Part shown: in pieces, positions 1-55,184 of the stretch
Position numbering within the stretch: position 1 is the first letter of the stretch
Layout of the letters: each line of letters starts with the position of its first letter
Assembly (NCBI GenBank): GCA_016873675.1
Contig: VGWG01000007.1
Location: 1 to 55,184, forward strand
From: Lentisphaerota bacterium
GTDB taxonomy: Bacteria > Verrucomicrobiota > Kiritimatiellia > RFP12 > JAAYNR01
Direction of reading: 5' to 3'
DNA: 55,184 nt
Position numbers and translations under genes: made by a program
The notes under the pieces: model-generated
Told to the model about the DNA's origin: nothing
Databases searched by the model: none
Seen by the model: only the letters and a program-made list of their open reading frames with translations

Positions 1-1
1 C

Positions 2-220
2 GCGGCCACGCCGAAGGAGCGTCAGCAGGCCATTTTCCATATGCTCGAACGCGTGGTCGGTGTTCCGTTCGCGTTTGACGACAAAAACGAGGCCCGCCAC
101 TGCTTCAACCGCCTGACCCAATCCTTTATCGATTGGCATACCACCCACATGGAGTCTCCGGACTTCGTGACGGCACGCGACGCTATCGAATCACTCGCCA
201 CGGAGGCCCCCCGCCAATGA
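2..220 (+). CDS. atpA: V-type ATP synthase subunit A, C-terminal end (partial)
   Basis: This is the last 72 codons of a gene that begins outside the window. Reading from base 2 gives an open frame ending in TGA at 218-220. Identification as catalytic subunit A rests mainly on position: subunit B follows directly and its ATG (217-219) overlaps this stop as ATGA, the usual order in bacterial V-type operons. The visible helical tail, with segments such as FHMLERVVG and FNRLTQSF, fits the C-terminal helical domain of subunit A but carries no catalytic motif. Subunit A hydrolyses or makes ATP in the cytoplasmic V1 head. Confidence 0.75.
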
Positions 221-1509
221 ACACGGTTTACCACCAGATTGACCAGATTTCGGGATCGGTGATCACCTTGCGCGCCTCGGGCGTCAGGTATCGCGAACTC
301 GCCGAGGTGACCTCCCGGACAGGCACCTCCCTCGCCCAGGTGATCAAGCTCGACGGCGACACCGTCTCGCTTCAGGTCTTCTCCGGCGCCCGCGGCGTCG
401 CGACCGACGCGCAGGTCCGCTTCCTCTCCACCACGATGCGCGTCCCTTTTTCCGACGCGCTCCTCGGCCGCGCCTTCACCGGTTCGGCCAAGCCCCGCGA
501 CAAGGGGCCTGAACTGACGGATAACCTCATCGACATCGGCACGCCATCGGTCAACCCCGCCAAGCGGATCATTCCGCGCAACATGGTCCGTACCGGCATC
601 CCCATGATCGATGTTTTCAACACCCTGGTCGAATCGCAGAAGTTGCCGATCTTCGCCCGAGCGGGCGAGCCTTACAATCCCCTGCTCGCCCGTATCGCCC
701 TTCAGGCCGAGGTCGACGTGATCATCCTCGGCGGAATGGGCTTGAAATATGACGACTACCTGTTCTTCCGGGACACGCTCGACGAGTCGGGAGCCCTTTC
801 GCGCACCGTCATGTTTGTGCATACCGCAGCCGACCCCGTCGTCGAATGCCTGCTGGTTCCCGATGTCTCCCTCGCCGTGGCCGAGCAGTTCGCACTGCAG
901 GGAAAGAAGGTCCTCGTCCTCCTGACCGATATGACCGCCTTTGCCGACGCCTTGAAGGAAATCGCCATCACCATGGAGCAGATCCCCGCCAATCGCGGCT
1001 ATCCAGGCGACCTCTACTCACAGCTCGCCGCCCGCTACGAGAAGGCCGTCGACTTCGAGGGCGCCGGATCCATCACCATTCTCGCCGCCACCACCATGCC
1101 CGGCGATGACGTCACCCATCCCGTCCCCGACAACACCGGGTACATCACCGAGGGGCAGTTTTATCTGCGCCAGGGCCGCATCGAGCCTTTCGGCTCGCTC
1201 TCGCGCCTGAAACAACTGGTCAACAAGAATACCCGCGCCGATCACCGCACCATCATGGAAACGATGATCAAACTCTACGCCTCCTACCGCGAAACCCTCG
1301 AAAAACAGGCGATGGGCTTCCGCATGACCGACTGGGATGGCAAGCTCCTGAAGTACGGCGCGCGCTTCGAAGCGGAGATGATGGATCTGAACAACGACAC
1401 GCCCCTCGAACAAGCCCTCGACCGTGGTTGGACCATCCTCGCCAATTGCTTTGACGCGGATGAAGTCGGCATTCCTTCGAAAATGACCGCTCAGTTCTGG
1501 CCGAAGTGA
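217..1509 (+). CDS. atpB: V-type ATP synthase subunit B
   Basis: This is the non-catalytic nucleotide-binding subunit of the V1 head, which alternates with subunit A in the A3B3 ring. The 430-residue product has normal family length. The start was chosen at 217 (MNTVYHQID) because it overlaps the subunit A stop; an upstream in-frame start at 133 would lie inside subunit A. The family segments [21 protein letters not shown] and [16 protein letters not shown] are visible. The last stands where subunit A would have its P-loop and lacks the GxxxxGKT pattern, as expected for B. Subunit D follows after one base, so the genes are one transcription unit. Confidence 0.96.
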
Positions 1510-1510
1510 C

Positions 1511-2146
1511 ATGGCAACGATCAAACATACCAAGACCGAGTTGAAGGCGCAAAAGGACGCGCTCAGGCGCTTTCAGCGGTTTTTGCCCATGCTGCAGCTC
1601 AAGAAGCAGCAGCTTCAGATGGAGATTGCCGCGATCACCCTTCGGCGCGACTCGGTGAGTGATCGCGAAACGCAGGCCCGCGCCGCCGTCGATGCGTGGT
1701 CGCGCCTTTTTGCGGACTCCTCAGCAACCCCCGATCTGGGCGAACTCGCCGTCTTACAAAGCGTCACGACCGCACCGGGCAACATCGCCGGCGTCCCGAT
1801 TCCGATCTATTCAGGGGTGATTATCACCCGTAAGCCGCTCGACCTTTTCGACTCCCCGCCCTGGCTTGACGACGCCCAAGACGCCGTCGAGCAGATTCTG
1901 GCCCTCCGCGCCGAGGCGACCGTCCTCGAATGCCAGCGCCAACGGATCGCCACCGAACTGCTCACCACCTCGCAGCGTGTCAACCTCTTTGAAAAGGTCA
2001 AAATCCCCGAGTGCCAGGACAACATCCGCGTGATCCGGATATTCCTTGGCGATGAGCAGACCGCCTCCGTCTCCCGCGGCAAGATCGCCAAGCGCCGTTC
2101 GACCAATCCCAACACCGCGCAATCGCATGAGGAGGACGCCGCGTGA
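1511..2146 (+). CDS. atpD: V-type ATP synthase subunit D
   Basis: This is the central rotor-shaft subunit, which turns inside the A3B3 head and transmits torque between V1 and the membrane ring. The 211-residue protein is almost all helical. A basic N-terminal helix (KTELKAQKDALRRFQRF, then a KKQQLQMEI heptad stretch) and a C-terminal helix around RVNLFEKVKIPECQ can form the antiparallel coiled coil typical of the family; the latter segment is its most recognisable signature. The stop overlaps the GTG start of subunit I, so the two are probably translationally coupled. Confidence 0.93.
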   Translation: MATIKHTKTELKAQKDALRRFQRFLPMLQLKKQQLQMEIAAITLRRDSVSDRETQARAAVDAWSRLFADSSATPDLGELAVLQSVTTAPGNIAGVPIPIYSGVIITRKPLDLFDSPPWLDDAQDAVEQILALRAEATVLECQRQRIATELLTTSQRVNLFEKVKIPECQDNIRVIRIFLGDEQTASVSRGKIAKRRSTNPNTAQSHEEDAA

Positions 2147-3933
2147 TCGTCCCCATGAAACATCTGACCGTGCTCACTCGCACCGCCGATCGCTCGGATG
2201 CGGTTGCCCGGCTCCGCGACTTGGGCGTGCTGCATCTGGCCGACGCCGCGCCCGACACCCCTGCCGTGCGCGAAGCGCTGACACGTCTTCACGAGGCCGA
2301 GCGGGCTGAAGCCCTCGTCGCCCAGGCAGCGAAGGTGAAACACGCCGCCCGCGCCACGGGCACGGTGGCTGGCGGGCACCGCAACACCCCGGCCGCTGAT
2401 CCCGCCGCCATCCTCGCCATCGCCCGCGAGCAGGAAGCCGCCGAGGCCGAAATGCAAGCCCTCAACCGCGAGTGTGCGCGCTACAGCCCCTTCGGTGATT
2501 TCGACCCCGCCAGCGCCGTCTCGCTGGCAGACTCACGCATTCCGGTCGTTCTCTTCAAAACCGCTCCCGGCACCGCCGATAGTGGTGACAGCTCCGCATT
2601 CCGGACGATTCTCAGCCACACCCGGGACGCCTGTTACGGCGTGCAGATTGGCGCCACCGCGCTCCCTGATGGATTCGAAGCCGTCGAGCTGCCGACTCGG
2701 CGGCTGTCCGACACGGTCAAAGCCCATGCCGCTGCCGCCGCGCGTTTCTCACAAGCCGGCGAGCATCTCGCCGCTTTCGCTCCGGTTCTCGCCGCATTGC
2801 GGCGGCACCGCGATGACCAGGCCGATGCCTCCGATTTCGCCGCCGCCTGCGAAGGGATGTCGGCCAGCGGCGGCGTGGCCTGGCTGACGGGCTTCGCTCC
2901 CGCCGAAAGTGTCCCCGCTGTCCTGGATGCCGCTGCTTCACACGGATGGGGCGTTCTCGCGCGCGATCCCGAGTCGGATGACAAGGTCCCCACCCTGCTT
3001 CGTCCGCCGCGTGTGTTCCGCCCGATCCTCAGCCTCTTCGGCTTTCTCGGCATCAGCCCCGCCTATACCGAGGCCGACATCAGCAGCGCCTTCTTCATTT
3101 TCTTCACGATCTTCTTCGCCATGCTGATAGGCGACGCCGGTTACGGCGCGCTGATGCTCGCGGGCACCCTCTGGGCACGCCGCAAGGCCACCGCCATGCC
3201 GAGCGAGATCTTCTCCCTGCTCACCGTCTTCTCCGTGGCAACGATCGCGTGGGGCATTCTCTCCGGTTGCTACTTCGGCATCGCGCCCGGCGCGCTCCCC
3301 GCAGCCCTCAACCATCCTGTGGCGCGCTGGCTCACCGAGCAGAACAATATCATGCTGGTATGCTTCGGGCTCGGCGCGGCGCACATGTCGCTGGGGCACG
3401 CCTGGAACGCGATGGCCCTGTTCCCCGACAGCCGTTTCCTGGCCCAGGCCGGCTGGTGCGGAGTCGTCTGGACGATGTTCTGCGCCTCCTGCGCCGTGGT
3501 CGGCATCTTCGCCTTTCCCCAGTTCATGTATCCGGTCGCCATCGTGTCCGTGGTGCTCATCGCTGGCTTCATGCTCAAACGGAGTGAACTGAAGACCAAC
3601 GGCGTCGACCTCGGCATGCTGCCGTTGAACATCATCAGCACCTTGGGCGATGTGATTTCCTACGTCCGTCTCTTCGCTGTGGCGACCGCCTCGGTCAAGC
3701 TGGCGGAGACCTTTAACGGCATGGCCGTGGGACTGGATCTCCCTCTGGTCGCCAAGATCCCGGCGATGCTTCTCATCCTCGTGATCGGACACGGTCTGAA
3801 TGTGATCATGGGCGCGCTCAGCATCCTCGTCCACGCCGTCCGCCTCAACACCCTTGAATTTTCCAACCACAAGGGCATCACCTGGGCCGGCTTCGCCTAC
3901 AAGCCGCTCCGCCGGAGGCTGCCCGCGTCTTAA
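2143..3933 (+). CDS. atpI: V-type ATP synthase subunit I
   Basis: This is the membrane stator subunit (equivalent to eukaryotic subunit a), which forms the ion half-channels beside the K ring. It has 596 residues. A soluble, partly coiled-coil N-terminal half (about 1-310) is followed by about seven membrane segments, beginning near FFIFFTIFFAMLIGDAGYG. The functionally essential arginine is visible at about R509 in SYVRLFAV, in the second-last membrane segment. The GTG start at 2143 is supported by GGAGGA seven bases upstream and by the GTGA overlap with subunit D; ATG at 2155 is possible but lies far from that site. Confidence 0.94.
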   Translation: MIVPMKHLTVLTRTADRSDAVARLRDLGVLHLADAAPDTPAVREALTRLHEAERAEALVAQAAKVKHAARATGTVAGGHRNTPAADPAAILAIAREQEAAEAEMQALNRECARYSPFGDFDPASAVSLADSRIPVVLFKTAPGTADSGDSSAFRTILSHTRDACYGVQIGATALPDGFEAVELPTRRLSDTVKAHAAAAARFSQAGEHLAAFAPVLAALRRHRDDQADASDFAAACEGMSASGGVAWLTGFAPAESVPAVLDAAASHGWGVLARDPESDDKVPTLLRPPRVFRPILSLFGFLGISPAYTEADISSAFFIFFTIFFAMLIGDAGYGALMLAGTLWARRKATAMPSEIFSLLTVFSVATIAWGILSGCYFGIAPGALPAALNHPVARWLTEQNNIMLVCFGLGAAHMSLGHAWNAMALFPDSRFLAQAGWCGVVWTMFCASCAVVGIFAFPQFMYPVAIVSVVLIAGFMLKRSELKTNGVDLGMLPLNIISTLGDVISYVRLFAVATASVKLAETFNGMAVGLDLPLVAKIPAMLLILVIGHGLNVIMGALSILVHAVRLNTLEFSNHKGITWAGFAYKPLRRRLPAS

Positions 3934-3978
3934 CACCAACCCCGCATCACGACTCAACACAACTAAGGAGACTCACAC

Positions 3979-4434
3979 ATGACAGCAGACACCGCACTTG
4001 GTATTTCCGGAGCCGTCGCCGCACTCGCTTTCAGCGGCGTGGGCTCGGCACTCGGCACCGGCATCGCCGCCTCAGCCGCCGTCGGCGCGTGGAAAAAGTG
4101 CTACGCGCAGAAGAAGCAGGCACCCTTTCTCCTCCTCGCCCTGGTCGGCGCGCCCATCACCCAGACCCTCTACGGCATGATCCTCATGTTCATCATGATC
4201 GGCAAGGCGAAAGCGGGCGCGCCCGGCCTCGGGCTCCTCCTCCTCGGCATCTTCGCCGGCCTCGCCATCGGCACCTCGGCCTGGTTCCAAGGCCGCGCGG
4301 GCGCCGCCGCCGCTGACGCCCAGGCTGAGACCGGGCAGGGCTTCACCAACTACCTCGCCGCCCTCGGCATCATCGAGACCGTCGCCATCTTCGTGATGGT
4401 CTTCGGCCTCATCGCCGTCACCGGGATCTCCTAA
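3979..4434 (+). CDS. atpK: V-type ATP synthase proteolipid subunit K
   Basis: This is the ring proteolipid that carries the transported ion. Its 151 residues form two hairpins, four membrane helices, as in Enterococcus NtpK. The ion-binding glutamate is E133 in helix 4 (GIIETVAIF). The first hairpin carries glutamine instead (T61-Q62 in APITQTLYG), and helix 3 has Q104 in WFQGRAG. By recalled alignment these correspond to T64, Q65, Q110 and E139 of the Na+-binding NtpK, which points to Na+ rather than H+ transport. The start has AAGGAG at 3964-3969. It is the last gene of the ATPase operon, 45 bases after subunit I. Confidence 0.93.
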   Translation: MTADTALGISGAVAALAFSGVGSALGTGIAASAAVGAWKKCYAQKKQAPFLLLALVGAPITQTLYGMILMFIMIGKAKAGAPGLGLLLLGIFAGLAIGTSAWFQGRAGAAAADAQAETGQGFTNYLAALGIIETVAIFVMVFGLIAVTGIS

Positions 4435-4452
4435 AAATTACTAATACTGGAG

Positions 4453-4489
4453 GCGCGTGCAAAGCCTTTTTCGTCGGTTCTGCACGCGC
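4453..4489 (+). terminator. 9-bp perfect inverted repeat after the ATPase operon
   Basis: GCGCGTGCA at 4453-4461 is repeated in inverted form at 4481-4489 across a 19-base loop that contains a CTTTTT run. It lies between atpK and the next gene. There is no U-tract after the stem, so it may be a weak terminator, a processing site or an mRNA-stabilising hairpin rather than a classic Rho-independent terminator. Confidence 0.45.
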
Positions 4490-4523
4490 AGGTTTCAGGG
4501 CTCAGGGTTAAAGGAGACCTTTC

Positions 4524-5126
4524 ATGCGAATCAACTACGTGCTGATCGACTTCGAGAACGTCCAACCCGAGAGCCTCACCGGCCTTCAGCAGGATCACTT
4601 CAAGGTCATGGTCTTCGTCGGGGCAAGCCAGACCAAAGTCCCTTTTGAAGTTGCCCAGGCGATGCAAGCCATGGGCAACAAGGCCGAATACGTCAAGATA
4701 GCGGGGAACGGGTCGAACGCGCTAGATTTCCACATCGCCTTCACCATTGGCCAGTTGGCATCCGCCGATCCCACGGCCTTCTTCCACATCATCTCTAAGG
4801 ACACAGGCTTCGATCCTCTTATCGCCTACTTGAAAGCGAAGAAGATCTTCGCAGCGCGGGAAACCTCCATCCGAGATATCCCGCTCATCAAGACGTCGAC
4901 ATCCAAAACGCCAGAAGATCGGCTCCAGATCATCGTCAATAAACTGAGGCTGTCCAAGGCCAATAAACCAGGGACCGTCAAGACTCTTTCCAGCCATATC
5001 AACAGTCATTTTCAGAAGCAACTCTCCGAGACCGAAATCGCTGCTCTCATCTCCGCCTTGTTTACGGCCGGTTACATCTCCATCGCCAACAATAAAATCA
5101 CGTATAACGTACCGCCGTTGCCGTAG
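4524..5126 (+). CDS. PIN/NYN-domain putative RNase
   Basis: This is a 200-residue protein with an N-terminal PIN-like (NYN-type) nuclease fold. Conserved acidic positions are visible in YVLIDFENV (D9, N12), in NALDFHIAFTIG and in ISKDTGFDPLI, the usual metal-binding set of NYN nucleases. About residues 128-200 form a separate basic segment ending in a helix-turn-helix-like stretch (TEIAALISALFTAGYI). The family acts on RNA, but the substrate here cannot be read. GGAGA precedes the ATG. It lies 89 bases after atpK on the same strand, behind a hairpin, so co-transcription is uncertain. A functional link with the ATPase is not evident. Confidence 0.75.
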   Translation: MRINYVLIDFENVQPESLTGLQQDHFKVMVFVGASQTKVPFEVAQAMQAMGNKAEYVKIAGNGSNALDFHIAFTIGQLASADPTAFFHIISKDTGFDPLIAYLKAKKIFAARETSIRDIPLIKTSTSKTPEDRLQIIVNKLRLSKANKPGTVKTLSSHINSHFQKQLSETEIAALISALFTAGYISIANNKITYNVPPLP

Positions 5127-5280
5127 CGGACCATGGCCATTAGATCTGAAAAATTTTGTTGCTCTTTGCCTGTCCCCTGCGGCCCGAATACGACTCCCTT
5201 GTCCCCCGTGTTCCTTCACATTTCTCTCTCCCTGTTGCTCCCCCGCCCTCCTCGCCCTCCGTTGCCCCCTGATGGCAGGC

Positions 5281-6753
5281 CTATTCGTAATTGCGGCAAG
5301 ATCCGAATTGCGGCAGAGGCATCCGGCCGTCGCCCGCGTCAGGATACAACTTGTTCTTGTGGTCCACACCCTGCACACCCCAGCCGGTGCGGATGCGCGT
5401 GGTCCGGATCAGCCACTCGAGCAGCATGCGGCGACATTGTTCAACCGTCTCGCGGCACTCGGGCGCGTGGTAGAGATTCCGCGTCTCATCCAGATCGGCT
5501 TCGCCATCGTACAACTCGCCGACATCTTCGCCGAACGTCTCGGGTTGATAGTGAACGAACCGCCACTTGCCCCAGCGGATGGCCTTGGAATGGGGACACT
5601 CAGTCACCGCGAGTTCGCGCACGGACTGATTCCCTCCGGCCAGCAAGCTCGTGACATCAATGCCGTCCGCCCATGGCATGGCGGGCAGGCCGCAGAGAGC
5701 GGCGAAGGTAGGCGCCATATCCACGTTCTCCGTCAACTGTCCGCACACCTGTCCGGCTGGCGTCAGCCCGGGCACACGCCAGAGCGAAGGCACGCGGCAC
5801 ACGGCTTCGCTGCAAATGCCGGGCGCTTTTTCATAGATGCCATACTGGCTCATGTACGCACCATGGTCGGCGTTGTAGATGACGATCGTGTTTTCTGCCA
5901 GACCGCTCTTATCCAGATGATCGAGCAGCCGTCCAACGGCATGATCCGTGTGAGTGATGCTGGCCAGATAGCCTTTCCAGCGCCGCTTGGCGGCAGCCAC
6001 ATAATCGGCGCCGGTCTCTTTCCGCCAGGCATCGTGCATCTCGCGGAAATGGGGCGGACGATGATCGCACGGGTAGGTGAAGGTCTTCGGTAATTCGATG
6101 TCATCCGGGTACATATCCCAGAATTCGCGGGAGGGGGCGCACGGATCGTGCGGACGCTCGAGCGATACCTGCATACAGAATGGGGCGTCGCCGCAGCCGT
6201 CCATGAACCGGATGGCCTCTCGCACAGACCACCCCTCCTGCGACATGTCGAAGGGGATTTCCGACGCGCGTTGCTTGGGTTCGCCCCAAAGATTAGACTG
6301 GTAGAATTCATGCTTGTCCTGTAAACCTTTGGCTTTAATTTCCATGCACCAAGGGGCGGTATCCTGGTTGCCATCCATGCCGAAATAGGAGTCGGCGCAC
6401 GTGTCGAACTGCGTCTCAAGCCAGATTCGCGGTGTGGTCGGTAGGTGCAGTTTGCCGATCCCGGCCGTACGGTAGCCGTGCTGCTTGAAGTGCGAGAACG
6501 AGCCCGGCAGCCAGTCCGGGCGCGGTCCGCCCAGTCCGTAGAATCCGTGGTTGTGACAGTACTGACCGGAAATCAGGCTCACGCGACTCGGGGTGCAGAT
6601 GGTGTTCTGCGTGTAGCAACGCGTAAAGCGCAGGCCGGAAGCCGCCAGCCTGTCCAGGTTCGGCGAGATGACCTGCGGGTGCCCCTCGTGCCCCATGCAG
6701 CCCGCATGGTGTTGATCCGCGATAATGTGCAGTACATTCATACGCTTGGACAT
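5281..6753 (-). CDS. Sulfatase, type I Cys-type (cluster gene 4 of 4)
   Basis: This is a 490-residue alkaline-phosphatase-fold sulfatase that hydrolyses sulfate esters; the natural substrate is unknown. The formylglycine site is C53 in CTPSR, followed by the SGQ segment. Metal-site elements are IIADQ near the N-terminus, GIGKLHLP and NADHGAYMSQYG. The start at 6753 (MSKRMNVLH) follows AAGGAG on the minus strand; a longer frame to 6825 would run deeper into the preceding gene. Its start overlaps the end of the upstream sulfatase by 16 bases, so translation is likely coupled. No signal peptide is visible, so it should be cytoplasmic as read. It needs a formylglycine-generating enzyme, and none is in this window. 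Confidence 0.92.
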   Translation of the reverse strand: MSKRMNVLHIIADQHHAGCMGHEGHPQVISPNLDRLAASGLRFTRCYTQNTICTPSRVSLISGQYCHNHGFYGLGGPRPDWLPGSFSHFKQHGYRTAGIGKLHLPTTPRIWLETQFDTCADSYFGMDGNQDTAPWCMEIKAKGLQDKHEFYQSNLWGEPKQRASEIPFDMSQEGWSVREAIRFMDGCGDAPFCMQVSLERPHDPCAPSREFWDMYPDDIELPKTFTYPCDHRPPHFREMHDAWRKETGADYVAAAKRRWKGYLASITHTDHAVGRLLDHLDKSGLAENTIVIYNADHGAYMSQYGIYEKAPGICSEAVCRVPSLWRVPGLTPAGQVCGQLTENVDMAPTFAALCGLPAMPWADGIDVTSLLAGGNQSVRELAVTECPHSKAIRWGKWRFVHYQPETFGEDVGELYDGEADLDETRNLYHAPECRETVEQCRRMLLEWLIRTTRIRTGWGVQGVDHKNKLYPDAGDGRMPLPQFGSCRNYE

Positions 6754-8192
6754 GTCATGCTCCTTTGTTTCGCTGTCCGTTTTCCGGCCTTTTCGGTGGA
6801 CGAGAGCGGTGGACGATTGGGACAATCGCCACTCGTTATCTGTTCTCGTCGCCCGCTATCGTCAACCGCCCCCTCCCGTGTTGTCGGAAGTTGGGTGTCA
6901 AATGGATCACCGTTGTCGTCCATCCAATGCGTCAGGATGGATGCCAGTTCCTGTTTGACGTGGTTGCAGTCGGGATCGTGTGCACGGTTTTGCAGCTCCA
7001 AGGGGTCTGTTGCCAGGTCGTAGAGTTCTTCACCGTGCTTCTGGTAGCGATTGTACTTGTAGTGCGCTGTTCTGACCATCCGAATCGGGTTCACCCACTT
7101 CTGTTTTGAGTAGTATTGGCCAATAACGAACTGTCGTGCACAGAATGGCGCTTGATGCTCGATAAACGGCTTCAATGATACGCCGTCCGTATCGGGAAGC
7201 TCGATTCCGGCGAACTCTGCCAAAGTGGGGACAAGGTCAACATTGACCGTGTGAAAGTCAACGGTCAGAGCACGCTTCCGTCGGCTTGCGGCAGGCGGAC
7301 GAATAATGAGCGGCACGCGCATCATGTGTTCGTACATGAATGGCCCCTTGTAGATAAGGCGATGCTGTCCATCCATGTCGCCATGGTCCGACGTTGCGAT
7401 GACAAGGGTGGAATCGTCTAGGTCGCGATCCTTAAGAGCTGCCAACACACGTCCGAGTTCTTCGTCGTATAGCTTCACCTTCTCCCGGTAAAGTTCGCGA
7501 TAGCGTTCCCATGCAGGATACCCTGTGCCGGTCATGATACGACCTTGATCCTCTGTCATGAACTGCTGCTGTACGAATGGCACCGTTGCAAGGTCCTTGT
7601 CATGCCAAGTCGGTGGCAGGGCAACGGCGCGTTTTGGCGTGGGATCGGACTCGCCGTCGAAATGGTAGATGTCATGAGGGTTGTTATAAGAGAGAAAGAG
7701 GGCAAAGGGTCGGTCGGTCTTGCCGGTGGCCTGCAGAAAACGGATGGCCCGGCGCGTCACTTCGCGGTCATCGGTTGTCTCCGGACCTGTCACCCCGAAA
7801 TCCTCGTCCCACCCATCCGTGCCGACGGGGTCTTTGCCCAGGTGCCATTTGCCGAAGTATGCCGTACGGTAACCGGATTCCCGCAGCCTGGCACCGATTG
7901 TTCGCATCTGGAGCGGATTGCCTCCCGCAGACCCGATATTACCCCATACGCCGGTCCTGGATGGATAGAGCCCGGTCATAATCGATGATCGACTGGGGGA
8001 GCATTGGGGTGTTGTACAGAAAGCATTTCGGAACACGATTCCCTCGGAGGCTAGTCGCGTTTGATTCGGCGTTTCAAAAGACGCATCGGCAAACCCGACA
8101 GCTTCCCAATGCTGCTGATCGGAGAAGACGAACAGGATGCTGGGCGGTTGGTTCCCGTTCGCGCTTCCCAACCGTATTCTACGCTTACACAT
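6738..8192 (-). CDS. Sulfatase, type I Cys-type (cluster gene 3 of 4)
   Basis: This is a 484-residue sulfatase. The activation cysteine is C64 in CSPSR, with the typical downstream SIMTGLYPSR. Other active-site segments are ILFVFSDQQHW, YFGKWHLG and TSDHGDMDGQH, then RVPLIIRPP near the domain junction. The SDQQ form and DHGDMxGxH resemble the sulfatase group that acts on glycosaminoglycan- or choline-type esters, but the substrate cannot be assigned. The N-terminus (MCKRRIRLGS) is basic without a hydrophobic core, so no export signal is seen. GAGG stands seven bases before the start. It lies 33 bases from the preceding sulfatase and overlaps the next one. Confidence 0.92.
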   Translation of the reverse strand: MCKRRIRLGSANGNQPPSILFVFSDQQHWEAVGFADASFETPNQTRLASEGIVFRNAFCTTPQCSPSRSSIMTGLYPSRTGVWGNIGSAGGNPLQMRTIGARLRESGYRTAYFGKWHLGKDPVGTDGWDEDFGVTGPETTDDREVTRRAIRFLQATGKTDRPFALFLSYNNPHDIYHFDGESDPTPKRAVALPPTWHDKDLATVPFVQQQFMTEDQGRIMTGTGYPAWERYRELYREKVKLYDEELGRVLAALKDRDLDDSTLVIATSDHGDMDGQHRLIYKGPFMYEHMMRVPLIIRPPAASRRKRALTVDFHTVNVDLVPTLAEFAGIELPDTDGVSLKPFIEHQAPFCARQFVIGQYYSKQKWVNPIRMVRTAHYKYNRYQKHGEELYDLATDPLELQNRAHDPDCNHVKQELASILTHWMDDNGDPFDTQLPTTREGAVDDSGRREQITSGDCPNRPPLSSTEKAGKRTAKQRSMTCPSV

Positions 8193-8225
8193 ACATACGC
8201 CTCATTTTTTTTGTTTCGCTGCGCA

Positions 8226-9656
8226 TCACGTTCCACTCCACGGGCGAGGTGTCCGCGGTGGCGGCACTTCGTCTGCGATGCCGCGCCGGTCGCGCTCCAC
8301 GTCTTCAAACCAATTGTCCAACTCACGACCGAGCCGGGCAACGCGATCCGGATCGGCTGAGGCCATGTCGTTTCGTTCGTAAGGATCGTTCCGGATGTTG
8401 AACAAGAGCGGAGGTTGGGTTGGGCCAAGCTGGACCGTCGGGTAGGGCGGCTGAAAAATGCCGTTATGGATGAAGTGTTCCGGACCGAACATGGAGATGT
8501 GGTTCCACTGGTTGTCCGGCACGTCGCCACACCTGTCGCGCCAAGGGCGGACGAGCTTCCAGTCGCCGTCGCGGATGGCCGCATTGCAGTCGCACACCGG
8601 CGCGTAACGGTTCCACTGCCAGCACCGTTTTGTGATGGTCTGGCCGGATTCGCCACGCAATACCGGCAGCACATTGATTCCGTCCAGCGGCAGGTTGTCG
8701 GCCGGGAGCGGAACGCCAGCCATGGCCAGGATCGTGGGCACCCAGTCGGCTCCGTGCACCATCTCATGCACTTCACGCTTGCCGGGCAATCCGGCTGGCC
8801 AGCGGATCAGCATGGGCACGCGGATGCCACCCTCGTAGGTGTTGCCCTTGCTGCCGTTCCAGTTGCAGTTGAAGCGCGTGGTACAGTTGTCGCCCTGACC
8901 GCCGAATTGCGGGCCGTTGTCGCTGCAGAAGAGCACGATGGTGTTCTCCTCCAGGCCGAGGCGCTTGAGCGTGTCCAGCACACGCGCCACGCCGCTGTCC
9001 ATGCGGTGGATCATGCCATAGAGGGTGGCCACGCCCGAGGTGGGAACGCCCGCTTTCCCGAGGAACGGTTTGACCTCATCCTCCGGCACTTGCAGCGGGG
9101 TGTGCGGCGCGTTGAAGTTCATTTGCAGGTAGAACGGTTCGCGTTGATGCCGCTCGATGAAGCCGACCGATTCCTCAACCCAGACGTCGGTCAGATAGCG
9201 CCCGTCGCCGCGCCGCGCCGTTTTGCCCCACTCGACCCGCCACTGCCAGTAGTCCTGCATCGCGGCGCAGAAGCAAACGGACTCGTCGAATCCCCGCTGC
9301 ATCGGATGGTAGCGCGGGTCGAACGAGCCGAGATGCCACTTGCCGATGAGACCGGTGGCATAACCGCCGGCCTTGAGCATGTCCGCCAGCGTCCGCTCAC
9401 GGAGCGCCAGACGGTCGAGCCCCCACCACTCGAGCGTGTCAATCGAGCCGGTGCGATGCGGATAGCGGCCGGTCAGCAGGCAGGCGCGCGACGGGTTGCA
9501 CACCGGTGACGCCGAGTAGTGCTGCGTCAGACAGGTTCCCTCACGGATCAGTCCGTCCAGGGTCGGCGTGTTGGACAGTCCGTTGTTGAACGCGCTGAAA
9601 TCGCCATAACCAAGATCATCAGCCAGGAGGAAAACAATGTTGGGTCGTCGGGTCAT
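8226..9656 (-). CDS. Sulfatase, type I Cys-type (cluster gene 2 of 4)
   Basis: This is a 476-residue arylsulfatase-like enzyme. C53 in CNPSR is the residue converted to formylglycine; LLADDLGYGD provides the paired N-terminal aspartates, GKWHLG the catalytic Lys/His pair and FCSDNGPQ the distal metal ligands. This ADD...DNG pattern is the commoner arylsulfatase A-like form and differs from the DQQ...DHG form of its neighbours, so the cluster is not a set of recent duplicates. No signal peptide is seen. The start is 13 bases from the stop of the first gene in the run, and an AGGAA-type site precedes it. Confidence 0.93.
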   Translation of the reverse strand: MTRRPNIVFLLADDLGYGDFSAFNNGLSNTPTLDGLIREGTCLTQHYSASPVCNPSRACLLTGRYPHRTGSIDTLEWWGLDRLALRERTLADMLKAGGYATGLIGKWHLGSFDPRYHPMQRGFDESVCFCAAMQDYWQWRVEWGKTARRGDGRYLTDVWVEESVGFIERHQREPFYLQMNFNAPHTPLQVPEDEVKPFLGKAGVPTSGVATLYGMIHRMDSGVARVLDTLKRLGLEENTIVLFCSDNGPQFGGQGDNCTTRFNCNWNGSKGNTYEGGIRVPMLIRWPAGLPGKREVHEMVHGADWVPTILAMAGVPLPADNLPLDGINVLPVLRGESGQTITKRCWQWNRYAPVCDCNAAIRDGDWKLVRPWRDRCGDVPDNQWNHISMFGPEHFIHNGIFQPPYPTVQLGPTQPPLLFNIRNDPYERNDMASADPDRVARLGRELDNWFEDVERDRRGIADEVPPPRTPRPWSGT

Positions 9657-9669
9657 GTTCGTGTTCCTT

Positions 9670-11181
9670 TCACTTATTTGATCGGTGAAACCAGGAGTAA
9701 TGGTGCCTGGGTCCAGCGGGCTTCATCACTTCCGGTGCAGGCGTCGGCACCTCGGGCCATGCGTCACCGGAGCGCCGGCACCAGTCATGCAGCGCTTCCG
9801 CCAGCTTGGCCTGCTGCCCAGCGTACTGCGGATCCTCCGCCAGGTTGTGCGTTTCCAGAGGATCTGCGGCCAGATGATACAGCTCGTGATCACCCTCACG
9901 CGATTCGACGTACTTCCAGTCACGCGTCATCCACATGCGCAGCGGACTCATTAAATCGGTCCAACTCGTGGAATGGAATTCCGCCTGAACCGCGTCGCGT
10001 ACGCTGTCGGTCGCGCCCGTCATCAACGGACTCAGATCAACGCCCTGGACTTCCTGTGCGGGCGGCAGCCCGCAGATCGCAAGAATCGTCGGCACAAGAT
10101 CAATCTGGGAGACCAGTCCAGCGGAGCGCGGGACGATCCCCTGCGCTCGCATTCCCGCCGGCGGACGGATGATCAGGGGGACGCGGATCAGCTCCTCGTA
10201 CAGGCTCGCGCCCTTGAGGATCAGACTGTGACTCCCCATCAAGTCGCCGTGGTCGGAAGTAAAAATGAACAGTGTGTTGTCCAGTTGCCCGGTGTCGTTC
10301 AGGACGCCCAACATCCGGCCCATAAGATGGTCAATGTAGCTGACCGAGCCCAGATACCGCGCCCACATGGTTTTCAGTTCGGTCTCGGAGAACTGGAGCA
10401 CCGACTGCAACTGCCGGTCGGCGCGCTGCAGCCAGCGCTGACCGCTTTCATCGCGGTAGTTCTCCGGTAGAACCATGTCGGCAGGGTCATACATCGAGAA
10501 GAACGGTTCTGGACAGACGAACGGCGCGTGCGGCTGGATGCAGGACCAGGTAAGGAGAAAGGGCGACTCGGCGCCGACGCGGCTTCGGATGTAGGTCTCG
10601 GCCTCGCTGCAGAGGTAGGTGGAGACGAAATGCGCCAGCGGCACTTGCGATGGCCCGCAGATGGTCCAGGTGTCATAGAGTTCGCGGTCCGGATGGCAGC
10701 CGTTCCGTTTGCCGGCTACATCGATTCCTTGCTTCTCCGCGTAGCGGGCGTAGTCGTTGTCCTCGGGTCGGCTGGTATCGCCCTCGCTCTCGCTGTAGCG
10801 GATGACGTGGTCCCGGAAGCCGCGGCGGTCGCTGCCGGTGCCCAAGTGCCACTTGCCGATATAGGCGGTATGGTAACCGGCGGGCCCGAGGTAGTCCGCC
10901 AGCACCTTCACGTCTTCGGAAAGCTGGAAGCGGTTGGCGCCTGGGCCCGCGTTCTGGTTGGTCACCATGCCGTGCGACGAAGGGAGGCGTCCCGACAGAA
11001 TGGACGCCCGCGCCGGCGAGCACATGGGGCTGGTGCAGTAGGCATGTGTGAAGCGTGTGCCGCCCTCTGCCAGCCAGTCCAGGTGCGGCGTATGCACCGT
11101 TGTCCCGCCGGCGGCCCGGATCGTGTCGAACCGTTGCTGGTCGGTGATGACCAGGACTACGTTGGGCTTGCGTGTCGTCAT
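9670..11181 (-). CDS. Sulfatase, type I Cys-type (cluster gene 1 of 4)
   Basis: This is the first gene of the four-sulfatase run, 503 residues. The activation site is C54 in CSPAR, followed by SILSGRLP. VVLVITDQQRF, IGKWHLGTG and TSDHGDLMGSH supply the other metal and catalytic residues, placing it in the same DQQ/DHG subgroup as the third gene. The C-terminal part keeps the DHELYHLAADPLE segment that is common in the family. The start codon lies inside the 5' end of the divergent lipoprotein gene (10-base overlap), so its promoter must lie within that gene. There is no export signal. Like the others it needs a maturase encoded elsewhere. Confidence 0.92.
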   Translation of the reverse strand: MTTRKPNVVLVITDQQRFDTIRAAGGTTVHTPHLDWLAEGGTRFTHAYCTSPMCSPARASILSGRLPSSHGMVTNQNAGPGANRFQLSEDVKVLADYLGPAGYHTAYIGKWHLGTGSDRRGFRDHVIRYSESEGDTSRPEDNDYARYAEKQGIDVAGKRNGCHPDRELYDTWTICGPSQVPLAHFVSTYLCSEAETYIRSRVGAESPFLLTWSCIQPHAPFVCPEPFFSMYDPADMVLPENYRDESGQRWLQRADRQLQSVLQFSETELKTMWARYLGSVSYIDHLMGRMLGVLNDTGQLDNTLFIFTSDHGDLMGSHSLILKGASLYEELIRVPLIIRPPAGMRAQGIVPRSAGLVSQIDLVPTILAICGLPPAQEVQGVDLSPLMTGATDSVRDAVQAEFHSTSWTDLMSPLRMWMTRDWKYVESREGDHELYHLAADPLETHNLAEDPQYAGQQAKLAEALHDWCRRSGDAWPEVPTPAPEVMKPAGPRHHYSWFHRSNK

Positions 11182-12761
11182 CTTATCCTCGGTTATTCTC
11201 AGGGTTATTTCTCATCCTGAGTTTGAGCGGTTGCATCCTGGAGTGGCCGGGGGTATTCCAGAACTCGCGGGGCATGGCCCGCTCCTTCATGGGATCGCAC
11301 GGGAATGGGACGACCTGGGCACCGAACGATTGGCCGTGGTCACCCTTTGGCGATCATGTCGCCGTGGGCATGTGGCATGGGGCGAACAATGTGGGCATTT
11401 GGGTGGATCCATTCGAACTCGACCGGGTCAACGCGGTCTGGGAAGTGATCGACGCGGGACGGACCGGACGTTTCGGCGCGCGGGCCGTGCGCACGGCGCC
11501 CAGCCGGGAAGACCTGACCTCGCCCCTGTGGGTTGACCGTCTGCCCAAACTGTTCGGCTACGACGTGGCCTTCTTTTATCTCACAGGCCATTTCAAGAAC
11601 ACCGGGAATCGCACCCTGAAAGTCGAGCTGGTCACCCCGTTTCCCGACACGTGCTTTCCCGATGGCGCGGCGTCGCGCGTCTTCACGGCGCCACCCCTGG
11701 CCGTCACGCCGTTCCGGATTGCGATGATGCTGACCAGCCGAAATGCCGCAGACGCCGTCTGCGAAAAAGGCGGGATGCTGAACCTCCGCATTCAGGATCC
11801 CGAGGGCAAGGTGCAGGTCGAACGAACGGTCCGGATGCTCATAAACGACCCGCGGGACGTCACGTCGCCGGTGATCGGATCGCTGGATGGCGGTAACCTG
11901 ACGCTGCGCCTCACCAATACGACCGACCGGTCTTTCTCCATGGGGCTGATGATGCTTCCATCCGTGGATGTGAAGCTGTCCGAGCATGAACGCTCTATCG
12001 AACTCAATCCCGGCGCCGGGGCACAGGCGGTGTTTCACATTCCCCGCCAAGGGTTCGCCCGGCAGGAGGTCCGCATGCTACCCTACCGACTCACCGTGAC
12101 CGGTGCCGGCGCGCTCGACGGGGAGGTTGCAGCCGCTCTGCGCATGCAGTCGGACTGGTGGGTGTCCTGCCATACCAATGCGCGGCCCGAGATCGCGGAA
12201 GGCAGCGTCTATGCCGGCGACCTGAATGGCGGTCCGACTGCGAGGTTCGACGTAACGTCCATCACCGAATCCCCCTTGCCCTTGGGTGTTCCAAACGGTC
12301 TTTTTCGGATGACCACGCCGCCGAATGGGTGGTTTCCGGTGATCGGCGGCACGAACGTCCCGCTCCATGCAGCGGGGGAGTTGCCGACACACGGGTCGAG
12401 CGCATTGGCGGCGACGCGATTTGAGTCGCCCGACGACGCCTCGGTTTCGCTCAACGTGAAATACCCGGGTCCACTCGAAGGCAGCAAGAAACTCCCCTTT
12501 GTCCTGCAGATCTGGCTCAATGAGCAACCGGTGTTCCAGTCACCCTCCGATACTCAGGATTACGAACAGCTCTCACGCCTCAACCCCCGCGCCCTCGTTA
12601 CATCGAAAACCGTGCGGCTCCGCTCGGGGATCAACACGCTAATGGTGTCCTGCAAATCCAACCTGGATTCACCCGTCGTCCCCAGAAGGGTCTTCATCCG
12701 GATTCTTGACGCCCAGACCTCCGCTTTGCGCCACGATCTGATTCTAGATATGAGTCATTAG
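11172..12761 (+). CDS. Putative lipoprotein, unknown function, divergent from the sulfatases
   Basis: The product is not recognised. The 529-residue protein begins with a convincing lipoprotein signal: a short polar start with one Arg, a hydrophobic core LFLILSLSG and a lipobox cysteine at C22. The rest is rich in beta-forming sequence without membrane segments, and may be two or three beta-sandwich domains exposed outside the cytoplasm. The GTG start at 11172 is chosen because it gives the full signal peptide; no good ribosome-binding site is seen. This start overlaps the ATG of the first sulfatase head-to-head by 10 bases. Context suggests a role in polysaccharide handling, but this is only inference. 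Confidence 0.65.
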   Translation: MSSSYPRLFSGLFLILSLSGCILEWPGVFQNSRGMARSFMGSHGNGTTWAPNDWPWSPFGDHVAVGMWHGANNVGIWVDPFELDRVNAVWEVIDAGRTGRFGARAVRTAPSREDLTSPLWVDRLPKLFGYDVAFFYLTGHFKNTGNRTLKVELVTPFPDTCFPDGAASRVFTAPPLAVTPFRIAMMLTSRNAADAVCEKGGMLNLRIQDPEGKVQVERTVRMLINDPRDVTSPVIGSLDGGNLTLRLTNTTDRSFSMGLMMLPSVDVKLSEHERSIELNPGAGAQAVFHIPRQGFARQEVRMLPYRLTVTGAGALDGEVAAALRMQSDWWVSCHTNARPEIAEGSVYAGDLNGGPTARFDVTSITESPLPLGVPNGLFRMTTPPNGWFPVIGGTNVPLHAAGELPTHGSSALAATRFESPDDASVSLNVKYPGPLEGSKKLPFVLQIWLNEQPVFQSPSDTQDYEQLSRLNPRALVTSKTVRLRSGINTLMVSCKSNLDSPVVPRRVFIRILDAQTSALRHDLILDMSH

Positions 12762-12852
12762 CAGGGCCGGGCGTTTAACCGGTGACCCGTGGATTTGGCG
12801 TCCAGTCTGCAGTTTATTGAACATGGGGCTTGCCAACACGCCGATCGCCCCG

Positions 12853-14625
12853 TTACTCCTTCTCACGCGGCGCGTAGTGGGTGTGCAGCAGCGTATGCGA
12901 CGGGTGGCCGAGGGGCGCACCGAGGAAGGTCGCATACAGGTCCGCCACCTGCTTGTTCTCATGCGACTTGCGTAATGTCTTGCCCTCATCTTCGGCATAG
13001 ATCGCCCCGATCCGTTTGAGCCGCACCGCGTCGTCGGTGAAGCGGGGTTGCCCGCCGCCGCCGATGCAGCCGCCGGGGCAGGTCATCACCTCGACGAAGT
13101 GGTAGGTCGCCTCCTTGTTTCTGATCCGTTCGAGGAGGCGCCGGGTGTTGCCCAAGCCGTGGCACACCGCGACGCGCAGCTCGACACCCTCCAGAAACGA
13201 CCACTCCGGCTTGGTGCCGGTGATGGTCAGCGCCGCCTCTTTGATCCCTTGCAACCCCTCGATCGGTTCGACGTGCAGATTGCCGGTCGGTAACTCGCGT
13301 CCGGTGACGATCTCGTAAGCCGTGCGCAGGGCCGCCTCCATCACGCCGCCGGTGTTGGCGAAGATATCGGCCGCGCCCGACGAGAGACCCAAGGGCGCGT
13401 CCATCTCGCCGTCGGGCAGGGCCGCAAAATCGATCCCCGCTTCGTGGATCATCCGCGCCAGCTCGCGCGTGGTGAGCACGTGGTCGACGTCACGGACCCC
13501 GCTGGCGTTCATCTCCGGCCGCTGCGCCTCGAACTTCTTCGCCGTGCAGGGCATCACCGAAACCACCACCAACTCGTCGGCCTTCTTCCCGATCTTCTGC
13601 GCGTAATAAGTCTTGGCCAGCGCGCCGAACATCTGCTGCGGCGACTTGCAGGTCGAGAGGTTGGGCAGAAACTGCGGATAGTAGTACTCGGCGAACTTGA
13701 TCCATCCGGGCGAACAGCTCGTGAACATCGGCAGCGCCACCGGCTTCTTCTCCACCAGCGCCCCCTTGAGCCGGGTGAGCAGCTCGGTCCCCTCCTCCAT
13801 GATCGTCAGATCGGCGGCGAAGTTCGTGTCGAACACCGCGTGGAAACCCAACTGCCGCAACGCCGAGACCATCTTGCCGGTGACCCGCGTGCCCGGCGGG
13901 TAACCGAACGCCTCGCCCAGTGCGGCACGGATCGCGGGGGCGGTCTGCACGACCACCGTTTTGGTCGGGTCATCCAGCGCCCGCCAGACGGCCTCAATCG
14001 CGCTGTGCTCGGTGATCGCGCCCACCGGGCAGACGGCCGCACATTGGCCGCATTGCACGCACGCCACGCCGTCCAGTTGCTGCGTAAAGGCCGGTCCGAT
14101 GACCGTGGCGAAGCCACGGCCTTGCGGGAAGAGCGCGCCGACCCCCTGCACCGTGTTGCAGACCGTGACGCAGCGGCGGCACTTGATGCACTTGGAATTA
14201 TCGCGCACCAGCCCCGGCGTCGACGCGTCGCGCATCGGCACGGCGCGGGCGCCGGTGTAGGTGAGTTCGCGCACGCCAAGGTCGGCGGCAAGTTGGCGCA
14301 GTTCGCAATCCTCGCTGCGGTCACAGAGCTGGCAGTTACCGTCGTGCTCGGAGAGCAGCAGATCGACCACCTGTTTGCGCGCGGTGCGCACCCGGCGGGT
14401 GTTCGTATGCACCACCATCCTCTCCGCGCAGGGGGTGGCGCAAGCCGCCATCAGCGTTTTGGCCCCCTCCACCTCGACCATGCAGACGCGGCACGCCCCG
14501 AGCGGGTCGTGCTTCTCCAGAAAGCAGAGCGTCGGGATCGAGATCCCCGCCTGCCGCGCCGCCTGCAGCACCGTGGTTTCAGGCTCGACCGAAAGCACCT
14601 GCCCGTTTATTGTCACCTGGATCAT
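12853..14625 (-). CDS. hydA: [FeFe] hydrogenase catalytic subunit HydA (NAD-linked, multimeric type)
   Basis: This is the H2-forming/oxidising subunit, 590 residues. Domains in order: an N-terminal [2Fe-2S] ferredoxin-like part (C34, C45, C48, C62), a His-type [4Fe-4S] site (HDGNCQLCDRSEDC), two ferredoxin [4Fe-4S] motifs (CIKCRRCVTVC; CVQCGQCAAVC), then the H-cluster domain with TSCSPGW (302-308), MPCTAKKFE (from 358) and EVMTCPGGCIGGGG. The first H-cluster motif has Ser where TSCCPGW is commoner. The start at 14625 (MIQVTING) follows a GAGAGG site and overlaps the hydB stop as ATGA. With HydB and HydC it should form a soluble, probably electron-bifurcating complex. Maturases HydE, HydF and HydG are not in the window. 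Confidence 0.95.
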   Translation of the reverse strand: MIQVTINGQVLSVEPETTVLQAARQAGISIPTLCFLEKHDPLGACRVCMVEVEGAKTLMAACATPCAERMVVHTNTRRVRTARKQVVDLLLSEHDGNCQLCDRSEDCELRQLAADLGVRELTYTGARAVPMRDASTPGLVRDNSKCIKCRRCVTVCNTVQGVGALFPQGRGFATVIGPAFTQQLDGVACVQCGQCAAVCPVGAITEHSAIEAVWRALDDPTKTVVVQTAPAIRAALGEAFGYPPGTRVTGKMVSALRQLGFHAVFDTNFAADLTIMEEGTELLTRLKGALVEKKPVALPMFTSCSPGWIKFAEYYYPQFLPNLSTCKSPQQMFGALAKTYYAQKIGKKADELVVVSVMPCTAKKFEAQRPEMNASGVRDVDHVLTTRELARMIHEAGIDFAALPDGEMDAPLGLSSGAADIFANTGGVMEAALRTAYEIVTGRELPTGNLHVEPIEGLQGIKEAALTITGTKPEWSFLEGVELRVAVCHGLGNTRRLLERIRNKEATYHFVEVMTCPGGCIGGGGQPRFTDDAVRLKRIGAIYAEDEGKTLRKSHENKQVADLYATFLGAPLGHPSHTLLHTHYAPREKE

Positions 14626-17600
14626 ACATGCACCTCTCTGACTTTTCCGGTTTTGCCGTAATCGCAGCGGAGGCAGCGGCACGCCTGCCGCCGCGCTGCG
14701 GACTCGTTCCATGGCTGCTCCACTTCGTCGAAGTTGTTCCGCCGCCGGGCCACCGGCATCATGTTTACCTCTTCACGCGGGTACGGAACCGGATCGGCAT
14801 CCGGGTCATAGGTGACAGCGAGATCGGGGTAGGTGCGCCAGAAGGCGTGCGCCTCGCCGGTGAGCAGAGCGTCGATCCCGACAGCGGCCCGCTCGCCTGC
14901 GGCAATCGCTTCAACGACCGACGAGGGGCCGCTTACGGCGTCACCCCCCGCAAACAGCCACGGCAGCGATGTGGCGCCGGTGACCGGATCGGCGCCGATC
15001 CAGCCGCCCTCCGTCAGCGCAACCTCCGGCAGCCCCAACGCAGCTTTCGCGTCGAGCCCCTGCCCAATCGCCAGGATCACGTGGTCGCACGGCAGCGTTT
15101 CAGTGTTCTCGTCCGAAACGGCCTCTGCACGCCGACGGCCGCTCCGGTCGTAATCGCCCAGCGTCATGCCACGGCAAACCACGCCCGTGACCTGGCCGTT
15201 CGCCACGACAAAGGCCTCGGGTGAACAGAGCGTGCGGAGGGTGACGCCCTCCTGCTGTGACTGCTCAATCTCCTCGGCGTAAGCGGGCATCTGCTCGCGC
15301 GTGCGGCGGTAGACCACGGTGACGCTCGAAGCGCCGAGGCGCAGCGCCGTTCGCGCGGCGTCGATCGCCGCGTTGCCGCCGCCGATCACCACCACGTTCT
15401 GGCCCACGGGTACCGAGCCGCGGATGTTGTACTGGCGGAGGAAGTCCATCGCCTCGGTCACCCCTTTGGCGTCAGCGCCCGGCACGTCGAGCGACACGCC
15501 GTCGGGCGCGCCCAAAGCGACAAAGACCGCCTCATACCCCTCGTCGCGCAGCCCCTGCAGCGTGAAGTCGCGGCCCAGCGCCTGTCCGGTCCGGATCTCG
15601 ACGCCCAGCGACTCGATCATCCGAATTTCGCGCGCCAGCGTCTCGCGCGGCAGCCGATAGGCGGGGATCGCCTGCATCAGCATCCCCCCCGGCCGCAGCT
15701 CGCGCTCCAACACCACCGGCCGGTAGCCCAGCCGCGCCAGAAAATAGGCGCAGGTCAGGCCGGCCGGCCCGGCCCCCACCACCGCGACGCGCCGCGCCGC
15801 ATTGGCAGCGTTCTCGCGCACCTCGGGGCGCTGGATGACCACCTCCTGGTCGACCATGAACCGCTTCACCCCGCGGATCGAGACCGGTGCGTCGAGTGCG
15901 CTGCGCCGACAGTGGTCCTCACACGTGTGGAAGCAAACCCGCGCACAGATTGCCGCGAAGGGGTTGCGCTCGCGGTGCAGCTTGAGCGCTTCGGCGTAGC
16001 GGCCCTCGCCGACGAGCGCGACAAAGCCCGGCACATAGACGCCCGCCGGACAGGCGCTCAGGCACGGCGCCAGCACCAGCGACGGGCAGACGCCCGCCAC
16101 ACAGTGGCGGTCGCGAATGTGCTGCACGTATTCTTCCCGGAAGTGGCGGATGGTCGACAGCACCGGGTTCGGCGCAGTCTGGCCGAGGCCACAGAGCGAC
16201 GACTCCTTGATGAAGTGACCCAAGTCAATCAGCCGCTGGATGTCTTCGAGTTCGCCTGCGCCGCCGCAGATCCGCTCAAGGATCTCCAGCATCCGCTTGG
16301 TGCCGACGCGGCAGGGCGCGCACTTGCCGCACGATTCCTCCTGCACGAACTCAATGAAGAAACGCGCCACATCGACCATGCAGGCGTCCTCGTCCATCAC
16401 GATCAGCCCGCCCGAACCCATGATGGCACCCAGCTCCTGCAGCTTTTCGTAGTCGAGCGGCACATTGAGATTCTGCCGGGGGATGCACCCGCCCGACGGC
16501 CCGCCGAGCTGCGCCGCTTTAAACGCCTTGTTGCCGCGAATGCCGCCGCCAATGTCGTAGACCACCTCGCCGAGCGAGGTGCCCATCGGCACCTCCACCA
16601 GTCCTGTATTTTTCACCGCGCCGGCCAAAGCGAACACTTTGGTCCCCTTGCTCTTGGCCGTGCCGTAGGCCGCGAACCACTCCGCCCCGTTCAGGATGAT
16701 CGCCGGAACGCAGGCGTAGGTTTCGACGTTGTTCAGCAGCGTCGGCTTGCCCCACAGCCCCTTCTGCGCCGGGAACGGCGGCCGGGGGCGGGGTTCGCCG
16801 CGTTTCCCTTCAATGGAGGTGATCAGCGCGGTCTCCTCGCCGCAGACAAAGGCGCCTGATCCCATCCGGATGTCGAGGTCAAAACTGAACGCGCTGCCGA
16901 GAATCTGCGCCCCCAGCAGGCCGTGCTGCCGCGCCTGGTCGATCGCCGTTTGCAGCCGCTTGACCGCCAGCGGGTATTCGGCCCGCACATAGACATAGCC
17001 CTGGTCAGCGCCGATGGTGAAAGCCGCGATCACCATCCCCTCGATCACGCTGTGTGGGTCGCCCTCCAACACGCTGCGATCCATGTAGGCGCCGGGGTCG
17101 CCCTCGTCCGCATTGCACAAGACGTATTTCTGGCCGGCAGACGCCTGGCGCGTGAGGCTCCACTTGAGATAGGTCGGGAAGCCCGCGCCGCCGCGGCCTC
17201 GGAGTCCCGATGTCTGGAGCTGGCCAATCACCTCGTCGCCGCTCATGCTCTCCAGCACCTTGGCCAACGCGCCATAGGCGCCGGCCGCGACCGCGTCCTC
17301 AATCCGCTCAGGATCGATGGTGCCGCAGGTCCGCAGCACCACCTTGGTCTGCTTGGCGAAAAAGGGGATCTCACCGCAGGCGCGCTGCACGGCACCGGTT
17401 TGCTCATCGCGAACCAACAGACGCTCCACGGGCTTTCCGCCCAGCAGGTGTTCGCGAACGATCTCCGCCGCGTCCTCCGGCTTGACGCCTTGGTAGAAGG
17501 TCTGATCCGACGCGACCAGCAGCACCGGCCCGCGGGCGCACGGCCCCATGCAGCCCGTCTCGCGGACCGTCACTTTCTTGGCCAACCCCTGTGCCGCCAA

Positions 17601-17765
17601 CGCGGTCTGCAAGGCGGCCTCGACGTCGCGCGCACCGGAGGCCAGGCAGCTCCCCCCGACGCACACACGGATCTCTTCACGCGTGCCGGCGGCGCGCTGC
17701 AACCGGGCCTTCCACCCCTTCAGTGCGGCGGGTGACGCAATCGTTTTGGGTGTGGCTGCGCTCAT
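14622..17765 (-). CDS. hydB: HydB fused to a GltD-like NADPH/FAD oxidoreductase
   Basis: This 1047-residue protein joins two known modules. Residues 30-130 are a thioredoxin-like [2Fe-2S] domain (C35, C40, C72, C76). Residues 140-550 are NuoF/HydB-like: FMN/NADH segments RGRGGAGFP and CGEETALITSIEG, and a [4Fe-4S] site (C479, C482, C485, C525). Residues 560-1000 match the small subunit of glutamate synthase and NfnB: cysteines from C568, FAD motif GAGPAGL (664-670), NAD(P) motif GGGNAA (795-800) with VVYRR, which favours NADPH, and AGGDAVSG. A C-terminal CRCLRC ends the protein. Ordinary HydB is about 600 residues and often ends in a ferredoxin domain; here GltD takes that place. Both ends overlap neighbours as ATGA. 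Confidence 0.93.
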   Translation of the reverse strand: MSAATPKTIASPAALKGWKARLQRAAGTREEIRVCVGGSCLASGARDVEAALQTALAAQGLAKKVTVRETGCMGPCARGPVLLVASDQTFYQGVKPEDAAEIVREHLLGGKPVERLLVRDEQTGAVQRACGEIPFFAKQTKVVLRTCGTIDPERIEDAVAAGAYGALAKVLESMSGDEVIGQLQTSGLRGRGGAGFPTYLKWSLTRQASAGQKYVLCNADEGDPGAYMDRSVLEGDPHSVIEGMVIAAFTIGADQGYVYVRAEYPLAVKRLQTAIDQARQHGLLGAQILGSAFSFDLDIRMGSGAFVCGEETALITSIEGKRGEPRPRPPFPAQKGLWGKPTLLNNVETYACVPAIILNGAEWFAAYGTAKSKGTKVFALAGAVKNTGLVEVPMGTSLGEVVYDIGGGIRGNKAFKAAQLGGPSGGCIPRQNLNVPLDYEKLQELGAIMGSGGLIVMDEDACMVDVARFFIEFVQEESCGKCAPCRVGTKRMLEILERICGGAGELEDIQRLIDLGHFIKESSLCGLGQTAPNPVLSTIRHFREEYVQHIRDRHCVAGVCPSLVLAPCLSACPAGVYVPGFVALVGEGRYAEALKLHRERNPFAAICARVCFHTCEDHCRRSALDAPVSIRGVKRFMVDQEVVIQRPEVRENAANAARRVAVVGAGPAGLTCAYFLARLGYRPVVLERELRPGGMLMQAIPAYRLPRETLAREIRMIESLGVEIRTGQALGRDFTLQGLRDEGYEAVFVALGAPDGVSLDVPGADAKGVTEAMDFLRQYNIRGSVPVGQNVVVIGGGNAAIDAARTALRLGASSVTVVYRRTREQMPAYAEEIEQSQQEGVTLRTLCSPEAFVVANGQVTGVVCRGMTLGDYDRSGRRRAEAVSDENTETLPCDHVILAIGQGLDAKAALGLPEVALTEGGWIGADPVTGATSLPWLFAGGDAVSGPSSVVEAIAAGERAAVGIDALLTGEAHAFWRTYPDLAVTYDPDADPVPYPREEVNMMPVARRRNNFDEVEQPWNESAARRQACRCLRCDYGKTGKVREVHV

Positions 17766-18310
17766 GTCGGCACCGCCTCTCGCGTCGCCTCTGCGGCGGC
17801 CCTGGCGCGATACGTCTCCAGAAGCTCCCCGACCTTGGTCTCTTTGACCCGCTGGTGAAGGTCGTCATTCACCATCAGCACGGGCGCCATGCCGCATGCG
17901 CCAAAACACCGGCCCACGCCCAACGAAAACAGGCGGTCGGGCGTGGTCTCCCCCACATCGATGCCCAGCTTGTGTTTGAGCGCCTGAAGCAAGGCGTTGC
18001 CGCCGCGCACATAGCAGGCCGTTCCCAGGCAGACGCGGATCAGATACGTTCCGCGCGGGACGGTCGAGAAGAAGGAGTAGAACGTGACAACTCCAGAGAC
18101 CTCGCTGAATGGCTTGTCGAAGACATGGGCAATCCGCTTGAGTGCCGCCTGCGGCAGATAGCCGAAGCGCGTTTGCGCCACCTGAAGCGCCGGGATGAGT
18201 CCCCCGGGCTTGGTCGCGTACTCCTGTAGCACGGTCTCCAACTCATTCAGAATGTGCGCTTCTGAAAGCGCGCCTGATCCACAGGTACAACCCACAGGTG
18301 CTTCTGACAT
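17762..18310 (-). CDS. hydC: NADH-dependent hydrogenase subunit HydC (NuoE-like)
   Basis: This is the small electron-transfer subunit of the HydABC complex, 182 residues, with a NuoE/thioredoxin-like [2Fe-2S] fold. The four ligands are C94 and C99 (CLGTAC) and C135 and C139 (CFGAC), with the usual GVVTFYSFF segment before them. The N-terminus has an extra GCTCGSG stretch that is not part of the core. The start at 18310 is fixed by GGAAGGAG six bases upstream; a longer frame to 18358 lacks such a site. A 9-bp hairpin lies directly before that ribosome-binding site. The stop overlaps the hydB start, giving the order hydC-hydB-hydA. Confidence 0.94.
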   Translation of the reverse strand: MSEAPVGCTCGSGALSEAHILNELETVLQEYATKPGGLIPALQVAQTRFGYLPQAALKRIAHVFDKPFSEVSGVVTFYSFFSTVPRGTYLIRVCLGTACYVRGGNALLQALKHKLGIDVGETTPDRLFSLGVGRCFGACGMAPVLMVNDDLHQRVKETKVGELLETYRARAAAEATREAVPT

Positions 18311-18323
18311 GCTCACTCCTTCC

Positions 18324-18348
18324 TTCGGACACGACCACTGTGTCCGAA
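18324..18348 (-). promoter_or_regulatory. Perfect 9-bp inverted repeat before hydC
   Basis: TTCGGACAC (18324-18332) and GTGTCCGAA (18340-18348) form a perfect inverted repeat with a 7-base centre. On the minus strand it ends where the GGAAGGAG ribosome-binding site of hydC begins. It could be a protein-binding operator or an mRNA hairpin that sets the stoichiometry of the CBS gene relative to hydCBA. There is no U-tract, so it is not a typical terminator. Confidence 0.55.
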
Positions 18349-18372
18349 CCGGCAACACGGATCACGGTCACA

Positions 18373-18813
18373 TCAGAGCGACCCGGTTATGTACTTCTCA
18401 AGGTTCTCAATATCCTGCTCGCGCTCGGAGCACAGGAATTTGACCACATCGCCGATCGAGATCAGCCCGGCCAGCGTGCCGTGATCCATGACCGGCAGAT
18501 GGCGCAGCCGTTTCTCGGTCATGATCTTCATGCAGGAATCGACAATCTCGGTCGCAGGAACGGTCACCACCGGCGACGACATCACCTCGTCTACAATCAC
18601 CGTGCGCAGATTGAGCTCCTTCAAAAGCACTTTGCGCATGCAGTCCCGTTCCGTCAGGATGCCGACGATCCTGCCGGCGCTGTCGACCACGGGGAGGCTC
18701 CCGATGTGCCCCTCTTCCATGATTTTGACGGCGTCAAAGACGGTCGTCTTCGTCGGCGTCGTGATGACGGTGCCCCCTTTGAGCTTCAGCAATGCTCCAA
18801 CGGATGTCTGCAT
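18373..18813 (-). CDS. CBS-domain pair protein
   Basis: This is a 146-residue stand-alone protein made of two CBS repeats: one around VITTPTKTTVFDAVKIM to VGILTERD, the second around SSPVVTVPATEIVDSCMKIM to GLISIGDVVK. CBS pairs bind adenine nucleotides such as AMP, ATP or NAD(H) and act as energy or redox sensors, often controlling a partner. There is no other domain. It lies 62 bases upstream of hydC on the same strand, so it may head the hydrogenase operon and sense nucleotide state for it; this is inference. The start has an AAGGAGC site on the minus strand. Confidence 0.88.
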   Translation of the reverse strand: MQTSVGALLKLKGGTVITTPTKTTVFDAVKIMEEGHIGSLPVVDSAGRIVGILTERDCMRKVLLKELNLRTVIVDEVMSSPVVTVPATEIVDSCMKIMTEKRLRHLPVMDHGTLAGLISIGDVVKFLCSEREQDIENLEKYITGSL

Positions 18814-19025
18814 GACGTGCTCCTTGTCCTGACTTCACGGGCCGTCCGGTCTGGCAACCGCCTGTTTGTGCTGAGTTGTACAACCGCGCCGAACGGGATG
18901 TCACAAAACGTGCCATGTTGTTAGTCTGAAGGTTGGCGCAAGCGATCGTCAAGCGAAATCAGAAAATTTGTGAAGGCGCGTTCAAAACGTGCATCACCTT
19001 CTGCGTCGCTGCTGTACGCCCACGC

Positions 19026-20150
19026 CTATCGCGATGGACGACGGACACTCTGGATGATTCCGCTGCCGGTCACGCGGTCGCCATCGTAGAACACAGCGGT
19101 CTGGCCTGGAGTGACAGACATCTGCGGCTCGTCGAACTGGACCTCGGCCACCGGCGTGCCATCACGCATTCCGGCGCGCAGGGTCGCCGCCGCCTCCCGG
19201 TGCTGCTGGCGGATCTTGACCGTCACGCGAAGGGGCGAGGCTGGCGGTCCGGATAGGCTGATCCAGTTCAGATCCGCCGCCGTGAGCCGCGTTGAGAACA
19301 GATCCTGGTGCCCGCCGACAACCAGCGTATTCGCACACGCCTCGATCCGCACGACGTAGAGCGGTTCAGCCGTGCCGCTGAGCCCCAGTCCCTTGCGCTG
19401 CCCCACCGTATAGCCGACGATCCCCTGATGCCGGCCGAGAACCCGGCCGGCCGTGTCCACAATCGGACCCGGCACGGCGTCGCGGGTGTCGAACAGCACG
19501 CTGTAGTTCCGGCTCTCTATGAAATTCTGGCTTTCCTTCTTGTCGGCCACATCGACCCATCCCGCATCCCGCGCCAGCGCCTTCACACGCTCCTTGGTGA
19601 GCGATCCAAGAGGGAACAGAACCCGTGCGAGCTGTTCCTGCGACAGGCGCGAGAGAAAGTAGGTCTGATCCTTAGACGCATCCGCAGCCCGGAGCAGCAA
19701 CCAACGCCCGGTATCCGGATGCCGTTCCACGCGGGCATAATGGCCGGTGGCAAAACGGTCAAACGCAATCCCCATCGCGCGCGCCCGCTCCAGCAGCAGC
19801 GCAAATTTCATGGCCCGGTTGCAGCGCACGCACGGATTGGGCGTCCGTCCGGCGCGGTATTCGGCGCGAAAGTTGTCCAGCACCTCGGCGGCGTATTCCG
19901 GCGCGAGCGGGATGACGTGGTGCGGAATGCCCAACCGGGCGGCCACCGACCGGGCGGCTTCGATGTCCCGCGCCTCGCCGGGGCCGTAGCAGCCCGAGAG
20001 CCCCTCGTCGGGAAGCGGCGTGGTCCCGTCCCAGATGGACATGGTGAGCCCGACCACGGCATGCCCCTGGTTCTTGAGCAGCCAGGCGACGACCGACGAA
20101 TCCACGCCGCCGCTCATGCCTACCGCTACCGCCTGTTTTTCGCTGCTCAT
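19026..20150 (-). CDS. mnmA: tRNA-specific 2-thiouridylase, variant without the second catalytic Cys
   Basis: MnmA thiolates C2 of the wobble uridine U34 in tRNAs for Lys, Glu and Gln. The 374-residue product shows the ATP-binding PP-loop SGGVDSS (13-19), the first cysteine region as a CxxC pair (C107 and C110 in NPCVRCN), FATGHYAR and GQRKGLG. The region that normally reads like DSTGICFIGE is here KKESQNFIESRNY, with no cysteine; about two residues including the catalytic Cys appear to be deleted. C54 (GCYGPGE) is an extra cysteine. The ATG at 20150 was chosen over an upstream TTG at 20168. It follows rfbA by 14 bases. Confidence 0.9.
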   Translation of the reverse strand: MSSEKQAVAVGMSGGVDSSVVAWLLKNQGHAVVGLTMSIWDGTTPLPDEGLSGCYGPGEARDIEAARSVAARLGIPHHVIPLAPEYAAEVLDNFRAEYRAGRTPNPCVRCNRAMKFALLLERARAMGIAFDRFATGHYARVERHPDTGRWLLLRAADASKDQTYFLSRLSQEQLARVLFPLGSLTKERVKALARDAGWVDVADKKESQNFIESRNYSVLFDTRDAVPGPIVDTAGRVLGRHQGIVGYTVGQRKGLGLSGTAEPLYVVRIEACANTLVVGGHQDLFSTRLTAADLNWISLSGPPASPLRVTVKIRQQHREAAATLRAGMRDGTPVAEVQFDEPQMSVTPGQTAVFYDGDRVTGSGIIQSVRRPSR

Positions 20151-20164
20151 GGTACATGCCGGGT

Positions 20165-21043
20165 TCAAACAGAATCGGCGCGCAGGATATGCGCCAGATA
20201 TTCGCCATAGGTTGACTTCTTCAGCGTGTCGACGAGACCGGCGAACTGTGCGCGGCTGACAAACCCTTTACGCCAGGCGATCTCCTCGATGCAGGCGATC
20301 TTCAAGCCCTGACGGTCCTGGATGGCCTTGACGAACGCCGTGGCGTCGGCCAGCGAATCGTGCGTGCCGGTGTCGAGCCAGGCGAAACCGCGACCGAGCA
20401 GTTGTACGTTGAGTCGGCCCTGTTCGAGGTAGACCTTGTTCAGGTCGGTGATCTCGTATTCGCCGCGCGCGGATGGCCTGAGCGCTGCGGCGATCTTGAC
20501 CACGTCGTTGTCGTAGAAATAGAGTCCAACCACCGCATAGTTGGATTTGGGCGCGAGGGGCTTCTCCTCGATTGAAACCGCTTTCCCTGCCTTGTCAAAA
20601 GCCACCACGCCATAGCGTTCGGGATCATTGACGTAATAGCCGAAGACCGTGGCGCCGGGCCGTTCGTTGGTCTGCGCCATCAGCCGCGAAAGCCCGTCGC
20701 CGTAGAAGATGTTATCCCCTAAAATCAGACAGACGGAATCGCTGCCAATGAAATCGCGGCCCAGCACAAAGGCCTGCGCCAGCCCGTTGGGCACCTCCTG
20801 AACCTGATAGGCAATGCGCATCCCCAGCCGGCTGCCGTCGCCCAGCAGCCGTTCGAAGACCGGTGTCGCCTCGGGCGTCGAGATGATGAGCACCTCACGA
20901 ATGCCCGCCAGCATCAGCGTGGAGAGCGGATAGTAGATCATCGGCTTGTCATACACCGGAAGCAATTGCTTGCACATCACCTGCGTCACCGGAAACAGCC
21001 GCGTCCCCGCGCCCCCCGCCAGAATAATCCCCTTGCGCGCCAT
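20165..21043 (-). CDS. rfbA: Glucose-1-phosphate thymidylyltransferase
   Basis: RfbA/RmlA joins glucose-1-phosphate and dTTP to make dTDP-glucose, the first step to dTDP-rhamnose and related deoxysugars. The 292 residues match the usual length. Seen: the nucleotide loop GGAGTRLFP (10-18), [25 protein letters not shown] with the metal-binding Asp, IEEKP and [10 protein letters not shown]. The rest of the dTDP-rhamnose pathway (rfbB, C, D) is not nearby; instead the gene sits 15 bases after thiC and just before mnmA, so it appears to have joined a thiamine operon. It is unrelated to the CDP-sugar genes at 33550-37600. Confidence 0.95.
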
Positions 21044-21058
21044 AGGTCCCCTCCCCTT

Positions 21059-22348
21059 TTACCGTGCCAAAATTCGCTTGCTGGTGCGGACGGCGCAGAA
21101 CGCCGTGCCGCACATTGAACAGTGGTCGTCCGCGCAGGCGTCGTCGGCGCCGGGATCGCGCGTCCGGCGCCAACGCGCCTCGGCGGTCTGTGGATCGAGC
21201 GCCAGGGCAAACTGCCGCTTCCAGTCAAAGGTCATCCTCGCATCCGCCATAGCGTCGTCGGATCGCCGCGCGCCCGGCAGACCGCGGGCGATATCGCCCG
21301 CGTGCGCGGCGATGCGATGGGCGACCAGCCCCTGGCGCACCTCGTCCGCATCGGGCAGCCCGAGGTGTTCCGATGGGGTCACGTAGCACAGCAGGGAGGC
21401 GCCATAGACCGTCGCAGCCGTGGCGCCGATGCTGGAGGTGATGTGGTCGTAACCCGGCGCGACGTCGCAGACGACCGGACCGAGCACGTAAAACGGCGCG
21501 CCGTCGCAGACCTGCTGCTGCCGCTCCATGTTCATCTGGATCTGGTCGAACGGCACGTGCCCCGGTCCCTCGACCATGACCTGCACGCCACGGTCCCGGC
21601 AGCGCCGCACGAGATCGCCCAGCACGTCCAGTTCGCCGAACTGGGCGGCATCGCTGGCATCAGCCAGGCAGCCCGGCCGCAACCCGTCGCCGAGCGACAC
21701 GGTCACGTCGTGGCTGACCAGGATGTCCAGCACCTCGTCCCACCGTTCGAAGAGCGGATTTTCCCGATCATGGACGTGCATCCATTCGGCCATGATCGCG
21801 CCGCCGCGACTGACGATGCCCATCTTGCGCTTCAGGGCCAGGGGAACATGGCGGCGCAAGAGCCCCGCATGGAGGGTCATAAAGTCCACACCCTGCCGCG
21901 CCTGCTGTTCGATGACGGCCAGCAGCAGTTCCGGCTTCATGTCGGGGATCGCCCCCTCCAGCCGCGAGACCGTCTCATAGACCGGCACGGTCCCCAGCGG
22001 CACGGGGGAGTCGTCGAGCATCGCCTGCCGAACGGCCGCCAGCTCCGGGCCGACGCTCAAATCCATCACGAAATCCGCTCCGGCATCGAGCGCCACGCGC
22101 AGCTTCACCCGTTCGGCGCCGATGTCCGAGCGGTCGGGCGAACGGCCGAGATTGGCATTGACCTTGGTGCGGAAGAGCCGCCCCACGCCGACCGGCTTGC
22201 AGCCGGTATGCGCCGGATTGAGCGGTATCACCGCCCGCCCCATCGCAACCGTGGCCCGCACCTCCTCGCCGGTGACCCCCTCATCGCAGGCCACCGCCGT
22301 CATCGCCCCGGTCACAACCCCCTGTCTCGCGGCATCTAATTGCGTCAT
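21059..22348 (-). CDS. thiC: Phosphomethylpyrimidine synthase ThiC
   Basis: ThiC rearranges 5-aminoimidazole ribotide to HMP phosphate, the pyrimidine half of thiamine, by non-canonical radical SAM chemistry. The 429-residue protein is the short bacterial form. Family segments seen are KVNANLGRSPD, GADFVMDLS, MVEGPGHVPFDQI and GPVVCDVAPGYDHITSSIG. The C-terminal cluster motif is present as CSMCGTAFC (CxxCxxxxC), which binds the [4Fe-4S]. The start overlaps the thiD stop as ATGA, so the two are co-translated and share the upstream TPP riboswitch. Confidence 0.97.
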   Translation of the reverse strand: MTQLDAARQGVVTGAMTAVACDEGVTGEEVRATVAMGRAVIPLNPAHTGCKPVGVGRLFRTKVNANLGRSPDRSDIGAERVKLRVALDAGADFVMDLSVGPELAAVRQAMLDDSPVPLGTVPVYETVSRLEGAIPDMKPELLLAVIEQQARQGVDFMTLHAGLLRRHVPLALKRKMGIVSRGGAIMAEWMHVHDRENPLFERWDEVLDILVSHDVTVSLGDGLRPGCLADASDAAQFGELDVLGDLVRRCRDRGVQVMVEGPGHVPFDQIQMNMERQQQVCDGAPFYVLGPVVCDVAPGYDHITSSIGATAATVYGASLLCYVTPSEHLGLPDADEVRQGLVAHRIAAHAGDIARGLPGARRSDDAMADARMTFDWKRQFALALDPQTAEARWRRTRDPGADDACADDHCSMCGTAFCAVRTSKRILAR

Positions 22349-23193
22349 TCTAACGCTCCCATGGTTATCCCTTCGATCGGTATCCGCGCGGGCGTGCCGA
22401 GCACGGCCGCCCCCGAGCCGACCCGCACACCCGTGCGGATCGCTTCATACACATACGCCTTCCCGGCGATCACCGCATCGCGCAGGCTGCCGCCACGGGC
22501 CAGTGCGGCTGTGATCGCCGCGCTGAGCGAGCATCCCGTGCCGTGCGTCGAGAGTGGCTGATCCACCGCCGGCGACTCGATCACCACGGTCCCCTCACCA
22601 TCGCACAGCACATCGCGTGCTCGATGGGCCGCGTCGTGGCCGCCCTTGATCAGCACCGCGCCGCCGAAGCGCCCGCGCAGTTCACGCGCCGCCCCGGCTG
22701 CGGCGGCCAAGCCCCGGATCGACCGGCCCAGCAGCGCCTCGGCCTCGGGCAGGTTGGGCGTGATGAGCGTCGCCAGCGGCAGCAGCCGCATGCACAGCGC
22801 CGCCACCGCTTCCGCCTCCAAAAGCCGCGCGCCACTGCTGGCGACCATCACGGGGTCCACCACCTTCAGAATATCGGGATAGCGCGCAAAACGGTCGGCG
22901 ACCGCCGCGATCAGACCCGCCGTGGCCAACATCCCCGTTTTGGCCGCGCCGATCGCATAGTGCGGCAGCACGGCGTCCAACTGCAGTCCCAGAAAATCGG
23001 GAGAGACCGGCAGCACGGCGTCCACGCCCCAGGGGTTCTGGGCCGTCAGCGCGGCGACAGCCGTGCAGCCATGCACGCCGAACACGTGGAACGCGCGCAG
23101 ATCTGCCTGTATCCCCGCATTGCCGCCGCTGTCGCTGCCGGCCACGGTCAGCGCCGCCGGCCAGCGGATAGTGTTGTTGTGCGCGCCGTCCAT
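22345..23193 (-). CDS. thiD: Hydroxymethylpyrimidine/phosphomethylpyrimidine kinase ThiD
   Basis: ThiD phosphorylates HMP and HMP-P to HMP pyrophosphate for thiamine synthesis. From the ATG at 23193 the protein has 282 residues. Ribokinase-fold markers are AGSDSGGNAGIQADL at the N-terminus, AVAALTAQNP, TPNLPEAEALLG, LIKGGHD and the anion-hole/catalytic THGTGCSLSAAI. A GTG at 23211 would add six residues, but the ATG has GAGG and GGGGA upstream. It is the first gene of a minus-strand operon thiD-thiC-rfbA-mnmA. Confidence 0.95.
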   Translation of the reverse strand: MDGAHNNTIRWPAALTVAGSDSGGNAGIQADLRAFHVFGVHGCTAVAALTAQNPWGVDAVLPVSPDFLGLQLDAVLPHYAIGAAKTGMLATAGLIAAVADRFARYPDILKVVDPVMVASSGARLLEAEAVAALCMRLLPLATLITPNLPEAEALLGRSIRGLAAAAGAARELRGRFGGAVLIKGGHDAAHRARDVLCDGEGTVVIESPAVDQPLSTHGTGCSLSAAITAALARGGSLRDAVIAGKAYVYEAIRTGVRVGSGAAVLGTPARIPIEGITMGALE

Positions 23194-23241
23194 TCGCCTC
23201 GTTCCCCGCACTGCGACCTGACCACCTCGCGCAAATCAAGA

Positions 23242-23262
23242 CGGGCGCCGCACAGGCGCCCG
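23242..23262 (-). terminator. Terminator-like hairpin between TPP riboswitch and thiD
   Basis: A perfect 8-bp GC-rich inverted repeat (CGGGCGCC, 5-base loop, GGCGCCCG) follows the riboswitch by about 15 bases on the minus strand and is followed by TCTTGATTT. The position fits an expression platform working by conditional termination, though the U-tract is interrupted. Confidence 0.65.
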
Positions 23263-23277
23263 CATCCTTGGCCATGC

Positions 23278-23369
23278 AGCCAATCCCTTGCGCCGGCATG
23301 ATCCGGATCAGGTTCGACGGGTCTGCTCTCAGTCACCGCACGCCGCGCGCGGCAACACCCCGTGGTGCG
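23278..23369 (-). ncRNA. TPP (THI-element) riboswitch controlling thiDC
   Basis: On the minus strand the conserved elements of the thiamine pyrophosphate aptamer occur in order: ACGGGGTG (23363-23356), CTGAGA (23332-23327), GAACCTGATC (23315-23306) and ATGCCGGCGCAAGGGA (23299-23284). This matches the THI-box consensus closely. TPP binding should repress the downstream thiamine genes, and with them rfbA and mnmA if these are co-transcribed. Confidence 0.96.
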
Positions 23370-23379
23370 TTAAAGATGC

Positions 23380-23408
23380 ATTATGCGCCTAATTGCCGCA
23401 AAAAGCAA
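23380..23408 (-). promoter_or_regulatory. Sigma-70-type promoter of the thi operon
   Basis: On the minus strand a -35 TTGCTT (23408-23403) and a -10 CATAAT (23385-23380) are separated by exactly 17 bases. Transcription would begin about 7-10 bases further on, directly at the start of the TPP riboswitch. The placement strongly supports it. Confidence 0.7.
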
Positions 23409-23573
23409 GAATGGCGTGGACTCCTACCTTCCCGCTTGCCAACGCCAGCCTTTGCTTGCTACTATGACGCCAATTCATCCCTGTGCTGGATTCTGCGTGG
23501 TTTAATCGGCCCCTGAATCGTCACGGGTTACGGCCGATTCGCAATCGTGTAACCGGTTGCGAGGAGATTTGTT
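23409..23573. other. Intergenic remainder between thi promoter and the next gene
   Basis: The gap 23194-23573 holds the thi leader elements listed separately. This part contains no gene that can be supported. Upstream of the plus-strand gene a short inverted pair GGTTAC...GTAACC (about 23526-23554) precedes GAGGAG at 23561-23566. A promoter for the plus-strand operon is expected here, but none stands out. Confidence 0.4.
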
Positions 23574-24656
23574 ATGCCAAGTTATCAAGAAATTGAAGAT
23601 GCCATTTCATTTTCTGATGTGTCATTTGGCCAGGGGAGCGCCCACTATGATCCCGCGCGCAACGCCATTTATCTGCGGGGGTCCGAACTGGAGGAGGATC
23701 AGGCCCTGATCCCCACGGATGTGAACTGGGAAACCTGCATCCTCATTCCCGGCGAAAAGCAGCTGGATCTCGGTCGCACACTCGTCGAACGCTTTGTGCG
23801 AGAATACCGGCCCGATGATTCTGAGCTGATCAGAAGCTTTTTCATTCGGCGCGGGGCGTACCGTCGATTTCGGATGTGGACGGTCGCCGCAGGATTGCTC
23901 GACCATTGGCATGCCTACCGCGCCCGTGCGGAACGGGAAGCCATTCTCGCGTGGTGCGAGGATAAGCATATTCCGCTGACCGATATTCCCGCCCCTCCGG
24001 ATATCCCCGATCTCCCGGCACCGACCGGACCCTCCCCGAATCAGATTCATCCTCTGCCCACCGGCGACAAACGTTTCACCTACATCGCCAACACCATCAA
24101 GAGCCCGAATATCATCGTCGGTGACTACACCTATTCGGATGACTGCGAAGGGCACGAACCCTTTGAACGGCGGGTGCTGCACCACTATCCCGGGAACGGC
24201 TGCAAGCTGATCATCGGCCGTTTTACCGCCATTGCGAGCGGCGTCCGTTTCATCATGAACAGCCCCGCTCACACGACCGACGGTTTCTCCGCCTATCCGT
24301 TCAGCCTGTTTGGCCAGGGCTGGGAGGCGTCGTCCACCGACGCCGGAGTTCCCGCACCGACGAGCGACACCGTCATCGGCAATGACGTGTGGATCGGCTA
24401 TCAGGCTTTAATCATGCCGGGGGTGCGTATCGGCGACGGGGCCATCATCTCCGCTCGGGCGGTCGTCATGCATGACGTGCCGCCGTATGCCGTGGTCGGC
24501 GGCGTGCCAGCGACCCTGATCCGCACCCGCTTCACCGAAGATGTCATCTCTGCGCTTCTGGAGATCGCCTGGTGGAACTGGGATGCGGCCAAGATCACGC
24601 GCAATCGCGCAGCCATCACCTCAGCCGATCTGGGCGCGCTCCAAGCAGCGAAATAA
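23574..24656 (+). CDS. UPF0158-like domain fused to a CatB/Vat-type hexapeptide acetyltransferase
   Basis: This is a 360-residue protein with two parts. Residues 1-135 resemble UPF0158 (AIYLRGSELEED, then RSFFIRRGAYRRFRM and WHAYRARAEREAI), a small family of unknown function. A proline-rich linker (about 138-160) follows. Residues 165-345 match xenobiotic/streptogramin acetyltransferases (XAT, left-handed beta-helix, CoA-dependent): GRFTAIASGVRFIMN, a conserved His in AHTTDGFSAYPF, DTVIGNDVWIGYQALIMPGV, VVGGVPATLI and WWNWD. XAT enzymes acetylate chloramphenicol, virginiamycin or sugar hydroxyls; the substrate here is unknown. GAGGAG precedes the ATG by seven bases. It ends 16 bases before rnfA. 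Confidence 0.85.
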   Translation: MPSYQEIEDAISFSDVSFGQGSAHYDPARNAIYLRGSELEEDQALIPTDVNWETCILIPGEKQLDLGRTLVERFVREYRPDDSELIRSFFIRRGAYRRFRMWTVAAGLLDHWHAYRARAEREAILAWCEDKHIPLTDIPAPPDIPDLPAPTGPSPNQIHPLPTGDKRFTYIANTIKSPNIIVGDYTYSDDCEGHEPFERRVLHHYPGNGCKLIIGRFTAIASGVRFIMNSPAHTTDGFSAYPFSLFGQGWEASSTDAGVPAPTSDTVIGNDVWIGYQALIMPGVRIGDGAIISARAVVMHDVPPYAVVGGVPATLIRTRFTEDVISALLEIAWWNWDAAKITRNRAAITSADLGALQAAK

Positions 24657-24672
24657 AATACAGGGACTCGCT

Positions 24673-25248
24673 ATGGACTATATCTTAATGATTGTCGGCG
24701 CCGTACTGGTCAACAATTTTGTACTCAATCGGTTCCTCGGGATCTGCCCCTTTCTCGGCGTGTCGAAACGGATTCCAACCGCGATGGGAATGTCTGGCGC
24801 CGTGATTTTCGTGATGGGCATGGCGGCCGCCGTCACGTGGTGCGTGCAGGCCTGGGTCCTCGCACCGTTCGGGCTGGAGTACCTGCAGACGATCGTATTC
24901 ATCCTCCTGATCGCGGCATTTGTGCAACTCGTGGACATGGTCATGAAGCGCTATCTTCCTGGGTTGCACCGCGCCTTGGGAATATTTCTGCCACTGATCA
25001 CCACCAACTGCGCCGTGCTCGGCGTCGCGGTTATGAACGTCAAGGCGGCCTCGGGGTTCACCCGATCGGTGGTCTTCTCGCTCGCGGCGGCCGTGGGTTT
25101 CGCCTTCGCGTTGCTGCTGTTCACGGGGCTTCGCGAGAAGATCGAGCGCGCCGATCCGCCGCGCGCATTTCGCGGTGTCGCGCTGGCCTTGGTCACCGCC
25201 GGGCTGTTGAGCCTGGCGTTCATGGGGTTTACCGGGCTGGTCAAATGA
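24673..25248 (+). CDS. rnfA: Rnf complex subunit RnfA
   Basis: RnfA is an integral membrane subunit of the ion-translocating ferredoxin:NAD+ oxidoreductase. The 191-residue protein has six membrane segments and the family's near-invariant pieces NNFVLNRFLGICPFLGVSK (helix 1, with the cysteine that helps hold the intramembrane iron centre) and PLITTNCAVLGVA (helix 4, the second cysteine). The ATG at 24673 gives the canonical N-terminus MDYILMIVGA. RnfA is homologous to RnfE, with which it normally pairs in inverted topology; RnfE is not found here. Confidence 0.96.
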   Translation: MDYILMIVGAVLVNNFVLNRFLGICPFLGVSKRIPTAMGMSGAVIFVMGMAAAVTWCVQAWVLAPFGLEYLQTIVFILLIAAFVQLVDMVMKRYLPGLHRALGIFLPLITTNCAVLGVAVMNVKAASGFTRSVVFSLAAAVGFAFALLLFTGLREKIERADPPRAFRGVALALVTAGLLSLAFMGFTGLVK

Positions 25249-25276
25249 CATCAGACCGCATGAGAGGGTTCGGACA

Positions 25277-26065
25277 ATGAATCAGTGGATGTTCTCCATT
25301 CTTTGGATCGGCGGCATCGGTGCCGTCTGCGGGACGGCCCTCGCCTTTGCAGCCCGCTATCTCAGCGTCGAGGAGGATCCGCGCATCGAGCAGGTGACCA
25401 ACGAACTCCCCGGCGCCAACTGCGGCGGCTGCGGCTTCGCGGGTTGCGCTGACTACGCCCGAGCGCTGGTCACCACGAGCGCTGCCACCTCTCTCTGCCC
25501 CATTTGCAACAGCGCCGTGATCGCCAGGATCGCCGCCATCTTCGGCCGAACCGCCGAAGCGGTTGAGCGCAAAGTTGCGCGGATTCAATGCGGCGGCAGC
25601 GACGCCGAAGCGCTCCGTCGCTTTGCGTACAATGGCATTGCCGATTGCGCCGCCGCCGCCGCGACCGGCGGCGGTGACAAGGCGTGCGCGTACGGCTGCC
25701 TGGGCTATGGGTCCTGTGCGCGGGTCTGCCCGGTCGGTGCCATCGCCATTTCAAGCGGGCTGGCATCCGTGAATCCAGCAACCTGCATCGGTTGTGGCAA
25801 ATGCGTGCCTGTCTGCCCGCGCGGTCTCATCATGCTCGTCCCGGCTGCCGCCAGAATCCATGTGCTGTGCAGTTCCAAGGACAAGGGCCCCGTTGTGAAG
25901 AAGGTCTGCGGTGTTGGATGCATCGGCTGCACGCTCTGCGTGAAGCTTTCCGACGGTGCCATCGCCATGGACGGTTTTCTCGCCAAAGTCGACTACTCTA
26001 AACCGCTGACCAACGATGCGCTTGTCGACAAGTGCCCGGGGCACTGCATCCAAACGATTGGCTAA
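25277..26065 (+). CDS. rnfB: Rnf complex subunit RnfB
   Basis: RnfB receives electrons from reduced ferredoxin. The 262-residue protein starts with one membrane anchor (about 7-27), then the DUF3483-like Fe-S motif (CGGCGFAGC plus CPICN), followed by ferredoxin-type clusters GCLGYGSCARVC and CIGCGKCVPVC and a further cysteine set (CGVGCIGCTLC, then KCPGHC). This multi-cluster layout fits the long RnfB form of anaerobes. It lies 28 bases after rnfA and 4 bases before rnfC. Confidence 0.95.
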   Translation: MNQWMFSILWIGGIGAVCGTALAFAARYLSVEEDPRIEQVTNELPGANCGGCGFAGCADYARALVTTSAATSLCPICNSAVIARIAAIFGRTAEAVERKVARIQCGGSDAEALRRFAYNGIADCAAAAATGGGDKACAYGCLGYGSCARVCPVGAIAISSGLASVNPATCIGCGKCVPVCPRGLIMLVPAAARIHVLCSSKDKGPVVKKVCGVGCIGCTLCVKLSDGAIAMDGFLAKVDYSKPLTNDALVDKCPGHCIQTIG

Positions 26066-26069
26066 TTCC

Positions 26070-27410
26070 ATGAAACCCATTAGAGCTCCCTATTGCTTCA
26101 GCGGCGGTATCCATCCGGTTTACAGCAAGGATCTGACCCGCAGCGCGCCGATCCAGACGCTCCCCTGTCCACCGCAACTGGTGATCGCGCTCTCGCAGCA
26201 CCTCGGTGCCCCGGCCGTCGCCATCGTCAAAGCGGGAGACAGCGTCTCGGGCGGACAGCGGCTTGCCGATCCGGCCGGTGTGATTTCCGCGCCGATCCAC
26301 GCGCCGACCTCGGGCAAGATCCTGCGCATCGAGCCCGCTCCGACCCCGCTCGGACGCCCCGTCCCAGCGATCATTCTTGAGCCTGACGGACACGATACGT
26401 GGGATTCGCCGCTGACTCCCATGCCCGATTGGAGCCGCTTGGATCGGAAGTCGCTTGCCGGGCAAGTCGGCGCGGCAGGCGTCGTCGGCATGGGCGGAGC
26501 CGGGTTCCCGACACAGGTCAAACTCTCCCCGCCCGCCGACAAGCCCATCGACACGCTGATCATCAACGGCGCCGAATGCGAGCCCTACCTCACGGGCGAC
26601 CACCGCCTCATGCTCGAACGCGCAGAAGCCCTCTGGCAGGGCGCCGCGATCATCCGCTACATCCTCGGCGCCAAGACCGTGCACATCGCCATTGAGGACA
26701 ACAAACCAGACGCCATCCAAGCCTTGGAATCGGCGCGGACTCTGGAAGACGCAGCCGTCTGCATTCTCAAAACCAGCTATCCCCAGGGAAGTGAAAAACA
26801 GCAGATCTATTCGGTGACAGGCCGAGTCGTGCGCACCGGCGGACTGCCAATGGATGTCGGCTGCGTGGTGGAGAACGTCGGCACCACCCTGGCTGTCTGG
26901 GACGCCGTGGTCAACGGCCGCCCGCTTGTCAGCCGGACCATCACCGTCAGCGGCGACGCAGTCGCCGCGCCCGCCAACTTCCTCGCGCTGATCGGAACCC
27001 CATTCGCGGCGCTGGTCGATGCGTGTGGCGGCGCACGGGGGCGCATCGCCAAGATCATTTCGGGCGGTCCGATGATGGGGTTCGCCCAGGCTTCGCTGGA
27101 TGTCGCGATGAGCAAGACCTCCTCGGGGCTGCTGCTCCTCTCCGCCAGCCGCGTTCCCGGTTTCACCTCCCAGCCGTGCATCGCCTGCGGACGCTGCCTC
27201 GATGCGTGCCCCATGGGCCTGATGCCCGCCGAACTCAGCCAATGCATCGAGGCCGACGATATCGATGCGGCCGAGCATCTCTTCGTGATGGATTGTTTTG
27301 AATGCGGCTCCTGCGCCTTCGTCTGTCCCGCCCATCGCCCGCTCGTCCAACACATGCGACGCGCCAAGGCGATCATCCTCGCCCGGCGCCGCGCCGCCAT
27401 AAAAAAGTAA
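26070..27410 (+). CDS. rnfC: Rnf complex subunit RnfC
   Basis: RnfC is the peripheral NADH/FMN subunit at the NAD+ end of the complex. The 446-residue product shows the N-terminal segment FSGGIHPVYSKD, a NuoF-like nucleotide/flavin segment GMGGAGFPTQVKL, NGAECEPYLTGDHRLML, SGGPMMG and two [4Fe-4S] motifs, CIACGRCLDACPMGL and CFECGSCAFVC. The start at 26070 gives MKPIRAPYCF; an earlier frame start at 26016 would run back into rnfB. Reading frames and spacing make it part of the same operon. Confidence 0.96.
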   Translation: MKPIRAPYCFSGGIHPVYSKDLTRSAPIQTLPCPPQLVIALSQHLGAPAVAIVKAGDSVSGGQRLADPAGVISAPIHAPTSGKILRIEPAPTPLGRPVPAIILEPDGHDTWDSPLTPMPDWSRLDRKSLAGQVGAAGVVGMGGAGFPTQVKLSPPADKPIDTLIINGAECEPYLTGDHRLMLERAEALWQGAAIIRYILGAKTVHIAIEDNKPDAIQALESARTLEDAAVCILKTSYPQGSEKQQIYSVTGRVVRTGGLPMDVGCVVENVGTTLAVWDAVVNGRPLVSRTITVSGDAVAAPANFLALIGTPFAALVDACGGARGRIAKIISGGPMMGFAQASLDVAMSKTSSGLLLLSASRVPGFTSQPCIACGRCLDACPMGLMPAELSQCIEADDIDAAEHLFVMDCFECGSCAFVCPAHRPLVQHMRRAKAIILARRRAAIKK

Positions 27411-27464
27411 GGGCTCGTCCTGTTTGACTGTGTACCCGCACCCGACACCCCACCGACACACCTT

Positions 27465-28463
27465 ATGAAACCTCAATCCTCCGCCGACCTCCACATCGTC
27501 AGTTCCTCGCCCCACGCCCACTCGGGCGCGTCGGTCAGCCGGATCATGGCCGATGTCTTGATTGCGCTTGTGCCCGCCTTTGCGGCCGCCTGCTGGTTCT
27601 TCGGCTGGGACGCGATCCGGCTCACGGCGGCCTGTGTTACGGCTTGCCTCGCGAGCGAATGGCTCTGCCGTAAAGCCATGCGACGCGACAACACGCTCTC
27701 CGACCTCAGCGCTGTGGTCACCGGTGTGCTGCTGGCCTTCAACCTGCCGCCCGCGCTGCCGACCTGGATGGCCGTCGCCGGTTCAGTCGTCGCCATTGCC
27801 ATCGCCAAGCAGACCTTCGGCGGACTCGGCTACAACCCCTTCAATCCCGCGCTCATCGGCCGCGCGTTCCTCCTGATTTCCTGCACCGGTCCCATGACCA
27901 CATGGAGCGCCTCGGCTTGGCGCGGAGCCGATGCCCTAACCACCGCCACGCCGCTTGGACTCGTGAAAGAAGCGCTCAAGGCTGGCCAGCCCCTGCCATT
28001 CACGCTGACTCAGGACATGACGTGGAACTTTTTCATCGGCAACATGAATGGCTGCATCGGCGAGGTGTCCGCTGCCGCGATTCTTCTGGGCGTGGCCTAT
28101 CTGCTTTTCCGCCGCGTCATCACGTGGCACGTCCCGGTCGCCTATCTCGGCACGGCCGTTCTTTATGCCGTGATCCTCCGCTTCACATCGGCCAACGCCA
28201 TGCCCGTGTCCTTTCACCTCTTTACCGGCGGTCTGATGCTCGGCGCCTGCTTCATGGCCACCGACATGGTCACCACGCCCATCACTCGTTCTGGGTTGCT
28301 GCTTTTTGGTGTCGGTTGCGGTCTCCTGACGATGGTCTTCCGCACCGTCGTCAACGGCGCCTATCCTGAAGGCGTCAGTTTTGCCATACTCATCATGAAT
28401 GCATTCACACCGCTCATCAACCGGGCGACAAAACGTCAGCCGTTTGGAGCCAAATCACCATGA
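27465..28463 (+). CDS. rnfD: Rnf complex subunit RnfD
   Basis: RnfD is a membrane subunit of about ten helices with a covalently bound FMN. The 332-residue protein has the N-terminal SPHAHSGASVSRIM motif, GGLGYNPFNPALIGRAFLL, and the flavinylation site in DALTTATPLG, where a threonine takes FMN through a phosphoester bond. FMATDMVTTPIT in the C-terminal half is another family segment. FMN attachment needs ApbE, which is not in the window. It lies 54 bases after rnfC and overlaps rnfG as ATGA. Confidence 0.95.
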   Translation: MKPQSSADLHIVSSSPHAHSGASVSRIMADVLIALVPAFAAACWFFGWDAIRLTAACVTACLASEWLCRKAMRRDNTLSDLSAVVTGVLLAFNLPPALPTWMAVAGSVVAIAIAKQTFGGLGYNPFNPALIGRAFLLISCTGPMTTWSASAWRGADALTTATPLGLVKEALKAGQPLPFTLTQDMTWNFFIGNMNGCIGEVSAAAILLGVAYLLFRRVITWHVPVAYLGTAVLYAVILRFTSANAMPVSFHLFTGGLMLGACFMATDMVTTPITRSGLLLFGVGCGLLTMVFRTVVNGAYPEGVSFAILIMNAFTPLINRATKRQPFGAKSP

Positions 28464-29050
28464 AAGATATCCTCAAACTCACGGGCATACTGACCCTGAT
28501 CTGCACGGTCTGCACGGTCATTCTTGCCGCCGTCAACGCGGTGACTCAAGCGCCAATCGCCCTCGCCAAAGAGAAGAATATTCTTGAAGCGGCAAAGAAA
28601 GTCCTCCCGCCCGGTGCGGAACCGGTTTTTGTCGAAGCGCTGACCGCGCGGGAAGACCAAAAGGTTCGGACAAATGTGGTCTTTGTCGCCAAGGACGCCG
28701 CAGGCACGGTGCAAGCTGTTGCCGTTCAGGGTGTTTCGAAGAACGGCTATGGCGGGCCGGTCATGCTCATGGTCGGCATTGCCGCTGATGGCACGCTGAT
28801 CAATTTCGAAGTCATTGAGCAGACCGAGACACCGGGTCTGGGGACGAAGATCACGGAGGAACCGTTCCGCAAACGCCTGATTCGGCGCCCCGACGGAACT
28901 CCGCGTCCCATCGTCGGCACCCAATGGAAGGTCACACGCGACGGTGGCGAAATCGACGCCGTCACCGCAGCAACCATCTCATCCAGGGCCGCGATCGAAG
29001 CCGTGCGTGATGCCATCGCTACGTATGAGGCCGTGAAAAGTCGTCTGTAG
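28460..29050 (+). CDS. rnfG: Rnf complex subunit RnfG
   Basis: RnfG is a single-anchor periplasmic subunit with a covalent FMN. The 196-residue protein has one N-terminal membrane helix (about 7-29). Its FMN-binding domain includes GYGGPVMLMVGI, ETPGLGTKI and the flavinylation motif DAVTAATISS. RnfE normally follows RnfG in this gene order (A-B-C-D-G-E), but this is the last rnf gene here: the next gene is an unrelated lipoprotein. Confidence 0.95.
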   Translation: MKDILKLTGILTLICTVCTVILAAVNAVTQAPIALAKEKNILEAAKKVLPPGAEPVFVEALTAREDQKVRTNVVFVAKDAAGTVQAVAVQGVSKNGYGGPVMLMVGIAADGTLINFEVIEQTETPGLGTKITEEPFRKRLIRRPDGTPRPIVGTQWKVTRDGGEIDAVTAATISSRAAIEAVRDAIATYEAVKSRL

Positions 29051-29117
29051 GGTAGCCTATCGATAGAACGGGCGCTGACTGAGTTATTGCATAGATTCAT
29101 CCTGGCGGGAAACCCTT

Positions 29118-29639
29118 ATGAGCCTCTTGCGCATCCCGAGCCTCCGCTCCGCGTTGTTTGCCTCTCTTCTGTTTGTCCTGACCGGATGCACCACCTGGAT
29201 GAACAGCGACACGCCGTTTCAGGTCTCAGCCTCTTCGTTGAATTGGACGGAAATACTCTACTCCACATCAGACGGATCGCAGGTCGTTCGCATCTCGCTC
29301 ATCGGCAACGGCCAGATTGTCATGCGCCGGGGAAAAAGCAGTCGGGTGCTGGACGAGTTTGCCACGGACGTGGAGAGCGAAACATGGACGGATATCGAGC
29401 GTGACGAGATCAATCTCTCCCGCAAGGAGGTTCAGCAGATACACCAAATATTGGTCAATCGCGGCGCCTTGAAACGTGTCAAGAAACTCCCCCCCGGCGC
29501 GTCCACTGTGGTGCAAATGCACGGTAAGATTGATGATAAGGTGTTTGCCCGCGTTTCTGTGGACCCGCCGCTGATAGAAGCCGTCGAATCGATCATCGCA
29601 TTTTTTCCGCCACCCAAGGCAAAGCCCCAACAGAAGTGA
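29118..29639 (+). CDS. Putative lipoprotein of unknown function
   Basis: The family is not recognised. The 173-residue product has a lipoprotein signal (basic start, then LFASLLFVLTGC with lipobox cysteine at about C23). The mature part, about 150 residues, is mostly beta and polar, with a Lys/Pro-rich tail (PPPKAKPQQK). It sits 67 bases after rnfG on the same strand, where rnfE would be expected, and 12 bases before the next exported protein. It may be read through from the rnf operon, but no functional link can be shown. Confidence 0.7.
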   Translation: MSLLRIPSLRSALFASLLFVLTGCTTWMNSDTPFQVSASSLNWTEILYSTSDGSQVVRISLIGNGQIVMRRGKSSRVLDEFATDVESETWTDIERDEINLSRKEVQQIHQILVNRGALKRVKKLPPGASTVVQMHGKIDDKVFARVSVDPPLIEAVESIIAFFPPPKAKPQQK

Positions 29640-29651
29640 CTGTGGAGGCGC

Positions 29652-31523
29652 ATGCAACTGACACCTATATCGCACGCGCGCAGAAGGAGGCTTCCCGTCT
29701 CCGGCTGCATCCGGGCCTTGGAGTCTGCCTGTCTGTTGAAAATCGCCACCCTGCAGGTTTGCCTGGCTGCCGCGTTTTTGCTAATCCCCGCAACTGTTCA
29801 GGCTCAAATTCGTCAACCGTTGCCTTCGGTGGAATATATCCCAGTCGGACGGCTGGAGACCCGCAACTACCAGCACCTCGCCTATGGTCTCGCCGCATTC
29901 AGCAGCCAGGCCGGTCTTGGCCACTCGTTGGACTCCATCAAGCGGCAGGCCGCCGCCTTGCTCTGCGTTCCCAACCTCGATGGCATCACCCTGAATGCGC
30001 CATTGACTATTCACTACTTGATTCCCAAGGCGGGCGCCGCGGCAAATGATTCCGCTGTCGCGATACAGCGTGTCGCCATCGTCACGCTTGAAGATAACGG
30101 GGCGCTGCTTTTTGATATGTTGCGCACCATCTACGCCGAATTCACACAATACCCGTGGGGCGTCACGTTTACGCATCTGAACAGCGGCTATGACTGGCCC
30201 TATCCTCAGGTCACCGTCAGTTTACGGAACAACCGAGCCTTTCTTTCTATCACGCCTCAAGCGGTTGAATGGCTCGCGACCGCTGGCAATGTCCTGCAAC
30301 TGGGGCAATCCACCAGCGACCCGCTCTCCAGCAGCTTCATTCCTGAAACGCTGACCGCCCTCCTGCGCACGGTGTTGCCGCAGGAAGACGCAGCCCGCTC
30401 CACTCCGGTCATGCATCTCTTTGCCCGCTTGATTGCGGCCTCGCTTCCCGATCTTCACGCCGTTGACTTTGCGGCCAAGGCGGATGGTATCTCGCTGACG
30501 CTCACCGGCGCACTCCGCCCTGCGCCGTCCGTCCAATCCACCGCAACCGCATCCTCCACTAAACTAACCGCGATCGAATTGGCCTGCGCGGCAGCCATCC
30601 CGGTCAATGCCGTTTACGCTTCGGCCGAGGCGGATCCCTCGACTCACGGCGACTGGCTGTCCAACGTATTCGGCGGCGTTTCCGCGGGACTCCCCACCCT
30701 CAAGCGCCTTGTCGATGCCCCCGCCACCGCCCAGGTTACCTACATTGAGCCCTCAACAAAAGGCCAGTCTTTGATATACGTCTGCATCCTCGAAACCGAT
30801 GACCCCGCATCGCAGTTGCCTGACATCGTCCAAAAATTGTCCCACGCTCATCTGGGAGCCGGATTGGGCTATCGCCCGCAACCCGACCGCCAGTCCGGAA
30901 AAAACCGTATCCGGGTTTTTCACATGGAACGCGCACCCGCCGCTCGGGATCAACCCCCATCGGCCGCGCCATCCGCAACGATCTCAGCCGAGACGCTCCC
31001 CTTGCTCTTGGCCCTGGCTGCGGGAGGTCTGACCTGCGAGCTGACCGCCACCGATCGTTACCTTGTGCTGGCGCTCGGCTCTGCGGGCGTGATTGATGAC
31101 GTTCTGCCCGCGCTTGCCGTCGCACGTCCAGCCCCAGCGCTCGTGCGCGCACGCTGGCAGCCTGCCGGCATACGCATTCCCGACAATGCCCAATCGGTGA
31201 CCGTTCTCTATCCGGTCCGGCTCTTCCGCCAGCTCGTCAACATCCTGCCCGGTTCGCGCAGCGACCTGGTCCGCCGCATCCCAACCTTGGGCGACGGCAT
31301 GCTCGCCTTCAGAACCCCGATCGGCGAGGACGGCAACTTCCAGTCGGTGCTGCGCATTGCCGCCAACGAATTGAATAGTTTGCAGCTCGCTTTCGAGCAT
31401 GGACAGCCCATCATCCAAGAGCTCCTCCTCAATCGCGCCATCCAGTCTATGATCAATAAACCGCTCGCCCCGAACACCGATAACGTTCTCAACCCGGGAA
31501 GAGATCCATCACTCCCCGAATAA
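29652..31523 (+). CDS. Exported protein of unknown function
   Basis: This is a 623-residue protein, family not recognised. A hydrophobic export signal ending AAAFLLIPATVQAQ lies at about residues 30-53, preceded by an unusually long arginine-rich stretch; a later TTG start (near 29736) would give a normal-length signal. GGAGG stands just before the ATG at 29652. The mature protein has repeated alpha/beta patterns without membrane helices; the two stretches around SLRNNRAFLSIT and ATDRYLVLALGS look alike, hinting at an internal duplication, as in some large conserved PVC proteins. It follows the small lipoprotein closely and may be co-transcribed with it. Confidence 0.65.
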   Translation: MQLTPISHARRRRLPVSGCIRALESACLLKIATLQVCLAAAFLLIPATVQAQIRQPLPSVEYIPVGRLETRNYQHLAYGLAAFSSQAGLGHSLDSIKRQAAALLCVPNLDGITLNAPLTIHYLIPKAGAAANDSAVAIQRVAIVTLEDNGALLFDMLRTIYAEFTQYPWGVTFTHLNSGYDWPYPQVTVSLRNNRAFLSITPQAVEWLATAGNVLQLGQSTSDPLSSSFIPETLTALLRTVLPQEDAARSTPVMHLFARLIAASLPDLHAVDFAAKADGISLTLTGALRPAPSVQSTATASSTKLTAIELACAAAIPVNAVYASAEADPSTHGDWLSNVFGGVSAGLPTLKRLVDAPATAQVTYIEPSTKGQSLIYVCILETDDPASQLPDIVQKLSHAHLGAGLGYRPQPDRQSGKNRIRVFHMERAPAARDQPPSAAPSATISAETLPLLLALAAGGLTCELTATDRYLVLALGSAGVIDDVLPALAVARPAPALVRARWQPAGIRIPDNAQSVTVLYPVRLFRQLVNILPGSRSDLVRRIPTLGDGMLAFRTPIGEDGNFQSVLRIAANELNSLQLAFEHGQPIIQELLLNRAIQSMINKPLAPNTDNVLNPGRDPSLPE

Positions 31524-31548
31524 TCCCGCACACCTGGAGACTTTTCGA

Positions 31549-32316
31549 ATGCAACCGGCCATTCTATTTGCCACCGTTCTGATGGAGCGCAACCGATGGA
31601 CTGCGGATAAACGGCCAACGGTGGCCGTCAGCACCTGGCTTGCCGATCTGGCCCACGCCGGTTTTGACGGCATTGAGCTCTGGCAGAACCACGCCATCGA
31701 GTCGAGCGAACAGGAGCGAGAAGCCCTGAGCACCTCGCCCCTGCCGATCACGATCTTCAATTCGTATGTTGGCTTCACCGACGCCGACGCCGATGGCCGT
31801 GCACGTGTCGCGGAGCTCGTGCGACGTTTCTCCTGCAGCGCCGTCAAATTTAATCTTTCCAATCGACTGGACACGCGCGCGCAGGAAATCGCCGAAGCGC
31901 GGCGGTGGTTTTCCTCGATGCCCGGTGTGACCCCGCTGTGCGAATGCCACCCCGGGACCAGCGTCGAGCACGCTGCCGAAGCCGCCGCCGCATTTGCCGA
32001 CTGGCCGGAGCTGCGCATCATCGTCCATCCCTTCTTTTTTTCGGCCGAGACGCTCCAAGGCTGGTTCGACGCCTTCGGTTCCCGGATCAGCCATTGCCAT
32101 GTGCAGATCCGCCAACCCGGCCCAAACGGAATTTTCACGCGTCTTGACGAGCAGATCGAACCGGTCTCCGGTCAGACCCGGCTGGCGTTGCGCAACGGCT
32201 TTGCCGGGTCGTGGGCGATCGAATTCACCAAGGGCGTCTGCACACCCGATGAATCGCCCGCCCCGCTCGTCGCGGCCGCGATCCAAGATCTGCGCACGCT
32301 CCGCTCACTCCTGTGA
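31549..32316 (+). CDS. Sugar phosphate isomerase/epimerase-like TIM-barrel protein
   Basis: This is a 255-residue AP-endonuclease-2/xylose-isomerase-like TIM barrel. Likely metal ligands are visible at strand ends: E and H in LCECHPGT, H in ISHCHVQIR, and E in WAIEFTKG, with an early GFDGIELWQNHA segment typical of the superfamily. Members isomerise, epimerise or dehydrate sugars and inositols; the substrate is not readable. There is no export signal. It follows the exported protein by 25 bases and has a GGAGA ribosome-binding site. The next gene is convergent. Confidence 0.82.
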   Translation: MQPAILFATVLMERNRWTADKRPTVAVSTWLADLAHAGFDGIELWQNHAIESSEQEREALSTSPLPITIFNSYVGFTDADADGRARVAELVRRFSCSAVKFNLSNRLDTRAQEIAEARRWFSSMPGVTPLCECHPGTSVEHAAEAAAAFADWPELRIIVHPFFFSAETLQGWFDAFGSRISHCHVQIRQPGPNGIFTRLDEQIEPVSGQTRLALRNGFAGSWAIEFTKGVCTPDESPAPLVAAAIQDLRTLRSLL

Positions 32317-32353
32317 GCCCTGGCGGGTTAAGAACGTTACGTCTCGCCTGCCC

Positions 32354-33367
32354 TCACCGGGCGATCCCGCTCACCAGCCAGTGCGGCATCGGCGGCGGTG
32401 CCGACCGGGTCTCATCCGCAACAAAGCCAGCCTCCGCGAGCCATCCTTTCAGCTCCACATCCGAGAACACCCAGCCATGACGAGTGGTCAACGCCATGTT
32501 GACGGCGAACAAGGCCGAAAAGGTCGGATGGGCATGCGTGGCGTCGGTCATCATATCTAGGATAAAGATGCGTCCGCCCGGCTTCAGCGCCGCACGCGCC
32601 CGCTTCAGAATCGAGACGATCTGATCCGGAGACTCCTGATGCAAGGCGCCAAAGAGGGTTACCGCATCAAAGGACCCCGCCTCATATTCATCCGTGTGAT
32701 AGTCCCCGGCCTGGCACAGCACGCGTTCTGAGAGACCCGCCTCGCGCACGAGCTCTGCAGCGACCGCCGAGACGGCTGGCAGATCCACCGTAACGCAAGT
32801 CAGCGACGGATGCGCTTGCGCCAGCATCACGGCGTACGTTCCGGGCCCGCCGGCTAGATCCAGCAACCTCGCGCATCCGCTCAAGTCCAACATCGGCACG
32901 ACCGATCGGCCGATCCCCAACGCACGACCGTGCATGGCCAGCACGAACCGGCGCGTGCGCCCCGGATCCTCACCGAGATGGATCTCGGGCGCTTCGACGG
33001 GGTGTCCGGTCTTCACCAGTTCCGCCAACCGGCCCCATGCGGAATAGACATCGCGATTGTAGCGGATGGCGCGCGTCAAATCATGCGGCGCGCCCGCAAC
33101 CAACGCGACTTGGCCCGCCGCCGTATTGGCATAGTGATCGCCCTGCTTGCTCAACAGGCCGACGGCCACGCAGGCATCGAGCAGTAGGCGCAAACCGCGC
33201 ACCGCCACACCCGCCTGATCCGCTAATGCCGTGGCATCGGCGCTTCCCCCCGCGCGATGAATCGCCGTGAACAGATCCACGTCCAAAGCGGCGAACAGCG
33301 TCGCCGAACCGTAATACGCACTCGCCAACGCGACGATTCCCTCAATGGGCAGTGTGTTATCGTTCAT
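32354..33367 (-). CDS. SAM-dependent O-methyltransferase (methyltransferase-2 type)
   Basis: This is a 337-residue class I methyltransferase of the plant-type O-methyltransferase/ASMT-like group. An N-terminal winged-helix dimerisation part (ATALADQAGVAVRGLRLLLDACVAVGLL) precedes the SAM site LLDLAGGPGTYA, then VTVDLPAV, FDAVTLFGALHQ and KPGGRIFILDMM. The GALHQES region stands near the usual catalytic His. Members methylate small phenols, carotenoid hydroxyls or polyketides; the acceptor here is unknown. The start at 33367 is supported by GAGAGG five bases upstream. It is transcribed divergently from the CDP-sugar genes. Confidence 0.85.
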   Translation of the reverse strand: MNDNTLPIEGIVALASAYYGSATLFAALDVDLFTAIHRAGGSADATALADQAGVAVRGLRLLLDACVAVGLLSKQGDHYANTAAGQVALVAGAPHDLTRAIRYNRDVYSAWGRLAELVKTGHPVEAPEIHLGEDPGRTRRFVLAMHGRALGIGRSVVPMLDLSGCARLLDLAGGPGTYAVMLAQAHPSLTCVTVDLPAVSAVAAELVREAGLSERVLCQAGDYHTDEYEAGSFDAVTLFGALHQESPDQIVSILKRARAALKPGGRIFILDMMTDATHAHPTFSALFAVNMALTTRHGWVFSDVELKGWLAEAGFVADETRSAPPPMPHWLVSGIAR

Positions 33368-33549
33368 GTGTGCCTCTCTTTTCATCCTTGTGTCGGACAA
33401 TATTAGCAATTTTTGATTGTGGTTACGATTACGAATCAACGACCCAAACGAAAGGGCGCTCACCTGATACCCCGTTTTTTACTTTTTACCGGCAGGCCTT
33501 TTTCTGCTACCCTATCTCCGTGAACTTAAATCCTCTTTCCAAATCTGAC

Positions 33550-34386
33550 ATGCCTCCCCTCATGATTCTCTGTGGCGGCAAAGGAACGCGTCTGCGCGAC
33601 GTGACAGAGCTGCTTCCCAAGCCCATGGTGCCCATCGGTGAGCAACCGATCCTCTGGCACATCATGCGTTCCTACGCCACTTTTGGCGTGCGGAGGTTCA
33701 TCCTCTGTCTCGGCTACAAGCGCGACTGTTTCGTCGATTACTTCCTGAATTTTCACGCTTACGCCGCTGACGTCACCGTCCGCCTGGGGCAACACGGCGC
33801 GATTACCTACCACAACCAAGCCGCAGAGGCCGATTGGGAGGTCACCCTCGCCAACACCGGCATCGAAACGATGACGGGCGGACGTGTGGCCATCGCCGCA
33901 AAGCATCTACAGCCTGCGGACACCACCTTTTTTCTGACCTACGGCGACGCGGTTTCAGACGTGGATATCGCGGCTTCGCTCGTCTTCCATCGCCAACGCC
34001 AGAAACTGATCACGGTGACAGCCGTCCATCCCGAGGGCCGTTTCGGCGAAATGCATCTGGAAAACGGGAGTGTTCACGGCTTCGAGGAGAAGCCCGCGCG
34101 TCTGGATGGCTACATCAACGGCGGCTTCATGGTGCTTGAACAGGAGTTTGTTTCACGCTACCTGTCCGCGGACAAGGATCTTTTTTTCGAACAGCAACCC
34201 ATGCGTCAGGCCATGGCCGACGGCCAGATGACCGCGTTCGCCCATGAGGGCTTCTGGCAGTGCATGGATACACCGCGTGAGTACCAACTGCTGAACGACC
34301 TGTGGAAGAGCGGCGATGCGCCTTGGGCCGCCCGGTGGCATGCTGATTCACCAGTCAGGCGCGAAGGCAATCAGTCTTTGTGGTAA
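33550..34386 (+). CDS. rfbF: Glucose-1-phosphate cytidylyltransferase
   Basis: RfbF makes CDP-glucose from glucose-1-phosphate and CTP, the entry step to CDP-3,6-dideoxyhexoses found in O-antigens. The product is 278 residues against about 257 usually, the excess being a C-terminal tail after SGDAPWAARW. Seen: nucleotide loop CGGKGTRLRD, LLPKPMVPIGEQPILWHI, LTYGDAVSD with the metal-binding Asp, VHGFEEKP, INGGFMVLE and FWQCMDTPRE. The ATG at 33550 gives the loop near the N-terminus as in relatives, though no clear ribosome-binding site is visible. rfbG follows after three bases. Confidence 0.96.
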   Translation: MPPLMILCGGKGTRLRDVTELLPKPMVPIGEQPILWHIMRSYATFGVRRFILCLGYKRDCFVDYFLNFHAYAADVTVRLGQHGAITYHNQAAEADWEVTLANTGIETMTGGRVAIAAKHLQPADTTFFLTYGDAVSDVDIAASLVFHRQRQKLITVTAVHPEGRFGEMHLENGSVHGFEEKPARLDGYINGGFMVLEQEFVSRYLSADKDLFFEQQPMRQAMADGQMTAFAHEGFWQCMDTPREYQLLNDLWKSGDAPWAARWHADSPVRREGNQSLW

Positions 34387-34389
34387 ACC

Positions 34390-35472
34390 ATGAAAGCTTC
34401 CGTATTCAAAAACAAGCGCATTTTCCTTACCGGCCACACCGGTTTCAAAGGTTCGTGGCTGGCGCTCTGGCTGCACCGCCTCGGGGCTAGGGTTTACGGC
34501 TATTCACTCCCACCGCCGACCGCGCCGTCTAATTACGCGCTGTCGGGCATTCGTTCTCTTCTGTTCGGCGAAACCCTCGCCGATATCCGGGACCGCGACG
34601 GGCTGAGTCGGACACTGATCGGATTCAAGCCGGATATTGTTTTTCACCTCGCCGCCCAGCCTCTGGTGCGTGATAGCTACGCGGCCCCTTACGAGACCTT
34701 CGATGTGAACGTGATGGGCACCGCCAGTCTGCTCGATGCGGTGCGTAAACTCAAGCAGCCCTGCGCCGTCATTTGCGTCACGACCGACAAGTGTTACGAA
34801 AACCGCGAACAAGTCTGGGGCTACCGCGAATGCGACCCCATGGGCGGCCACGATCCCTACAGCGCCAGCAAAGGGGCCGCCGAACTCCTGATCGCCTCTT
34901 ACCGGCGCTCGTTCTTTGCTTCGTCTGACTTGGACGCGCACGGTGTGCAACTCGCCTCCGCCCGCGCCGGAAACGTGATCGGCGGCGGCGACTGGGCCCG
35001 CGACCGCATTGTGACTGATATGATCACTGCGCTCATGGCGGGTCGCCCCGTTCCCGTGCGCAACCCGCATGCCATCCGTCCGTGGCAGCATGTTCTGGAA
35101 CCGCTCTCGGGATACCTGACGCTCGCCTCGGCCATGCAGGCAAAACCCAGCCCCCACTGGTGCGAAAGCTGGAACTTTGGACCGGTTCCAGGAACGGAGC
35201 TGCCGGTCGGAAAGCTGGCAGACGCTTTCGTGAAGGCGTGGGGAAAAGGCGAATGGGCGGACCAGAGTTCACCCGACCAGCCACATGAGGCCTCCATTCT
35301 CAGGCTGAGCATAGAGAAAGCCGGATGGGAACTCGGCTGGCATCCGCGTTGGCGTTGCGACGAGACCGTGCAACGCACGGCACACTGGTACCGAACCGTT
35401 CTGTGCGAAGGAGCCGATGCCCGTAAGGCCTGCGAAGCAGATATCAAAACGTATGGAGACTGTTTAGCATGA
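34390..35472 (+). CDS. rfbG: CDP-glucose 4,6-dehydratase
   Basis: RfbG converts CDP-glucose to CDP-4-keto-6-deoxyglucose using a tightly bound NAD+. The 360-residue short-chain dehydrogenase-type protein shows the NAD motif TGHTGFKGSWL (14-24), FHLAAQPLVRDSY, TTDKCYEN (131-138) and the catalytic pair Y157 and K161 in DPYSASKG, then ARAGNVIGGGDWA. These segments identify the CDP-specific branch clearly. It overlaps rfbH as ATGA. Confidence 0.97.
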   Translation: MKASVFKNKRIFLTGHTGFKGSWLALWLHRLGARVYGYSLPPPTAPSNYALSGIRSLLFGETLADIRDRDGLSRTLIGFKPDIVFHLAAQPLVRDSYAAPYETFDVNVMGTASLLDAVRKLKQPCAVICVTTDKCYENREQVWGYRECDPMGGHDPYSASKGAAELLIASYRRSFFASSDLDAHGVQLASARAGNVIGGGDWARDRIVTDMITALMAGRPVPVRNPHAIRPWQHVLEPLSGYLTLASAMQAKPSPHWCESWNFGPVPGTELPVGKLADAFVKAWGKGEWADQSSPDQPHEASILRLSIEKAGWELGWHPRWRCDETVQRTAHWYRTVLCEGADARKACEADIKTYGDCLA

Positions 35473-36791
35473 CGTCACAGGAGCAGTTGAAAACGGAGAT
35501 TCTGGACAAGGTGGCCGCGTATTACCGGCAGGCGCACGCGCCAACTCAGAACGCCTGTTTCGTTCCGGGAAAAACCCGCATCAATTACGCAGGCCGCGTC
35601 TTCGATCACGAAGAAATGGTGAACCTCGTCGACGCGTCGCTTGATTTCTGGCTGACCGCCGGGCACCATGCCGAAGCGTTCACTGGAAAACTGGAGGATT
35701 TCTATGGCGTGTCCGACGTGATCCTGACCAATTCCGGGTCATCCTCCAATCTCTTGGCTGTCTCCGCGCTGACCGCCGATTCGCTCGGCGACCGCCAACT
35801 GGTTCCAGGCGATGAAGTGATCACGGTGGCGGCGGGATTTCCTTCAACGGTTGCCCCGATTGTTCAAAACCGGCTGGTGCCCGTGTTTGTCGATGTGGAG
35901 ATCGGCACCTACAACATCGACGTGTCAAAACTGGAAGCAGCCTGCTCGTCCCGGACCAAGGCGATCTTCATCGCCCACACGCTCGGCAATCCGTTCAACC
36001 TGGATGCTGTCTGCGCCTTTACCAGGAAACATGGACTCTGGCTCCTTGAAGACAACTGCGACGCGCTGGGCAGCCGCTACCGCAGCAAGCTGACCGGCAC
36101 CTTTGGTCACATTGCAACCGGCTCTTTTTATCCCGCGCACCACATCACGACCGGTGAAGGCGGCTGCGTCATGACCAGCGACCCGGCGCTTGCTCGTATC
36201 ATCAAGAGTTTCCGCGACTGGGGCCGCGATTGTTATTGCGAAGGCGGCGAAAGCAACACCTGCGGTTGCCGATTCACAAAACAATACGGGACACTGCCCA
36301 AGGGTTATGACCACAAATACGTCTACTCGCATGTCGGCTACAACATGAAGATGACGGATATGCAGGCCGCCATCGGCGCCGCGCAAATGGACAAACTGTC
36401 GACTTTTACAGCGCGGCGCAAAGAAAACTTCCGGCTGATTACGGATGGATTGCGGGACCTGGATGAGTTCTTCATCCTGCCGCAGGCCACCGAACACAGC
36501 GATCCGTCGTGGTTCGCCTATATTCTGACGGTGCGTGAAAATGCCCCCTTCAGCCGGGTGGAACTGGCGCAGCATCTCGACGAGCACCTGATCGAGACGC
36601 GCGGGCTGTTCGCCGGCAACCTGCTGCGCCAGCCGGGCTACAGTAATATTGAGCACCGGGTTGTGGGCGGTCTCGAAAACACCGACTTCATCATGAACAA
36701 CACCCTGTTCATGGGCGTCTACCCGGGCCTCACTCCAGAGAAGATCAACTACGTCACGGAAACGATCCGCCATTATGTAAAGAGGCAGTAA
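35469..36791 (+). CDS. rfbH: CDP-6-deoxy-glucose 3-dehydratase (E1), RfbH
   Basis: RfbH (E1) removes the C3 hydroxyl of CDP-4-keto-6-deoxyglucose using pyridoxamine phosphate and a [2Fe-2S] cluster, with electrons from the E3 reductase. The 440-residue protein is an aspartate-aminotransferase-fold enzyme in which the PLP lysine is replaced by histidine (FYPAHHITTGEGG, about H225), the hallmark of the family. Cysteines for the cluster are C255, C257, C265 and C267 (CYC and CGC). The E3-like reductase gene lies about 100 bases downstream. Confidence 0.97.
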   Translation: MTSQEQLKTEILDKVAAYYRQAHAPTQNACFVPGKTRINYAGRVFDHEEMVNLVDASLDFWLTAGHHAEAFTGKLEDFYGVSDVILTNSGSSSNLLAVSALTADSLGDRQLVPGDEVITVAAGFPSTVAPIVQNRLVPVFVDVEIGTYNIDVSKLEAACSSRTKAIFIAHTLGNPFNLDAVCAFTRKHGLWLLEDNCDALGSRYRSKLTGTFGHIATGSFYPAHHITTGEGGCVMTSDPALARIIKSFRDWGRDCYCEGGESNTCGCRFTKQYGTLPKGYDHKYVYSHVGYNMKMTDMQAAIGAAQMDKLSTFTARRKENFRLITDGLRDLDEFFILPQATEHSDPSWFAYILTVRENAPFSRVELAQHLDEHLIETRGLFAGNLLRQPGYSNIEHRVVGGLENTDFIMNNTLFMGVYPGLTPEKINYVTETIRHYVKRQ

Positions 36792-36797
36792 CGACTC

Positions 36798-36877
36798 ACC
36801 ACGAAAGTCACGCAGAATACCATGGAGCGGAAAACGGTTCGTATCCAATTTGGTATTATCTTCGTGATTTTCGTGGT
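36798..36877. repeat. Imperfect 80-bp intergenic palindrome
   Basis: ACCACGAAAGTCACG (36798-36812) pairs with CGTGATTTTCGTGGT (36863-36877) with one mismatch, and an inner pair AATACCA (36816-36822)/TGGTATT (36851-36857) extends the stem. It fills most of the rfbH/reductase gap. It looks like a dispersed palindromic repeat unit rather than a simple terminator; copy number elsewhere is unknown. Confidence 0.65.
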
Positions 36878-36892
36878 GGCATAGGATTCTGT

Positions 36893-37600
36893 ATGGCCAG
36901 TCCCGTTAAAATCAAAGTGACTGTTGATGAGGTCGTCAAACCGACGAACGCGCTGGTAAGCTATCGCTTCCTGCCGCAGGGGCGCGTGCCACGATTTCAG
37001 GCCGGACAGTTTCTGCATCTGGCGTTGGACGACTATCATCCCGACAGCCAGTGGCCCGAGTCGCGCGTCTTCTCGATTGCCAGTTCGCCCTCCGAACGGA
37101 CGACGGAACTGTCCGTGTCGATTTCGGTGAAAGGGCGCTTCACGGAACGGATATTCAACACGCTGGAGAAGGGTTCGACGTGCTGGTTGAAGCTCCCCTA
37201 TGGTGAATTTCTCTTTCCACCGGACCGGCCTCTCGTTCTCATTGCCGGTGGAGTCGGCATCACCCCCTACCTGTCGCTGCTCAAGCAGATGCTTGAGGAA
37301 AAGTCCACTCAGCCGGTATCGCTTTTCTACGGAATCCGTTCGGATGCGCACGACCTGTTTGGAGACCTGCTCGGACGCTGCGCGTCCGAGCTTCCAAACT
37401 TCGATAAGACGATTTATTGCGAAGACGGCTCCGTGCCCGGCAATACGGGAATCTTGGACATTGGAGCGATTCATGCCGCCGCGCGCGAGGGTTCGCTTTT
37501 CTATTTGTCCGGACCACCTGCCATGATCGCAGCTTTTAAGAGCCGTTTGCGCGACCTCGGCGTGGCGAGTGAGCACATTCGCATAGACGACTGGGAGTGA
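36893..37600 (+). CDS. FAD/NAD(P)-binding reductase, E3-like (ferredoxin-NADP reductase fold)
   Basis: This is a 235-residue flavoprotein of the ferredoxin-NADP+ reductase family. It has the FAD-binding segment ESRVFSIASSP, a CWLKLPYGEF stretch, nucleotide-binding AGGVGITPYLS and the C-terminal FYLSGPPAMI. Position after rfbH suggests it is the E3 partner that feeds electrons to E1. Classical E3 (AscD/RfbI) is about 330 residues because of a plant-type [2Fe-2S] ferredoxin domain; no such cysteine motif is present here, so electrons would pass through a separate carrier or directly. The ATG at 36893 lies close to the palindrome before it. Confidence 0.85.
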   Translation: MASPVKIKVTVDEVVKPTNALVSYRFLPQGRVPRFQAGQFLHLALDDYHPDSQWPESRVFSIASSPSERTTELSVSISVKGRFTERIFNTLEKGSTCWLKLPYGEFLFPPDRPLVLIAGGVGITPYLSLLKQMLEEKSTQPVSLFYGIRSDAHDLFGDLLGRCASELPNFDKTIYCEDGSVPGNTGILDIGAIHAAAREGSLFYLSGPPAMIAAFKSRLRDLGVASEHIRIDDWE

Positions 37601-37672
37601 ACATGTTGAACGCTCTCCCGTGTAGGCCGTTTGTCAGCAATAATCATACCTTCTGAACAGAGGAGTTTCGAC

Positions 37673-38947
37673 ATGGCTGCGACCAACCTGAAAGCCGCTT
37701 ACAAAACCATCCTGGACGACCACTTCACCCCCAAGATGGAGATCAGTTTTATTGACGGCGCCACGCGCCAGACGCTGTGCTACGAAAAAGTCACCTGGGT
37801 GATCGACGGCGAGATGAAGGGGCTGCGTTATGGCGAGAATCCGGGCCAGGAAGCCGCCCTGTACAAGCTGGTCAACGGAAACCTGACCCTCGGCGAGGTC
37901 ACCGCCATCCAGCCCGGACGCATGCTCGCATCCGAGCCTGAGCTGCTCCAGTCGGGCAAGCATCCCGGCAAGACCAATCTCACCGACGCCGACAACGCGC
38001 TCAACATCCTCCGCTATCTCGACGCCATCCCCTGCGCCGTGATTGTGAAGCATAACAATCCCTGCGGCGTGGCCAAGGGCTCATCGCTCGCCGAGGCCTA
38101 CTTTCGCGCGAACAAGGCCGACCGCCTCGCCGCCTTCGGCGGCTGCATCGCGTTGAACCGGGAGGTGGATCTCGAAACCGCCAAACTGGTGGCTGAGAAC
38201 TATGCCGAGGTGGTGGTCGCGCCCGAGTTCGGGCCGGGAGTGCTCGATCTCTTTTCAACTAAAAAGAATTTGCGTGTGATGCGCATCGGTAACATGGCCC
38301 GCCTCACCGGCTTCGTGGCGCAGCGCGTGGTTGATTTCAAGTCGCTCATCGACGGCGGCATCGTGGCCCAGTGGTCGTTCGTCCCCGAAGCCCGCACGGC
38401 CAAGCAACTCATGCCTGCCGAATGCGTAATGAAGGATGGCACGGTGCATCGCATCCAGCGCCTGCCCACGCCGCAGGAGTCTGACGACTTGATCTTCGGC
38501 TGGCTGGTTGAGGCGGGCGTCACCAGCAACTCCGTCCTGTACGTTAAGGACGGCGCGACGGTGGGCGTCGGTACCGGCGAGCAGGACCGCGTGGGCGTTG
38601 CCGAGATCGCCCGCGACAAGGCTTATCGCAAGCTGGCCGACTGGCTGGCCTGGGAGAAGTACGCGACGGCCTACAACGAGCTGGCGCTGAAGTTCGGCGA
38701 CGCGGGACAGAGGCGCATGGCCGAAATTGACGAGGAGGTCAAGGCCCGCCGCGGCGGATTGCCCGGCTGCAGCATGGTCTCCGACGCCTTCTTCCCCTTC
38801 CGCGACGGCGCCGAGGTGGGCATTCGTGAAGGGATCACCGCCATTGTCCAGCCCGGCGGCGCCATGCGCGACTGGGATGTGATTGATTGTTGCAACGACG
38901 CCCGCGTCGCGATGGTCTTCACCGGGCAGAGAAGCTTCCGGCACTAG
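37673..38947 (+). CDS. purH: Stand-alone AICAR transformylase (PurH C-terminal type)
   Basis: AICAR transformylase transfers a formyl group from 10-formyl-THF to AICAR to give FAICAR in purine synthesis. The 424-residue protein covers the transformylase part of PurH: LRYGENPGQEAALY, the catalytic KHNNPCGVAKG, FGGCIALNREVD, EVVVAPEF, GVGTGEQDRVG and SDAFFPFRDG. The roughly 200-residue N-terminal IMP cyclohydrolase (MGS-like) domain is absent. The start is genuine: GAGGAG lies eight bases before the ATG. A separate cyclohydrolase would be needed elsewhere. It follows the E3-like gene by 72 bases; no link to it is evident. Confidence 0.93.
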   Translation: MAATNLKAAYKTILDDHFTPKMEISFIDGATRQTLCYEKVTWVIDGEMKGLRYGENPGQEAALYKLVNGNLTLGEVTAIQPGRMLASEPELLQSGKHPGKTNLTDADNALNILRYLDAIPCAVIVKHNNPCGVAKGSSLAEAYFRANKADRLAAFGGCIALNREVDLETAKLVAENYAEVVVAPEFGPGVLDLFSTKKNLRVMRIGNMARLTGFVAQRVVDFKSLIDGGIVAQWSFVPEARTAKQLMPAECVMKDGTVHRIQRLPTPQESDDLIFGWLVEAGVTSNSVLYVKDGATVGVGTGEQDRVGVAEIARDKAYRKLADWLAWEKYATAYNELALKFGDAGQRRMAEIDEEVKARRGGLPGCSMVSDAFFPFRDGAEVGIREGITAIVQPGGAMRDWDVIDCCNDARVAMVFTGQRSFRH

Positions 38948-38960
38948 GCAAATGACTCCC

Positions 38961-39250
38961 TCACGCGAGGCCGCGGGCGTCGAGCGCGTCTTCATCGAGG
39001 CCCAGGAGATGCCCGAGTTCGTGCAGGTAGGTCACGCGGACCTCGTCGCAAAAGACGCCGGGATCGTCGTCGGACGCATCGCGGAGGTTGCGGATGAAGA
39101 GGCGGATGGCGGGTGGGCGCGGCTCGGTATCGGTCGATGCATCGGCATAGGCAGGCGCGTCAAAGAGACCCAGCAAACCAACGAACGACCAGTCACACCA
39201 CAATGGTTTGTTGAAGATCGATCCAAGTTCGCGATTGATTCCGATGATTA
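38961..39250 (-). pseudogene. Zincin-like metallopeptidase (PF06262-type), N-terminally truncated
   Basis: The C-terminal 80-95 codons match the small zincin-like metallopeptidase family: LLGLFDAP, then PAIRLFIRNL and the metal site TYLHELGHLLGLDEDAL (HExxH, with the family's downstream GLDED). Members are usually 110-130 residues with an N-terminal helical part before LLGL, which is not found. No ATG or GTG with a ribosome-binding site is present; the first plausible codon is TTG at 39203. It starts right after the UPF0371 stop, so it may be a truncated relic or a short gene read by coupling. Confidence 0.55.
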
Positions 39251-40765
39251 GTGCTCGCTGTAGAGATCGGCCGTCGCAAAGTGGGCGTCGCAGGTGTGCC
39301 GCAACCCGAGGCGCCGGAGGCCGACCTCGTCGCCTGCGCTGACAATGTGCGTCAGATGCACTTCGCAGTCCCGCAGTTCGGGCAGATGGTCGAGCGCAGC
39401 CTGGGCCGCCGGATTGGAGGCCGAGCTGATGGCCAGGGCAATCAGGGTCTCGTCCAGATTGAGGCTCGCGTGCTTTCCGATCAGCACGTCGCGCTTCATC
39501 CGCACGATCGCCTTGACGACGTCGGGCGACAGCAAATGAATCGCGTCGGGAATGCCGGCCATCAGCTTGACCGCATTCAGGACCATGGCGGATGCGGCAT
39601 GCATAAGCGTCGAGTTCTTCCCAACCACGATACGGCCATCGGCCAGCTCGAGCGCCGCGCCGCAGCAGATGCCATGATCCCCCTTGCCGCATCCCGCGCA
39701 TGCCTCCGCAGCAGTCCGCGAAGGCTTCACCACCAACCGGTCGGTCGGCGCGATCCTCAATTCCTGCATGAGCATTTCGATGCGCGAGACGGTCTCGCGC
39801 TCCGTCATGCCCAGGGCGTATTCACACGCATGGCGGAAGTACCGGCGGATGACCTCCTGAAGCGCCGCATCGCGCACCGTCAGGTCGTCGACGATGCCGA
39901 AGGCGACTCGGTTGACCCCCATGTCCGTAGGTGACTTATAGGGACACGGGGCCTGTGTGATCCGCTCCCAGATCGCACGCACAAGCGGAAACGCGGCGAT
40001 GTCACGATTGTAATTGACCGCCGTCTGGCCATGTGCTTCGAGATGAAAGGGATCGATCATGTTGACGTCCTGCAGGTCCGCCGTGGCCGCCTCATAGGCG
40101 ACGTTCGCCGGATGCTTGAGCGGCATGTTCCAGACCGGGAATGTCTCAAATTTGGCGTAGCCCGCGAGACGGCCGTTGTGGCGATCATGGTAGAGATTGG
40201 TCAGACAGGTTGCCAGTTTGCCGCTGCCCGGACCGGGACCGGTCACCACGACGATCGGCCGCTCGGTCGCGATGTAGGGATTGGCGCCGTACCCCTCTTC
40301 GCTGACAATCGTCTCCATGTCGGTCGGGTAACCTCGCGTCGCCCGGTGGCAGTAGACTTCGACGCCGCGCCGCTCCAGCTTGGTTTTGAACTGCTTGGCT
40401 GCCGGCTGGCCATCGTAACGGGTGATCACAACGGCTCGGATAAACAGGCCCGCGTCACGCAAGTCGTCAATCGTCTTCAGCGCATCGGCATCGTAGGAGA
40501 TTCCGAAATCAGCCCGAATTTTCTTGCGCTCGATGTCACCCGCAAAAATGCAGAGCACAATTTCGGCCTTGTCCCGAAGCTTCTGCAACAGGCGTATTTT
40601 GACATTCGGATCATAGCCCGGAAGGACCCGCGCCGCATGATAGTCGAACATCAGTTTGCCTCCAAACTCCAGATAGAGTTTGTTTCCGAACAGCTCGGTG
40701 CGGCGAAGGATTTCTTCCGATTGCTGTTGAAGGTATTTCTCGTTGTCAAATCCGGTTTTAATCAT
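39248..40765 (-). CDS. DUF1846 / UPF0371 family protein
   Basis: This is a 505-residue protein of the DUF1846 (UPF0371) family, found in many anaerobes and of unconfirmed function. Recognisable family segments are MIKTGFDNEKYLQQQ, KLYLEFGGKLMFDYHAARVLPG, TRYDGQPAAKQF, VVTGPGPGSGKLATCL (P-loop-like) and KFETFPVWNMPLKHPAN. The glycine-rich GPGPGSGK suggests nucleotide or phosphate binding, but no reaction is known. There are no membrane segments or signal. AGGA stands five bases upstream of the ATG. The upstream gap holds the palindromic element. Confidence 0.92.
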   Translation of the reverse strand: MIKTGFDNEKYLQQQSEEILRRTELFGNKLYLEFGGKLMFDYHAARVLPGYDPNVKIRLLQKLRDKAEIVLCIFAGDIERKKIRADFGISYDADALKTIDDLRDAGLFIRAVVITRYDGQPAAKQFKTKLERRGVEVYCHRATRGYPTDMETIVSEEGYGANPYIATERPIVVVTGPGPGSGKLATCLTNLYHDRHNGRLAGYAKFETFPVWNMPLKHPANVAYEAATADLQDVNMIDPFHLEAHGQTAVNYNRDIAAFPLVRAIWERITQAPCPYKSPTDMGVNRVAFGIVDDLTVRDAALQEVIRRYFRHACEYALGMTERETVSRIEMLMQELRIAPTDRLVVKPSRTAAEACAGCGKGDHGICCGAALELADGRIVVGKNSTLMHAASAMVLNAVKLMAGIPDAIHLLSPDVVKAIVRMKRDVLIGKHASLNLDETLIALAISSASNPAAQAALDHLPELRDCEVHLTHIVSAGDEVGLRRLGLRHTCDAHFATADLYSEH

Positions 40766-40859
40766 GTCATTCCTGTTTTCTTTCGGCTCTGGACGCCCAT
40801 GTCATCAACCGGGGCGCAAGTATACTCAAAAATCGGCGGAAGTAAAGGAGTGGCATCCA

Positions 40860-41014
40860 TTTGATCTTTTGACCTTTGAGGCTCTTGCAAAACCCTGAAC
40901 AGGCTGACAGTGGTGCAGGCGTCTCGCCTGCAATTCCAAGGCTTTTTCGTAATTCTGGCAGGCGAGACGCCTGCACCACAAGGGTTTTGCAAGAGCCTCC
41001 TTTTGATCTTTTGA
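40860..41014. mobile_element. MITE-like element with nested inverted repeats and flanking direct repeats
   Basis: Outer arms GAGGCTCTTGCAAAACCCT (40878-40896) and its exact complement (40981-40999) enclose inner arms of 22 bp (40910-40931 and 40958-40979), also exact complements. The 13-bp sequence TTTGATCTTTTGA occurs directly repeated at 40860-40872 and 41002-41014, just outside the palindrome, as a target duplication would. There is no transposase. It occupies most of the gene-free stretch 40766-41087; nothing else is seen there. Confidence 0.7.
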
Positions 41015-41087
41015 TTTGCCCTCAGCGCCTATCAGTGATAACCTTAGGACATTCGTATGAATGCCTTGCACCAGCGGTCAACCTGCC

Positions 41088-42251
41088 ATGCAACCGAACC
41101 CCACCATTCTCCATCTTGCCAACGTGCTGATGATCGCTGAAGCCGACGGTGTCTTGACAGAACCAGAGGCCTTCGCGTTGCGCGAAATCATGCACCGCAT
41201 CGGCGCAGACGCAGATGATTTGGCCAAAGCCCGCGACTGGATGGCGCACCATTCGCCTTATCACCTGCAGGAAGTCCAAAACTCGGCCGACGCGATGAAA
41301 ATGATCGAGGATATGGTTTTGATGTCGCTTGCTGATGGCCAGGTCTCGCGCGATGAATCGCAGCCGCTGGAGGCGTTTTTGTCCGGCCTGGGGTTCGTGC
41401 AGGCCGACATGGACATGATTGTGCAGCGGGTCCGCAGCCGCCTGCGCGCGATTCCAGCCACGCCTCATCCGTCCATGCCGATACGTCGTGATGCCGTGGC
41501 GGAAGTCCCTGCACAGGCTGCCCGCCACGTCACGCCCCCCCCTGTTTTCGCGCGTATTTCGCCTCCTGCGCTTCAATCACCCTCCACACACCAGCGACCG
41601 ATTGCGCATCCGACACCCGCGCACCGACATGCGACTCCGGCACCCGTTCTCGTCGCAGAACCCCCGCCACACACTGCACCGCCCGTGTCCGCAATCCCCC
41701 CACCCGTCGTGCCGAAAGAAACCCCGCTTGAGCGGTGCCAGCGGCACCGCGCGAGCGCTCCCCAGGGCGTCTGCTATTGTTTTGGCGCGCCCGAGGGGCC
41801 GCTCAATCCGTGGGGCTGCCGCCTCATGCGCATGGCCTGGACGTCAGACGCCGATTGGCTGCGCCTCGGCCGCTTTCGCGACAGCGACACGTTCGTTCTG
41901 GATCACGAGGCTATCTCCGCCCGGCTGAGCGAACGCCTCACGAGCGTTGCCGGCTGCCCCTTCCTTCTGACCGGCTTCGCCCAACAGGCCTTGAACGCGC
42001 TGCCATCGCAAGCCACAACGATGGGGCGCTGGCGTCATCATCTCGTCTCGCAGACGGCCCCTTCCGCCACGGCGGTCACCGTTCGCTCGTACAGCCATGG
42101 GTGCGCCCGGGAAGTCGCGGCGTGGGCAGACGGCCTGGCGCCGACGGATGATCGAGACGCGCGGCAAATGATCAGGCGCGCGGCGCGTCTGACCGGGGTG
42201 GCCGTCGATCTCACGCTGTTGAATCACACGAAGGAGGCAGACCATGCTTGA
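41088..42251 (+). CDS. TerB-like N-terminal domain protein
   Basis: This is a 387-residue protein. Residues 1-120 form a helical TerB/DjlA-N-like domain (LMIAEADGVLTEPEAFALREI and MVLMSLADGQVSRDESQPLEAFL, each with the acidic metal-binding-like pattern). Residues 130-225 are a long Pro/Ala/His-rich linker. The C-terminal 165 residues, with CQRHRA and GVCYCFGAP then RLMRMAWTSDADWLRLG, are not recognised. TerB domains occur in tellurite and stress-response proteins near membranes. It overlaps the NfeD-like gene by eight bases, so it probably works with the NfeD-flotillin pair. An alternative start at 41061 adds nine residues. Confidence 0.7.
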   Translation: MQPNPTILHLANVLMIAEADGVLTEPEAFALREIMHRIGADADDLAKARDWMAHHSPYHLQEVQNSADAMKMIEDMVLMSLADGQVSRDESQPLEAFLSGLGFVQADMDMIVQRVRSRLRAIPATPHPSMPIRRDAVAEVPAQAARHVTPPPVFARISPPALQSPSTHQRPIAHPTPAHRHATPAPVLVAEPPPHTAPPVSAIPPPVVPKETPLERCQRHRASAPQGVCYCFGAPEGPLNPWGCRLMRMAWTSDADWLRLGRFRDSDTFVLDHEAISARLSERLTSVAGCPFLLTGFAQQALNALPSQATTMGRWRHHLVSQTAPSATAVTVRSYSHGCAREVAAWADGLAPTDDRDARQMIRRAARLTGVAVDLTLLNHTKEADHA

Positions 42252-42825
42252 CTGGTGGAGCCAGCTCTCACAACTCAATCAGACCCTGTACGGCATCGCT
42301 GCGTGCATCAGCGTTCCGTTCATCTGGCAATTGATCGCCTCGGTGATCGGTCTGTCGGGTGATGTCGATTCGGATGGCATGGACACGGATGGCACCGATG
42401 CGGTGGAAACCGTGCTGGCCTTCAAGCTGCTCAGCATGCGCGCGTTGCTCACCTTCTTCACCCTCTTTTTCTGGGCGGCCGCGCTCTATGTCGAACGCGA
42501 TGGGACAACCTCGCGCGTCTTCGGCATCGCCGCGCTCTGGGGGCTGGCTGGCATGAGCGCGGTTGCCGGGCTGTTGCACGTCCTGCCCAGGCTGGCCCAT
42601 TCCGGCACGCGCGACCTCGAATCGGCCCTGAATGCCGAGGCATTGGTCTACCTGGACATCCCTGCAAACGGCATCGGCGAAATCCGCGTGGTCGTCAGCG
42701 GCAGCGTCTGCCACGTCAAAGCGCGTTCCATCGGTGGCGAACCCCTCCCGGCCGGCACGCCGGTCACAGTCTGCAGCCGATATGGCCAAACGATCCTCGT
42801 TGTCAAACCGATTTCCAAATCCTGA
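42244..42825 (+). CDS. NfeD-like (YqiJ-type) membrane protein, flotillin partner
   Basis: This is a 193-residue protein with three membrane segments (about 15-37, 63-83 and 91-113) and a C-terminal OB-fold-like beta domain (ALVYLDIPANGIGEIRVVVSG to GQTILVVKPI). This layout matches the YqiJ/NfeD1b type that is normally encoded beside a flotillin and organises membrane microdomains. An acidic loop DVDSDGMDTDGTD lies between helices 1 and 2. AAGGAGG precedes the ATG by six bases. The flotillin gene follows after 19 bases, which supports the assignment. Confidence 0.82.
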   Translation: MLDWWSQLSQLNQTLYGIAACISVPFIWQLIASVIGLSGDVDSDGMDTDGTDAVETVLAFKLLSMRALLTFFTLFFWAAALYVERDGTTSRVFGIAALWGLAGMSAVAGLLHVLPRLAHSGTRDLESALNAEALVYLDIPANGIGEIRVVVSGSVCHVKARSIGGEPLPAGTPVTVCSRYGQTILVVKPISKS

Positions 42826-42844
42826 AACACACGGAGAACCTCCC

Positions 42845-44329
42845 ATGAACACACTGATTCTGACGCTGGCTCAAGCCTCTACACGCCCGGACTCCTTCCC
42901 CCGAGAGCTCGGCCTCGGACTATTGCTCGGACTCGCGCTGCTGCTGACCACCATCACCTTTCTCTCGCGCTATCGCCGCTGCCCCTCGAACCGCATCCTG
43001 GTCATCTACGGTAAAACCAGCCACGGGGCGGCCAAGTGCATCCACGGCGGCGCAGCGTTCGTCTGGCCGCTTTTCCAAGCGTATGAGTACCTGGATCTTG
43101 AGCCTTTTGTTGTACCGAGTGATCTCAAGAGCGCGCTCTCCGCAGAGAATATCCGCGTCAGCGTGCCGACCACCGTCACGGCCGCAATCTCGATCGAGCC
43201 GGGCATCATGGAAAACGCCGCCGTGCGTCTGCTCGGCCAGAGCGCCCAGGACATCCAAAACCAGGCGCAGGACATCATCCTCGGCCAGATGCGCGCCGTC
43301 ATCGCCACGATGCGCATCGAGGAGATCAACCGCGACCGCCAGGCCTTCCTCGCAAAGGTCAATGAGGCCGTTTCCGGTGAACTCGAGAAAATCGGCCTGT
43401 CGCTGATCAACGTGAACATCCGTGACATTGAAGACGACTCGGGCTATATCGTCGCCCTCGGCCGCCGCGCCGCGGCCGAAGCGATCAACCAAGCCAACGT
43501 TGACGTTGCCGAACAGGAGCGGACAGGGCAGACGGGCGTCGCAGAGCGTCAGCGCGACACCCGCGTGGCCGTCGCCGCCGCAAACGCCACCGCCGAAATC
43601 GGCGAGGCGAAGGCCACCCGTGACCGGCGCATCCAGTCGGCCGGCCTGGACGCCGAGGCCGTGCATGCCGAGACCGATGCCGACGCCCGGAAGGCCAGTT
43701 CGCGCGCCAACCAGCACGTCGCCGAGCAGCAGGCGCGCAATCGGGCCGAGTCCGCATCCAAGGAGGCCGACGGCGCCATTCGCGTGGCGCAGGAATTGGC
43801 GCAAAAGAAGGCGGAGGAAGCCCGTGCCGAACGCGAGCGGGCGCGTCTCACGGCCGAAGTCATCGTTCCCGCCAACGCCGATCGGGAGCGTGTGCTGATC
43901 GCCGCCGATGCCGAAAAGCAGAAGGCGGTGCGCATCGCCGAGGGACAGGCCGAGGCGACGCTGGTGCAGATGAACGCCGAGGCGCGGGGCGTGCAGGCGA
44001 TTCTCGACGGCAAGGCTCAGGGCTACGCCAATCTGGTCAAGGCGTGCGCATCGGCGGAACAGGCCGCCTCGCTGCTGCTCGTGGAGAAGTTGATCGATGT
44101 GGCGCGCATTCAGGCTCAGGCCATTCAGGATCTGCCGATCGAGAAGATCATGATCTGGGACGGCGGTGGACAGCAGGGCGGCTTGGGCTCCCTCGGCCAG
44201 AAACTGATGGGCGCGCTGCCGCCCATGCACGAACTCGCCAAGCAGGTCGGCATCGATCTCCCCGCCTACCTCGGCAAGGCGGTCGGCCCGGCGCCCGCCG
44301 CGCCTGAATCCCCCGCAACAGGCGCGTAA
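42845..44329 (+). CDS. Flotillin family protein (YqiK/FloT-like)
   Basis: Flotillins are membrane-anchored scaffold proteins that form ordered lipid domains. The 494-residue protein has one N-terminal membrane segment (about 21-40), an SPFH domain (VIYGKTSHGAAKCIHGG to INVNIRDIEDD), then a long Ala/Glu-rich coiled coil (about 200-420, repeated AEA/ARK patterns) and a Gly/Pro-rich tail (GGGQQGGLGSLGQKLMGALPP). This order is typical for the family. It follows the NfeD-like gene and forms an operon of TerB-like, NfeD and flotillin. Confidence 0.94.
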   Translation: MNTLILTLAQASTRPDSFPRELGLGLLLGLALLLTTITFLSRYRRCPSNRILVIYGKTSHGAAKCIHGGAAFVWPLFQAYEYLDLEPFVVPSDLKSALSAENIRVSVPTTVTAAISIEPGIMENAAVRLLGQSAQDIQNQAQDIILGQMRAVIATMRIEEINRDRQAFLAKVNEAVSGELEKIGLSLINVNIRDIEDDSGYIVALGRRAAAEAINQANVDVAEQERTGQTGVAERQRDTRVAVAAANATAEIGEAKATRDRRIQSAGLDAEAVHAETDADARKASSRANQHVAEQQARNRAESASKEADGAIRVAQELAQKKAEEARAERERARLTAEVIVPANADRERVLIAADAEKQKAVRIAEGQAEATLVQMNAEARGVQAILDGKAQGYANLVKACASAEQAASLLLVEKLIDVARIQAQAIQDLPIEKIMIWDGGGQQGGLGSLGQKLMGALPPMHELAKQVGIDLPAYLGKAVGPAPAAPESPATGA

Positions 44330-44347
44330 ACAGGAGACGGGCACGCG

Positions 44348-45169
44348 ATGTCTGACTGGACCGACACCATTGACGCGCTGATTGACTATCTCCGTTTCCA
44401 GCAGGAAAACGGCACGCGCGATGCGCCCTTCTCCTCCGATCTTTTAAAGAAACTGGGCGTGGCGGCCCCACCACCCGTTGCCACCGTTCCGCCTCCTGCG
44501 GGCCTTCCGCCTGCGGCGGCGGAACGTCGGCCAGCGACCGCCGATCACCAACCGCCTCCCCCGCTGCCGCCGCTTCCCGCTCAATCACCCGCTCATCGGT
44601 GCGCGGCGCTGGATCGGATCGCGGAGCAGGCCGCCGCCTGCAGCCGCTGTCCGCTGGCTCAGAGCCGCACTCGGGTGGTTCCGGGGCAGGGAAACCCGAA
44701 CTCACCCGAGATTCTGTTTATCGGCGAGGCGCCGGGACAGGATGAAGACGCCCAAGGGCTCGCCTTTGTCGGTCGCGCAGGCCAGCTTCTGACCAAGATG
44801 ATCGAGGCGATGGGCTATTCGCGGGACGAAGTCTTCATCGCCAACATCTGCAAATGCAGGCCGCCCGACAATCGCCCCCCCTCGCCCGAAGAGATGCAGG
44901 CGTGCATCCCCTTCCTGCAAGCCCAGATCGCGGTGATCAAGCCGAAGGTGATCGTCACGCTCGGCGCCACCGCCGCCAAAGGCTTGCTCAACGCGCAAAC
45001 CGCCATCTCCAAGCTGCGCGGGCACTGGACCCTCTACAACGACATTCCGCTGATGCCGACGTTCCACCCCGCGTACCTGCTGCGCTTCCCGCCCGCGAAA
45101 CACGACGCTTGGAGCGACCTCAAGAGCGTGCTGAAGCGGCTGGGCAAACCGGTTCCGAAGCACGGGTAG
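44348..45169 (+). CDS. Family 4 uracil-DNA glycosylase
   Basis: This enzyme removes uracil from DNA at the start of base-excision repair. The 273-residue protein has a core at about 85-270 with the family-4 active-site motif GEAPGQDEDAQGLAFVG (126-142) and the second motif FHPAYLLR. Four cysteines, C98, C101, C170 and C186, match the [4Fe-4S] ligands of thermostable family-4 enzymes. The N-terminal 80 residues include a Pro/Ala-rich linker (41-83), a common extension in this family. It follows flotillin by 18 bases and may be in the same transcript; the functional link is unclear. Confidence 0.94.
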   Translation: MSDWTDTIDALIDYLRFQQENGTRDAPFSSDLLKKLGVAAPPPVATVPPPAGLPPAAAERRPATADHQPPPPLPPLPAQSPAHRCAALDRIAEQAAACSRCPLAQSRTRVVPGQGNPNSPEILFIGEAPGQDEDAQGLAFVGRAGQLLTKMIEAMGYSRDEVFIANICKCRPPDNRPPSPEEMQACIPFLQAQIAVIKPKVIVTLGATAAKGLLNAQTAISKLRGHWTLYNDIPLMPTFHPAYLLRFPPAKHDAWSDLKSVLKRLGKPVPKHG

Positions 45170-45299
45170 TGCCGTGCGTGCGCACCTCGGCGGTGTCGCT
45201 CAGTCCGTCGCCGTCGGTGTCGGCCAAATCCACCCGCGTGCCCAGCCGCTGCTCCTCGCCGTCGAGGAGCCCGTCGCCGTCCGAATCAAGGCTGGTCAT
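45120..45299 (-). pseudogene. Thrombospondin type 3 repeat remnant
   Basis: The minus strand from ATG 45299 encodes two calcium-binding TSP3-like repeats (DSDGDGLLDGEE and DTDGDGLSDTAEV), a pattern common in large surface proteins of PVC bacteria. The frame then runs on antisense to the end of the uracil-DNA glycosylase gene, where it is no longer TSP3-like. There is no signal peptide and only 59 codons. It is best read as a leftover of a deleted surface-protein gene. Confidence 0.5.
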
Positions 45300-45388
45300 T
45301 ACCTGTACTCCAAATTTAGAATTGCTGCCCCGAGGGGCGTCGGGTATACTCACTCCATCGCAGCTTGTGGTGAAGCAGGAGGTTTGGC

Positions 45389-45898
45389 ATGGCAGATTTG
45401 ACAGAGGCGCAACGGAACGCGGTGCGGCAATGGGTGGAAGGGGGCGCATCGCTTTCGGATGTCCAGCGTCGCCTGAAGGATGAGTGGGGTGTTTCGCTGA
45501 CGTATATGGATGTGCGGCTGCTGACGCTCGATGTCGGCGCGCAGGTCAAGGACAAGCCGGAGGCTAAGAAGACGCCTGCGCCGCCGCCCGACGCCGCCGC
45601 CGGGGATGAACTGGCCGACGATGCGCCTGAAGGCGTGACGCCCGCCGACGCGTCGCACGAACCGCCTGCAGGCGGCGGCCCGGTCTCGGTTTCGGTCTCG
45701 CTGGACCGTCTGATTCGCCCCGGCTCAATGGTCAGCGGCGATGTCACGTTCTCGGACGGCAAGAAGGCGCGCTGGATGCTCGATCAGATGGGCCGCCTGG
45801 GCCTCGACGGCGTGCCTGCGGGCTACCGGCCGGCTGCTGAGGATGTCCGCGAATTCCAAGTTCAGTTGCAAAAACTGCTGGCGTCCAAAGGATATTAG
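45389..45898 (+). CDS. Small conserved-looking protein of unknown function
   Basis: This is a 169-residue soluble protein, function unknown. Residues 1-50 form a small helical domain (RQWVEGGASLSDVQRRLKDEWG then MDVRLLTLD) resembling a helix-turn-helix, with no proof of DNA binding. A Pro/Ala/Asp-rich linker (55-95) leads to a compact beta-helix C-terminal domain (VSVSLDRLIRPGSMVSGDVTFSDG, then EVREFQ-like helix). AGGAGG lies six bases before the ATG, so the gene is real. proC follows after 41 bases. Confidence 0.7.
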   Translation: MADLTEAQRNAVRQWVEGGASLSDVQRRLKDEWGVSLTYMDVRLLTLDVGAQVKDKPEAKKTPAPPPDAAAGDELADDAPEGVTPADASHEPPAGGGPVSVSVSLDRLIRPGSMVSGDVTFSDGKKARWMLDQMGRLGLDGVPAGYRPAAEDVREFQVQLQKLLASKGY

Positions 45899-45939
45899 AG
45901 CGGCCCGCCGTTGGCCGAACACCGAACACGGGGCACACC

Positions 45940-46743
45940 ATGACGATTGGATTTCTGGGGTCGGGCAAGATGGCCGAGGCGATTCTGGCCGCGCTGCTCT
46001 GCGGAGGCGGCGCGAAGGCGGGCGACCTGATGGCGTGCGATGTGGCGCCGGACCGGTTGCGGATGCTTCGCCAACGGTATCGCGTGCCGGTCACCGAGTC
46101 GCCGGAGGAGTTGCTGCGGCGCTGCGATGTCGTGGTGCTGGCCGTCAAGCCGCAGGACCTCGACGCGCTGTTGCGGCGGATTGCACCGGCGGTCCTCAAA
46201 CGCCATCTGCTGATCTCCATTGCGGCAGGCAAGACGCTGGCGGGAATGCAGGGCCTTGTGGGCGCTGGAACGCGCCTGGTCCGGGTGATGCCCAATCTGG
46301 GACTGATGGTCGGGGCCGGAATGAGCGCGTATTGTCTGGGAACGGCGGCCCGCGCGGCCGACGGCAGGACCGTGCGCAAGATTCTGGGCGCGGCTGGCCG
46401 GGTCGTCGAGCTGGCCGAGGCGCACTTTGACGCCGTGACCGCGCTGAGCGGGTCGGGGCCAGCGTTCTTTGCCTACGCGATGCAGGCGCTGGCCGACGGC
46501 GCCGCCGCACAGGGATTGCCCGCCGCGACGGCGCGCGAACTGGCGGCGCAGACGATGTTCGGCGCGGCCAAGGTTCTGATCGAGACCGCGCAAGCCCCCG
46601 AGACGTTCATCCGGGCGGTGGCGTCACCGAAGGGAACGACGGCGGAAGGACTGGCCGTTCTGGAGAAATCGGCGTTGCGCGGCATCCTGGCCCGAACGAT
46701 ACGGGCGGCGGCCAGGCGGAGCGCGGAACTCAGCCGGATCTGA
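45940..46743 (+). CDS. proC: Pyrroline-5-carboxylate reductase
   Basis: ProC reduces 1-pyrroline-5-carboxylate to proline with NAD(P)H. The 267-residue protein begins with the Rossmann motif GFLGSGKMAEAIL, followed by VVVLAVKPQDL, SIAAGKTL, RVMPNLGLMVGAGMSAY and the C-terminal dimer/substrate signature TALSGSGPAFFAYAMQAL and SPKGTTAEGLAVLE. All family landmarks are present. The stop overlaps a possible early start of the next frame at 46743, but the regulator proper probably starts at 46890. Confidence 0.97.
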   Translation: MTIGFLGSGKMAEAILAALLCGGGAKAGDLMACDVAPDRLRMLRQRYRVPVTESPEELLRRCDVVVLAVKPQDLDALLRRIAPAVLKRHLLISIAAGKTLAGMQGLVGAGTRLVRVMPNLGLMVGAGMSAYCLGTAARAADGRTVRKILGAAGRVVELAEAHFDAVTALSGSGPAFFAYAMQALADGAAAQGLPAATARELAAQTMFGAAKVLIETAQAPETFIRAVASPKGTTAEGLAVLEKSALRGILARTIRAAARRSAELSRI

Positions 46744-46753
46744 TGGCAGGAGA

Positions 46754-46836
46754 GAAGTCAGAAGTCAGAATAATAGAACACGTTGTCAATGAGAGCATTA
46801 CAATTCTGAATACTGAATTCTGGCTTCTGAATACTG
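46754..46836. repeat. Short direct repeats in the proC-regulator gap
   Basis: GAAGTCA is tandemly repeated at 46754-46767, and the 12-bp TTCTGAATACTG occurs at 46804-46815 and 46825-46836. The stretch is A+T-rich compared with its surroundings and unlike coding sequence. It looks like a dispersed intergenic repeat fragment. Confidence 0.5.
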
Positions 46837-46884
46837 CGCTGGCAGAACCGACGAAGGAGGTTTTGCCAGCGCCTCGGGGGGGGG
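46837..46884 (+). promoter_or_regulatory. Hairpin and nine-G tract upstream of the TM1266-type gene
   Basis: CGCTGGCAGAACC (46837-46849) pairs with GGTTTTGCCAGCG (46859-46871) with one mismatch; its 9-base loop and 3' arm include GAAGGAGG, a perfect ribosome-binding-like sequence. A run of nine Gs follows at 46876-46884, five bases before the ATG at 46890, and could itself serve as ribosome-binding site. Together they look like a leader controlling translation of the regulator. Confidence 0.4.
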
Positions 46885-46889
46885 CGGCC

Positions 46890-47135
46890 ATGGAACGACG
46901 GATCGGGTTTGTCGGCATCATCGTCGAGAAACGGGAGACGGCCGGACCGCTGGTCAATCGCGTGCTGGCCGACCATGCCGACATCATCCTGGCGCGCGTC
47001 GGCCTCCCCTGCCGTGAGCGCAAGGTTTCGGTGATCACGTTGGTGGTCGACGCGACCACCGATGAAATGGGCCGACTCACGGGTCGGCTGGGTCAAATCG
47101 CCGATGTGTCGGTCAAGTCGGGCCTCTCCAAATGA
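46890..47135 (+). CDS. TM1266-family iron-only hydrogenase system regulator
   Basis: This is an 81-residue ACT-like/NikR-C-like domain protein. Segments FVGIIVEKRE, LADHADIILARVGLP and VSVITLVVDATTDEMGRLTGRLG are typical of the putative regulator found beside [FeFe]-hydrogenase maturation genes. The start is set at 46890, where homology begins; an in-frame ATG at 46743 would add 49 unrelated residues translated from the repeat region. In this window it is separated from hydABC by 28 kb and instead leads into a zinc/manganese transporter, with an ATGA overlap. A target or ligand cannot be read. Confidence 0.85.
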   Translation: MERRIGFVGIIVEKRETAGPLVNRVLADHADIILARVGLPCRERKVSVITLVVDATTDEMGRLTGRLGQIADVSVKSGLSK

Positions 47136-48076
47136 TCCTGATACGAAAAAAGACAGGTTTGTCTATGATCACGTCGTTAATGGGATTCGGCAGGGCGCGT
47201 TCCCGAATGCGCGCGTTGATTGTGATTGCATCGATGCTGGGGTGCGTCGGCGCGTCGGCGGCGGAACGGCCCCGGATCGTGGTCGGAATCGCGCCGTTGA
47301 AATGGGTGGTCGAGTCCATCGCCAGTAATGCCGTGGAGGTTTCGGTGTTCCTGAAACCGGGACAGAACCCACACACGTTCGAGCCTTCCGGGCGCCAGGT
47401 TTCCGAAATGGCTCGCGCCTCGGCGTTTCTTTATGTCGGGATGGAAGTCGAATCGCTGCTGGCGAACCGGGTGTCGGCGCAAAATCCGAAACTGCTCTGC
47501 TGGATGGTGGGCGGATTGCCCGAGATGCCGCAGGGGCATCATAGCCACGGCCCGGACGGTGCGTGCCTGCAGATGGAGCGCGACCCGCATGTGTGGCTAT
47601 CGCCGACGCAGTTAACGGACATTGCCGAACGGTGTGCGTCAGTGCTTCGCGCACTCCTGCCCGGCCAGGAGGCGGCGCTGGACGCGGGGCTGGCGAGCAC
47701 CCAGAAGCGGATTCGCGAGGTCGACGCCGAAATCCGCGAGATTCTGAAGCCCGTCACGGGCCGGACGCTGCTGGTCTATCATCCCTCGTGGGGCGTGTTC
47801 GCCCGGGACTACGGCCTTGTCCAACTGATGATCGAGGAGGAGGGACGAACGCCATCAGCCAAGCACCTGGCCGGTGTCGTAGCGCGCGCCAAACAGAATG
47901 GCGTGCAGGTGCTCTTCAGCAACCCCGAGGCTCCCGAGGCGGTTGTCACGCGCGCGGCGGCCGCGCTGGGATGCCGGGTGGAGGTAGCCGACCCACTCGC
48001 GGCCGCATGGGACACCAACCTGCTGGACGTGGCGCGGCGAATCGCTGCCGCGCTGGCGTCGGAAAGGGCTCGATGA
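47132..48076 (+). CDS. znuA: Zinc/manganese ABC transporter substrate-binding protein
   Basis: This is the periplasmic metal-binding component of a cluster-9 (ZnuA/TroA-type) ABC importer. The longest form has 314 residues with an export signal around residues 26-44 (ALIVIASMLGCVGASA); starts at 47165 (ATG after ACAGG) or 47207 would give a more normal signal length. Metal ligands are visible as His in NPHTFEPS, DPHVWLSP and VYHPSWGVFARDYGL. A short His-rich loop GHHSHG between the first two is typical of zinc importers. The first ATG overlaps the regulator's stop. Confidence 0.92.
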   Translation: MILIRKKTGLSMITSLMGFGRARSRMRALIVIASMLGCVGASAAERPRIVVGIAPLKWVVESIASNAVEVSVFLKPGQNPHTFEPSGRQVSEMARASAFLYVGMEVESLLANRVSAQNPKLLCWMVGGLPEMPQGHHSHGPDGACLQMERDPHVWLSPTQLTDIAERCASVLRALLPGQEAALDAGLASTQKRIREVDAEIREILKPVTGRTLLVYHPSWGVFARDYGLVQLMIEEEGRTPSAKHLAGVVARAKQNGVQVLFSNPEAPEAVVTRAAAALGCRVEVADPLAAAWDTNLLDVARRIAAALASERAR

Positions 48077-48918
48077 GCCGGGAGATCGGAGACGGGCAGG
48101 CGACAGGCGGCCCGGTGCTTTCGTTTGCAGGCGTCTGTTTCGCCTATCGAACGAGCGAGGCGCTGCACAACGTCACCTTCGCTGTGCCGGAACGGTCGCT
48201 GGTGGCGGTGGTGGGCCCCAACGGCGGCGGCAAGACGACGCTGCTCCGGCTGATCCTCGGATTGGAGCGTCCCCTGTACGGCACGGTGCGGGTGTTCGGC
48301 CTGGCGCCGGAGTCGGCGCGGCGGCGGGTGGGCTATGTGCCGCAGGTGCTCGCCTACGACACGCGATTTCCGGTCAGTGTCAACGACGTGGTGCTCATGG
48401 GAACCCTGGAGGGCGGCCTGGCCGGGGCGTATGGCCGGCGTGAACGGCTGGCGGCCGCTGCGGCGCTGGATCGGGTCGGGCTGGCGGCTCTGGAGCATCG
48501 CCCGTTTTCCGAGCTTTCGGGAGGCGAGCGGCAGCGCACCCTGATTGCGCAGGCGCTGGCCGGCGGACCGCAGTTGCTGCTGCTGGACGAGCCGACGGCC
48601 AGCGTGGATCCGCCGACGGCAGACCGTCTTCATGATCTGTTTGGCCAGCTTGCCGAGACGCTGACCGTCCTGTTCGTATCGCACAATCTCAGCGTGGTCA
48701 CGGCGCACGCGACCCATGTGCTGTGCGTCAACCGCACGGCCGATCTGCATCCGGCGTCCGATGTCGTGTCGGAAACCTTCCGCGCCGCCTACGGCGGCGG
48801 CCGGATGGTCGTGCTTCAGCACGGCGCCTCATGCCAGGTGGTTGACGCATCGGCGGCACTGACCTCGCCGCACCATCAGTGCTCGAGCGAGGGATGCCCA
48901 CAGGAGACCGAACCATGA
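48073..48918 (+). CDS. znuC: Zinc/manganese ABC transporter ATP-binding protein
   Basis: This is the ATPase of the metal importer, 281 residues. Walker A GPNGGGKTT (48-56), Q-loop region GYVPQV, signature LSGGERQR, Walker B LLLLDEPTASVD and the H-loop FVSHNLS are all present. The C-terminal tail (SPHHQCSSEGCP) has a His/Cys cluster not needed for ATP hydrolysis that might bind metal. Start and stop overlap the neighbours as ATGA on both sides, so the four transport genes are one tightly coupled operon. Confidence 0.94.
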   Translation: MSREIGDGQATGGPVLSFAGVCFAYRTSEALHNVTFAVPERSLVAVVGPNGGGKTTLLRLILGLERPLYGTVRVFGLAPESARRRVGYVPQVLAYDTRFPVSVNDVVLMGTLEGGLAGAYGRRERLAAAAALDRVGLAALEHRPFSELSGGERQRTLIAQALAGGPQLLLLDEPTASVDPPTADRLHDLFGQLAETLTVLFVSHNLSVVTAHATHVLCVNRTADLHPASDVVSETFRAAYGGGRMVVLQHGASCQVVDASAALTSPHHQCSSEGCPQETEP

Positions 48919-49766
48919 GTCTTCTGGCCGATCTCCAGCAACATGCCTTTCTGCAATACGCCGTGGCGGCCTGTGCGCTGGCGGCGGTGGCGGCCGGCGT
49001 GGTCGGCAGCCTGGTGGTGGTGCGCCGAACCACCTACACGGCGGCGGCGGTCTCGCACTGCGTGCTCGCCGGACTGGGTCTGGCGCGGCTGCTGCAGCGG
49101 CGGTTCGACGTGGCGTGGTTCACGCCGATGCTGGGCGCGCTGCTCACCGCCTTGGCGGTGGCGGTGATGCTGGCGCGGCTGAGCGAGCGCCACGGTCAGC
49201 GGCGCGACGCGGTGTTGAGCGTCTTGTGGTCGGTCGGCATGGCACTGGGAATCACGTTCCTGGCGCTGACGCCAGGCTATCAGGAGGACTTGAATGGCTA
49301 CCTGTTCGGCTCGATCCTGCTGGTCGGGCGCGGCGACCTGATCGCGATGGCGCTGCTCAATGCCGTGACCGTGGGGGTGGTGCTGCTGTTTTACAACCGG
49401 CTCGTTTGTGTGGCGTTCAACGATGAGCTGGCCCGGCTGCGCGGCCTGCGCGTCGGCTTTTATGAAGGGGTGCTGCAGGTTATCACGGCGTTGACGGTGG
49501 TGATGCTGGTGCGCGTAGCGGGGATCGTGCTGGCGGTGGCGCTGCTGACGCTGCCAGCGGCGACGGCGGGTCTGCTGACGCGGCGGCTGGGGCGGATGAT
49601 GGCGGTGGCGACGCTGCTGGCGCTGGCGGTGTCGCTGGGCGGGCTGGCGCTGAGCTACGGACCGGAGCTGCCGCCCGGGGCGACGATCGTCGAGCTGGCG
49701 GCGGTGGTCTATGTGGCCGTGCTGGTCATCACACGCAACAGATCGCGCGGAGGGAGTGGACGATGA
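48915..49766 (+). CDS. znuB: Zinc/manganese ABC transporter permease
   Basis: This is a 283-residue integral membrane protein of the ABC-3 permease family, about eight helices. Family segments are AGVVGSLVVVRRTTYTAAAVSHCVLAGLGLA, YLFGSILLVGRGDL and a helix-breaking VLAVALLTLPAATAGLLTRRLGRMM. It pairs with the ATPase and binding protein just upstream. The stop overlaps the start of the DppD-like gene. Confidence 0.94.
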   Translation: MSLLADLQQHAFLQYAVAACALAAVAAGVVGSLVVVRRTTYTAAAVSHCVLAGLGLARLLQRRFDVAWFTPMLGALLTALAVAVMLARLSERHGQRRDAVLSVLWSVGMALGITFLALTPGYQEDLNGYLFGSILLVGRGDLIAMALLNAVTVGVVLLFYNRLVCVAFNDELARLRGLRVGFYEGVLQVITALTVVMLVRVAGIVLAVALLTLPAATAGLLTRRLGRMMAVATLLALAVSLGGLALSYGPELPPGATIVELAAVVYVAVLVITRNRSRGGSGR

Positions 49767-50725
49767 CCCGACCGTTGCTGCTGGTTGAAAATCTGCACGT
49801 CCGCTTTAGGCGCGACGGGACCCTGATCCATCCGGTGCGGGGCGTGTCGCTGCGGGTCTGCACGGGCGAGTGCGTCGCCGTGGTGGGAGAGAGCGGCTGC
49901 GGCAAGAGTCTCACGGCCCTGTCCATCGCTCGCCTGCCGCCCACCGACCGGGCGGCCGTGACAGGACGGGTGGTGCTGGACGGTATCGACATTTCGGCGG
50001 GCCGTGCGGCCGAGTTGGCGAGCGTGCGCGGGCGGTGGGTGGCGTATGTGTTCCAGGATCCGGCGGGCAGCCTGAACCCGGTGATGCGGGTGGGCGACCA
50101 GATCGCCGAATGCCTGCGCGAGCTGTCTGCAGCGGCTCGGCGGGCGCGGATTGCGGACCTGCTGGCAAAGGTCGGTCTTGCCGACCCCGAATGGTGCGCA
50201 CGCGCCTATCCCTGCATGCTCAGCGGCGGGATGCAGCAGCGGGTCATGCTGGCGATGGCGCTGGCTCAGCGGCCCAGACTGCTGATCGCCGACGAGCCGA
50301 CGACGGCGCTCGATGTGGTGACGCAACAGGGCGTGCTCGATCTGATCGGGGCACTGGCGGCGTCAGAAGGGCTGGCGGTGCTGCTCATCACCCACAACCT
50401 CGCGCTGGTCGCGGGACGCGCCGACCGGGTGTATGTGATGTACGGCGGTCAGGTGATCGAGTCGGGGGCTGCGGGGGCGCTGCTAACGGCACCGCAGCAT
50501 CCCTACACGTGCGGGTTGCTGGCTGCGGCGCCGCGCCTCGACGACCCGCCCGGCCGGCGCCTGCTCGACATACCGGGGGTCGTGCCCGGTGCCGACGCCT
50601 GGCCTGAAGGGTGCGCCTTCGCGCCACGCCATCCGCGCGCCGACGCGCGCTGCCACCGCGAACCGCCGCCCGAAACCTCGTCAGCAGACGGTCGCACCTG
50701 CCGGTGCTGGCAGAATGCGGGCTGA
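49763..50725 (+). CDS. DppD/OppD-like ABC transporter ATP-binding protein
   Basis: This is a 320-residue ATPase of the oligopeptide/nickel-type transporter family. Walker A GESGCGKSLT, Q-loop YVFQDPAGSLNPVMRVGDQI, signature LSGGMQQR, Walker B LLIADEPTTALD and LITHNLALVA are present. The C-terminal domain (LLDIPGVVPG, then GCAFAPRHPRADARC) is the oligo_HPY Fe-S-type extension special to this family. Normally it is accompanied by DppB, DppC, DppF and a binding protein, but none are here: it overlaps the zinc permease and the next gene is convergent. Confidence 0.9.
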   Translation: MTRPLLLVENLHVRFRRDGTLIHPVRGVSLRVCTGECVAVVGESGCGKSLTALSIARLPPTDRAAVTGRVVLDGIDISAGRAAELASVRGRWVAYVFQDPAGSLNPVMRVGDQIAECLRELSAAARRARIADLLAKVGLADPEWCARAYPCMLSGGMQQRVMLAMALAQRPRLLIADEPTTALDVVTQQGVLDLIGALAASEGLAVLLITHNLALVAGRADRVYVMYGGQVIESGAAGALLTAPQHPYTCGLLAAAPRLDDPPGRRLLDIPGVVPGADAWPEGCAFAPRHPRADARCHREPPPETSSADGRTCRCWQNAG

Positions 50726-50838
50726 GGAATCGGCAGTCCGGTTGCTGCCGAGGCGTTCACCCTTGGGCACACTCAACGCGCTGGGCGTTCAACTGTTGTA
50801 GCGGCACATCGCCCGCCACACCAGATACAAGCGACTCG

Positions 50839-51858
50839 TTATCGATACATGAGTCGCGCCTCGCCGCCATCGATCAGGTTCTGCAGATTGAATCCCATCC
50901 CGGGCTTGCGGAGGAACAGGTCCATCAGCCCCCTGGGCTCTTCGTAGCGAATCACTCGAATGGTGTTTGTCTCCAGCAGCGAGGCGGCCAGCACGTCCAC
51001 ATTCTCGGCATACCCGACCTGATCGATCAAGCCCTGCTTGAGCGCCTCAGTCGCCAGAAACACGCGGCCGTCGGCGATGGCGCGCACCACCGACTCGTCC
51101 AAATTCCGCCGTTCCGCCGTCAGGGACACAAACCGGTCATGCAGGGCATCCACCACCCCTTGCAGCATGGTCCGCTGCTCATTCGTCAGCTCGCCGAACG
51201 GATTGAGGAGATCCTTGTTCGCGCCCGATTTAATGGTCACGTCGGTAATACCCAGCTTCGCGGCAAGATCGCGGATGTTGTAGCTTTGCATAATCACGCC
51301 GATGGAGCCCGTCAATGTCGTTGGATGCGCCACGATCCGGTCGGCCGCCAGCGCGATATAATAGGCGCCTGAAGCAGCGACATCGCCGAACTGAGCCACC
51401 ACCACACGCCCCTGCCCCTTGCGCTTGAAGTCGAGCAGCGCCTGATACAGGATGTCGCTGGCCGTGATGCCGCCGCCGCCGCTGTCGACGTCGAGAATGA
51501 TCCCGCGCACATCGGGGTCGACCGTGGCGCGCTTGATCGCGCGGAGCGCGGCGGAGGCCGTGCCGCCCTCGGAGAAAAGGCCGGGCGTGTCGAGCAGGAT
51601 CAGTCCGCGCACCAGAATCCGCGCGACCTTCACCTCGCCCGAACCGCTCGACCACACCTCGACCAGGTTGGGGCGCTCGTCCGCGCCCCACTCCGTTCGT
51701 GGCGTCCGCCAGCCGGTCACGCCCGCCAGACCGTCATCGTTCCTGTTCAGGGCGAAGATCAGCGCGACGACAACCGTCAGACCGAGCCCTCCCATGATCG
51801 CGAGCATCCACAGACATCCTGTGCGGCACCCGCTGCGTTTCTGTCCCTGTTGATTCAT
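50839..51858 (-). CDS. sppA: Signal peptide peptidase SppA
   Basis: SppA is a membrane-bound Ser/Lys protease that degrades cleaved signal peptides. The 339-residue protein is the short, single-domain form with one N-terminal anchor (about 15-37). The catalytic serine is S163 (GDVAASGAYYIA) and the general-base lysine K215 (SGANKDLLNPFG). LTGSIGVIMQ is another family piece. The usual NSPGG is DSGGGG here, a mild change at the oxyanion region. The start at 51858 (MNQQGQ) gives the anchor close to the N-terminus; AGGGA lies upstream. Confidence 0.93.
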   Translation of the reverse strand: MNQQGQKRSGCRTGCLWMLAIMGGLGLTVVVALIFALNRNDDGLAGVTGWRTPRTEWGADERPNLVEVWSSGSGEVKVARILVRGLILLDTPGLFSEGGTASAALRAIKRATVDPDVRGIILDVDSGGGGITASDILYQALLDFKRKGQGRVVVAQFGDVAASGAYYIALAADRIVAHPTTLTGSIGVIMQSYNIRDLAAKLGITDVTIKSGANKDLLNPFGELTNEQRTMLQGVVDALHDRFVSLTAERRNLDESVVRAIADGRVFLATEALKQGLIDQVGYAENVDVLAASLLETNTIRVIRYEEPRGLMDLFLRKPGMGFNLQNLIDGGEARLMYR

Positions 51859-51874
51859 TGTGTAGTTCCCTTTT

Positions 51875-52228
51875 CTATCTGCCCAGCAGCAGCAGGCGGC
51901 CGAGGAGGGTGACGGCGGCGGCCATGCCATCCAGAACCGCCAAGCCCAACGCGGAGTCGTCGATCAGCCGTCGGGTCTGGGTCACCGCCTCTACGGACGC
52001 CGCAATCAGGCTTGCGTATTGGCGATGATTGCGCCTGAGCGTCGCCCGCTGCAACGCGAAAACGGCGTTGCCGAGCGCGTTGAACTCATCCTCCAATGCG
52101 GCGACCGCCTCGGCGCCGCCCGAGGCCTCGGCCTCTTGCAGCAGTCTCACCCGATTCGAATTGTAGGCGCGGATCGCGGCCTGCGTGCTTTGCAGCAGGG
52201 TTGCTTTCGTACTCCTCATCTGCGTCAC
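51875..52228 (-). CDS. Small helical protein of unknown function
   Basis: This is a 117-residue protein, not recognised. It is almost all helix, Ala/Leu/Arg-rich, with a coiled-coil-like middle (NSNRVRLLQEAEASGGAEAVAALEDEF) and a hydrophobic C-terminus (LDGMAAAVTLLGRLLLLG) that could be a membrane or packing helix. There is no signal peptide. The GTG start overlaps the stop of the lipoprotein gene as GTGA, and sppA begins 16 bases after its stop, so it belongs to a three-gene run. Confidence 0.65.
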   Translation of the reverse strand: MTQMRSTKATLLQSTQAAIRAYNSNRVRLLQEAEASGGAEAVAALEDEFNALGNAVFALQRATLRRNHRQYASLIAASVEAVTQTRRLIDDSALGLAVLDGMAAAVTLLGRLLLLGR

Positions 52229-53067
52229 TCCTCCTGGCTTGTGCCGGTCACGGGCGCCTGTGGGAGAGAAATCCGCTCGAACGCCTCGGATGCCTGCCGC
52301 AATTTCAGTCTGATCGTGTCGGCCGATCGGACGGCCTCGTGAAATTTCTGCAGTTTGAACAGCCCCGCCTTAACCCCTGGATGGTAGGGGTCGGCGACCT
52401 TCCTCGACAGTTCATTCTCGTCAAAGTTGGACAGACGCAGTGCGAGCAGTCCCGATGCGTATTGCGTGATGTACGCCCCCTTCACGTAGTCCTCCCACGT
52501 CGGTCGCTCCCGCTTCCACAGGGTGCCGAGTTCAGCGGCGGCCCTTCCGAGAGCGGTGTGCAACCGCGCGATACGCCGGGCCTGCCAAAGCAGGGTCAGG
52601 TCGTTGGGGAGGGCGGCCGCGAGCTTCTTGAATTCAACGCTCGATGTCGTGTCAGCGGAGATCCCCTGAAGCGCCTCAACCGCCGCCGCGAAGGACTGCA
52701 CGGCCTCGGCCCGGGCCGATGCCTCGCACGCGAGGCGAAGCTGCGCGGCGGACTCCTTCACCAGCCTGCAGGTGCGGACGCGGGTGTCGAGAAGATCGTT
52801 CATGGAGGCATCCGGAACGCGCGTGAAGTCCACCGAATCGGGTTGTGGGCTGACCACCACGCGCAGATAGCCCTGATTGTAGGCGCTGTCGGCCGCGACT
52901 GCGCGGAGCGCCTCGTAGGCGGTGATCGCCGAATCGGCCGCCGCCTGCACCTCCAGCGCGGTCCGGCCGGCGGCGACGCGCGTCGCTCCCGTCGCGCACC
53001 CCGACACCACCAGCGCGGCAAGCAGCGTCCAGACCACGCCACTCAAACTGAGCCGGTCACGGGGCAT
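52225..53067 (-). CDS. Putative lipoprotein of unknown function
   Basis: This is a 280-residue protein with a clear lipoprotein signal when started at 53067: MPRDRLSLSG, hydrophobic VVWTLLAALVV and lipobox SGC (C24). Longer frames up to 53157 place this signal too far inside. The mature part is helical, with repeated alanine-rich helices (AQLRLACEASARAEAVQSFA, then ARRIARLHTALG), suggesting a helical bundle. There is no known domain. It overlaps the small helical protein and lies 67 bases after the agmatinase-family gene. Confidence 0.7.
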   Translation of the reverse strand: MPRDRLSLSGVVWTLLAALVVSGCATGATRVAAGRTALEVQAAADSAITAYEALRAVAADSAYNQGYLRVVVSPQPDSVDFTRVPDASMNDLLDTRVRTCRLVKESAAQLRLACEASARAEAVQSFAAAVEALQGISADTTSSVEFKKLAAALPNDLTLLWQARRIARLHTALGRAAAELGTLWKRERPTWEDYVKGAYITQYASGLLALRLSNFDENELSRKVADPYHPGVKAGLFKLQKFHEAVRSADTIRLKLRQASEAFERISLPQAPVTGTSQEE

Positions 53068-53134
53068 ATCCAAATCCCGCGCCACGCGGGAAGCAGGGTT
53101 CTGTGTCAAACAATTCATGGCTTCAGTGTACCGC

Positions 53135-54031
53135 TCACGCACAACCGGCGCAAGCATTCCGTCGCGCCGTTCGGCGTGTCCCCTCCCCCATCAACCCCAT
53201 CAGCCGGTGGGCCAGCAGAGCGGCCGTGAAGTCGGCGTGGTGCAGGCCGCGTATCGGCGCCAGTTCAACCACATCGGCGCCAACCACGCGACGTCCCGCG
53301 GCGATCCGGTCAAGCAGGAGCATCGCCTCCTGCCAGAACAACCCGCCGGGAACCGGCGTGCCGGTGGCGGGCATCACCGCCGGATCAAGCCCATCCACGT
53401 CAAAGGTGATATACACCAGCTTGGGAAATCCAGCCGGAAGCAACCGCGCCGGAAGCGGCCGCCGCGCCAGCCGTTCGGCATCGTAGGCAATCACGCCTGC
53501 CTGTCGGCGATAATCGGCCTCTTCGGCGCACAGGGCTCGCACGCCGAACTGGATGATCGGGAACCGCAGTTCGCTCACGCGGCGCATCACGCTGGCATGG
53601 CTGAACGCCGACCCTTCATAGGTGTCACGCAGATCGGCATGCGCATCGAACTGGACAAAGCCCACCGACATCCCGGCAGCCTTGAAGGCGCGGGCTGCCC
53701 CCAGCGTGACGGTGTGTTCGCCGCCAAGAATCAGCGGGGTGGCGCCTGCGGCAAGGGCGCGGGAGACGCGGGTCTCGACACGGGCGATCACCTGTTCCGG
53801 CGCACCAACGCAGGCTACCGGCTGCTGCGTGTGAATGCCCGCCCGGCCCGGCGCGAATCGGCCGTCTGAGGCCTCCAATTGCTGCGACGCGGCGAGAATG
53901 GCATTCGGTCCCGCGGCCGTGCCGCCGCCGTAGGAGACCGAGGTCTCCATCGGAACCGGGATCACATGACAGGCGGCGAGGCGGGCCGGCGCCGGCGCAT
54001 ATTCCGAGGCGAGGAAACCAGATGTTTTCAT
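53135..54031 (-). CDS. speB: Agmatinase / arginase family ureohydrolase
   Basis: Ureohydrolases cleave agmatine or similar guanidino compounds to urea and an amine with a two-Mn2+ centre. The 298-residue protein shows all metal ligands: H106 (GGEHT), D129, H131 and D133 (QFDAHADLRD), and D211 and D213 (TFDVDGLDP). VVELAPIRG follows in the C-terminal part. Agmatinase is the usual call for this subgroup, but arginase-fold enzymes vary in substrate, so putrescine synthesis is inferred. GGAG lies nine bases before the ATG. It follows the ABC-F gene by 33 bases. Confidence 0.92.
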   Translation of the reverse strand: MKTSGFLASEYAPAPARLAACHVIPVPMETSVSYGGGTAAGPNAILAASQQLEASDGRFAPGRAGIHTQQPVACVGAPEQVIARVETRVSRALAAGATPLILGGEHTVTLGAARAFKAAGMSVGFVQFDAHADLRDTYEGSAFSHASVMRRVSELRFPIIQFGVRALCAEEADYRRQAGVIAYDAERLARRPLPARLLPAGFPKLVYITFDVDGLDPAVMPATGTPVPGGLFWQEAMLLLDRIAAGRRVVGADVVELAPIRGLHHADFTAALLAHRLMGLMGEGTRRTARRNACAGCA

Positions 54032-54064
54032 TGTTGCTGCTCCAACGCGTGGCCCGTCGCGGGC

Positions 54065-55184
54065 TCAGGTGATCGCATCCTGCGCCTCGGCCTGCTCCTT
54101 TTCCAAAGCATCCAGCCGCGTGGCGGGCTCCTCCCAATCGAGGGCCGCGAGGTGAAGGCTGTGCTGCACGCCGCGCAGCCGCCTGCTGATGTCGGCAAAG
54201 TCCGTGCCAGGCGCGGCGGCCGCAAGCAGGTCGGTCAGCGTCTTCTGCTCAATCTCCAGTGCGGCGATTTTGGCCTCCGCCTGCTCGACGCGGCGGCGCA
54301 GCTCGCGGATCTGCGGCGCCCGCTTCGCCCGCTCCTGCGCGCGCACGCGGCGGAGGTCTTTTGAGGATAGCCCTCCACTGGCAGCGCTATCCGCCGCCGT
54401 CTCATTCGCCGTCTGCCGCATCTCTCCCGCCGTCTTCTCGCGATAATAGTCGTACCCGCCTGGAAAACGCCGCACGCCGGCCGGGGAGATCTCGATGACC
54501 GATGTGGCCACGGCGCGGACAAACGCCACATCGTGGCTGACCAGACAGACCGTGCCGTCATAGGCGCCGAGCGCCTGTTCGAGCGTGCGGCGGCCGTCGA
54601 GGTCGAGGTGCGTCGTCGGCTCGTCCAGCAGCAGAAAGTTTGGCGGGTTAAGGAACAGGCGCAGAAACGCCAACCGGATTTTCTCGCCGCCGCTGAGGAC
54701 GCCGCACGGCTTACCGACATCGTCCGCCGAGAACCCGAAACTGCCGAGTCGCGAGCGCAAATCCCGCTCCGTGGCTGCGGGCGCGGCGCGCTTGGCCACC
54801 TCCAGCACCGAGACTTCAGGCGGAATCGTCTCGGCGAACTCCTGGGACTGATAGCCGGGCAGAACCTTGTGGCCGACGATCACCTTGCCCGTATCGGGCT
54901 GGCGGACTCCCGCGATCAGGCGCAGCAGCGTCGTCTTGCCCATGCCATTGTAGCCGATGATTGCGACCTTGTCGCCCCGGCTGATCGCGAGGTCGACCCC
55001 GTCAAGCACCCGGTGTACGCCATCATACGAGAAGGAAACCCCCTCCAGCCGCACCACCTCGGCGCCGCAGTGGGGTGCCGGCGCAATCCGCAGGTAACCG
55101 GCGGACTGGCTCCGCTTGGGCAGGCGGATCTCCTCGATCTTCTCCAACTGCTTCACCCGGCTCTGCGCCTGGGACGCCTTGGAA
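54065..55184 (-). CDS. ABC-F family ATPase (5' end outside the window)
   Basis: ABC-F proteins act on ribosomes as translation factors. The visible 372 codons contain the inter-domain linker (SKASQAQSRVKQLEKIEEI), the whole second ATPase domain (Walker A GYNGMGKTT, signature LSGGEKIRLAF, Walker B FLLLDEPTTHLDL) and a long C-terminal coiled coil (about 54070-54400: ERAKRAPQIRELRRRVEQAEAK). The first ATPase domain lies beyond 55184. A GTG at 55156 is only an internal codon. The C-terminal coiled coil resembles Uup, but subtype assignment needs the missing half. Confidence 0.93.
   Translation of the reverse strand, partial: SKASQAQSRVKQLEKIEEIRLPKRSQSAGYLRIAPAPHCGAEVVRLEGVSFSYDGVHRVLDGVDLAISRGDKVAIIGYNGMGKTTLLRLIAGVRQPDTGKVIVGHKVLPGYQSQEFAETIPPEVSVLEVAKRAAPAATERDLRSRLGSFGFSADDVGKPCGVLSGGEKIRLAFLRLFLNPPNFLLLDEPTTHLDLDGRRTLEQALGAYDGTVCLVSHDVAFVRAVATSVIEISPAGVRRFPGGYDYYREKTAGEMRQTANETAADSAASGGLSSKDLRRVRAQERAKRAPQIRELRRRVEQAEAKIAALEIEQKTLTDLLAAAAPGTDFADISRRLRGVQHSLHLAALDWEEPATRLDALEKEQAEAQDAIT

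Follow-up and report, generated by a model that had tools for sequence, protein, structure and literature searches.

A nested palindrome between divergent genes

What kind of element combines two perfect nested palindromes with a flanking 13-mer on either side, and how did it arrive at its present site? The locus in question lies in the window, i.e. the whole analysed stretch of 55,184 nucleotides, which is contig C7 of a 3.17-Mb draft genome in 218 contigs (the own genome, G000). Its outer inverted repeats, 19 nt long and 100% identical, are located at 40878-40896 (plus strand, GAGGCTCTTGCAAAACCCT) and 40981-40999 (minus strand). The inner ones, 22 nt long and equally 100% identical, occupy 40910-40931 (plus strand) and 40958-40979 (minus strand), with a linker of 13 nt (40897-40909) leading from the left end to the first inner arm and a spacer of 26 nt (40932-40957) between the two arms. 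The 13-mer TTTGATCTTTTGA is found at 40860-40872 and again at 41002-41014. The original prediction had listed both pairs of perfect repeats as well as the 13-mers on the two sides, and these observations were confirmed.

The 122-bp unit delimited by the outer repeats (40878-40999) forms a single long nested hairpin, with a folding energy z-score of -12.6 and none of 200 shuffled sequences folding as well. Within the window, the inner 22-mer occurred twice when up to 3 mismatches were allowed, as compared to 0.01 occurrences expected. The element is situated between divergent genes encoding a DUF1846 protein (39248-40765, minus strand) and a TerB-domain protein (41061-42251, plus strand), whose listed start codons are 112 bp and 61 bp away, respectively. 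A reading as an RNA gene was rejected, as the only matches were to microRNAs, covered the hairpin and scored far below their gathering scores. The nested structure, considered unusual in the original prediction, was borne out, and its best reading is that of a REP dimer enclosed by MITE ends.

Copies and family size in the genome

When the element region was compared with its own genome, 31 matches were obtained, a number which includes both strands of every palindrome plus matches to the ends only. The copy on contig C81 was 100% identical over all 122 bp, five further full-length copies (C182, C17, C48, C75 and C4) were 88-95% identical, and those on C64 and C186 were partial or diverged. 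Single-copy occurrence is therefore ruled out. Including the window element, there are seven full-length copies of this type (type A), contained within a larger set of 41 pairs with such ends. The end motif GAGGCTCTTGCAAAA (up to 1 mismatch) occurred 103 times in the genome, while its reversed control did not occur at all. In 190 kb of sequence fetched around end-motif places (among the matches listed, of the 103) and around hairpin matches, we detected 122 ends (17-mer, up to 3 mismatches), which formed 41 facing pairs up to 2.5 kb apart and left 42 ends unpaired. Two of the 41 pairs (C19 and C76) are alternative pairings, each sharing an end with another pair.

The pairs fell into several sizes, namely 121-122 bp (the window type, n = 7), 100-101 bp, 156-196 bp, bare hairpins of 42-43 bp, 350 bp (an internal deletion), 1621 bp (an insertion sequence) and a few others. 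The bare hairpins consist of two ends back to back (C4:7399-7441, C43:18943-18984, C24:12547-12588 and C158:1609-1651); a 4-bp duplication was present at two of these four.

The window element is thus 122 bp long, lacks a transposase gene, has perfect 19-bp terminal inverted repeats, occurs in multiple dispersed copies and is flanked by a target-site duplication (CTTT), and the genome contains an element with the same ends and an open transposase gene (C20:3695-5315). The MITE reading holds because the element is multi-copy. The idea of a non-autonomous mobile element, put forward in the original prediction, is accordingly supported by the multi-copy status, by an insertion sequence in the genome that shares its ends and by an empty site in a related genome (see below). 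No match to the element was found in a plasmid collection. Two viral contigs from IMG/VR (L272 and L273) each contained the exact 17-bp end motif once.

Target-site duplication and insertion site

The original prediction took the two 13-mers for a target duplication of 13 bp. The duplication that abuts the element is the 4-bp CTTT (40874-40877 and 41000-41003). The 13-mers are separated from the element by CCTTT (5 bp) on the left and by CT (2 bp) on the right; they abut neither end and therefore cannot be the target duplication. An exact duplication of 4 bp was the longest match in 20 of the 41 pairs and one of 5 bp in a single pair, as opposed to 0.68 exact 4-bp duplications on average, and 5 at most, when the flanks were re-paired at random in 2000 trials. 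Lengths up to 15 bp were examined, and exact duplications abutting the ends were not longer than 5 bp in any of the 41 pairs. In 15 pairs no duplication reached 2 bp, which counts against the explanation that we prefer.

The origin of the 13-mers can be seen when the element and one CTTT are removed. The joined flanks then form a tandem array with a period of 8 bp and 3.8 copies (TRF), whose left part (40860-40877, TTTGATCT-type units) contains the left 13-mer and whose right part (41000-41015) contains the right one. In the same-genus genome G001, the matching site (contig C18) is devoid of the element, and the left flank is 89% identical over 1.6 kb. This site carries a tandem array of period 9 with 3.0 copies (TRF), and the window flanks joined together align better to it than the filled site does. 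From the rejoined flanks and the array in G001, it follows that the 13-mers belong to an older array, which the insertion split.

Similarity of the right flank extends over some tens of bases only, and BLAST gave no match to the right of the element, which counts against our preferred explanation; this shortness is due to about 3.3 kb of the window being absent from G001. As judged by eye, the absent segment is window 41020-44347 (the TerB-domain gene and others), and the G001 sequence past the site reaches the orthologue of window 44348 within about 100 bases.

The short elements are situated in DNA that is poorer in G+C than the sequence farther away. The 20 bp on each side had a G+C content of 0.49 vs 0.61 at 51-250 bp away, and the value was lower in 33 of 38 cases (Wilcoxon p 1.4e-6; the full-length insertion sequence and the two alternative pairings were left out of the 41). 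The copy on C182 also adjoins a tandem array (by eye). More generally, a tandem array into which an element has inserted can be mistaken for a long target duplication.

The resident insertion sequence and its relatives

The outer ends of the element, GAGGCTCTTGCAAAACC, are also the ends of a 1621-bp insertion sequence at C20:3695-5315. A transposase with similar ends, which the original prediction proposed to look for, is hence present: its ORF of 396 amino acids matches DUF772 and DDE_Tnp_1 above the Pfam cut-offs. The best NCBIfam model was IS1182, with 96.2 bits vs a cut-off of 270, so that by this test the protein is a relative and not a member of IS1182. It is distantly IS1182/IS5-like. 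The presumed D, D and E residues, picked by eye, were invariant in all seven sequences compared, C20 included. Hairpins were noticed by eye beside the ends of the insertion sequence.

C20 was the sole protein match for the transposase in the genome. Contigs C106, C171 and C55 stop within further copies of the insertion-sequence termini (100, 86 and 92% identical, respectively), indicating that more copies of this insertion sequence probably exist in the genome. Contig C106 (L068, 1-2246) begins inside such a copy, the end of which is base 127. An internal deletion derivative of 350 bp, with ends 88 and 89% identical to those of the C20 insertion sequence, is located at C4:28345-28694 (L061). 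A 4-bp duplication was absent from all four full-length insertion sequences for which both flanks were read (C20, L043; G012:C420, L225; G012:C139, L244; G045:C33, L243), and this again counts against our preferred explanation.

Across the comparison set of 59 genomes (the own one and 58 relatives), ends and transposase change together. End motifs (17-mer, up to 1 mismatch) numbered 92 in G000, 53 in G001, 33 in G008, 123 in G012 and 16 in G029, with no more than 3 in any other genome. G001, G008 and G012 contained close matches to the transposase, either whole or fragmentary. G029 contained 16 end motifs, yet no transposase match, which is at odds with our preferred explanation. The 82% identical transposase of G012:C420 has the same ends as C20, while homologues with 43-48% identity have the ends GAGGTAATTGCAAAACC (G031:C51), GAGGTAATTTCAAAACC (G045:C33) and GAGGTTCTTGCGAAACC (G012:C139). 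Among the six homologues read, two do not fit, as G031:C34 had one clear end only and G045:C76 had none.

Eleven named transposase loci from a genome collection were checked for ends with up to 3 mismatches. An exact end was present on both sides of the gene in L262 and in L261 (apparently identical with G012:C420), and on one side in L264 and L267. A variant end was found beside the gene in L266 and L268, and only variant ends in L270 (CAMBQN010000042.1). No end within 3 mismatches was detected in L263, L265, L269 and L271, in the case of L263 despite 1.5 kb of sequence past the gene end. Variant ends, GAGGCTCTTGCAGAACC, were also found in G020 and G024.

A REP-like core

Each inner arm is composed of a GTGG tag, a 7-8-bp stem and a 3-nt loop (GCAGGCG-TCT-CGCCTGC in the left unit). 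The arms are inverted with their tags pointing outward, making up a head-to-head dimer. The core thereby shows the make-up described for REP dimers and REPINs, in which a GTRG-type tag is combined with a short hairpin and two such units are inverted relative to each other, tags outward. When 3 mismatches were allowed (loose pattern), 68 GTGG-type hairpins were found in the own genome and 11 in the reversed control. Of these 68, 33 lay inside paired ends, and 49 had an end-like motif (up to 4 mismatches of 15) within 75 bp. Such a motif was absent for the other 19, 8 of which belong to a second set of ends described below; single GTGG-type hairpins without ends were present, for example, on C54 and C136. 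Among the 40 short pairs, GTGG-type hairpins (up to 3 mismatches) occurred in 19, with two or more hairpins in 14, while the strict count of dimers with perfect stems was 10.

The strict REP-A pattern (1 mismatch) was found 19 times in G000 and 10 times in G003 (control 0 in both), and was absent from the other 57 genomes, including the end-rich G001 (53 end motifs) and G012. G003 contained neither end motifs nor transposase matches, so that these ends are not needed for the core to spread; the 10 REP-A copies of this genome represent dispersal independent of the other elements. They are mostly single units and not dimers (by eye). One of them (L185, G003 C3:12026) sits within the spacer of a different REP dimer, again as judged by eye. 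A REP-less version of the type-A linker was not encountered among the loci examined, and beyond the type-A copies the linker matched once in a transposase locus and once elsewhere in the window.

We also asked which RAYTs are present. The NCBIfam model of REP-associated transposases (NF047646, cut-off 80) recognized two proteins in the own genome, on C106 (score 84.5) and C27 (91.7), and two others scored below the cut-off. The C106 RAYT has GTAG-tagged hairpins on both sides, with the core GGCG-TCY-CGCC as in the element; in these units, the tag is found four bases ahead of the perfect stem. No RAYT flanked by GTGG units was found, which counts against our preferred explanation. PF01797 had no match in G003 or G012. 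Since the C106 RAYT also fails to reach the cut-off of this model, RAYTs can be overlooked by it. The missing match in G003 speaks against a resident RAYT there.

Modular combinations of ends and cores

REP-like dimers of other types were also met within such ends in other genomes. In G012, 11 stretches were fetched (several of them chosen because they matched the window element) and read by eye: 9 had pairs and 2 had none. All nine pairs contained two inverted GTGGCACGGGC-type hairpins, some of them degenerate, and 4-bp duplications were present in six. One G008 element encloses a dimer of GTAGCGGCGGTC with tags outward, and the three other pairs read in this genome had non-REP cores. A G020 element with variant ends carries two GGAG-tagged hairpins whose tags point inward (by eye).

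The own genome also harbours a second family of 142 bp, with unrelated ends, GGGCGCATCCCCGTTTCG, around GGAG-type dimers with tags outward. Its members are located at C58:2256-2397 (L169), C64:16081-16222 (L055) and C162:212-353 (L178). An exact 9-bp duplication was present at C58 and imperfect ones at C64 and C162.

These combinations raise the possibility that ends of DDE transposons and REP dimers of the RAYT type repeatedly form two-tier elements, with different REP dimers (GTGG, GTAG, GGAG) in different genomes and with unrelated ends as well. Two unrelated kinds of transposase would then take part in spreading REPs, and the arrival of REP dimers within palindromic MITEs would be a general route to new MITE families. 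We regard this generalization as evenly balanced between being right and being wrong.

Origin of the element

We consider it likely that the element is a 122-bp MITE which captured a REPIN-like core. Its 19-bp ends would be recognized in trans by the DDE transposase of the resident insertion sequence at C20:3695-5315, and insertion would have proceeded via a 4-bp staggered cut (CTTT) into the older AT-rich 8-bp tandem array. The core would be a REPIN-like head-to-head dimer of GTGG-tagged REP hairpins, a type of unit that RAYT tyrosine transposases mobilise. Most probably, the ends captured this core a single time, and both were subsequently amplified together. We infer that the C20 transposase moves the element in trans and that the core was put in place by a RAYT; the sequence of events proposed here is likewise inferred.

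Other explanations deserve consideration. A mobile element making a 13-bp target duplication might be assumed from the two exact 13-mers, of which there is no other copy in the genome (two more places match with 1 mismatch, and the reversed control gave 1). This is barely credible, since the 13-mers abut neither end, exact duplications next to the ends measure 4 bp in 20 of the 41 pairs but 6 to 15 bp in none, and the rejoined flanks form an 8-bp array of 3.8 copies with a comparable 9-bp array at the G001 site; the abutting 4-bp duplication and the tandem array together refute it. Very improbable, too, is that the entire unit is a REP-type palindrome moved by a RAYT alone, the outer repeat being its target palindrome, as has been reported for REP dimers of A. 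variabilis and H. neapolitanus. Although REP dimers inside longer palindromes have been described (PMC3733652), the outer repeat here is found around a DDE transposase gene and around many elements lacking REP cores. The 4-bp duplications are located outside of this repeat, an observation that refutes such a reading.

A further alternative is that the inner repeat is no REP but a working part of the transposon, i.e. hairpins serving transposition or blocking read-through. The frequency of GTGG-type hairpins inside paired ends (33 of 68) or within 75 bp of an end-like motif (49 of 68) would agree with this, as would the hairpins adjoining the ends of the insertion sequence itself (by eye) and the fact that no Y1 transposase was detected in G003. 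On the other hand, G003 has REP-A 10 times without any end motif. The core also varies within the ends, being GTGG in G000 and G012, GTAG in one G008 element, GGAG in the G020 element with variant ends and non-REP in others, and GGAG-type dimers occur inside the unrelated ends GGGCGCATCCCCGTTTCG. Furthermore, 20 of the 40 short pairs contain no such hairpins, and a 4-5-bp duplication was present in 12 of these vs 9 of the 20 with hairpins (the alternative C76 pairing being included in the 20). We regard a working part of the transposon as unlikely, and a captured REP dimer between MITE ends as the preferred reading.

Comparison with known systems

Like MITEs of insertion sequences, the element is short, gene-less and present in many copies, shares its ends with a resident insertion sequence and has a short duplication. 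It differs from them in that its core is a REP dimer and not a deletion remnant; the 350-bp element at C4:28345-28694 represents the ordinary deletion type. With REPINs and GTAG-type dimers, as they are described in PMC3116915 and PMC3733652, it shares the tetranucleotide tag, the short stem and loop, and the inverted arrangement of two units whose tags face outward. Most GTAG-20 elements of Opitutus terrae are reported there to have a GTGG tag. Unlike REPINs, about half of the hairpins here (33 of 68) are inside DDE transposon ends, and no RAYT with adjoining GTGG units was found.

A relative of the C20 transposase is known from IS1182/IS1272. IS1272 (IS1182 family) is reported to replace palindromes without duplication (PMC5678879), which likewise counts against our preferred explanation; a related DDE transposase and full-length copies without target duplication are common to both systems. 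In contrast, the short elements here have 4-bp duplications, and the NCBIfam score falls well short of the IS1182 cut-off. In P. gingivalis, too, a MITE is reported to contain a repeat of a different class (PMC4596501), which in that case is a minisatellite and not a REP dimer.

In our literature search, which was judged mostly by title and the start of the abstract and covered subscription journals little, no description of REP dimers within the ends of DDE insertion sequences was met. Close parallels are the REP dimers inside longer palindromes in PMC3733652, whose passage on them lists GTAG-15 of A. variabilis, CGTC-1 of H. neapolitanus and GTAG-23 of T. roseum. According to this passage, the outer palindrome without REPs was not found for A. 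variabilis and H. neapolitanus, and the small target palindrome of T. roseum was found in such a REP-less form. Nested palindromes with the REPs in the centre are shared with our element. In our case, however, an insertion sequence that could be identified has the outer repeat as its end, and this repeat is widespread without REPs, while that passage names no transposase. If this arrangement is general, REP repeats gain a second way to spread and MITEs gain a source of core sequence. Beyond what was reported earlier for REPs in palindromes, the present case offers a transposase family to which the outer repeat can be assigned, copies that lack REPs, a duplication that was measured and a related genome in which the insertion is missing.
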